NCBI GenBank assembly: GCA_037478935.1
Contig: JBBFLR010000012.1
Span: 1 to 33,016 of the forward strand
From: Candidatus Methanosuratincola sp.
GTDB lineage: Archaea > Thermoproteota > Methanomethylicia > Methanomethylicales > Methanomethylicaceae
Direction of reading: 5' to 3'
DNA length: 33,016 nt
In this document: piece after piece, positions 1 to 33,016 of the stretch
Layout: each line of letters begins with the position of its first letter
How positions within the stretch are numbered: position 1 is the first letter of the stretch
Position numbers and translations under genes: made by a program
The notes under the pieces: model-generated
Databases searched by the model: none
What the model saw: the letters and a program-made list of their open reading frames with translations, nothing else
What the model was told of the DNA's origin: nothing

Positions 1-200
1 AAGAGAAGAGAGGCCTGCTCTATCTCCTTCGAGGGCAATTGCTCACTTCCAATAGAATATTTCGCAAAGTGCTTAATAAAATATGCTTAAATGCATTTTC
101 TAAAAAGTATATTACTAACTGTAATACAGTTAATTCTTCAAAAACAGCCTACAGCCACTCAGATGAAAAACTGCCGTTTTTAGAAAGATCGAACTTCTAT
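1..200. other. AT-rich leader region, possible 3' end of an upstream gene
   Basis: No gene can be assigned with confidence. In frame 1 of the plus strand, bases 1-90 are open and end in TAA, which could be the last 29 residues of a cut gene. Frame 3 is also open to about base 206, so the reading is ambiguous. From about base 60 the sequence becomes AT-rich, as expected of non-coding DNA. It holds a dyad at 117-131 and one copy of a repeated decamer at 87-96, listed separately. Confidence 0.3.
117..131. promoter_or_regulatory. 15-bp inverted repeat, candidate operator
   Basis: AACTGTAATACAGTT has two perfect 7-base arms around a single central A. It lies about 120 bases upstream of the ABC transporter operon in an AT-rich stretch. 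The decamer TTAAATGCAT also occurs twice nearby, at 87-96 and 203-212, the second copy overlapping the putative TATA box. Binding by a regulator is inference only. Confidence 0.3.
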
Positions 201-210
201 GTTTAAATGC
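201..210 (+). promoter_or_regulatory. Putative TATA box of the ABC exporter operon
   Basis: GTTTAAATGC lies about 45 bases before the ATG at 250. This leaves room for a short leader that carries a GGGAG ribosome-binding element at 236-240. Confidence 0.35.
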
Positions 211-249
211 ATGGTTGCATAACCTATTCCCGGCTGGGAGAAAAGCGCA

Positions 250-1197
250 ATGGCCGACCCCTCAATCGAAGCGGTGGAGCTCACTAAGTGTTACAACTCA
301 TTCTGTGCACTCTCCGATCTGACCCTCCGGATTGAGGGTACAAAGTGTGTAGGATTCTTGGGACCAAACGGAGCCGGCAAGACCACTGCCCTGAAGATAC
401 TCACAGGAATGATCCGCCCAACAAAGGGAAGGGCACTGATCAACGGGGTCGACGTCCAAAAGGACAAGAAGGCAGCGCTCTCGACCTGCGGGGCGTTAAT
501 AGAGACCCCGGAGATCTATCCTGCGCTCTCCGTGAAGGAGGCCCTAATGATGGTTGCAGAGATAAGGGGCATCCCGTCAGCAATACGGAAAGACACGGTA
601 GCTAAGGCAATCGCGGAAGTGAAAATGGAAGAATGGATGGACAGGAAATTCGGTAAACTCTCTAAGGGCATGAAGCAGAGGGTCAACTTGGCTGCGGCAC
701 TCCTTTCTGATCCGATCATAATGCTGCTGGACGAACCTTCTTCAGGACTGGATCCCAGGGGGATGGCGGAGGTAAGGGAGATCGTGAAAGGGCTCAAGAA
801 CAAGAACAGGCTGATATTCATGAGTTCGCACATCCTGAGCGAGGTGACCGAGATCTGCGACGAGATCGCCATACTGGATCACGGCAAGCTGCTGGCGTAC
901 GACACGTTAGAGAGGCTGACCTCCCCATTATTAGAGGGCAATATCAGAGCTTGCGAAGCGCTATTTTCAAAGGATCTGAGTGAAGATGTGTTGAAGGAAA
1001 TAGGATCGATAGATGGTGTTCTCGGTTTGGATTTGGTCGAGTCCAGGAGACTGATCCTGAGGCTCGAGGGTGGGAACGAGGTCCAGGAGCGGGTCTTGGC
1101 CAAGATGGCGGGATTGGGGGTTGGACTCATCGCTTTCAGACCATTATATTCCGCTCTCGAGGAGACTTATCTGAGGCTTGTGAAGGACTCGAGGTGA
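250..1197 (+). CDS. ABC transporter ATP-binding protein (ABC-2 / BcrA type)
   Basis: This is the nucleotide-binding subunit of an ABC-2 exporter, which powers transport by the membrane protein encoded next to it. The Walker A motif GPNGAGKTT is near residues 38-46, the ABC signature LSKGMKQR near 137-144, and Walker B IIMLLDEP followed by SGLDP near 156-169. A switch histidine follows in MSSHILSE. The stretch GALIETPEIYP in the Q-loop region resembles the lantibiotic/bacitracin-protection subfamily. The roughly 90-residue tail after the ATPase core is usual for this group. The ATG at 250 has GGGAG upstream. The stop overlaps the GTG start of the permease, so the two are translationally coupled. 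The substrate cannot be read from sequence. Confidence 0.93.
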   Translation: MADPSIEAVELTKCYNSFCALSDLTLRIEGTKCVGFLGPNGAGKTTALKILTGMIRPTKGRALINGVDVQKDKKAALSTCGALIETPEIYPALSVKEALMMVAEIRGIPSAIRKDTVAKAIAEVKMEEWMDRKFGKLSKGMKQRVNLAAALLSDPIIMLLDEPSSGLDPRGMAEVREIVKGLKNKNRLIFMSSHILSEVTEICDEIAILDHGKLLAYDTLERLTSPLLEGNIRACEALFSKDLSEDVLKEIGSIDGVLGLDLVESRRLILRLEGGNEVQERVLAKMAGLGVGLIAFRPLYSALEETYLRLVKDSR

Positions 1198-2081
1198 TCG
1201 CTAGCATGACTGGAGGAATCAATCGGCCGGGAGAGAGATCGCAGGAGGTAGACACGGCAGGACATCGCATCCCGGGGAGCTTCTCTCAGTTCAAGACTGT
1301 TACAAAGTACGAGCTGATGAATTATCTAAGGACCAGAAGGTTCTACGTGCTGCTGGGAATTACGCTTATAATGAGCGGTCTTTTGACCGCGGTTGTTGCA
1401 ATATACCAGCCCGCGGGCTTCCTCACCTCGCCTCTCGGGTTCTACTCGAGCTGGTGGGGCCTGGCGGTGACATATATCCTGATTCTCTCAGGAATCTTCT
1501 TTGGAGGGGACGCCATATCCGGAGAGTTCCAGAACAAGACGGGTTACTTCCTAGTAGTGAACCCAGTCAAGCGGTCTACGATCTATGCGGGGAAATGGGC
1601 TGGAGCCTTCATCGCCTCGCTTGCCATACTTGGCGTATTTGTCGCAGTCACAGTCGCCAACGGCGTATACTATTTCGGGCTAGACGTGCCTTACCAGTTC
1701 GGTCTTTCTTTGGCCTTCTCTGTACTCTACCTCATCTCAATTCTGGGGGTGACCTTCGTCTTCAGCTCGATATTCAAGAGCAGTTCGATCTCCATACTCG
1801 TAACCGCGATATCCTTCTTTTTTGTATTCTCGCTTACACAGACACTTGTCAGCAGCTTGGCTCAGGTCGAGCCGTGGTTCCTGATAACTTACGGCGCAGA
1901 GATAATCGGGAACGTCCTTAAAGACCCGTACCCGGCCCACGTAGTCACGGTCCAGCTGGGGCGAGTCACATTCACGACTTACAATGCACCGATCCTTAAC
2001 GGCGTTGCAATAATGGCGGGATACTTCGTGGTCTGCGCTGCACTCGGGCTCATCATATTCGAGCGCAGGGATTTTGCCTAG
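1194..2081 (+). CDS. ABC-2 type transporter permease
   Basis: This is the membrane subunit partnering the upstream ATPase. About six hydrophobic segments are visible: FYVLLGITLIMSGLLTAVV, the WGLAVTYILILSGIFFGG stretch, a segment from WAGAFIASLAILG, one from LAFSVLYLISILG, one from SISILVTAISFFFVF, and a final one near GVAIMAGYFVVCAALGLI. Between TM2 and TM3, GDAISGEFQNKTGYFLVVNPVKRS matches the cytoplasmic coupling region of ABC-2 permeases (ISGEf..kT...ll..P.sR). The GTG at 1194 overlaps the ATPase stop as GTGA. An ATG at 1206 is an alternative start and would remove only four residues. Residues 1-30 are hydrophilic and presumably cytoplasmic. Confidence 0.88.
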   Translation: MIASMTGGINRPGERSQEVDTAGHRIPGSFSQFKTVTKYELMNYLRTRRFYVLLGITLIMSGLLTAVVAIYQPAGFLTSPLGFYSSWWGLAVTYILILSGIFFGGDAISGEFQNKTGYFLVVNPVKRSTIYAGKWAGAFIASLAILGVFVAVTVANGVYYFGLDVPYQFGLSLAFSVLYLISILGVTFVFSSIFKSSSISILVTAISFFFVFSLTQTLVSSLAQVEPWFLITYGAEIIGNVLKDPYPAHVVTVQLGRVTFTTYNAPILNGVAIMAGYFVVCAALGLIIFERRDFA

Positions 2082-2128
2082 GCGGGCATTTCAGGTAAAG
2101 CAAGTTCGGAACGGATTGGCACGCACCA

Positions 2129-2143
2129 AGCCCTGAAAGGGCT
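2129..2143. terminator. Small perfect hairpin between convergent genes
   Basis: AGCCCT and AGGGCT form a perfect 6-bp stem around GAA and overlap the stop codon of the minus-strand gene. A wider 7-bp pairing, CGGGCAT at 2083-2089 with ATGCCCG at 2145-2151, encloses it. The position between convergent stops suits transcription end or mRNA 3' stabilisation. There is no T-run, so the terminator call is tentative. Confidence 0.35.
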
Positions 2144-2600
2144 AATGCCCGGGCGATCCTTTTTCAGACATCTCACGGAGATGCCTGATCGTCAGATCCA
2201 GGATTTCCATCGGGTCAAGGGGTTCCCCTTCACCTATGCCGGGGCATTCAGGCTCATAGATTATCACATATGTCCCGGTGTCTGCCAGGCTTACCCTGAT
2301 TGCATCCTGGTCGACCTGAAATCCGCTCTCCAAGAGCTCAGATAGAGGAATTGCTATGAATGGGAACGCCCGGCACAGGATCGGCCTCTCTTTGTAGATG
2401 GTGCACGCATCGCCCTCGAGCAATGAACAGACCAAGCGCCCGTCCCTGAAGGACTTCTTTGTGGTCCTCCACCCCCAGTCAGCGCTGGCGCCGAGGCGGC
2501 GGATTTCCGGATCGCTGAGCATAACGTCCAGCGAGCAGCATCGCGTGCACCTAGTGCACCTGAATTTTGTTGAGGGGGTCAGGAATTTTAGTTCCGCCAT
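2142..2600 (-). CDS. YkgJ-family CxxCxxCC metal-cluster protein
   Basis: The 152-residue protein belongs to the putative zinc- or iron-chelating family often annotated YkgJ/UPF0153. The N-terminal motif FRCTRCTRCC (residues 13-22) supplies CxxCxxCC. Two further cysteines sit in ACTIYKERPILCRAFPF, a spacing typical of the family, and another is in the PECPG loop. The molecular role of the family is not established; a bound cluster is a family-based inference. The ATG at 2600 is well placed, with an AT-rich TATA-like element (2631-2640) about 35 bases upstream. It is transcribed alone, convergent with the ABC permease. Confidence 0.85.
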   Translation of the reverse strand: MAELKFLTPSTKFRCTRCTRCCSLDVMLSDPEIRRLGASADWGWRTTKKSFRDGRLVCSLLEGDACTIYKERPILCRAFPFIAIPLSELLESGFQVDQDAIRVSLADTGTYVIIYEPECPGIGEGEPLDPMEILDLTIRHLREMSEKGSPGH

Positions 2601-2720
2601 ACTAAATGCAATATCCGCAAAGGCAGAAAAAGATATTTTTCAACGTAAATTTGGAAAAAAGGAAAAGCCCAAGAGAAATTGAGGCTCCGTTGGAAAATGG
2701 ATCAATATCTGGATATACGA

Positions 2721-2735
2721 AAAGTTAAAAAAAGA
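2721..2735 (+). promoter_or_regulatory. Putative promoter of tRNA-Gly
   Basis: An A-rich TATA-like element (AAAAGTTAAAAAAAG) is centred about 31 bases before the first base of the tRNA, the usual archaeal spacing. Confidence 0.4.
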
Positions 2736-2758
2736 AAGGCAATCCTTTCAGAGTGAGT

Positions 2759-2855
2759 GCGGCCATAGTCTAGCCTGGTTTAGGACGTCGGCCTTCCATG
2801 GCGTTCTGGCCGGAGAAAGCCCATGACCCGGGTTCAAATCCCGGTGGCCGCACCA
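2759..2855 (+). tRNA. tRNA-Gly (anticodon TCC), intron-containing, CCA encoded
   Basis: The acceptor strands GCGGCCA (2759-2765) and TGGCCGC (2845-2851) pair perfectly, followed by A73 and an encoded CCA. The D-arm runs from GTCT to GGAC. The T-arm is CCGGG-TTCAAAT-CCCGG (2828-2844). The anticodon loop is C-T-TCC-A before an intron at 2799-2817, with A38 after it. After splicing the anticodon stem is TCGGC/GCCCA, which leaves a C28-C42 mismatch. The mature loop CTTCCAA gives anticodon TCC, reading GGA codons. Confidence 0.93.
2799..2817 (+). other. 19-nt tRNA-Gly intron at position 37/38
   Basis: A canonical bulge-helix-bulge is visible. The outer helix is GGC/GCC. The central 4-bp helix is CTTC/GGAG with one G-U pair, between 3-nt bulges CAT and AAA. 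The inner helix is GGC/GCC. Cutting after the second base of each bulge gives this 19-nt intron at the canonical site. Confidence 0.9.
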
Positions 2856-2994
2856 CCACAGCCCCTTGCAGGAAAAGGAGGGGTCAGGTCTCTAATTGAA
2901 GGGGCAAATCGTCCAGCCAAGAAGGCGGCGCATTAGCGGATGATTCTTTACCAATCATGGCGTCGTATTTTATACACTACTGCCCGCACCGAGA

Positions 2995-3996
2995 TCAGCC
3001 AAGACGCATGCCAGAGGTCCGCCCAGGGAGGATTGAGGCAATCATCATCATTACCGGCCCGATTATCACCCCTCCCCAGAACAGGATGCCCAGCACTCCC
3101 AGCGTAAAGAACGTGAACCTCGTTCTAATGGAGGGGCTCCAGCTTTTTGCCTTCCGGAGGGCGAGGGCGCCCAAAAGCACGGGCAGTGCGGCGAAGACAA
3201 GGGTGATCCCGACCTCAGGTCCGAGCTCCACCCACCTTGATGCGTAGGCGATTTGGCTTAATATGGTAGCCCCAGTGCCGATGTAGAGGAGCGAGGCTAC
3301 CGTAATAAGTCCCTTTGGAGGGACCCCCAGCTCCACGGCGCGCATCTTCCAAATAAGGAGTGCCCCGATTGCCACAATTAAAGCCATTGGAGCGAATACA
3401 GTTAGTGGTGACTGCCCGGACCACAAATAGATCTGGAGCTGGCTGACGGGTATCATGATCCATTCGTATGGAGTGAACTCCTCCTTGTACCCAATCGCCA
3501 GGCTGTACGATCCGGGTATCTCGCCGAAAACAGCCAGGTAGTACGTTCCGGTTGCAGGCGTCGGTGAGGAGTACGAGACCACTCTGTGGAAGACACTAGG
3601 TGTGAATCCCTCGTAGGATGCAGTATCGGCAGGAACACCTTCAATAAGGAGTGCGCCTGATCCCGCAGGGACCTCAAAAGGCAAGCCTTCAGGGGGATCC
3701 GGCATCCCTGGCCCGATTATTGCAATGAGCGGAGAGAAACCCCGCTCCTTTGAATCTGGCGAGATCTGCAGTATGAAGTGCAATTGCTCGCCTTCGAGCA
3801 TGTCTAGCCTGTAGAATTGGGCAGATCCGCCCCGAGGGAGGTGTGAGAACACTGCCCAAGACTTGGAGGGGTCGACTATGAGGATTGCTCGGTCAATGCT
3901 ATCGTTCCCTTCTGCGATTATCGGAGAGTGCGCCGAGACTGGGGCGACGGAAAGTGCCAGCAAAATGAATGGGAGCAGAAAATTCCTTAATCGCAT
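2995..3996 (-). CDS. Exported, membrane-anchored protein of unknown function
   Basis: I do not recognise a family. The N-terminus MRLRNFLLPFILLALSVAPV is a signal peptide ending near SAHS. About 165 residues without membrane segments follow, rich in beta-type sequence. They include GGSAQFYRLDMLEGEQLHF and TGTYYLAVFGEIPGSYSLAIG, which resemble the secreted pre-peptidase C-terminal-type folds (SYxL ending); this is a weak impression. The C-terminal 130 residues hold four hydrophobic segments, beginning near LTVFAPMALIVAIGALLIW and ending near GVIIGPVMMMIASIL. The likely arrangement is an outward-facing domain carried by a four-helix anchor. A strong TATA box 29 bases upstream suggests a leaderless transcript. 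It is transcribed alone. Confidence 0.75.
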   Translation of the reverse strand: MRLRNFLLPFILLALSVAPVSAHSPIIAEGNDSIDRAILIVDPSKSWAVFSHLPRGGSAQFYRLDMLEGEQLHFILQISPDSKERGFSPLIAIIGPGMPDPPEGLPFEVPAGSGALLIEGVPADTASYEGFTPSVFHRVVSYSSPTPATGTYYLAVFGEIPGSYSLAIGYKEEFTPYEWIMIPVSQLQIYLWSGQSPLTVFAPMALIVAIGALLIWKMRAVELGVPPKGLITVASLLYIGTGATILSQIAYASRWVELGPEVGITLVFAALPVLLGALALRKAKSWSPSIRTRFTFFTLGVLGILFWGGVIIGPVMMMIASILPGRTSGMRLG

Positions 3997-4017
3997 ATGC
4001 TATTTTAGTCGCCAGGA

Positions 4018-4031
4018 GTTATATTATATTT
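4018..4031 (-). promoter_or_regulatory. TATA box of the exported protein gene, leaderless arrangement
   Basis: On the minus strand the element reads AAATATAATATAAC. Its centre is about 29 bases upstream of the ATG at 3996, which would put the transcription start at or next to the start codon. Confidence 0.55.
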
Positions 4032-4157
4032 CTTGCCCGCACAATGAACCACTACTGCAGTTACGGGAGGTGGGTCGGGAATTTTCACCGGAACCGTCCT
4101 GCCGACTGTTGACTGTTTACTGCCGGAAGTATTTGGAAAAGGGGGGTTGGAGGCGCG

Positions 4158-5432
4158 CTATCTCTTGAAAACGGATTTGCCCGGGTAGACCGCCTCGGCA
4201 CCGATCTCCTCCTCTATGCGCATGAGCTGGTTGTATTTGGATGTCCTCTCCCCGCGGGCCGGCGCTCCTGTCTTTATCTGGCCAGTCCCGAGTCCCACAG
4301 TTATGTCAGCGATATAGTTGTCCTCGGTCTCTCCGGACCTGTGGCTGACGACGACAGAGTAGCGGTTTTCGGTAGCGAAGGCTGCGACATCGATCGCTTC
4401 AGAGAGGGTCCCGATTTGGTTCACCTTGAGAAGGATTGAATTCGCAGCCCCCATCGAGACTCCGCGGCTGAATCGCTTGATGTTGGTCACGAATATGTCA
4501 TCGCCCACCACTTGGACACGCCCCCCAAGCCTCCTTGTAAGCTCCGCGAGGCCATCGTAGTCCTCCTCGTCGAGCGGGTCCTCGAGCGACACTATAGGGT
4601 AGGCATCCAAAAGCTCAGAGTAATAGTCGATGATGCCACTCCGGTCCAGCTTCTTGCCATCGATTGTGTAGACCCCATCCTTGAAGAAGTTAGATGCCGC
4701 AGAGTCCAAGGCGAGCACGACGGCACCTTCATCGTAACCGGAAGAGCTGATCGCCGACATTATCGCGTCCAATGCTTCCTCCGAACGCGAAAGAGGGGGC
4801 GCGAAACCGCCCTCGTCGCCGACGTTTATTGCGGAGGGACCGTACCTTTCTCTGAGGATCCCCTTTAGTGATGCATAGACCTCTGAGCAGATCCGTACCG
4901 CGTCCCTCACCGACCCGGCTCCAACAGGCACCACCATAAACTCCTGAACTGCGAGCCCGTTTCCGGCGTGCTTCCCGCCGTTGATTATGTTCATCATAGG
5001 GACTGGCAGCACCCTCGAGCGCGGGTTCAGGTACCTGTAGAGCGGCACTCGCGACGTGCTGGCGGCAGCACGGGCAACTGCAAGCGATACGCTCAGTATA
5101 GCGTTGGCACCCAGACGCGATTTGTTTTCAGTCCCATCTAGGGCGATCATCCTCCCGTCGATCTCCTTCTGGGACCTGCTGTCCATGCCGATAAGTGCAG
5201 GGGAAATGACCTTGACGACGTTGTTGCAGGCATTGATGACTCCCTTGCCGTGGAACCGCGTTCCACCGTCCCGAAGCTCCACTGCCTCGTGCTTCCCGGT
5301 CGATGCGCCTGAGGGAACAGACGCCCTCCCAAAACCACCCTCTGTGATCACGTCCGTCTCGACGGTCGGGTTGCCCCTCGAATCGAGCACTTCCCTAGAT
5401 CTTATCTCCTTTACGGCATACGGATTCATCAT
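4158..5432 (-). CDS. eno: Enolase (phosphopyruvate hydratase)
   Basis: Enolase interconverts 2-phosphoglycerate and phosphoenolpyruvate in glycolysis and gluconeogenesis in the cytoplasm. The 424 residues match the family length. Visible landmarks are the N-terminal SREVLDSRGNPTVE, the mobile loop SGASTGKHEA, GGKHAGNGLAVQEFM, the metal and acid residues in NVGDEGGFAPPL and LEDPLDEEDY, GDDIF, the catalytic lysine in KVNQIGTLSEA, and SHRSGETED. The gene starts ATGATG; GGAG lies just upstream, and the first ATG (5432) is 3 bases after the upstream stop. It is last in a minus-strand block that begins with replication genes, so its expression is probably tied to that unit. Confidence 0.97.
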   Translation of the reverse strand: MMNPYAVKEIRSREVLDSRGNPTVETDVITEGGFGRASVPSGASTGKHEAVELRDGGTRFHGKGVINACNNVVKVISPALIGMDSRSQKEIDGRMIALDGTENKSRLGANAILSVSLAVARAAASTSRVPLYRYLNPRSRVLPVPMMNIINGGKHAGNGLAVQEFMVVPVGAGSVRDAVRICSEVYASLKGILRERYGPSAINVGDEGGFAPPLSRSEEALDAIMSAISSSGYDEGAVVLALDSAASNFFKDGVYTIDGKKLDRSGIIDYYSELLDAYPIVSLEDPLDEEDYDGLAELTRRLGGRVQVVGDDIFVTNIKRFSRGVSMGAANSILLKVNQIGTLSEAIDVAAFATENRYSVVVSHRSGETEDNYIADITVGLGTGQIKTGAPARGERTSKYNQLMRIEEEIGAEAVYPGKSVFKR

Positions 5433-5435
5433 TGG

Positions 5436-6626
5436 TCACTCCAGAGAATGAAACTCAAGCTCATTTAGAACCCGCTCCCTTATGACGTTTGGGGGCTCCA
5501 CTTCGGCCACTGGGACGCCCTTTTCCACAACCTTCCGCAGCATTGGCTCAAGCGGTACTCTGCAGGACGGGCAATCCCCAAAAGGCGATCCCCAAGGGGT
5601 GACTGCCCATTTGTGGCACCGGGGGCACCTCCAAGCCTGTTTCCGGCCCCCGTACTTGCCCCTCTTTGAGATCGGCTTGCCCTCGACCTCGACCAGGTCG
5701 AGTGAGAAGTCGATTGTTGGGGCGTTTGATACCGATGTCCCTACCCCGAAGCCGTCCACAGGCCCCGCGGCGAGCCTGGAGACCGACGACTCGTTTAGTC
5801 CACCAGACACGTAGATCTTGACGTGCCTGTAGCCCCGGAGGTCCAGCTCCCAGCGCACCTCCCTCACTATCTCGAGGAAATCGCCCCTCCTCGAGCCGGG
5901 CGTATCGAGGCGGACACCGTCAAGCCTCTCTCCGAGGAGCTCCGCTGCCCTGATCGCCTCGAACTTCTCGTCGCACATTGTGTCGACAAGCGCAATCCTT
6001 GGTACTGAGGGGTCGACAACCTCATCGAAGGCGCCCCACGCCGACTCCTGCTTCCCGAACATCAGAATAAGCGGGTGAGGCATGGTACCTGAAGGCGGTA
6101 TCCCGAGGAGCTTGGCGCCCATTACACCAGAGACTCCGTCGAAGCCTCCGATGTACGCAGACCTGTCGAGCATGGGTGAAATTGCAGGATGCATCCGCCT
6201 GATACCGAAGGCGAAGACGGTCTTTCCAGCCGCAGCCTTCTTCACCCTCGCAGCGGCGGTAGCTACGCCCGAAGCCTGGCAGATCAGCCCGACTGTCGCA
6301 GTCTCGACCGAAACGAAGGATCCGTACTTGCCGACGATCGCCATCTCCGGGATCCGGTAACCCCTAATGTCCCTTGGGGGGAAGATCGTCCCCTCGGGCA
6401 ACGAATACACATCAACCGGAATTCCGGAGTAGAGGTTGATCACCTCGTCTAGCCCGCAGAAGACGCCCCACTTCCATCCCTCGGGGAGAGAGCCCACGGT
6501 CACCTCGGCCACGACGTCCTTGTCGACGCCCTTGGCATCCACGATTGACTTAGTCCGGAGGTAGTAGATGTCAGAGGTGAGGCCTGACTTTATCTCCTCG
6601 TCCGTAGCGGTGTTGAAGAGCTTCAA
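5436..6626 (-). CDS. pncB: Nicotinate phosphoribosyltransferase, archaeal type with C-terminal zinc ribbon
   Basis: The enzyme joins nicotinate to PRPP in the salvage route to NAD. The catalytic body carries FNTATDEEIKSGLTSDIY near the start, GSFVSVETA, the phosphate-binding part around GGFDGVSGVMGAKLLG with SGTMPH, DTPGSRRGD, and YVSGGLNESS. The C-terminal 70 residues add CPRC and CPSC pairs, as known for the Thermoplasma-type enzyme. Homologues begin right at the LFNTA block, which supports the TTG at 6626 with GAGG upstream. The alternative GTG at 6683 overlaps the hel308 stop (GTGA) and would add 19 residues. A TATA-like AAAAATATT at 6668-6676 may give extra transcription. Confidence 0.9.
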   Translation of the reverse strand: MKLFNTATDEEIKSGLTSDIYYLRTKSIVDAKGVDKDVVAEVTVGSLPEGWKWGVFCGLDEVINLYSGIPVDVYSLPEGTIFPPRDIRGYRIPEMAIVGKYGSFVSVETATVGLICQASGVATAAARVKKAAAGKTVFAFGIRRMHPAISPMLDRSAYIGGFDGVSGVMGAKLLGIPPSGTMPHPLILMFGKQESAWGAFDEVVDPSVPRIALVDTMCDEKFEAIRAAELLGERLDGVRLDTPGSRRGDFLEIVREVRWELDLRGYRHVKIYVSGGLNESSVSRLAAGPVDGFGVGTSVSNAPTIDFSLDLVEVEGKPISKRGKYGGRKQAWRCPRCHKWAVTPWGSPFGDCPSCRVPLEPMLRKVVEKGVPVAEVEPPNVIRERVLNELEFHSLE

Positions 6627-6679
6627 CAGAATCCCAGCCTCTTTAGATAGTTGACAGATGCAAGTAATATTTTTGATCG

Positions 6680-8896
6680 TCACGTGTCGTAGTCGTCGAT
6701 CGAGAGCTGTCTGGTGCCTTTTCTCGACGCCACGGAGGACCACTCCTCCTTGGTGATGGTCCCTCCAACCTGCTCCAGTATTGACTTCACGGTCTCCGGC
6801 CCTATCTGGGGGATCCTCCTCAGGTCAGAGAGAGAGGCGCGCTTAAGGTCTTCGATGCTACGGTATCCTGCAGAGTAGAGCGCCCTTGCCCTTACCCTCC
6901 CAATCCCCCGCAGTGATATCAGCGGCAGGAGCTCGTCCCTGATGCCGTTCTCGACCCTCATGAGGAGCCTCCTGATCGGTTCCGCCGACTCGCGGTAGTC
7001 CAAGAGCCTTGCGAGCTCGTGCGCAGCGTTGAGAAGCCACTTGGCAGACTCAACGTAGGCGTAAATATCCCCTGACCCGATGTCAAAGTTATCGACAATC
7101 ACTTCCTCAGGCGTCTCATCGATCCACTCCCTCAGCAGGAGCGCGGTCTTGAGCTCCGACATAACCATCTCGCGCTCGAACTCTTCTTCAGGCACCTCGA
7201 AGAGCAAGAGGTCTGCGTTTGACTCAAGGTAGGACTCGAGCGACTCGACCTCCTTACCCCTGACGTACAGCTTGGGCATGTCCGGCGTGTGGCATACCAG
7301 TGCGAGGTAGCTCATTGCAGGCAACCCGGATCTCCTCAGGGTGAGGGCCCGTAGGATAATCTCTGCAGACTTCGGGTCGATGTAGAGCTCTGCAACTCTC
7401 TTGCCGAGCGCGGTGGGCTCAAGCCACTCTCCCTCCTTATCCTCTTTTACCATCCCGGCATGGATGAGGAAGGAGACCGACTCGAGGATCGAGCTCTTGA
7501 AGGAGTCTATCCCGTACTGGTAGGCGCAGAACGACTCCTCGAAGAACTCAATTATCCCGCCCCTCGAACGCGCTAGCCCCATAGCCACGGCTGCGAGTAC
7601 CTGTGACCTGAGCGACGGGGCGACGCCCAGCTTGGACCAGACCTTCTCGGGCTTCGCGAGGAGGTACTGTTCGATGAGGAAATCCTTTTCCTCCTCGGAC
7701 CTTGAGAAGAGTATCGCCTCGCCGAGCCTGTCGTACCTGGGCCGACCTGCCCTCCCGGCCATCTGCTTGTATTCCAGAACCGGTATATTGACCCTCCCTA
7801 CGCCGGGCTCGAAGCGCCTGTAATCGTAGATGAGGACGCGCCTTGCAGGGGTGTTTACGCCTGCCGCGAGCGTAGGTGTGGCGCAGATGCACTTGATATG
7901 CGCAGAACGGAACGAGTCCTCTATCGCCTTTCTCTGGGGGTACGTTAGTCCTGCATGGTGGAAGGCTACGCCGCAGGAGACTGACTTTGCGAGCTTTTCG
8001 GTCAGCTTTGTGCGCTCCCCGAGTGAGAGTATCCTCTCTGAAAGCGCCTTCAGCCTGGACTTTTCAGATGCCCTGAGCTCCCTCTGGACTGGCCCCTCGA
8101 GCCTCTTCGCGAGCGAGACGGCAGAGTTCCTGCTCCCGGTGAAGACCAGCAACTGCCCGCCGGACTTTATTGCGTCTACAGCCAGATCCGCAACAGGGTC
8201 CCCGCTGCCGGACGGCGGCACCTGCCTCGACTCCCCGTCCAGAAAAGTTATGCTCCCCCGGCAGAAGACGCCCTCTTTGAGCGGGACAGGGCGCCAATCG
8301 CTCGTGACGAGCTCTGCCCCCAGCCAGCCGGAGAGCTCTTCTGCGTTGCTGACGGTCGCGCTGAGCGCCAGCACTTGGACGTCCATCTTAAGGTACTTTA
8401 TCCTGGTTAGGATCGACTCCAAAGTGGGGCCCCTCGATGGCTCCCCGAGGAGGTGGATCTCGTCGGCGACCACGAGGGAGAGGCGGTCGACCCAGGGCGG
8501 GCTGTGGCGGAAGAGTGAGTCCGCCTTTTCGTTGGTGGCGATTATGAGGTCGTACCTGCCGAGCTCCGGGTCGAGCGTGTCATAGTCGCCGCTGCTCATC
8601 ACGACCCTGATGCCGATCCTTTCGAGGCGCCTGAACTCGTCGAGCTTCTCGGAAGCGAGGGCCCGAAGGGGAACGAGGTACAGGACTTTGCCCTTCCGCT
8701 CGAGTATGTGCTTTATGGCGCAGATCTCTGCCACGAGCGTCTTTCCAGAAGCGGTCGGGACTGCGAGGACAAGGTTCTTCCCTTCAAGGACGCCGGATCT
8801 CAGCGCGATCTCCTGGGGAGGGTAGAGTTCGGTTATCCCGCACTCCGAGTAGATCTGCTTAGCCTTCCCGTCGATCTCGAGTTCATCTACCTTAAT
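6680..8896 (-). CDS. hel308: ATP-dependent DNA helicase Hel308, apparent ATT start
   Basis: This is a Ski2-like superfamily 2 helicase that unwinds stalled replication forks. Reading upstream of the first GTG (8734) in frame restores the Q-motif region LYPPQEIALRSG and Walker A VPTASGKT, which any working protein needs. Before these there is no in-frame ATG, GTG or TTG: an in-frame TGA lies at 8903-8905. The best start is ATT at 8896, giving IKVDELEI, with GGTGA about 6 bases upstream and length 738 residues. Later motifs are ADEIHLL, ALSATVS and MAGRAGRP. A helix-hairpin-helix region around LRGIGRVRARALYSAGY and IPQIGPETV closes the protein. The end QLSIDDYDT resembles a PCNA-interacting peptide. 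The 12-nt gap to mcm indicates co-transcription. Confidence 0.93.
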   Translation of the reverse strand: MKVDELEIDGKAKQIYSECGITELYPPQEIALRSGVLEGKNLVLAVPTASGKTLVAEICAIKHILERKGKVLYLVPLRALASEKLDEFRRLERIGIRVVMSSGDYDTLDPELGRYDLIIATNEKADSLFRHSPPWVDRLSLVVADEIHLLGEPSRGPTLESILTRIKYLKMDVQVLALSATVSNAEELSGWLGAELVTSDWRPVPLKEGVFCRGSITFLDGESRQVPPSGSGDPVADLAVDAIKSGGQLLVFTGSRNSAVSLAKRLEGPVQRELRASEKSRLKALSERILSLGERTKLTEKLAKSVSCGVAFHHAGLTYPQRKAIEDSFRSAHIKCICATPTLAAGVNTPARRVLIYDYRRFEPGVGRVNIPVLEYKQMAGRAGRPRYDRLGEAILFSRSEEEKDFLIEQYLLAKPEKVWSKLGVAPSLRSQVLAAVAMGLARSRGGIIEFFEESFCAYQYGIDSFKSSILESVSFLIHAGMVKEDKEGEWLEPTALGKRVAELYIDPKSAEIILRALTLRRSGLPAMSYLALVCHTPDMPKLYVRGKEVESLESYLESNADLLLFEVPEEEFEREMVMSELKTALLLREWIDETPEEVIVDNFDIGSGDIYAYVESAKWLLNAAHELARLLDYRESAEPIRRLLMRVENGIRDELLPLISLRGIGRVRARALYSAGYRSIEDLKRASLSDLRRIPQIGPETVKSILEQVGGTITKEEWSSVASRKGTRQLSIDDYDT

Positions 8897-8908
8897 ACTG
8901 ACTCACCC

Positions 8909-10978
8909 TCAAGCCTTCTTCAGCTCGCCGTGCTTGGGCTCGTAGATTACCCCCTGGTTTATCCATTCGGTGACCGCCTTCTCGACGAACCTCCTGTCCA
9001 GTCCTTCCAACCCAGCGCGCTCGATCAGCGCCTCTTTCCTTATCGGCCTGCCCTCGTTCTCCTTCTCCATCTCCCTGAATATGTCGAAGAGCTGAGCCAT
9101 CTTGTCACCCTGCGATTTGGGGTGCCCGACCATTATCGTGTCGATGTCCATCTTACCGGTCGAGGAGTCTATCCCGACCTGCTTCAGGAAAGTCTTGAGG
9201 AGCCTGATCACGGACTGTACGTCCTCCTTCGAGACCTCCTTCTTGAGTGCGAGCTTAGCCCTGGCCTCTGAAAGCCTAATGACTGCCTCGAGCTGCCTCA
9301 TGGTGATCGGGACCGGGGAGTCTGCGCCCTGCCCCATCGCCCTCATCTCGAGGAAGAAGTCCTCGATTGCCTTGCTGGCCTCTTCGCCTATCTTGGGCGA
9401 CCCGTGCTTCCTCACATAGTAGATGTACTTCTTTAGCAGCTCCGGGTCTATGGGGGGGTCCTTTGTAACGCGGATTCCCCGGTGGAGCTTGAGTATGTGC
9501 TCGGTCATCTTCCTGTCCCTGAGCTCGTCGGGGCGGTCGAGCAGCGTGAATATGAGGTCGAACCTTGAGAGGATCGTGACGGGTAGGTCGTTGATGTTCT
9601 CCGAGATCGTCTTCTGCGTGACGTACCTGCCGAAGCTCGGGTTCGCTGCAGCGAGAATGCTGCTCCTTGCGTTGAGCTGGACCACAATTCCTGCCTTGGC
9701 TATGCTGATTGTCTGTTGTTCCATCGCCTCGTGTATGGCGGATCTGTCTTCGGGGCGCATCTTGTCGATCTCGTCGATGCAGGCTATCCCCTTGTCGGCG
9801 ATGACGAGGGCCCCGGCCTCTAGGAAGAACTCGCCTGTGTTCTTATCCCGAATGACAGTCGCCGTGAGGCCCGCGGCGGTTGACCCCTTCCCGGAGGTGT
9901 AGACTCCGCGGGGGGCTATCCTCGAGACGTACTGGAGGAGCTGGGACTTCGCAGTTCCCGGGTCGCCCACCAGCAGGATGTTGATGTCGCCCCTGATCTT
10001 GATCCCGTCTGGCATGATCTTTGTGACCCCCCCTGCGAGCTGGTATGCCACCGCCTCCTTTATCTCGTCGTACGCATAGATCGAGGGGGCGATCGAGCCG
10101 ATGAGCTTGTCATAGAGGTTGGGGTCTGAGGCGAGCTTCTTTATCGCCTTCTCGTCCTCGGGGGTGATGGCTACTTCCTCGGTCCCCCTCTCGGCTATCT
10201 CCAGGTGGTTAGCCTCTATCCCGGAGGAGAAGGTCGCGAGCCTGAAGCCCCTGGAGGTGAATTCCTGCTTTGCCTGCAGTATGCCTACGAGCGAGACCCT
10301 GTCGCCCGGCCTGGAGGTGTCGACTATGTCGCCCTGGAGGATGCCCTCGACAGAGCGCGGGAGTTGGCCGGGGGGCAGCTCCTCCGGTTTCTCCTGTACC
10401 GATATAAGCTGCCAGTCGACGAACTGGGATTCCTCGGGGAGGAGTCTAAAATACCCCTTCCTGGCACAGTCCTGGTTCGTGCACTGCGACGGGGGTATCA
10501 GAATGTTGCCCGTCTGCTCCAGAACTATCTTCTCCCCGCAGCGCGGGCACTGGTAGACCGCAGTCTTCAGCAGCTGCTTCACTGCGGATGCCCTTGTGAT
10601 TATCCCTTCCACCATGATCAGCTTTCCCATGTGCGCCGACTTGAGCGACCTGAGCGGGACGACCTCGTCGAGCTTCCTGAACCTCGCCTTGAAGTTCTTT
10701 ACCTTCGAGGCATACTGCATATTCTCTGCACGCATCGCATCGTAGATCGCGGCGTTTACCTTAGGCATCAGCTCAAGGGGCTTCTCCTTTATCTCCTTGG
10801 CCAGGTCCGGGTCGAAGGAGATTACGTCCTCAAAGTCCACCACTAGAGAGGTCTTCCCCTGGGAGGCCATGCTGGACATGGCATCCCTGTACTTGAAGGC
10901 ACCCTTGCTGTCCTGGAACTCCTTCAGGAAGCTTACGAAGCGTTCACGATAATCCAAGATCTCAACAGCCTCGGTCAT
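8909..10978 (-). CDS. mcm: Replicative DNA helicase MCM
   Basis: This is the hexameric replicative helicase. The N-terminal domain has a zinc site CPRC...CTNQDC and the OB-fold stretch GKLIMVEGIITRASAVKQL. The AAA+ core carries Walker A GDPGTAKSQLLQY, Walker B CIDEIDKM, sensor 1 AANPSFGRY and the arginine finger ILSRFDLIF. A winged-helix domain ends the protein (RKEALIERAGLEGLDRRFVE). I place the start at the ATG at 10978 (689 residues). It has GGAG about 10 bases upstream and leaves 5 bases after the gins stop. The GTG at 11014 would overlap gins23 by 31 bases and is less likely. No intein is present. Linkage with gins23 and hel308 groups fork functions in one transcript. Confidence 0.97.
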   Translation of the reverse strand: MTEAVEILDYRERFVSFLKEFQDSKGAFKYRDAMSSMASQGKTSLVVDFEDVISFDPDLAKEIKEKPLELMPKVNAAIYDAMRAENMQYASKVKNFKARFRKLDEVVPLRSLKSAHMGKLIMVEGIITRASAVKQLLKTAVYQCPRCGEKIVLEQTGNILIPPSQCTNQDCARKGYFRLLPEESQFVDWQLISVQEKPEELPPGQLPRSVEGILQGDIVDTSRPGDRVSLVGILQAKQEFTSRGFRLATFSSGIEANHLEIAERGTEEVAITPEDEKAIKKLASDPNLYDKLIGSIAPSIYAYDEIKEAVAYQLAGGVTKIMPDGIKIRGDINILLVGDPGTAKSQLLQYVSRIAPRGVYTSGKGSTAAGLTATVIRDKNTGEFFLEAGALVIADKGIACIDEIDKMRPEDRSAIHEAMEQQTISIAKAGIVVQLNARSSILAAANPSFGRYVTQKTISENINDLPVTILSRFDLIFTLLDRPDELRDRKMTEHILKLHRGIRVTKDPPIDPELLKKYIYYVRKHGSPKIGEEASKAIEDFFLEMRAMGQGADSPVPITMRQLEAVIRLSEARAKLALKKEVSKEDVQSVIRLLKTFLKQVGIDSSTGKMDIDTIMVGHPKSQGDKMAQLFDIFREMEKENEGRPIRKEALIERAGLEGLDRRFVEKAVTEWINQGVIYEPKHGELKKA

Positions 10979-10983
10979 AGGAA

Positions 10984-11547
10984 CTACTCCGGTGAGATGA
11001 TCTTCTTCCGCCACTCGTCTACCTCTTCCCTGATTGAATTGAAAAGGGCGAGCTCCTCCGGCTCGAGCATGTCGAGAGAGGGGCGGAGGGGGTTCCTCTC
11101 CCGTGCCAGTTGAAGGATCTTCTGCAGCCTGCAGTTCACCAAGTCCTGAGCCTTCATGAAAGACTGCCGGTGCTCGCTCAGGAGGGTGTGGGTTGGGTTG
11201 CTCTTTATCGCCTCATTAAGCGAAGCCAGCAGGCGCCTGAGCCGAGGGTAGAAGTGGCTCGGCAGCTTTGAGAGGCCCTCGTTCCGTTCCTCCTTCCAGC
11301 AGAGCTTGTACAGCTCTGTTGATTTCAGCCCCTGGAACTCCTCTCCTGATAGCCTGACGAAGCCCTCCGCCTCGAGTATCCTGGCGACCCAGATCGGCAG
11401 ACGCTCCTCTCTGCCCTCCTCGCAGGCTCCAAGGTCCATGCCACCGACGGACATCGCAGGGAAAGCCTTGATGAATGTGACTGGTACCAGCTCCTCCTCG
11501 TAGAAGAACTGAGAGTGCCTGATGCTTTCGGAGGGATCTGTGGGCAT
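10984..11547 (-). CDS. gins23: GINS complex subunit, Gins23 type
   Basis: GINS bridges MCM and the Cdc45-like nuclease in the archaeal CMG complex. The 187-residue protein has the small beta-rich B domain first (ELVPVTFIKAFPAM to LPIWVARILEAEGFVRL). The helical A domain follows (LPSHFYPRLRRLLASLN and the long helices to the end). This B-A order is that of Psf2/Psf3, hence Gins23 rather than Gins51, which has A-B. Gins23 next to mcm is also known from Sulfolobus. The ATG at 11547 sits 28 bases from a strong TATA box, suggesting a leaderless first gene of the block. Identity as GINS is firm; the subtype rests on domain order. Confidence 0.85.
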   Translation of the reverse strand: MPTDPSESIRHSQFFYEEELVPVTFIKAFPAMSVGGMDLGACEEGREERLPIWVARILEAEGFVRLSGEEFQGLKSTELYKLCWKEERNEGLSKLPSHFYPRLRRLLASLNEAIKSNPTHTLLSEHRQSFMKAQDLVNCRLQKILQLARERNPLRPSLDMLEPEELALFNSIREEVDEWRKKIISPE

Positions 11548-11570
11548 AGGCTAGTCAGACGAGACTACGC

Positions 11571-11580
11571 ATTTTAAAGC
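11571..11580 (-). promoter_or_regulatory. TATA box driving the gins23-mcm-hel308-pncB-eno block
   Basis: GCTTTAAAAT on the minus strand is centred about 28 bases upstream of the gins23 ATG. I see no comparably strong promoter further into the block until the weak element before pncB. Confidence 0.55.
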
Positions 11581-11669
11581 TTTAACCTCTTCGGATTCCT
11601 CCGGCTGCACTGTTCAATCCGGATTAGACCGGAAGGGGCGCCGCCGGAGGAGAGGCCGCGAACCCGCCG

Positions 11670-12389
11670 TTACCTCGGACGGCGTGAGATCACCTTTAGT
11701 GACGCGTAAGCGGGTATAGCGATCGTAATTCCGACCAGGACCTGACCGATGTTGAACGGCACCTCGGCTATCGCGGCATATCCCAGGAACAACTGCTCGT
11801 AGAGGAAGTAGCCTACAACCATCACCGATCCTGAGGCGAGAGCCGAAAGGGCAATGTACCCGGCCTCTTGACGTGCAGAGAATGAGGCGTATGCCACCAA
11901 GAGGGCAACAGCCCCCCCAACTAGTGCCCAGAATGCGGAGGAAAGCTCCACAACGAAGCTATAGGAACCGATCCAAGGAAGCCCGATCGAAACCTCTGAT
12001 GATCCGGAATAGAAGAAGGTTCCAACGGCAAAGATCAATGAGAAGACGATCACGCCCGCCGCAATTGAGAGGAGCCTCCACCACCTCTTCTGGAGTTCAG
12101 GGCGCCGCGAGACCAGAACCCCAAGGAGAAAACCTTCAAGCCCTTTGATCACGAGCGTTGCGGGGGCAAAGAGATAGTATCCGAGGACAAGGTCTGCGAG
12201 CATTGATCCGACCCCACCGGCGAAAGCGCCTATCCTCGCGCCTCCAAGGAGGGCGGCTAGGAAAACCGCGGATTCCCCGACGTTGAAATACCCCCTCGTC
12301 GCAGGCACGTAGATTGTGAAGGCGACCGTCGCCACGGCTACAAGGGATGTGTAGAAGGCGGTAACCGGGATGTCCCTTGCAATGCGCAT
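11670..12389 (-). CDS. ECF transporter S component-like membrane protein
   Basis: About six hydrophobic segments are present over 239 residues. The segment FNVGESAVFLAALLGGARIGAFAGGVGSMLADLVLGY followed by APATLVIKGLEGFLLG is characteristic of ECF-type substrate-binding (S) components of vitamin transporters; in the riboflavin and HmpT-like groups the pattern is very similar. I place the start at the ATG at 12389, because residues upstream of it in the open frame are hydrophilic and unlike the family. No ECF ATPase or T component is in the window, so the protein must use a shared module or work alone. The substrate is not determinable. The gene is convergent with nothing; it is downstream of and divergent from rfcS. 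Confidence 0.8.
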   Translation of the reverse strand: MRIARDIPVTAFYTSLVAVATVAFTIYVPATRGYFNVGESAVFLAALLGGARIGAFAGGVGSMLADLVLGYYLFAPATLVIKGLEGFLLGVLVSRRPELQKRWWRLLSIAAGVIVFSLIFAVGTFFYSGSSEVSIGLPWIGSYSFVVELSSAFWALVGGAVALLVAYASFSARQEAGYIALSALASGSVMVVGYFLYEQLFLGYAAIAEVPFNIGQVLVGITIAIPAYASLKVISRRPR

Positions 12390-12679
12390 ACTGGTTCGCC
12401 GGATGAAAGACGGTCGCCGACGGGATATTAGCCTTGTGGTTGAATTCTGTAAATGCCCCCTCAGGAGAGGTCCATGCGGGATAGCATTACTGGAGCCTAG
12501 AAGCTTATGGCCGCATCCAACCGAGGCAAGCGGGTTAACTTCGGAATGCAGTTGAAGAGACAATCACCCGGAGGGGTAAAGGGCGTAATTCCAGCAACCG
12601 CTGGTCTAGCTGGTCGCCAGACAGGCCTCCGTGTAGGTTAAATACCATTTCCTTAAGATCGAAACAGGAGGGGAGACGA
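12390..12679. other. Divergent intergenic region between the ECF S component and rfcS
   Basis: About 290 bases carry no credible gene. The right part holds the rfcS promoter. Toward the S component there is a short dyad GTCGCCGAC at 12413-12421 and a TATA-like TAATATCC on the minus strand. I looked for a riboswitch-like fold ahead of the transporter gene and saw none that I recognise. Confidence 0.5.
12637..12646 (+). promoter_or_regulatory. TATA box of rfcS
   Basis: GTTAAATACC is centred about 38 bases upstream of the TTG start, leaving a short leader that contains the strong ribosome-binding element GGAGGGGAG at 12667-12675. Confidence 0.5.
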
Positions 12680-13645
12680 TTGTCAGCACACGAGGTTATG
12701 TGGACAGAGAAGTACAGGCCCCGGACCCTGGACAGCATAGTGAACCAGACCGAGATCGTCGAGAGGCTGAAGAGGTTCGTGAAGGAGAAGTCGATGCCGC
12801 ACTGCCTCTTTGCAGGGACACCGGGGACAGGGAAGACGACCGCGGCGATGTGCCTTGCCAGCGACCTGTACGGAAAGGAATACAAGAAGAATTACCTTGA
12901 GCTCAACGCGAGCGACGAGAGGGGGATCGACGTCATTAGGACGACCGTAAAGGACTTCGCAAGGACCGTGGGGATGGCCGACGCCCCCTTCAAGATACTC
13001 GTACTGGACGAGGCCGACAACCTCACGGCTGATGCGCAGCAGGCGCTGAGGAGGACTATGGAGATGTACACGGCGACCTGCAGGTTCATCCTATGCTGTA
13101 ACTACTTCAGCAGGATAATAGAGCCGATACAGTCGAGGTGTGCCTTCTTCAGGTTCGTTCCGCTCAAGCCTGAGGACGTGAGGGCAAGGATTGCCTACAT
13201 CTGCAAGCTCGAGAACGTAGAGATCACAGAGAAGGGTATTGACGCGCTCATCTATGTCGGCAACGGGGACCTCAGGAAGGTGATAAACACGCTCCAGGCG
13301 GCTGCCGCCACCTCGGAGGTCGTGGACGAGGGCGTGATCTACAGGATAGCCGGGAGGGTCAGCCCAAAGGAGATCAAGGAGGTGCTGGCTGACGCCCTCG
13401 GGGGAGACTTCAAGTCTGCGCGTGAGAGGGTGATAGGCCTTATGGTGGAGTACGGCCTCTCCGGGCTCGATGTTGTCAAGCAGATACACAGGGAGGTGCT
13501 CGGGTTAAACATAGAGGAGAAGGCGAAGCTGAGGATAATCGAGGCAGTCGGGGAGGCGGAGTTCAGGCTGCTCCAGGGCGGCAGCGACGAGATCCAGATA
13601 AACTCGATGCTAGCAAAGGTGGCAGGCCTAGGGCGTGAAGAATGA
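12680..13645 (+). CDS. rfcS: Replication factor C small subunit
   Basis: This is the clamp loader subunit that, with RfcL, opens and places PCNA on primed DNA. The 321-residue AAA+ protein has the RFC box WTEKYRPRTLDSIV at the N-terminus, Walker A GTPGTGKTTAA, Walker B ILVLDEADNLT, the SRC arginine-finger motif (IQSRCAFFRF) and the C-terminal collar domain (LSGLDVVKQIHREVL to the end). TTG at 12680 is chosen because GGAGGGGAG lies 5 bases before it. The ATG at 12698 would lie beyond good spacing and inside the conserved N-terminus. No intein is present. rfcL follows after 45 bases. Confidence 0.97.
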   Translation: MSAHEVMWTEKYRPRTLDSIVNQTEIVERLKRFVKEKSMPHCLFAGTPGTGKTTAAMCLASDLYGKEYKKNYLELNASDERGIDVIRTTVKDFARTVGMADAPFKILVLDEADNLTADAQQALRRTMEMYTATCRFILCCNYFSRIIEPIQSRCAFFRFVPLKPEDVRARIAYICKLENVEITEKGIDALIYVGNGDLRKVINTLQAAAATSEVVDEGVIYRIAGRVSPKEIKEVLADALGGDFKSARERVIGLMVEYGLSGLDVVKQIHREVLGLNIEEKAKLRIIEAVGEAEFRLLQGGSDEIQINSMLAKVAGLGREE

Positions 13646-13690
13646 AAGGATGATTAAAAGAGTAAAAGAAAGATCCGGCGGGGATGAGGA

Positions 13691-14866
13691 TTGACAGGAG
13701 AAGGGCTGCCATGGACAGAGCGGTTCAAGCCCGCGCATCTCATGGAGATTGTTGGGAACTATGCTTCGGCTGAGCAGCTGCTAAACTGGGTTAGGAGAAG
13801 GCTCGAAGGAGGGGAGGGGGTCAAGAAGGGCGCAATGCTCTACGGACCGCCGGGCACGGGCAAGACGCTCTCTGTCGAGCTCGTCGCCAAAGAGCTCAAT
13901 CTCGAACTGATCGAGATGAACGCAAGCGACTTTAGGACAGAGGAACTCGTTGAGAAGGTGGCAGGAGGGGCGGCATCTCAAGCCTCCCTATTCGGTAAGA
14001 GGGGGAAGCTGATCTTTATGGACGAGATAGACGGCATCTCCGGAAGGGAGGACAGGGGCGGGCTCTCATCCATTATCGCTACGATAAAGGCTTCTAAACA
14101 CCCGGTCGTCGTCGGCGCAAACGATCCATGGGACCAGAGGTTCAGGAGCCTCCGCGAGATCTGCGAGATGATCCAGTTCAGGAGGATAAGGAGCCAGAGC
14201 ATCGTCGTCTTTCTGAGAAAGGTCGCCAAGAAGGCCGGAGTGGCGGTAACAGACGGGGCGCTCGAGCGCATAGCAGAGTTCTCGAACGGCGACCTGAGGG
14301 CGGCAATAAATGACTTCCAGATGCTCGCCACCGGCAGGCAGACTCTCAACGAGCTGGAGGTGAGGGGGCTCCAGTTCAGAATACAGGAGCGGGGGTCATT
14401 TGACGTCATGAAGGAGCTCTTCTCCTCGAAGAGTGCCCTCGAGGCCAAGCTCGCGCTTGAGGGGACTGCGATGGATCCCGAGATGTGCCTTCAGTGGATA
14501 AACGAGAACATTCCTAACCAGTACCAATCGCCCCGGGAGATGGTTGAAGCGTACGACTGGCTCTCGAAGGGCGACGTGTTCCTGGGCCGTGTCAAGAGGT
14601 GGCAACTCTGGGACCTGATAGGCTATGCGCTCGAAATCGCAGCCGGCGGGGCAGCCTTGGCCAAGAGCGGCGAGTACAGGTTTGTGAGGTACAGCTTCCC
14701 CAGGAGGATCAGTGTGATGAGCCAGACCAAGGAGGAGAGGGGGGCCAAGCGGGAGGCGCTTGATTTGATTGCCAAGGCGAACCACGTCTCCCGCAAGAAG
14801 GCGACATTCGAGTACATCCCATACATCCAGATCATCTCAGGGGCTGCGCCCAGCGGCCCGGACTAG
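13691..14866 (+). CDS. rfcL: Replication factor C large subunit, short form
   Basis: This is the large subunit of the clamp loader. It shows PWTERFKPAHLMEIVGN, Walker A GPPGTGKTLSVEL, Walker B LIFMDEIDGI and the sensor segment VVVGANDPWD. The collar region contains FDVMKELFSS and SPREMVEAYDWLSKGD. It lacks the SRC motif, as expected for RfcL. At 391 residues it is shorter than many archaeal RfcL proteins, which usually carry a charged tail ending in a PCNA-interacting peptide. This one stops at SGAAPSGPD with no such motif. The start is TTG at 13691, preceded by GGGGATGAGGA. Its stop is one base from the stop of the convergent mobB-moaA gene. Confidence 0.95.
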   Translation: MTGEGLPWTERFKPAHLMEIVGNYASAEQLLNWVRRRLEGGEGVKKGAMLYGPPGTGKTLSVELVAKELNLELIEMNASDFRTEELVEKVAGGAASQASLFGKRGKLIFMDEIDGISGREDRGGLSSIIATIKASKHPVVVGANDPWDQRFRSLREICEMIQFRRIRSQSIVVFLRKVAKKAGVAVTDGALERIAEFSNGDLRAAINDFQMLATGRQTLNELEVRGLQFRIQERGSFDVMKELFSSKSALEAKLALEGTAMDPEMCLQWINENIPNQYQSPREMVEAYDWLSKGDVFLGRVKRWQLWDLIGYALEIAAGGAALAKSGEYRFVRYSFPRRISVMSQTKEERGAKREALDLIAKANHVSRKKATFEYIPYIQIISGAAPSGPD

Positions 14867-14867
14867 G

Positions 14868-16286
14868 TCACCTGTAGAAGGGCTCCCTGGCAGCTACGGC
14901 AGACATGAAGAGCTCCCTGAGCTGGCCGTCAGTCCACCCGGACCTGATCCCCCCGAGGAGGTCGATAAGGAGGTCCCCTCTCATCAGGCAGGGCTTTATC
15001 TTACCGTCGCTGGTGATCCTTATCCGGGTGCACCCTGCGCAGAAGGCAGGGTTGTTTACAGGTCGGACGACCTCGATCGGAAGGCCCTTGACTAGGTATA
15101 TGTGCCTCCGGTTCATCTCGCCCCTCTCAACCACAGCTTCAGAGGCTCCCGAGAGCATGTTTTCGGTTTGGGCGAGGTCGACGTGGTATCTCTCAAAGAA
15201 GCCCTTGTCCAGGTGGAGGTCCTCGAGCTCTATGAGCTGGAGATGGGAGGAGTGGCTGCGCGCAAAATCCACGATGTCATCGAGGCTTGAATCGTTTATG
15301 CCTCTCATCACAACAGTGTTTATCTTCACATGGATCCCAAGCCTGCGGGCTGCCTCGAGCCCCTCGACCACATTCGAGAGGTCACCGCCCGTTATCGATC
15401 GGTAGACGGTCGGATCGACGCTGGGCAACGAGACGTTCAACCTGCGGAGGCCTGCCTCATAGAGTTCAAGGGCGCGCTCTCTCAGGAGTTGACCGTTTGT
15501 GGTCACGCCGACGTCCTCGAGCCCGAGGGCGTAGGAGTAGGCAATAATCCCCCCCAGATCCTTCCTGAGAAGCGGTTCACCCCCAGTGAACTTGACCCTC
15601 CGCATACCGAGATCCCTGGTCACGCGGAGTATCCTGAGAACTTCGTCAGTGAACATCTCTCCTGAGGACGGTCCTTCACCCTCGTGGTGGCAGTAGATGC
15701 AGTTCAAATTGCACCGCTGCGTCAGTGACATCCTTATGCCAAGGATTCGCCTGCCGTACCTGTCGGTCAGGGTTCTTCTCCGACCCGGCGCCAGGAACCG
15801 GCTCTCAATGAAAGCCGCAACCGCCAACGGGTCGTAGGGGAGGCGGGCGACGCTGCCAGCCGGCGCGGTCTCGGCCTTGAAGACGAAAGCAGCTACATTC
15901 TGCAGCCGCATGCCCTGCCCCAGCTCCGATGGCTCGATTATGGCTATCTTCTGCAGCTCAGAATCCTTGAACCCCTCGCATAGGACTATATCAGAGTCGA
16001 AGATTGATGCTAACCTAATCGCCAAGGGAAGGTCGGCATTTTTGGAGCAGACCTCGAGATGCCCGTTGGGATGCAGGAGGGCAGATGCCGTGGCACCGGC
16101 CTCGCGGAACTTCCAAGTGTCCTTCCCTGTGTCGTGTATCTCACCGTGTGCCGAATGCTTGACCGCGCAGACCCTGTAGCCCATACCGGTCAGAATCTTT
16201 ATGACGCCCTCCAGAAGCGTGGTCTTACCTGCGCCGCTATGGAAGGAGACTATTGCCAGGGCAGGGGGGCGCCGCATCCGCATCAT
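14868..16286 (-). CDS. moaA: MobB-MoaA fusion: GTP-binding MobB domain and radical SAM GTP 3',8-cyclase
   Basis: Two molybdenum-cofactor activities lie in one chain. Residues 1 to about 165 are MobB-like: P-loop SGAGKTTL (18-25), AVKHSAHG, HDTGKDTWKFREAGA and the VLCEGFKDS region. From about 178 comes MoaA: the radical SAM motif CNLNCIYC (C192, C196, C199), FTGGEPLLRKDL, TTNGQLL, NTVVMRGIND, and the C-terminal second cluster CAGC plus a later cysteine in GKIKPC. MoaA makes the cyclic intermediate that MoaC converts to cPMP. The terminal Gly-Gly found in many MoaA proteins is absent; the chain ends REPFYR. The start ATGATG overlaps the moaB stop (ATGA). It is the last gene of the cdc6 operon. 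Confidence 0.93.
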   Translation of the reverse strand: MMRMRRPPALAIVSFHSGAGKTTLLEGVIKILTGMGYRVCAVKHSAHGEIHDTGKDTWKFREAGATASALLHPNGHLEVCSKNADLPLAIRLASIFDSDIVLCEGFKDSELQKIAIIEPSELGQGMRLQNVAAFVFKAETAPAGSVARLPYDPLAVAAFIESRFLAPGRRRTLTDRYGRRILGIRMSLTQRCNLNCIYCHHEGEGPSSGEMFTDEVLRILRVTRDLGMRRVKFTGGEPLLRKDLGGIIAYSYALGLEDVGVTTNGQLLRERALELYEAGLRRLNVSLPSVDPTVYRSITGGDLSNVVEGLEAARRLGIHVKINTVVMRGINDSSLDDIVDFARSHSSHLQLIELEDLHLDKGFFERYHVDLAQTENMLSGASEAVVERGEMNRRHIYLVKGLPIEVVRPVNNPAFCAGCTRIRITSDGKIKPCLMRGDLLIDLLGGIRSGWTDGQLRELFMSAVAAREPFYR

Positions 16287-16807
16287 CCACGGACCATTTT
16301 TATCAGGTGGGGGGCCTCGGGGAGGATTATCCTCTCTACCGCCATCTTTACTGCCTCAGGCGATCCGGGGAGCACGAAGACAACGGTCCCATTCACGACA
16401 CCCGCAGCAGCACGTGATGCTATCGCCGAGGTGCCTATGGACCCATACGAGAGGTACCTGAAGATCTCGCCGAATCCCGGGATCTGCTTCTCGAAGATGG
16501 GGGCGACCGCTTCGATCGAAACATCGCGTCTGCTCAGGCCGGTTCCCCCGATTATTATGATGACATCGGTCGAACCCGAGACCGTACACGACTTCGCCTC
16601 TCTCAATATGGCTTCGATCCTGTTAGGCAGATAGATCCGTTTTGAAACCTTGAAGCCGTGGCTGAGGATCAGCGAAATGGCAACATCCCCGCTTATATCC
16701 TGGTACGGCTGGCCCTCTTCCTTCGCAGACACAATTGTATCGCTGGTGACAATCACCGCGAAACGCAGGCTTTTGGGGAGGTCCTCATGGTGATCAGCTG
16801 AGTGCAT
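16283..16807 (-). CDS. moaB: MoaB/MogA-type molybdopterin adenylyltransferase
   Basis: The protein activates molybdopterin by adenylylation before metal insertion. A MoCF domain covers the chain: FAVIVTSDT at the start, DVIIIIGGTGLSRRDVS with the family GGTG..xRD motif, IPGFGEIFRYLS, and VFVLPGSPEAVKMAVE. I choose the ATG at 16807 (174 residues), 4 bases after the moaC stop and preceded by GGGGGAAT. The longer open frame to 16849 would overlap moaC. The short gap to moaC and the overlap with mobB-moaA indicate one transcript. Confidence 0.92.
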   Translation of the reverse strand: MHSADHHEDLPKSLRFAVIVTSDTIVSAKEEGQPYQDISGDVAISLILSHGFKVSKRIYLPNRIEAILREAKSCTVSGSTDVIIIIGGTGLSRRDVSIEAVAPIFEKQIPGFGEIFRYLSYGSIGTSAIASRAAAGVVNGTVVFVLPGSPEAVKMAVERIILPEAPHLIKMVRG

Positions 16808-16811
16808 TGCT

Positions 16812-17252
16812 CTATTCCCCCTTATACTTGTTGAGGACGCGGATCTCACTGATAAATGTCTCTGGGTATTGCCCTTTTTCGTCCTTCTCGTACTTCTTCG
16901 TCATGTCCCAGATCGTGAGCAGGGCAGCAGAAACTCCGCACAGGGCCTCCATCTCTACCCCGGTCTTGGCAACTGCCCTTACCCGAACGGTGCATTCGAC
17001 GCATTCTGAACCGACGGCGAAATCGACAGAGACGTGATCGACAGGTATCGGGTGGCAGAGCGGTATGATCTCGGAGGTCCTCTTGACTGCCTGGATCGCA
17101 GCCACCCTCGCAACGGCCAGGACGTCCCCCTTCTCAACCGAGTTGGTTTTGATAAGGCCGATGGTCTTTGCCTTGAGCTTTATCGAACCGCCCGCAACAG
17201 CAACCCTCAGGATCGGAGGCTTATCCCCCACATCGACCATCTTGACGCTCAT
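16812..17252 (-). CDS. moaC: Cyclic pyranopterin monophosphate synthase MoaC
   Basis: MoaC converts the 3',8-cyclised GTP made by MoaA to cPMP. At 146 residues it is close to the family length. Key segments are the N-terminal MVDVGDKP, IKTNSVEKGDVLAVARVAAI, IPLCHPIPVDHV with the active-site histidine, TGVEMEALCGVSAALLTIWDM with the acidic pair, and DMTKKYEKD, which holds the catalytic Asp and Lys. The family usually has ALTG or ALVG; here it is ALCG. The ATG at 17252 overlaps the upstream stop by four bases. Confidence 0.95.
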   Translation of the reverse strand: MSVKMVDVGDKPPILRVAVAGGSIKLKAKTIGLIKTNSVEKGDVLAVARVAAIQAVKRTSEIIPLCHPIPVDHVSVDFAVGSECVECTVRVRAVAKTGVEMEALCGVSAALLTIWDMTKKYEKDEKGQYPETFISEIRVLNKYKGE

Positions 17253-17527
17253 GGTTTCTGACCCCGCTTTGAGAACGAGTCGAAGAGGGTCTTGATCGCC
17301 CAGCCGCGGGGGTCTTCCTTCTTGAACTTGAATATCCTGACCCTGCCGAACCTCTTCTCCTCTATCACCCCTATCTTGCAGAGCTCCTCGAGGTGTGCGG
17401 AGGTCGTAGTGTGGTTCAGCTTTGTCCTTCTGGTGATCTCGGATATGTTCATCTCCCCGCTCTCCGCGAGCGCCTTCAAGACCTTCACCCTACCCTTTGA
17501 AGAGAATATTTCTTCAACAGCCATCAC
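17249..17527 (-). CDS. Small winged-helix (ArsR-like) transcriptional regulator
   Basis: This 92-residue protein is a single winged helix-turn-helix: IFSSKGRVKVLKALAESGEMNISEITRR, then the recognition part TKLNHTTTSAHLEELCKIGVIEEKR and a wing at FGRVRIFKFKKE. There are no cysteine or histidine clusters that would mark a metal sensor, so the effector is unknown. The start is GTG 17527, overlapping the cdc6 stop as GTGA, or the next codon ATG 17524. Its place between orc1/cdc6 and moaC, with overlaps on both sides, suggests it could regulate this operon. That is inference. Confidence 0.85.
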   Translation of the reverse strand: MMAVEEIFSSKGRVKVLKALAESGEMNISEITRRTKLNHTTTSAHLEELCKIGVIEEKRFGRVRIFKFKKEDPRGWAIKTLFDSFSKRGQKP

Positions 17528-18717
17528 TTCAACACCGCCGAGAGGTTCTTCTCTACAGCCTCAACGGAAAGATTCAACATCCCTATTAGCGTTGTTTTCC
17601 CCCTGAAGCCTGCGCCGGATATCTTCGTGTACAGTATCCCAAGGTTCTTCAGGTTCTGGAGGTACTCCCAGAACTGCGTATGCTTCCTTGCCTCGAGTTT
17701 CATGTCCTCGCAGAGCACGCGGTAAGCGGACTCGACCTCCCCCATCGTGACGTAGGCAGATTTGGTCCTCTTCAGTGCCTTCGCAACGGAGAGGAGGAAG
17801 AGCCTCTCGTGGAGGGGCAGCTCCAAGACTATCTGCATTGGGAACTGCGAGACGTCGAGCTGGGCTTTTCTCACGTGCTCTGGCAGCACCTTGTGAGTGA
17901 CCTCGGAATCGGCGTACTTGCCCGCCCGCCAGAGGAGCTCGAGTGCATACCGCGCATCCCCCCGGGGTGAGGCCATGTCAGAGATCATGAGAAGCAACTC
18001 GTCGTCGATTACCCCTTCCTTGAAGGCCTCCAGAGCCCTGAGCCGGATTATGTCGTACAGTTGGGCGGCAGAATAGTTCTCAAACCTTACGACATTGTGC
18101 AGGAGCGTGCTCTGGACGCTCTTATCCAGACCGGAAATGAAGTCCAGTTTTCTGGTGATGAGGATGAGGCTCATCCGCTGCTTCCGGTTTAGGTACTCGT
18201 CAGTCGCCCTCGAGAGGAAGTAGAGCGGGGCCTCTTTCTCTCCTGCGACGGAGATCAGAAAGTCGATCTCGTCGAGTGCAAGCAGCAGGTAGATGCCCTC
18301 GTCCTCGAGCGTCTTCCAGAGGGTCTCGAACAGCTCCTGCGCGGAGAAACCCCTGTCCGGAATCGCCGGTATGATGTGCTGCGCCACTTTTTTCACGACG
18401 AGGAAGAGCGTCCTGTCCTTGTAGCAGTTGACGTGTACGTACCTGAGGTCGATGCCCCTCTCCTTTGCTATGGACTCGAGGGTCGAGCCGAACCGCTTCG
18501 CCACTGCAGTCTTTCCTACGCCAACGTCTCCAACGAGGGTGACCTTCTGCGAAACAGCCCCAGGAGTTTCAAGTATTGCCCTGAAAACCCTGCTCAAGGA
18601 CCTTAGCTGTGGTTCCCGGTGGACTAGGTTCATAGGGACGTGGTCAGGGAAGAGCTTGGACTCGTCCTTGAAGACGCTGGGGCGCCCGATCTCGCCGGAG
18701 ATTATCTCGTATGCCAA
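17524..18717 (-). CDS. cdc6: Orc1/Cdc6 family replication initiator
   Basis: This is an origin-binding AAA+ protein that recruits MCM. Its N-terminal segment FPDHVPMNLVHREPQLRSLSRVF is typical. Walker A is GDVGVGKTAVAKRF, Walker B IYLLLALDEIDFLI and sensor 1 LILITRKLDF. Sensor 2 is in SPRGDARYALELLWRAG. A C-terminal winged helix (LFLLSVAKALKRTKSAYVT to LKNLGILYTKISG) completes the 397 residues. The start is TTG at 18717 with AGGT about ten bases upstream. A TATA-like element lies at 18751-18760. It is the first gene of an operon otherwise devoted to molybdenum cofactor synthesis. Archaeal origins often sit beside cdc6, but I do not see convincing origin boxes in the 89-bp upstream gap. Confidence 0.95.
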   Translation of the reverse strand: MAYEIISGEIGRPSVFKDESKLFPDHVPMNLVHREPQLRSLSRVFRAILETPGAVSQKVTLVGDVGVGKTAVAKRFGSTLESIAKERGIDLRYVHVNCYKDRTLFLVVKKVAQHIIPAIPDRGFSAQELFETLWKTLEDEGIYLLLALDEIDFLISVAGEKEAPLYFLSRATDEYLNRKQRMSLILITRKLDFISGLDKSVQSTLLHNVVRFENYSAAQLYDIIRLRALEAFKEGVIDDELLLMISDMASPRGDARYALELLWRAGKYADSEVTHKVLPEHVRKAQLDVSQFPMQIVLELPLHERLFLLSVAKALKRTKSAYVTMGEVESAYRVLCEDMKLEARKHTQFWEYLQNLKNLGILYTKISGAGFRGKTTLIGMLNLSVEAVEKNLSAVLK

Positions 18718-18750
18718 TTGGGACTACCTGATCAGAGTTAGTTTCAGTGT

Positions 18751-18760
18751 AATTTATGGT
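18751..18760 (-). promoter_or_regulatory. Putative TATA box of the cdc6-moco operon
   Basis: ACCATAAATT on the minus strand is centred about 38 bases upstream of the TTG start of cdc6, in an AT-rich 89-bp gap. Confidence 0.4.
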
Positions 18761-18806
18761 TTTTGTCCTTTAGAAAAGAAACTTTTGGGAGATATAACCG
18801 AAAGTA

Positions 18807-19814
18807 TTAACCTTTAGCCCGGGCGCGCCAGAGCTCGTCGCTCCCCGGAGGGGGTAAGCTGAAGAGACGCCCGTCCAGATCCCTGAACTGCCTGCCCTCG
18901 CCCATCCCCCTAATAATCCCGATTCGCGAATGCGGGATCCCTCCATCCGAGAGTGCCTTCTCAACCAAAGCCTCGCCTCCAGCCCTTACGGTAAACAGGA
19001 CCGACCCTGAACCCATCAGCCTGAACGGATCCAAGTCGAGTTCCGCGCAAAGTGCGCGTGTCTCATCAAGCACCCTGACGGAGGAGAGGTCGATGAGGAT
19101 TCCTGAGGAGGAGGCTTCAGCGATCTCCCAAGCGCAACCGAGTATTCCGCCTTCGGTGACGTCGTGAATCGAGGTCACCGCCTCCTGGTCGGCGAGCAGC
19201 ATACACTCGCTAACGACGTTCACTTTCGGCAGCAGTGACTTGCACCTCTTCACAAAATCGTCTCCAAAGGTCTCTGCGATCCTTGGGTCTGAAGACAATA
19301 TCACCGTGCCCTCAATCCCAGCGGACTTTGTCATGTACACTGCATCCCCAGGCGAAGAGCCCCCTGTGGTTATGAACCTGCTGTTCTTTGTGACGCCGAT
19401 CATTGAGCCGACCACTATTGGGCGGGTCGTGCCGTCTGTGACCTCGGTGTGGCCCCCTACAACTGCGATGCCGAGCTCCTTTGCCGCTGAGTCGATCTGC
19501 TTGCATATCTTCTCGAGATCGAACTCGTTACTCCCTGGTGGAAGGAGGATGCAGCCCAAGAACCACCTCGGGACTGCCCCCCTCGAGGCGATGTCGTTCG
19601 CATTGACGTAGACTGCAAGCACGCCCACTTCCTCGACTGATCCTGTTATCGGGTCCGACTTGAATGCCAATTTTCCGCCGCCATGCCTTATTACTGCAGC
19701 GTCTTCGCCGATGCCCGGTCCCGCCAGCACATCGGGATCGCTCACCCCGAGCTGACTTAGGACGATTCTCTTCAGAACCGAGTTCGGGATCTTCCCGATG
19801 TACATCTTGCTCAT
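18807..19814 (-). CDS. AIR synthase-related (PurM/HypE/ThiL-like) protein
   Basis: This ATP-grasp-unrelated PurM-superfamily protein has the glycine-rich N-terminal phosphate site GPGIGEDAAVI, then FKSDPITGSVEEVGVLAVYVNANDIASRGA and AVVGGHTEVTDG, and a C-terminal half with VTSIHDVTEGGILGCAWEIAEAS. These motifs are shared by PurM, HypE, ThiL and SelD. HypE is not supported because the conserved terminal cysteine is missing; the chain ends RARAKG. Related uncharacterised archaeal proteins exist, including the methanogenesis-marker 2 group, but I cannot assign it there. The ATG at 19814 overlaps the THUMP gene stop (ATGA), so the two products are probably made together. Confidence 0.85.
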   Translation of the reverse strand: MSKMYIGKIPNSVLKRIVLSQLGVSDPDVLAGPGIGEDAAVIRHGGGKLAFKSDPITGSVEEVGVLAVYVNANDIASRGAVPRWFLGCILLPPGSNEFDLEKICKQIDSAAKELGIAVVGGHTEVTDGTTRPIVVGSMIGVTKNSRFITTGGSSPGDAVYMTKSAGIEGTVILSSDPRIAETFGDDFVKRCKSLLPKVNVVSECMLLADQEAVTSIHDVTEGGILGCAWEIAEASSSGILIDLSSVRVLDETRALCAELDLDPFRLMGSGSVLFTVRAGGEALVEKALSDGGIPHSRIGIIRGMGEGRQFRDLDGRLFSLPPPGSDELWRARAKG

Positions 19815-20317
19815 GCGTTCTGCACCTGCTGGACCCCCATTTTGAAGACAGACCTGTTGGGCGGTCTGACGGATACAGCTGTTACCTCCCCTATTATCTC
19901 TATCCGGACGATCTGATCAGGATTCTTGAGATCCACGAAACAACCTAGCCCCTTCAGCCTACGACCGACGATGCTTTCCACTTCCCTCGGGGATGGGAGG
20001 GAGGATCCCCTCCTCCTGCACCTCACCGCGATTTTCGAGCCGCCCTCTGCCCGAGATGCAACGGCCTTCTCTATTTCGGAGAGGTCCGACCTCACAAGCT
20101 GATCGACGGGGACGATACTCCTAACTAGGCGGCAGAGAGAGCCCCCTATCGACTCGGCTACGCGGTCCGGGTCGAGCGAGGCCTCAAGTAATAGGACTCC
20201 GCCGAACCCGCAGCTACTGACCGATGCGCCAGGGTCCAGAGGCAGTATGCAGTCAAGGACTTCCGCTGCGGCGCCTTCCTCCTTGCCGTACTCCACCGTG
20301 ATCAGAAAGGTTGCCAT
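19811..20317 (-). CDS. THUMP-domain RNA-binding protein
   Basis: The 168-residue protein is like the stand-alone archaeal THUMP proteins, whose domain is also found in ThiI and Tan1 and binds tRNA. Visible parts are FLITVEYGKEEGAAAEVLDCI at the start, GFGGVLLLEASLDPDRVAESI, and the THUMP core IVPVDQLV...IAVRCRRRGSSLPSPREVESIVGRRL followed by VDLKNPDQIVRIEIIGEVTAVSV. The ATG at 20317 fits this domain; the upstream part of the open frame lies inside corA and is not expected to be translated. Coupled translation with the AIR-synthase-like gene hints at a shared RNA-modification role, but this is inference. Confidence 0.82.
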   Translation of the reverse strand: MATFLITVEYGKEEGAAAEVLDCILPLDPGASVSSCGFGGVLLLEASLDPDRVAESIGGSLCRLVRSIVPVDQLVRSDLSEIEKAVASRAEGGSKIAVRCRRRGSSLPSPREVESIVGRRLKGLGCFVDLKNPDQIVRIEIIGEVTAVSVRPPNRSVFKMGVQQVQNA

Positions 20318-20346
20318 GGTATCGCACCCGAGAAAGACTGTGTGGC

Positions 20347-21300
20347 TCACATCCAGCCGATCTTCTTGAAGTATGCCAGCATCAATGCAGCAGGCAGGAA
20401 TGAGATCAGAAGAACGAATATGAAGGTCGTCCAAGGTCCGAGGAAAGTAGGCAGACCTTCCGTCATTTCCACGGCAGAACCAGGCATCGGTATGTTCATG
20501 CCGTAGAAGGTGCCCACTATTGTAGCCGGGATGGTGATCGTGAATATCACGGTAAGGATGACGAGGGCGCGGTTCATGTGCCTCTGGTAGATCGTGAAAT
20601 CAGTGTCTTTGAAGATCTCGACGAGCTCCTTGCAAGTTTCGGAGAGCTCCCATATCCGCTCTACCCTGTCCTTCACGTCATCAAAGTAAACTTTGAGGTC
20701 GTCCCTTGTGACCTCGCTGACTGCTATCGAGATGTCTGCGACAACCTTCCTGAACGGGGAGATTATCCTCCTCAGGTCAGAGACGCTCCTCCTCAGATTC
20801 GCGACCTCAAACAGTGCGTCGTGCTGCTCGCTGAAAATCTTGTCCTCGAGATCCTCGATCCGGTCCATCAGATTCTCCATGACGGGGAAGAGGGAATCCA
20901 CTATCTTGCTTACAATCGTGTAGAAAAGGGAGCCGACCCCGTCCCAAGTTACCTTCTGGTTCTGCTTTACCAGGGTATCGCAGGAGTTGAAGACCTCTTT
21001 TATCGCCGCGATGCTCCCGTCATGGATCGTGACAAGGTAGTCCTTGCCCAGGAAAAACGAGATCTGCGATGGGGAACAGCTCAGATCCCCGCACTTCACT
21101 GGGAACCGGACGACGAGGAAGATGTGGTCTTCGTGGCGCTCCAGCTTTGTCAATTGCGTCCTAGACAAGCAGTCATCAAGGTTGAGCGGGTGGAAAGGGA
21201 AGAGTTTGCCAAGCTCGGTGACCTCCTCTCGCTTCGGCTTTTCAAGGTCAATCCAGACTACCCCACCGCACTGGAGCCTCCGCACAGGAAAACCCCCCAT
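20347..21300 (-). CDS. corA: CorA-type magnesium/divalent metal transporter
   Basis: CorA forms a pentameric channel in the cytoplasmic membrane. The 317-residue protein has a long cytoplasmic N-terminal domain (WIDLEKPKREEVTELGKLFPFHP), the extended stalk helix region around MDRIEDLEDKIFSEQHDALFEVANLRR, and two C-terminal transmembrane helices. The first ends in the family signature YGMN (GTFYGMNIPMPGS), and the chain closes with a second helix and a basic tail KKIGWM. The ATG at 21300 is 29 bases from a TATA box, so the message is probably leaderless. It is first of three genes, with 29 bases before the THUMP gene. Confidence 0.95.
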   Translation of the reverse strand: MGGFPVRRLQCGGVVWIDLEKPKREEVTELGKLFPFHPLNLDDCLSRTQLTKLERHEDHIFLVVRFPVKCGDLSCSPSQISFFLGKDYLVTIHDGSIAAIKEVFNSCDTLVKQNQKVTWDGVGSLFYTIVSKIVDSLFPVMENLMDRIEDLEDKIFSEQHDALFEVANLRRSVSDLRRIISPFRKVVADISIAVSEVTRDDLKVYFDDVKDRVERIWELSETCKELVEIFKDTDFTIYQRHMNRALVILTVIFTITIPATIVGTFYGMNIPMPGSAVEMTEGLPTFLGPWTTFIFVLLISFLPAALMLAYFKKIGWM

Positions 21301-21323
21301 CGGATCAAGTCAGGTGATATCAG

Positions 21324-21334
21324 CTATTTAAAAT
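21324..21334 (-). promoter_or_regulatory. TATA box of corA
   Basis: ATTTTAAATAG on the minus strand lies about 29 bases upstream of the corA ATG, consistent with a leaderless transcript. Confidence 0.55.
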
Positions 21335-21377
21335 GATAAGGTTTTGAAGGAGGATCGCCACGCACGGGACGGGGCAG

Positions 21378-21400
21378 GTATTTTTATGCTCTTAAAGCAG
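21378..21400 (+). promoter_or_regulatory. Promoter region of the DUF362 gene
   Basis: Two TATA-like elements occur, GTATTTTTATGC at 21378-21389 and CTTAAAGCAG at 21391-21400. The second is about 27 bases before the ATG at 21422. Confidence 0.4.
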
Positions 21401-21421
21401 TATTATCACTAGGATGGATAG

Positions 21422-22516
21422 ATGTCAGAGGTATATTTCTGTGACTTCTCTGAGAGCGGCAACGTTCTTGAAAGCATAGACAGGCTGCTTGATAGTTGCA
21501 CAAAGGCTCATGGACACGGAGAGGGTCTTGACTTTGAAGGCAAAAGGGTTTCGGTCAAGGTCCACTTCGGGGAGCTGGGGAACTACACCCACATGAGGCC
21601 TGCTTTTGTTAGGCGTGTTGTCGATTATGTGAAAGGCAAGGGAGGCCTACCATTTGCAACAGAGACTACGGCGCTCTACCCTGAAGGGGCCAGGGTTACG
21701 GTTGAGGAGAGTCTTAGAACTGCGGCATATAATGGCTTCACGGAAGGAGGGCTCGGGTGCCCGATAGTGATAGCTGACGGCCCTGACGGCTACAGCGGCG
21801 TAGTGACGGGCGGAGGGAGGTTCATCGATTTTGTCAAGGTAGCCAAGGCAATCGCCGAATCTGACGCCCTCGTCGTCTTGAGCCACGTCAAAGGCCATGT
21901 CCTGTCGGGGATAGGGGGGGCGATCAAGAACCTGGCGATGGGGTGCACTACGAAGGATTGCAAAAGGGGGCAGCACAGAGCTCATGGGCTCGTCTTTCGC
22001 GAAGAGAAGTGCACGGGTTGCGGTTCATGTTATAAAGTCTGCAGATTCTCTGCGTTGGAGATGGTTGATGGCAAGCCGGTCTGGGATTGGGATAGGTGCT
22101 TCTATTGCTCCACCTGCAGGTTCAGCTGCGAGTACGGGGCGATCGGGATTCTGGAGGACGGTAAGGAGAGGTTCCAAATAGGGATGGCGGAGGCAGCTGC
22201 TGGGGTGATGAGGGTGATGGAAGGGAAGGGAGCGGTTTTTCTCAATTTCATGTATGATGTCACACAGCTGTGTGACTGCGCAGCCCCGGCGGGCAGGCTC
22301 GTGGTACAGAACGTCGGTATACTAGCCTCAAGGGATCCCGTAGCCGTAGACGCCGCATCAGTTGAGCTGATAGACTCTGCTGAGTCGTTCCCCTCCCTGG
22401 GGGTCTCTCCGCCGGACCTCTTGGGAAAGATAAATAGGACGGATAGCTGGATACACATCAGGGAAGCCGAGCGCCTGGGCATGGGATCTTGCAGGTACAG
22501 GCTGGTGAAGGTCTAA
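21422..22516 (+). CDS. DUF362 protein with two 4Fe-4S ferredoxin motifs
   Basis: The protein (364 residues) starts with SEVYFCDFSESGN and the DUF362 body, including VSVKVHFGELGNYTHMRP, ATETTALYPEGAR and LSHVKGHVLSGIGGAIKNLAMG. Two cysteine motifs follow, CTGCGSCYKVC near residue 195 and CFYCSTCRFSC near 225, each able to hold a 4Fe-4S cluster. A second DUF362 segment then completes the chain (DPVAVDAASVELID). The family is common in anaerobes and its reaction is unknown; electron transfer or cluster handling is the usual guess. It lies just upstream of the oxidoreductase operon on the same strand, separated by the opposite-strand tRNA-His, so it has its own promoter. Confidence 0.9.
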   Translation: MSEVYFCDFSESGNVLESIDRLLDSCTKAHGHGEGLDFEGKRVSVKVHFGELGNYTHMRPAFVRRVVDYVKGKGGLPFATETTALYPEGARVTVEESLRTAAYNGFTEGGLGCPIVIADGPDGYSGVVTGGGRFIDFVKVAKAIAESDALVVLSHVKGHVLSGIGGAIKNLAMGCTTKDCKRGQHRAHGLVFREEKCTGCGSCYKVCRFSALEMVDGKPVWDWDRCFYCSTCRFSCEYGAIGILEDGKERFQIGMAEAAAGVMRVMEGKGAVFLNFMYDVTQLCDCAAPAGRLVVQNVGILASRDPVAVDAASVELIDSAESFPSLGVSPPDLLGKINRTDSWIHIREAERLGMGSCRYRLVKV

Positions 22517-22569
22517 GGAGGCAAGTAATTGAGGGCCCGGGGCGGGGATCGAACCCGCGAGCTGAGGCT

Positions 22570-22584
22570 CTCTGCGCTTCCGCG
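22570..22584 (-). other. 15-nt tRNA-His intron at position 37/38
   Basis: The outer helix is the anticodon stem GAGGC/GCCTC. The central helix is CTGT/GCAG with one G-U pair. The bulges are GGC and AGA, and the inner stem is a minimal GC/GC around GGAA. Splicing gives the seven-base loop CTGTGGA. Confidence 0.9.
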
Positions 22585-22612
22585 CCACAGGCCTCCGGGA
22601 TAACCGCTACCC

Positions 22613-22639
22613 TTCGGGGGCAGCCCGCATCGGCTGCCT
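22613..22639 (-). other. 27-nt tRNA-His intron between positions 9 and 10
   Basis: The bulge-helix-bulge is clear. The outer helix is GCC/GGT. The central helix CGGG/CCCG is a perfect 4 bp between the 3-nt bulges TTA and AAG. The inner hairpin stem GGCAGCC/GGCTGCC has 7 bp. Cutting after the second bulge base joins T9 to G10 and restores a normal D-arm. Confidence 0.9.
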
Positions 22640-22683
22640 AACCCGGGCCACCTCAGGCCCCCTTCAGACTTGCGCAGCACGGG

Positions 22684-22696
22684 CTTTTTAAAGTTT
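22684..22696 (-). promoter_or_regulatory. TATA box of tRNA-His
   Basis: AAACTTTAAAAAG on the minus strand lies about 40 bases upstream of the first tRNA base and is the only TATA-like element there. Confidence 0.45.
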
Positions 22697-22753
22697 ACCT
22701 GCCGCCAGGCGACCATCTGCCAGCATTTCCGGCAAAAGATTTTTTACAGCTAC

Positions 22754-22767
22754 TTTACAAATGTAAA
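22754..22767. promoter_or_regulatory. Inverted repeat in the promoter of the ferredoxin oxidoreductase operon
   Basis: TTTACA and TGTAAA, separated by AA, form a dyad 15-28 bases upstream of the TTG start. The AT-rich block around it also serves as the only plausible TATA region, so a protein bound to the dyad would block transcription start. Binding is inferred. Confidence 0.4.
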
Positions 22768-22781
22768 TATAGGCGGTCCCT

Positions 22782-23327
22782 TTGCTCCTTGAGATAAGAC
22801 TCCACGGGAGGGGCGGCCAAGGGATAGTGACCGCCGCCGAGATGATTGCCGAGGCAGCCATCATCGAGGGGTTTTACGCCCAGTCCATACCGCTCTTTGG
22901 CGCGGAAAGGAGGGGCGCCCCCGTGAGCGCCTCCACAAGGATCTCCGAGTCCCCAATAAGGCGCCACTCGCAAGTCAAAGAACCCCATATCGTTGCGGTC
23001 TGCGATCCGCTCCTCCTTTACATGAAGGAGGTCTTCAACGGTGTTACCGAAGGGACACTGCTGGTGGTAAACCATAAGCAGGAACCGCAGCTGGAGGGTT
23101 TCAGGGTCGCCATTATAGACGCCACAGGGATTGCGGTTGAGAATGGCCTGGTGAGCGCAGGCTGGGCGATCCTGAGCACTGTGATCTTTGGCGCGGTATC
23201 CAAGGTGACCGGCCTGATAAAGAAGGGAACAGTACTAGGGGTGATCAACTCCAGGTGGAAAGGGGAGGTTGCGGAGAGGAACCTTAGGGCAGCGGAGTCG
23301 GGGTATGATGGGGTGAAAACATGGTAG
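22782..23327 (+). CDS. porG: 2-oxoacid:ferredoxin oxidoreductase, gamma subunit
   Basis: This is the gamma subunit of the four-subunit archaeal enzyme that oxidises a 2-oxoacid to acyl-CoA and CO2 with ferredoxin as acceptor. Family features are the N-terminal EIRLHGRGGQGIVTAAEMIAEAA, the PLFGAERRGAPVSASTRIS block and the ending typical of the domain. The start is TTG at 22782; no ATG or GTG precedes the conserved IRLHGRGGQG within the frame. Transcription may begin at or next to this codon. The stop overlaps the ferredoxin subunit gene by 7 bases. Confidence 0.93.
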   Translation: MLLEIRLHGRGGQGIVTAAEMIAEAAIIEGFYAQSIPLFGAERRGAPVSASTRISESPIRRHSQVKEPHIVAVCDPLLLYMKEVFNGVTEGTLLVVNHKQEPQLEGFRVAIIDATGIAVENGLVSAGWAILSTVIFGAVSKVTGLIKKGTVLGVINSRWKGEVAERNLRAAESGYDGVKTW

Positions 23328-23572
23328 ACGCGCCTCTCTCAAAGGCAACAGAGGGCGCAGGCGGGCTAACGGGGATGTGGAGGATCAAGAGACCAGAGGT
23401 GGACAGCAGCAGGTGCACGAAGTGCCACCTCTGCTGGCTGTTCTGCCCCGAAGGCGTAGTAAGGAGGGGGAGCAAGGGGGAGGTCTGGGTGGTTTACGAG
23501 TTCTGCAAGGGCTGCGGCATATGCGCCGAGGTCTGCACCCCCCGCGCCATCAGTATGGTTAGGGAGGTTTAG
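23321..23572 (+). CDS. porD: 2-oxoacid:ferredoxin oxidoreductase, delta (ferredoxin) subunit
   Basis: This small 83-residue subunit carries two 4Fe-4S clusters. CTKCHLCWLFCP and CKGCGICAEVCTP supply the two C-x2-C-x2-C-x3-C motifs. It takes electrons from the thiamine-diphosphate-containing beta subunit and passes them to free ferredoxin. The N-terminal 25 residues before PEVDSSRC are those usual for delta subunits (GMWRIKRPEVD). The ATG at 23321 overlaps the gamma gene; the alpha gene follows 5 bases after the stop. Confidence 0.95.
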   Translation: MVDAPLSKATEGAGGLTGMWRIKRPEVDSSRCTKCHLCWLFCPEGVVRRGSKGEVWVVYEFCKGCGICAEVCTPRAISMVREV

Positions 23573-23577
23573 TCGAT

Positions 23578-24744
23578 TTGTTCGCGACAGGAAACCATGC
23601 GGTTGCATACGGCGTGAAGGCGGCGAGGGCGGAGGTCATAGCCGCCTACCCGATAACACCCCAGACGCAGATAATCGAAAAGCTATCGGAATTCATTGAA
23701 AAGGGGGAGATGGGCGCAAAGTTCCTGCGGGTAGAGTCGGAGCACAGCGCAATGGCGGCCTGCATAGGAGCCTCGGCGTGCGGTGCGAGAGCCTTCACTG
23801 CGACGTCGTCTCAGGGTTTACTGTACATGAGCGAGATGGTCTTCTGGGCAGGTCTCGGGAGCTTCCCGGTTGTGATGGCAGTGGTGACGAGGACCCTTGC
23901 CCCCCCTTGGAGTATCTGGAACGAGCATACAGATATCCTCAGCCAGCGGGATGCAGGATGGATTACGATTATGTGCGGGAGTGTCCAGGAGGCTTACGAC
24001 ACAGCCATACAGGCATTCAGGATCGCCGAGGACAGGAGGGTGAGGCAACCAGTCATGTTCGGGCTCGATGCGTTTTCGCTGTCGCACACCTCTGAGAGGT
24101 TGGACCTGATCGGGCAGGAGGGGGCGGACGCATACCTTCCGGCACCGGAAGGACATTGGAGGGTGGTAGACGTCCAAGAGCCAGCTACCTACGGGAACCT
24201 GGTCGGTCCGGAAAGGATGATGGAGATCAGGTATTCCGTAAAGAGGAGGGTCGATGATAGCGCCGGAGTCATCGAGGAGGCAGCCTCCGAGTTCAGCAGG
24301 ATCTCAGGAAGGGCACAGACCGGACTAGTGGAAGAGTACAGGACCTCTGATGCCGAGGTCATACTCGCAGTGGTCGGTGCGTCTTCGGGCGACGCGAAAG
24401 ACGCGGCGGATTTGCTGAGGGATAAGGGGATCAGGGCTGGCGTTGCAAGGCTAAGGGTCATCAGGCCGTTTCCGGCGGAGAGGCTCGGTGCAGCGTTGAG
24501 GGGATGCAGGACGGTCGCAGTAGTTGACATGGACTACTCATTCGGTTACGGTGGCATAATCGGTCGCGAGGTCGCCTCAGTAACGGGCATCAGGCCTTTC
24601 AACTACATAGCCGGAATCGGGGGGCGCGACCTGGGCGTGAGGGACTTTGCGGGGATCGCCAGAGATGCGCTCAGGAGGGGGGAATCGGGCGACGAGAGGA
24701 GGGAGATCTGGTGGGGAATGAAGGATTCACAGCCTTCACTTTAA
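23578..24744 (+). CDS. porA: 2-oxoacid:ferredoxin oxidoreductase, alpha subunit (pyruvate type)
   Basis: The alpha chain forms part of the active site with beta. It shows GNHAVAYGVKAARAEVIAAYPITPQTQI, the VESEHSAMAACIGASACGARAFTATSSQGLLYM segment, and TRTLAPPWSIWNEHTDILSQRDAGW. The latter fits pyruvate oxidoreductase better than 2-oxoglutarate or branched-chain enzymes, but substrate is not proved by sequence. A transketolase C-terminal domain follows (VILAVVGASSGDAKDAADLLRDKG). The start is TTG at 23578, about 10 bases after GGGAGG. The 3' end overlaps the beta gene start by 34 bases. Confidence 0.93.
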   Translation: MFATGNHAVAYGVKAARAEVIAAYPITPQTQIIEKLSEFIEKGEMGAKFLRVESEHSAMAACIGASACGARAFTATSSQGLLYMSEMVFWAGLGSFPVVMAVVTRTLAPPWSIWNEHTDILSQRDAGWITIMCGSVQEAYDTAIQAFRIAEDRRVRQPVMFGLDAFSLSHTSERLDLIGQEGADAYLPAPEGHWRVVDVQEPATYGNLVGPERMMEIRYSVKRRVDDSAGVIEEAASEFSRISGRAQTGLVEEYRTSDAEVILAVVGASSGDAKDAADLLRDKGIRAGVARLRVIRPFPAERLGAALRGCRTVAVVDMDYSFGYGGIIGREVASVTGIRPFNYIAGIGGRDLGVRDFAGIARDALRRGESGDERREIWWGMKDSQPSL

Positions 24745-25625
24745 AGAGTCTTACAGACGAGGAATACTACCTCCCCGGGAACGCGGCTTGCCCGGGGTGT
24801 GCGGCGGTCATGGCGCTCAGGATAGGGCTCAAGGTGTTAGGTCCGAGAACGATCGTCGTCGTACCTGCCTGCTGCATGTCGGTGGTGCAGGGGTACTACC
24901 CAAAGACGCCATCGAAGGTCCCCATATTCAACACAGCCTTTGCCGCCTCGGCTGCGACGGCAGCCGGAATAAGGGCGGCGCTGGATATAAAAGGGATCAG
25001 GGACGTGAACGTCGTCTGCTGGGCAGGCGACGGAGGGACTGCAGACATTGGCATTCAGTCCCTGAGCGGAGCGGCTGAGAGGGGTGACGACCTGATCTAC
25101 GTCTGCTACGATAATGAAGCCTACATGAATACTGGGACCCAGAGGAGCGGCAGCACGCCTGAAGGTGCGCGGACGACGACCACAATCACGGGGAAGTCAG
25201 AGCGGAAGAAGGACGTCCCGGGAATAATGATGGCTCACAGGATACCCTACGTCGCTACCGCGTGCACATCGTACCCTATTGACTTTGCGAACAAGCTCAG
25301 GAGGGCAGCCTCAATAAAAGGGACCAGGTACATCCACCTGCTCTCTCCATGCCCGCCTGGCTGGAGGTACCCGGCCGAGAAGACGGTCGAAGTGGGCAAG
25401 CTCGCGGTCGAGACAGGGGCCTGGATACTCTACGAGTGGTTCGGAGGGAGGTGCAGACTCACCGGCCCATCTACCGGACTGGCCGAGAGGTCGAAGAGAC
25501 GCCCCCTCGAGCAGTACCTCGAGATCCAAGGGAGGTTTTCCAACGCCGATCCTTCAAAGATAGCAGAGATGAGGAGGCGGATCGACGAAGAGTGGGAGAG
25601 GATCCTCGGACTTTGCCACGACTAG
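24711..25625 (+). CDS. porB: 2-oxoacid:ferredoxin oxidoreductase, beta subunit (TPP-binding)
   Basis: The beta chain binds thiamine diphosphate and one 4Fe-4S cluster. Cluster cysteines are in ACPGC near residue 28 and further in VPACCMS. The TPP/Mg motif is GDGGTADIGIQ with DNEAYMNTG downstream. HLLSPCPPGW near the C-terminal third is typical of the family. The GTG at 24711 has GGAG about 7 bases upstream and begins inside the alpha gene, so translation is coupled. The stop overlaps by four bases the stop of the convergent aminopeptidase gene, so the two transcripts meet end to end. Confidence 0.94.
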   Translation: MGNEGFTAFTLKSLTDEEYYLPGNAACPGCAAVMALRIGLKVLGPRTIVVVPACCMSVVQGYYPKTPSKVPIFNTAFAASAATAAGIRAALDIKGIRDVNVVCWAGDGGTADIGIQSLSGAAERGDDLIYVCYDNEAYMNTGTQRSGSTPEGARTTTTITGKSERKKDVPGIMMAHRIPYVATACTSYPIDFANKLRRAASIKGTRYIHLLSPCPPGWRYPAEKTVEVGKLAVETGAWILYEWFGGRCRLTGPSTGLAERSKRRPLEQYLEIQGRFSNADPSKIAEMRRRIDEEWERILGLCHD

Positions 25626-26623
25626 AGTGTGCAGCCGTCGCGCATGACCACCTCCTTGTTTCCTGAGGAGTAAGTACACTCGACGGTGGGCTTGGAGACG
25701 AGGAAGTCCATGTGCGTCGCTGACTTGTTCCGGCCTCCAGGGAAGTCAGTGTTGTGCCCGAATGCCACGTGGATGGTTTCTGCCACCTTCTCGGCCTCGA
25801 GGAAGCCAGCATTGATCCTTGCCTTCCTGTTTAGACCGAAGGCGAACTCGCCCACATGCCTCGCCATCTCGTCGACTCCCAGTGCGGTCTCGACCCTCGA
25901 GAGTAGGGCCCTGTCCGCGCACCTGAACTCGGTTGCCCGCCCGCCCCTGGCAATTATCTCGAAGGGAGTCTGAATGGGCCCGATGCCCCCTATCGCGAGG
26001 TCGCAGACGATCCTACCCTCGAGGGAGGTCTCCACCGGGGCGACGATCACCTCCCCCGTCGGGAGGTTGCACCACTTGAACAGCCCCCAGTCGAACTTTG
26101 TGTCTGTGAAGAAATCCCTCCCCTCGACGCTGAATGTGATGTCTGTTCCGTTGGGGCTGGTGACCCTGATCGTCTTTACGCCCATCAGACGGTTGATCAG
26201 CCTCCGTGCTGAGGAGTACATCGACCTGTGCTCCTCCTCTGTCAGCGATAGAGCGCCGTCAGTCATCATATCCATGGTTATCCCCGGGCAGTGACCCAGG
26301 CGGAACTTCCTGTACCTCGAGATCAGGTTAATTATGCTCACTCTGAACGGGGTCTCCCTCTCGCTTTCCCTGAAGACTGTGATGAAGATGTCAGAGGCGC
26401 TTCTGGCGACGGACTCGTAGACGCACTTCGGGATCTCGTGCCTTACCCCTTCCCCTGTCTTGAGGGGGATTAGCCTGGTGGCCAGCCCGAGCCCGAGTCC
26501 ACCGAGCGCGAAGGCTTCGCCTATGTCCAACTTGCTGTCGTCGCAGATCACGGTCAGGCGCTCGTTCGGGATCGCATCGAAGACATACTTAATGGCGTTT
26601 TTGGCGGCTTCCTCTGGTTGCAT
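25622..26623 (-). CDS. M29-like aminopeptidase family protein
   Basis: The 333-residue protein resembles the thermophilic aminopeptidase (M29)/NicX-like family. Visible are the NLPTGEVIVAPVE segment with its metal-site glutamates, and near the C-terminus VAFGHNTDFPGGRNKSATHMDFLV, which carries candidate metal-ligand histidines and an aspartate. The middle part TSPNGTDITFSVEGRDFF fits the family beta-rich core. Some members of the family are ring-cleaving dioxygenases rather than peptidases, so the reaction is not settled. The start ATG at 26623 has AGGTGAT just upstream, a strong ribosome-binding match. The gene is downstream of the CODH gene on the same strand, but a terminator-like hairpin lies between them. 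Confidence 0.8.
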   Translation of the reverse strand: MQPEEAAKNAIKYVFDAIPNERLTVICDDSKLDIGEAFALGGLGLGLATRLIPLKTGEGVRHEIPKCVYESVARSASDIFITVFRESERETPFRVSIINLISRYRKFRLGHCPGITMDMMTDGALSLTEEEHRSMYSSARRLINRLMGVKTIRVTSPNGTDITFSVEGRDFFTDTKFDWGLFKWCNLPTGEVIVAPVETSLEGRIVCDLAIGGIGPIQTPFEIIARGGRATEFRCADRALLSRVETALGVDEMARHVGEFAFGLNRKARINAGFLEAEKVAETIHVAFGHNTDFPGGRNKSATHMDFLVSKPTVECTYSSGNKEVVMRDGCTL

Positions 26624-26647
26624 AAATCACCTATCCCTTTATTGGAT

Positions 26648-26674
26648 AAAAAAATTTGGATCCCCTCAAGGGAT
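26648..26674 (-). terminator. Putative intrinsic terminator downstream of the CODH gene
   Basis: On the minus strand ATCCC and GGGAT form a 5-bp stem (26660-26674) followed by CCAAA and a run of seven T. The position beyond the CODH stop and pentanucleotide repeat, and before the aminopeptidase start, fits a transcription end. Confidence 0.5.
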
Positions 26675-26697
26675 GTTTATTCTTTTGGCGCAGATCA

Positions 26698-26777
26698 CTT
26701 CTCTTGTCTTGTATTCTCTTGTATTCTCTTCTCTTCTCTTCTCTTGTCTTGTCTTGTCTTGTCTTCTCTTCTCTTGT
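26698..26777. repeat. Pentanucleotide tandem repeat, 16 units
   Basis: Sixteen uninterrupted pentamers of the form (C/A)TT(G/C)T occupy 80 bp. Eight are CTTGT, six CTTCT and two ATTCT. Like variants cluster in runs of 3 and 4, which suggests growth by slippage. The block begins 10 bases after the CODH stop codon on the CODH-sense strand, where it would be transcribed as a purine-rich string. No start codon is inside it. Confidence 0.95.
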
Positions 26778-26786
26778 CTGATCACA

Positions 26787-28667
26787 TCATTTAAGACCCA
26801 AGAGCGAACGCTTTTCCTCGATGTGGAGTGCGATCTTCTCGGCTGCCTTCATCATGTCGTCCTCGACCAGGAGGGAGCCCCCCGTTATGTGCGCAAGATC
26901 CTGGGAGAGCAACTTCATGAGGCGGGCGCCTCCGACTATGGGAGGAGTGGGCGAAACGTGCGTAAGTACGCCCAGCGCCAGTGCAAAGATCGCGTCGATT
27001 GTAGCCTTCTGCTCCATGTACTGCGGGGCAGTGACCGCGACGGGCAGGTCGGGGATGTCGACGTGGAGCGCCTTTGCGACCTCGGAGACCAAGATTGAGA
27101 GGCGGCCGGTATCCGTGCAGGTCCCGAACGAGAGGACTGGGGGTATGCCCAGCGCTCCGCAGACCTTCTTGAGCCCAGGTCCGGCGAGTTCCCTGGCCTC
27201 CGGTGAGCAGAGTCCGGCTACCTGGAGCGCGGCGTTCCCGCACCCCATAGAGAGGACGAGTATGTCACGGCTTATCAGCTCCCTGGCTATATTGACAGTG
27301 GGCAGGTCGTGTGGGCCGTTGCCCAGAGTGGTGCAGGAGACGAGCCCGACGACCCCCCTTATGCTCCCTGATTTTATCTCCCTCAAGAGCGGCTCCAGCG
27401 TCCCCCCGAGTGCCTCGAGTATCGATTCGATTGAGAATCCGACAACAGCGTTCCGCTTCTCCATTGGAACGCTGCTGGACGAGCCTTTCCTCTTTTTAAA
27501 GTTATCAATCGCAAGGTTTACGAGCTCCTCAGCCTGCCTTGATACCTCTTCCGGCATGAAGTCCACATGTCGTGTTATCCCCGGGACATTCACGAGCGGC
27601 GAGACCGAGACGAAGGTGGTCGAATATCTCTTTGCATAGAGCTCTAGGGAGGGAGGGGAGCAGTTCATGTCCATTGCAAACAGGTCTACGGCATTGGTAG
27701 CTATCAGCGGCTCTATTGTGATCCAGTTCCCGGTCATTCCAACATACACGTCGTCCGTGGTTGTCCTCTGGAGGATCTCTTGCCCGGTCTCGATCGAGCC
27801 TATCACATGTATCCCCTTGGCGCCAGCTTCTCGCGCCTTTGCTTGTACGGAGGGGTCCTTACAGCGGCCGATCAGCGCCATTCCGATAAAAGGCTCGTGC
27901 CCGTTAACTACGATGTTAACATACTCCGGGTCTAGGATCCCGAGGTCGAACGAGACGAGGTGCGGGCGGGGCGTCCCGAAGAGCGCGTCCTGCCCGAGCT
28001 CGAGCGGTATCTGTGAGCCGTAGATGCAGGAAAGGGCCAGGCGCATTGCAGTCTTAGCGAGTGAGACGTAGTCGCCGTCCACGTTCGTCAGGCAGTGCGA
28101 CACGGCATCGATCTGCTCGTTTGCAGGGCCGCCGGGGAGTATGCCAAGCCCCCTCCAAGTCTCGATCCTGCCCGTTGTGGCGAACGAGAGGGTGCTGAGC
28201 CTCTCCGACGGGTCGGCATTTATCTCATTCAGGATAGCATTCCCCACCTCGACTGCGAGCTGCGGGTCTCCCTTCGCCTCATCAATGCCGTAGATTCTGG
28301 CGAGCGTCCTGAGCTTGGATGCGTCCTTTATGGAGTAAGGCGTCTTCCCCTGACCCGTTGCGACCAGGGTCTTCGCGACCTCTCTTGCATGGTAGGCGTA
28401 AGTAGAGAGGCCCATTGCATTCCTGAGGAGCATGTAGCGCATCGCCATCCCGTCGGCGTCTATGCCGCAGGTTCCACGCTCGAGCTTGCCCGGGATGATC
28501 CTGCAAGGCCCGTTGCTGCAGAACTGGCAGCTGAGGCCCTTCATGCAGAAGGACCTGCAGCGGACCTGCTCCTGCGCCTGCCACCGATCCCAAACATTTG
28601 TCATCTCTTCAGACTTTAATTTTTCATACATCTTCTTTATCGAGTCGTGAGCGCTGATATCCCGCAT
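26787..28667 (-). CDS. cooS: Divergent Ni-Fe carbon monoxide dehydrogenase catalytic subunit (CooS-like)
   Basis: The 626 residues align along their whole length with CooS, including NVWDRW, GPCRI, LFGTP and VTAPQYMEQKA. For the B cluster, Cys47, 50, 55 and 67 are present. C-cluster ligands His257, Cys336, Cys445, Cys476 and Cys517 and the catalytic Lys554 are retained. However, the position of CooS Cys295 is Glu293 in IGSIETGQE, where CooS has GICCTGNE. Of the four-histidine proton relay only His93 remains. The D-cluster pair is also altered, with Cys37 and Cys41 instead of C-x7-C. It may be an active variant, a different hydroxylamine/CO-like reductase, or inactive. No cooF or cooC lies beside it. 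Confidence 0.85.
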   Translation of the reverse strand: MRDISAHDSIKKMYEKLKSEEMTNVWDRWQAQEQVRCRSFCMKGLSCQFCSNGPCRIIPGKLERGTCGIDADGMAMRYMLLRNAMGLSTYAYHAREVAKTLVATGQGKTPYSIKDASKLRTLARIYGIDEAKGDPQLAVEVGNAILNEINADPSERLSTLSFATTGRIETWRGLGILPGGPANEQIDAVSHCLTNVDGDYVSLAKTAMRLALSCIYGSQIPLELGQDALFGTPRPHLVSFDLGILDPEYVNIVVNGHEPFIGMALIGRCKDPSVQAKAREAGAKGIHVIGSIETGQEILQRTTTDDVYVGMTGNWITIEPLIATNAVDLFAMDMNCSPPSLELYAKRYSTTFVSVSPLVNVPGITRHVDFMPEEVSRQAEELVNLAIDNFKKRKGSSSSVPMEKRNAVVGFSIESILEALGGTLEPLLREIKSGSIRGVVGLVSCTTLGNGPHDLPTVNIARELISRDILVLSMGCGNAALQVAGLCSPEARELAGPGLKKVCGALGIPPVLSFGTCTDTGRLSILVSEVAKALHVDIPDLPVAVTAPQYMEQKATIDAIFALALGVLTHVSPTPPIVGGARLMKLLSQDLAHITGGSLLVEDDMMKAAEKIALHIEEKRSLLGLK

Positions 28668-28711
28668 TAATTACACCGTATTACATATACCTGAACTGCC
28701 TTATAAAAAAC
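28668..28711 (-). promoter_or_regulatory. CODH promoter with a 10-bp-spaced direct repeat
   Basis: TTTTTTATAA on the minus strand (28701-28710) is about 38 bases upstream of the ATG. Between it and the start codon, TGTAAT occurs twice (minus strand of 28670-28675 and 28680-28685) with a 10-base period, one DNA turn. This is a candidate operator. Confidence 0.4.
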
Positions 28712-28719
28712 TACAGTAG

Positions 28720-29285
28720 GGATGCAGCGGATCGCATGGAACATCTCTTTTTCGGATACTAGTAAACTATTCAAGTTTAGAGCAGATGCCATTTTTCGAA
28801 AATGCCTTCTCGCCAACCATTCTCATGCAGAAGTATCAATATTGATGTTACGAAACCTCGAGCACAGACAGATTTCGAAGTTATTTAATGGAAGAAGCGC
28901 CTCGGTGGCAATGAGTTTGGATTACGACAAACATAGGAAAAACGACAGCAAGGTAGCAAAAATCCCACCGACTATCTCTCATAATGCTATCTTTTACCAG
29001 AGGAGTGCAAATGGCAACGCAGGGAATTGCTGAGGCGAAAATAATAAATTGAAACCAAAGAGCGATGCCGGTGGCGATCATACCTAGCATTAGAGGAAGA
29101 TCTCGATAGTGCTCCTTTTGCTCGATTTTAAAGCCATCATGGTGAAAGAATCATTAATTTTCCCTGCCCAGCTATTCATTATGATGCAACGAGCGGAGGC
29201 TAAGGGTATAAGCTGTCGGGGGCTTGTTATGTGAGCCCTGACATTACGGGGGCTCAACAATACAAAGGCGTCCAGGGCAAGTACT
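28720..29285. other. Gene-poor region between the CODH gene and tRNA-Glu
   Basis: About 570 bases lack a recognisable gene. It contains a possible small membrane ORF on the minus strand (listed separately) and, close to the tRNA-Glu 3' end, an inverted repeat GAGCCC/GGGCTC (29233-29238 and 29250-29255). The octamer CGGGGGCT also occurs twice 30 bases apart, at 29217-29224 and 29247-29254. The latter may form a 3' structure for the tRNA transcript. Confidence 0.45.
28881..29090 (-). CDS. Possible small membrane protein or gene remnant
   Basis: This 69-residue reading frame has two strongly hydrophobic stretches, from GMIATGIALWFQFIIFASAI and from FCYLAVVFPMFVVIQ. The frame stays open upstream to 29150 with a hydrophilic, plausible protein sequence (IEQKEHYRDLPLM before the Met). 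A TATA-like GCTTTAAAATCG lies about 40 bases before the ATG. I recognise no family. It could be a genuine small protein, the surviving part of a decayed membrane protein, or chance. Confidence 0.22.
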   Translation of the reverse strand: MLGMIATGIALWFQFIIFASAIPCVAICTPLVKDSIMRDSRWDFCYLAVVFPMFVVIQTHCHRGASSIK

Positions 29286-29380
<95 letters not shown>

Positions 29381-29402
29381 GTATTTGATGGAATGTCAGG
29401 CG

Positions 29403-29415
29403 GGTATTTTAAATT
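29403..29415 (-). promoter_or_regulatory. TATA box of tRNA-Glu
   Basis: AATTTAAAATACC on the minus strand is centred about 29 bases upstream of the first tRNA base. Confidence 0.55.
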
Positions 29416-29419
29416 TTTT

Positions 29420-29861
29420 GGGATCAGTTTTAATTTGTTACTTCCTTGATTTGCTGCAGACAGCCTAAATATGATCCTAACGGAAGGGCTGAACGAATGG
29501 TGCTCACGTCTGAAGGCGTGGTGAGAAACAGGGCGTCTCCGCTGGTCGTAAAATTGTTTCCCCCCTTTTTGGTGGGACTTCTGGCAGAGTTTCAGATAAT
29601 TTGTATTGCAGGCCTACCCTGAATTGTGCTGATAAAGTTCCTTATAACAGGCACTTATAGTATCAAAAGACCATTTGTCTGTGGGAATTTCTCACATCAG
29701 CGAGGCGGCAGTTTATGCAATTCTTCGTAAGATTCTATGCAGCCACCCTGACTCGGCAATGTGTTTGTGAGTGAACCCAGAGCTCGAATAGCAAGATTCG
29801 AAGTGCACCCTCTTACTACGCTAGTGAAAGATTTCACCGAATGAGTTAAGACAAGATAGCT
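29420..29861. other. Gene-free stretch upstream of the Hef-like helicase
   Basis: No frame reads like a protein and I recognise no structural RNA. Three dyads stand out: TGTGGGA/TCTCACA at 29680-29696 (one G-T pair), TCGAAT/ATTCGA at 29784-29801, and the perfect GTGAAA-GA-TTTCAC at 29824-29837. The last is closest to the helicase promoter. Confidence 0.5.
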
Positions 29862-29873
29862 GAAATACTTTAG
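29862..29873 (+). promoter_or_regulatory. Putative TATA box of the Hef-like helicase gene
   Basis: GAAATACTTTAG is centred about 34 bases before the ATG at 29901. The perfect dyad GTGAAA-GA-TTTCAC lies 25-38 bases further upstream and might be an operator. Confidence 0.4.
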
Positions 29874-29900
29874 AAAGGCGAAGGAAGGTAGAGGATCCTC

Positions 29901-31514
29901 ATGTCGTGGTGGGAAGAGTATCGCGGTTACCTTAACAGGAGCCAGTATTCGCTACAACTCCTCAGCTCCAGCCTATCACCTTCAAGAAGGATCCCGGAGC
30001 CAGAGAACGTCTCCGTGACAAAACTGAACTACCAGCTCTATCCCTTCCAGGAGAGGGTGCTCGAGAGGATTCAAAGCGGGACGCTTGTGGTTGGACTTCC
30101 AACGGGCCTTGGAAAGACTTATCTCGCAGGGGCATACCTGCATCGGGAGACCGCGGGGAGGCCTTCGAGGATACTCTTCCTCACCCCATCTGTTCCTCTT
30201 GGGGTTCAGCAGACGCTGTTCGCCAGGCGCCAGCTGAACTTGGAGAATGCATTTTTTGTCTCAGGTAGCATCTCCCCCGAGAGGAGGCGAGAGCTGGGAG
30301 TTTGGAACGCAGGATTCGTTGTAACGACGCCCCAGACTTTTTACAACGACTTCCTGTCGGTTTACGAGGCGGAGATTAGAGAGGCGAAGAAGGGGGACGA
30401 CCCCGTAGGGCACCTCTCCAAAGCATTGAAGAGGGAAGGCTTTGTTTTCCCGTATGGAATTGTGATAGCGGATGAGTGCCACGGCTACATAGGCGAAACC
30501 GACGGCTACGCGGTACTGGTATCCGCGAAGGCATCAGGGGCAAGGATACTTGCGCTCAGCGCTACCCCGCAGCTCCATTCCCCGAAGAGGTTTGAGGAAT
30601 TGAGGAAGGTCTTTGACTCGATAGAATCAGTCTCCATAGAGGACCCTGTAATAAGGCAGCACATGCCGAGCAGAGAGATCTCGGTTTATAAAGTCCCCGC
30701 AAATGAAAAACTGATGGTCGTCTACAAGCAGCTCTACACCATCGCCAGGAGCCTCCAGGAAAGGATAGCGCAGTTGTATGGACCCGCGCATGCCAGGGGG
30801 TATTGCAGAAAGCACGGCCTCTGCATCTGCCTGATAGCACTTAGGATGATGAGGACAAGGATTGTTGAGGACGGCGCCAGTAGCGTCTCGAAGTACGGCA
30901 TCTGGAGAATGAAGGAACTCAGGGAACCTGTCAAGGAGTGCGGAGGGAGAAGCGTGCTTGATCTCTACAGGGAGCTGCTGCGGGTGCAGCCAAACCACAA
31001 GATCGCGGCTGCGATTCGGCTCCTTGATGCCGAAATGTTCAGGAAAGCCATTGTATTCGTGGAGTCTGTCGAAGCTGCCAAGGAGATAGGGTGCAGGTTG
31101 CAGAGGGAGAGGGGGGTAGAAGAGGTTGCCGTGCTCGTTGGAAAGGGAGGGATGAGCATGGAAGAGCAGGCATCCGCCCTCATGCACTTCAGAGAGAGAG
31201 CGGGCATTCTCGTGTGTACGAGCATCGGGGAGGAAGGGTTAGACATACCGAGTGCAGACATCGAGATATGGATTGACCCCCCGAGCAACCCGAAGAAGTG
31301 GATCCAGAGGTTCGGCAGGATCTTGAGGAGGTCCGAAGGGAAGGCTGTTGCGAAGACCTACGTCCTTGTTACGCCCGGTACGCATGAAAGGAATAAGTTC
31401 GTCGGAGTGATGAGAAAAGTCGAGAAGGTCTACGGGTTCACCCAGAAGGTGGTCGAGGCTGAGCTGCCGAAGAAGCTGCCAAAGGAGCAGAGCAGACTGA
31501 CGATGTTCCAATAG
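29901..31514 (+). CDS. Hef/FANCM-like superfamily 2 helicase without nuclease domain
   Basis: This 537-residue DNA helicase is related to the helicase half of archaeal Hef, which acts on stalled forks. Motifs in order are a Q-like LYPFQERVLERI, Walker A VGLPTGLGKTYLA, FLTPSVPLGVQQ, VVTTPQTFYND, DECH (VIADECHGYIGE, where Hef commonly has DEAH), LALSATPQ, VFVESVEAAKEI, CTSIGEEGLDIPSADI and IQRFGRILRRSEG. The insert between the RecA domains has a cysteine-histidine cluster (GYCRKHGLCICL) not expected in Hef. There is no ERCC4 nuclease or HhH domain. The end QSRLTMFQ resembles a PCNA-binding peptide. The ATG at 29901 follows GGTAGAGG. Confidence 0.88.
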   Translation: MSWWEEYRGYLNRSQYSLQLLSSSLSPSRRIPEPENVSVTKLNYQLYPFQERVLERIQSGTLVVGLPTGLGKTYLAGAYLHRETAGRPSRILFLTPSVPLGVQQTLFARRQLNLENAFFVSGSISPERRRELGVWNAGFVVTTPQTFYNDFLSVYEAEIREAKKGDDPVGHLSKALKREGFVFPYGIVIADECHGYIGETDGYAVLVSAKASGARILALSATPQLHSPKRFEELRKVFDSIESVSIEDPVIRQHMPSREISVYKVPANEKLMVVYKQLYTIARSLQERIAQLYGPAHARGYCRKHGLCICLIALRMMRTRIVEDGASSVSKYGIWRMKELREPVKECGGRSVLDLYRELLRVQPNHKIAAAIRLLDAEMFRKAIVFVESVEAAKEIGCRLQRERGVEEVAVLVGKGGMSMEEQASALMHFRERAGILVCTSIGEEGLDIPSADIEIWIDPPSNPKKWIQRFGRILRRSEGKAVAKTYVLVTPGTHERNKFVGVMRKVEKVYGFTQKVVEAELPKKLPKEQSRLTMFQ

Positions 31515-31605
31515 TCTGCCTTGCAGGTTACAGGCTGCCCGGAAAACTTCACGACGAGTAGGAGGGCAAGAAGATATATCCAGAGGAATGATAAAGGACA
31601 GATGG

Positions 31606-31615
31606 CAATATAATC
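31606..31615 (+). promoter_or_regulatory. TATA box of the thioredoxin/CcdA-like gene
   Basis: CAATATAATC is centred about 29 bases before the ATG at 31640. This supports a leaderless start there rather than the TTG at 31622. Confidence 0.5.
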
Positions 31616-31639
31616 CCCTTATTGAGGACTGACTCGACT

Positions 31640-32680
31640 ATGAAATGGACCATAGCCATAATCGCTATCGTAGCGATAATCGCAGTTTGCGTCTGTACTC
31701 CGACGGCGAGGGCGGAGCCTGCGAACGGAAGCGAAGTCCCGCAATGCATATACTTCTTCTACTCTAAGAACTGCTATACCTGCGTTGAAGCTAACAATTA
31801 CCTCAAGAGCCTGGAGACCAAGTACCCGCTTCTGGAAGTTGTCCGATTTGAGATCCAGAACAGGACGAACTACGATCTGCTTATCGAGTTCTACAGGTTC
31901 CACAACATAAGCACTTATAGATGGCCTGTCGTATTCATCGGAAACGAACTACTGGTCGGGAACAGCGAGATCCAGAGAGGACTCGAGCCCCTGCTTGCTA
32001 ACAAGACCGGCTGGATCTGTCCGTCCCCTAATTCCACGGTTCCGCCCTATCCTGAACCTGAAGGCATGAGCCCTCCCTTGTCGATAATAGCCGGGATGGC
32101 TTTCGCAGACTCGATGAACCCATGCGCAATATCTGTTCTACTGCTATTGGTGGTGGCAGTTGGAGCGTCAACTTCGGGGGTATGGAAGATAGGCGGGGCG
32201 TACATACTCGGCAACTTTGTCGCATACCTGGCGATTGGGTTTGGACTCTTCACGGTTCTACAGCAGTTCGAGATGCCCATGTACATCAACAAGATCATTG
32301 GCATAGCTGCGATCATAATAGGGGCATATTCGCTCTTCTCCAAAATCCCTGCCCAGAGCAGGCCGGTGATCAAGCGGCTCATAAACCAGTCGACGTCCGC
32401 ACCCCTAGCATTCCTTACAGGGGCGGCAATTTCCGCAATTGAGCTCCCGTGCACTGGAGGGCCTTACATTTTGACGCTCACACTTATGAGCCAGTACAGG
32501 CTCGAGCAGTCTGAAACGATCAGTTACCTGCTGTTCTACAATGCAATCTTCGTGATGCCCTTGATCGTAATAACCGTGCTTTACGGGGCGGCAATCGCGC
32601 CAAAGATACCAAAGAAGCAGATAAGGCTTGTCTCGGCTGTCCTCATGGTCTTGGTCGGGATAGCGTTGCTGTTCTTGTGA
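31640..32680 (+). CDS. Thioredoxin-like domain fused to CcdA/DsbD-type membrane domain
   Basis: This is a probable thiol-disulfide electron carrier across the membrane. The N-terminus MKWTIAIIAIVAIIAVCV is a signal peptide or anchor. Residues about 35-130 form a thioredoxin-like domain with the redox pair CYTC (FYSKNCYTCVEA) and a conserved-looking proline turn in YRWPVVFIG. From about 150 there are six hydrophobic segments typical of CcdA, with the membrane cysteines in DSMNPCAISVLLLL and AIELPCTGGPYIL. Electrons from cytosolic thioredoxin would reach the external domain; partner proteins are not in the window. The ATG at 31640 is preferred from the TATA distance. Confidence 0.88.
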   Translation: MKWTIAIIAIVAIIAVCVCTPTARAEPANGSEVPQCIYFFYSKNCYTCVEANNYLKSLETKYPLLEVVRFEIQNRTNYDLLIEFYRFHNISTYRWPVVFIGNELLVGNSEIQRGLEPLLANKTGWICPSPNSTVPPYPEPEGMSPPLSIIAGMAFADSMNPCAISVLLLLVVAVGASTSGVWKIGGAYILGNFVAYLAIGFGLFTVLQQFEMPMYINKIIGIAAIIIGAYSLFSKIPAQSRPVIKRLINQSTSAPLAFLTGAAISAIELPCTGGPYILTLTLMSQYRLEQSETISYLLFYNAIFVMPLIVITVLYGAAIAPKIPKKQIRLVSAVLMVLVGIALLFL

Positions 32681-32866
32681 TACTTTTCACAGCCCAATGC
32701 ACAAACTTATCTGGAAGATAACGTCTATAGAAGGATCGATCGCTCGCGTGTAATGAGCTCTCATTCTATGCCTTTGTAGGAATATCCCACACTTTTCCCT
32801 GAAAGTGCAGAATTCAATGCTCGTCTAATGCCAGGCCAATAATTTGATCAATTATGAACGTAAAGT
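32681..32866. other. Intergenic region with two dyads
   Basis: No gene is seen. AATGAG-CT-CTCATT (32752-32765) is an inverted repeat. ATGAAC/GTTCAT with a 5-base loop (32854-32870) overlaps the stop codon of the histidine kinase and may be its 3' hairpin. Confidence 0.4.
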
Positions 32867-33016
32867 TCATTTCAGAGGTAGCATAATCGTGAATGCCTTC
32901 TCCTTAGCCACCTCGCTCTCAACCCGAATCTCCCCGTCGTGAGCTTCCACAATCCGTTTGCATATTGCGAGTCCAAGGCCGGATCCGCCCGACTTGGTTG
33001 TGAATAACGGGTGAAG
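32867..33016 (-). CDS. Histidine kinase, C-terminal end (cut by the window edge)
   Basis: Reading the minus strand from the window end gives 49 residues and TGA. The stretch [20 protein letters not shown] contains the F box (PLFTTK) and G2 box (GSGLGLAI) of the HATPase_c domain, followed by [13 protein letters not shown] and a short end MLPLK. This is the ATP-binding end of a two-component sensor kinase. The sensor part, H box and any neighbouring response regulator lie outside the window. Confidence 0.9.

Follow-up and report, generated by a model that had tools for sequence, protein, structure and literature searches.

A probable CooS-V-type hybrid-cluster protein with a carbon monoxide dehydrogenase fold is the sole CODH-family gene found in Methanosuratincola-type methanogens

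CooS-V from Carboxydothermus hydrogenoformans has been studied by crystallography and EPR and assayed for activity (PMC9311411). It has a glutamate in place of one of the cysteine ligands of the C-cluster, and it binds an Fe/S/O hybrid cluster and no nickel. CooS-V neither oxidizes CO nor reduces CO2. It reduces hydroxylamine slowly, with a very low kcat/KM of 20 M-1 s-1, and its NO reductase activity was not above background (PMC9311411). The cluster rearranges reversibly and a channel in the protein opens only upon reduction (PMC9311411). When the same exchange was made in CooS-II, the C295E variant lost both nickel and CO activity (PMC9311411). Structural group D-1 of clade D had been classified earlier and was predicted to have a site like that of the hybrid cluster protein (HCP, hydroxylamine reductase); the hybrid-cluster ligand sets of D-1 and HCP are equivalent (PMC6344411). 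A 2026 marine survey leaves such sequences out of the Ni-CODHs because of their hybrid-cluster nature (PMC13240472). Published surveys tie CooS-V-type proteins to organisms with an active CODH, where an auxiliary role has been suggested, and it has been stated that the type is found only alongside another CODH.

The DNA analysed here, referred to as the window, is a stretch of 33,016 nucleotides from Candidatus Methanosuratincola sp. (contig JBBFLR010000012.1). An uninterrupted, full-length frame at 26787-28667 on the minus strand encodes a protein of 626 amino acids. The top NCBIfam match of this protein is the equivalog model of the CODH catalytic subunit, TIGR01702, with 761 bits against a cut-off of 478. 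The HCP family model gives 41 bits against a cut-off of 360.8, which places the sequence far below the HCP threshold. The top match in the PDB is C. hydrogenoformans CooS-V (7b7q) with 741 bits, followed by a match of 418 bits. The protein is 55% identical to CooS-V, 40% to the D. vulgaris CODH and 38% to the Thermococcus AM4 CODH. An AlphaFold2 model (pLDDT 89, pTM 0.91) was compared with known structures using Foldseek. The best matches were the CooS-V structures 7b9a and 7b7q, with TM scores of 0.97-0.98 and an rmsd of 1.4, and the canonical CODHs gave TM scores of 0.94-0.95. The protein is thus probably a hybrid-cluster protein of the CooS-V type, which belongs to structural group D-1 of clade D. 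This type of protein is already published. The present protein is ordinary as such, with a modest use as a test case.

The alignment shows each of the seven residues that ligate the hybrid cluster in CooS-V, with their codons on the minus strand. They are His257 (27897-27899; CooS-V His259), Glu293 (27789-27791; CooS-V Glu295, Cys in canonical CODHs), Cys336 (27660-27662; CooS-V Cys338), Cys445 (27333-27335; CooS-V Cys449), Cys476 (27240-27242; CooS-V Cys480), Cys517 (27117-27119; CooS-V Cys521, the persulfide cysteine, PMC9311411) and Glu552 (27012-27014; CooS-V Glu556 and HCP Glu494, Ser or Thr in canonical CODHs), the last of which has its role as a ligand described for CooS-V (PMC9311411). 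Asn335, directly before Cys336, corresponds to CooS-V Asn337 and is Gln in the canonical CODHs. Lys554 is kept at the position of CooS-V Lys558, and Glu552 lies two residues ahead of it. A functional Ni,Fe-CODH has five Cys and one His as ligands, and here one of these cysteines is Glu293. The initial annotation, made from the sequence alone, was right that Glu293 replaces Cys295 and that the five other C-cluster ligands are kept, but it overlooked Glu552 as a ligand of the hybrid cluster. It also listed the catalytic lysine and the B-cluster cysteines as conserved, and the alignment bears this out for Lys554 and for Cys47, Cys50, Cys55 and Cys67 (28467-28529, minus strand). Compared to canonical Ni,Fe-CODHs such as CooS-II and D. 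vulgaris CooS, the protein shares the fold, His257, four C-cluster cysteines and the B-cluster, and differs at Cys295 (Glu), Ser/Thr552 (Glu), Gln335 (Asn) and the catalytic His (Tyr).

The canonical relay motif is HSDH, whose two histidines we take to be His93 and His96 of CooS-II. In the corresponding region of the present protein (28389-28400, minus strand), Tyr90 occupies the position of the catalytic His93, as it does in CooS-V, and His93 occupies the position of canonical His96. The earlier claim that only His93 of the relay stays is correct in that a His93 is present, but this is so in the protein's own numbering only, and the residue aligns with CooS-II His96. In the published table, D-1 likewise has Tyr at the acid-base His position (PMC6344411), in agreement with Tyr90. 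Other features shared with D-1 as published are the Glu for the first C-cluster Cys, the Lys, and the Glu two residues before the Lys (PMC6344411). The D-cluster is where the protein departs from both CooS-V and D-1. Its motif, Cys37-X3-Cys41 (28545-28559, minus strand), aligns with Cys38-X2-Cys41 of CooS-V. The second cysteine is present, leaving a pair of cysteines per subunit. The altered spacing noticed at the outset is thus type-III-like, as in CooS-V, with one inserted residue: the full motif is CX3CX5C, and type III is CX2CX5C. The insertion is found in all Methanomethylicaceae rows in which the region is intact, and in three further loci (L013, L014 and L016). The D-1 label as printed in PMC6344411 strictly fails on this spacing and the protein is therefore filed here under the CooS-V type. 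The CX3C motif could bind a cluster that differs from that of CooS-V. In summary of the likeness to CooS-V, the seven ligands, the Asn337 and Lys558 positions, the Tyr at the catalytic His and the two D-cluster cysteines are shared; the D-cluster spacing is not, and the host is an archaeon in which no other CODH was found.

The residue at position 293 is Glu in 87/87 clade rows, a set that includes one duplicate of the window protein, and Cys in 20/20 canonical rows. No cysteine occupies the Cys295 place in any row of the clade. In the tree a single branch with a support of 100 and a length of 1.41 separates 80 Glu-type rows, CooS-V and the window protein among them, from 19 canonical rows; long branches meet at this split, and only the split itself was used. 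No row is knowingly from the published groups of clade D that retain the Cys (D-2 to D-4). Against its six nearest relatives the gene has a dN/dS of about 0.05-0.08, and is under strong purifying selection.

Relatives of the protein at 87-91% identity come mostly from organisms named Candidatus Methanosuratincola. The host genome (1.52 Mb, 96.5% complete) contains mcrA and belongs to a Methanosuratincola-type methyl-reducing methanogen. Methanosuratincola has been described as a methyl-reducing genus (PMC12244365) and Verstraetearchaeota MAGs lack a complete Wood-Ljungdahl pathway (PMC6783470). A profile search of the host genome gave one match to the CODH family. Among 22 genomes of the family Methanomethylicaceae, a full-length CooS-V-type copy is present in 14, the copy is partial or broken in three (G006, G019 and G021), and no copy was found in the remaining five. 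In G021 the gene consists of two pieces that overlap and contains a TAG (contig C31, 23645-25509), which is either a broken gene or an assembly error. None of the 22 genomes, the host included, has cdhA above the cut-off, and CdhC was found in none of the 14 family genomes searched for it, again including the host. The same searches did detect cdhA and CdhC in relatives of the same class, which indicates that they work. These genome-wide absences come from profile searches of draft genomes, in which absence is never proof; loss during assembly is an unlikely cause of the missing CODH genes because many genomes agree. HCP was above the cut-off in only one family genome, G017 (L156, contig C11, 19853-21460, 731 bits), and this genome has no CooS-V-type gene. 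A swap between HCP and the CooS-V type is only a hint since it comes from a single HCP-bearing genome.

The Methanomethylicaceae are therefore an exception to the published co-occurrence, as the CooS-V type is their sole CODH-family gene. G072, G073 and G080 may be further exceptions if their genomes are complete enough; each has one CODH-family match and no cdhA above the cut-off. A possible second, canonical CooS in G002, a genome of the genus Methanosuratincola (fragment L152, on contig C72), was considered as a case of co-occurrence and rejected. The contig looks like contamination because a 684-aa protein on it is only about 32% identical to its orthologue on contig C1 of the same genome and 30-32% identical to the orthologues of the genus. 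No description of a CooS-V-type gene in Methanosuratincola or Verstraetearchaeota was found in the openly accessible literature. The status of the gene as the only CODH-family member in methanogens without CODH/ACS may be new, in a modest way. A CooS-V-type protein that is under strong selection in culturable methyl-reducing methanogens without CODH/ACS would uncouple the role of this type from CO metabolism. The annotation "carbon monoxide dehydrogenase" is also misleading in Methanosuratincola-type genomes.

The neighbours of the gene are an M29-family peptidase, a 2-oxoacid:ferredoxin oxidoreductase and a helicase. Neither cooF, cooC nor an ACS gene is adjacent, as had been noted before, and the COG1063/HypAB association reported for D-1 is absent from the immediate context. 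The M29 peptidase gene (25622-26623, minus strand) is downstream and co-directional, and two genera of the family keep the two genes side by side. No M29 homologue adjoins the gene in L006, L007 or L009, and the eleven loci checked outside the family also lack this neighbour. The adjacency looks like local conservation of gene order and gives no strong functional clue. Seven upstream regions from the nearest loci were aligned. A TATA-like box, TTTTTATAAG (28700-28709, minus strand), about 33-42 nt before the ATG, is conserved in the genus, and a GGTG element resembling an RBS (28674-28677, minus strand) is invariant in all seven loci. No operator-like block was seen beyond these two elements, and a scan for sigma-70 promoters gave nothing, as expected for an archaeal host. 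The intergenic region upstream of the gene also contains a tRNA-Glu (CTC) at 29286-29380 on the minus strand; its length of 95 nt may reflect an intron.

By homology to CooS-V, the protein would be a homodimer with the CODH fold that very probably contains an Fe/S/O hybrid cluster instead of the Ni,Fe C-cluster and has no CO activity. Electrons would enter at a subunit-bridging [2Fe-2S] cluster ligated by Cys37 and Cys41, pass through the [4Fe-4S] B-cluster (Cys47, Cys50, Cys55 and Cys67), and reach the hybrid cluster bound by His257, Glu293, Cys336, Cys445, Cys476, Cys517 and Glu552. In the reduced, [4Fe-3S] form the gas channel would be open and a small oxidant could be reduced. Once oxidized, the cluster would have oxo bridges and Cys517 would carry a persulfide, and the channel would be shut until the cluster is reduced again. 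The likeliest physiological role, put forward tentatively, is that of a low-potential reductase that guards a strict anaerobe from a reactive nitrogen or oxygen species. A somewhat more doubtful reading is that in the Methanomethylicaceae the protein works alone, independent of CO and acetyl-CoA metabolism and in the niche occupied elsewhere by HCP, and that its CX3C motif makes for yet another version of the bridging cluster.

Other readings of the gene have to be weighed against a protective reductase. A canonical ligand and the catalytic histidine positions are lost, which might suggest a decaying pseudogene or a sequencing artefact, but this is refuted by the intact full-length frame, the dN/dS of 0.05-0.08 and the identical residues in all 87 rows. 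The initial annotation had considered the gene a maintained variant rather than a pseudogene, which these data support; its further idea that the protein might bind another kind of metal cluster or carry out a different reaction agrees with all the evidence, and has been demonstrated for CooS-V, the closest characterized relative. Could the protein still be a true Ni,Fe-CODH and oxidize CO despite having Glu in place of Cys295? The CODH equivalog is the best NCBIfam match, well over its cut-off, and genetics cited in two papers suggested that the CooS proteins of M. acetivorans help in CO removal (PMC6344411, PMC4652020). These genetics do not fit neatly with an inactive CO site. However, CooS-V is without nickel and CO activity, the C295E variant of CooS-II lost both (PMC9311411), Tyr is at the catalytic His93 position, Glu552 is present, and cooC and cooF are not adjacent. 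CO oxidation is therefore very improbable.

A role as a redox or gas sensor, in which reversible rearrangement of the cluster signals the redox state without significant turnover, is the least easily dismissed of the alternatives, though an unlikely one. Redox-sensing and regulatory roles have been proposed for clade D in an eLife 2026 survey (PMC13056359), and CooS-V turns over very slowly yet restructures reversibly (PMC9311411). Against a sensor, no regulator gene was recognised beside the gene, its upstream region lacks a conserved operator-like block, and a channel that stays closed until CooS-V is reduced points to a reductase (PMC9311411). The substrate of the reductase could instead be one peculiar to methyl-reducing methanogens, perhaps with a functional link of the protein to the M29 peptidase or to the 2-oxoacid:ferredoxin oxidoreductase. 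The gene order kept in two genera favours such a link, and reduced ferredoxin might come from the adjacent oxidoreductase. The peptidase gene is however not beside the gene in L006, L007, L009 or the eleven non-family loci, and many bacteria and archaea of other physiologies have the same active site, which makes a methanogen-specific substrate improbable.

Elsewhere in the window, a single ORF at 14868-16286 on the minus strand combines a MobB domain with a MoaA-like radical SAM domain, and it adjoins genes for MogA/MoaB-like and MoaC proteins and an ArsR-type regulator. Genes for replication proteins, namely a Hel308-like helicase, MCM, GINS, two RFC subunits and Orc1/Cdc6, lie within 6680-18717, and a replication origin may be located near this cluster.
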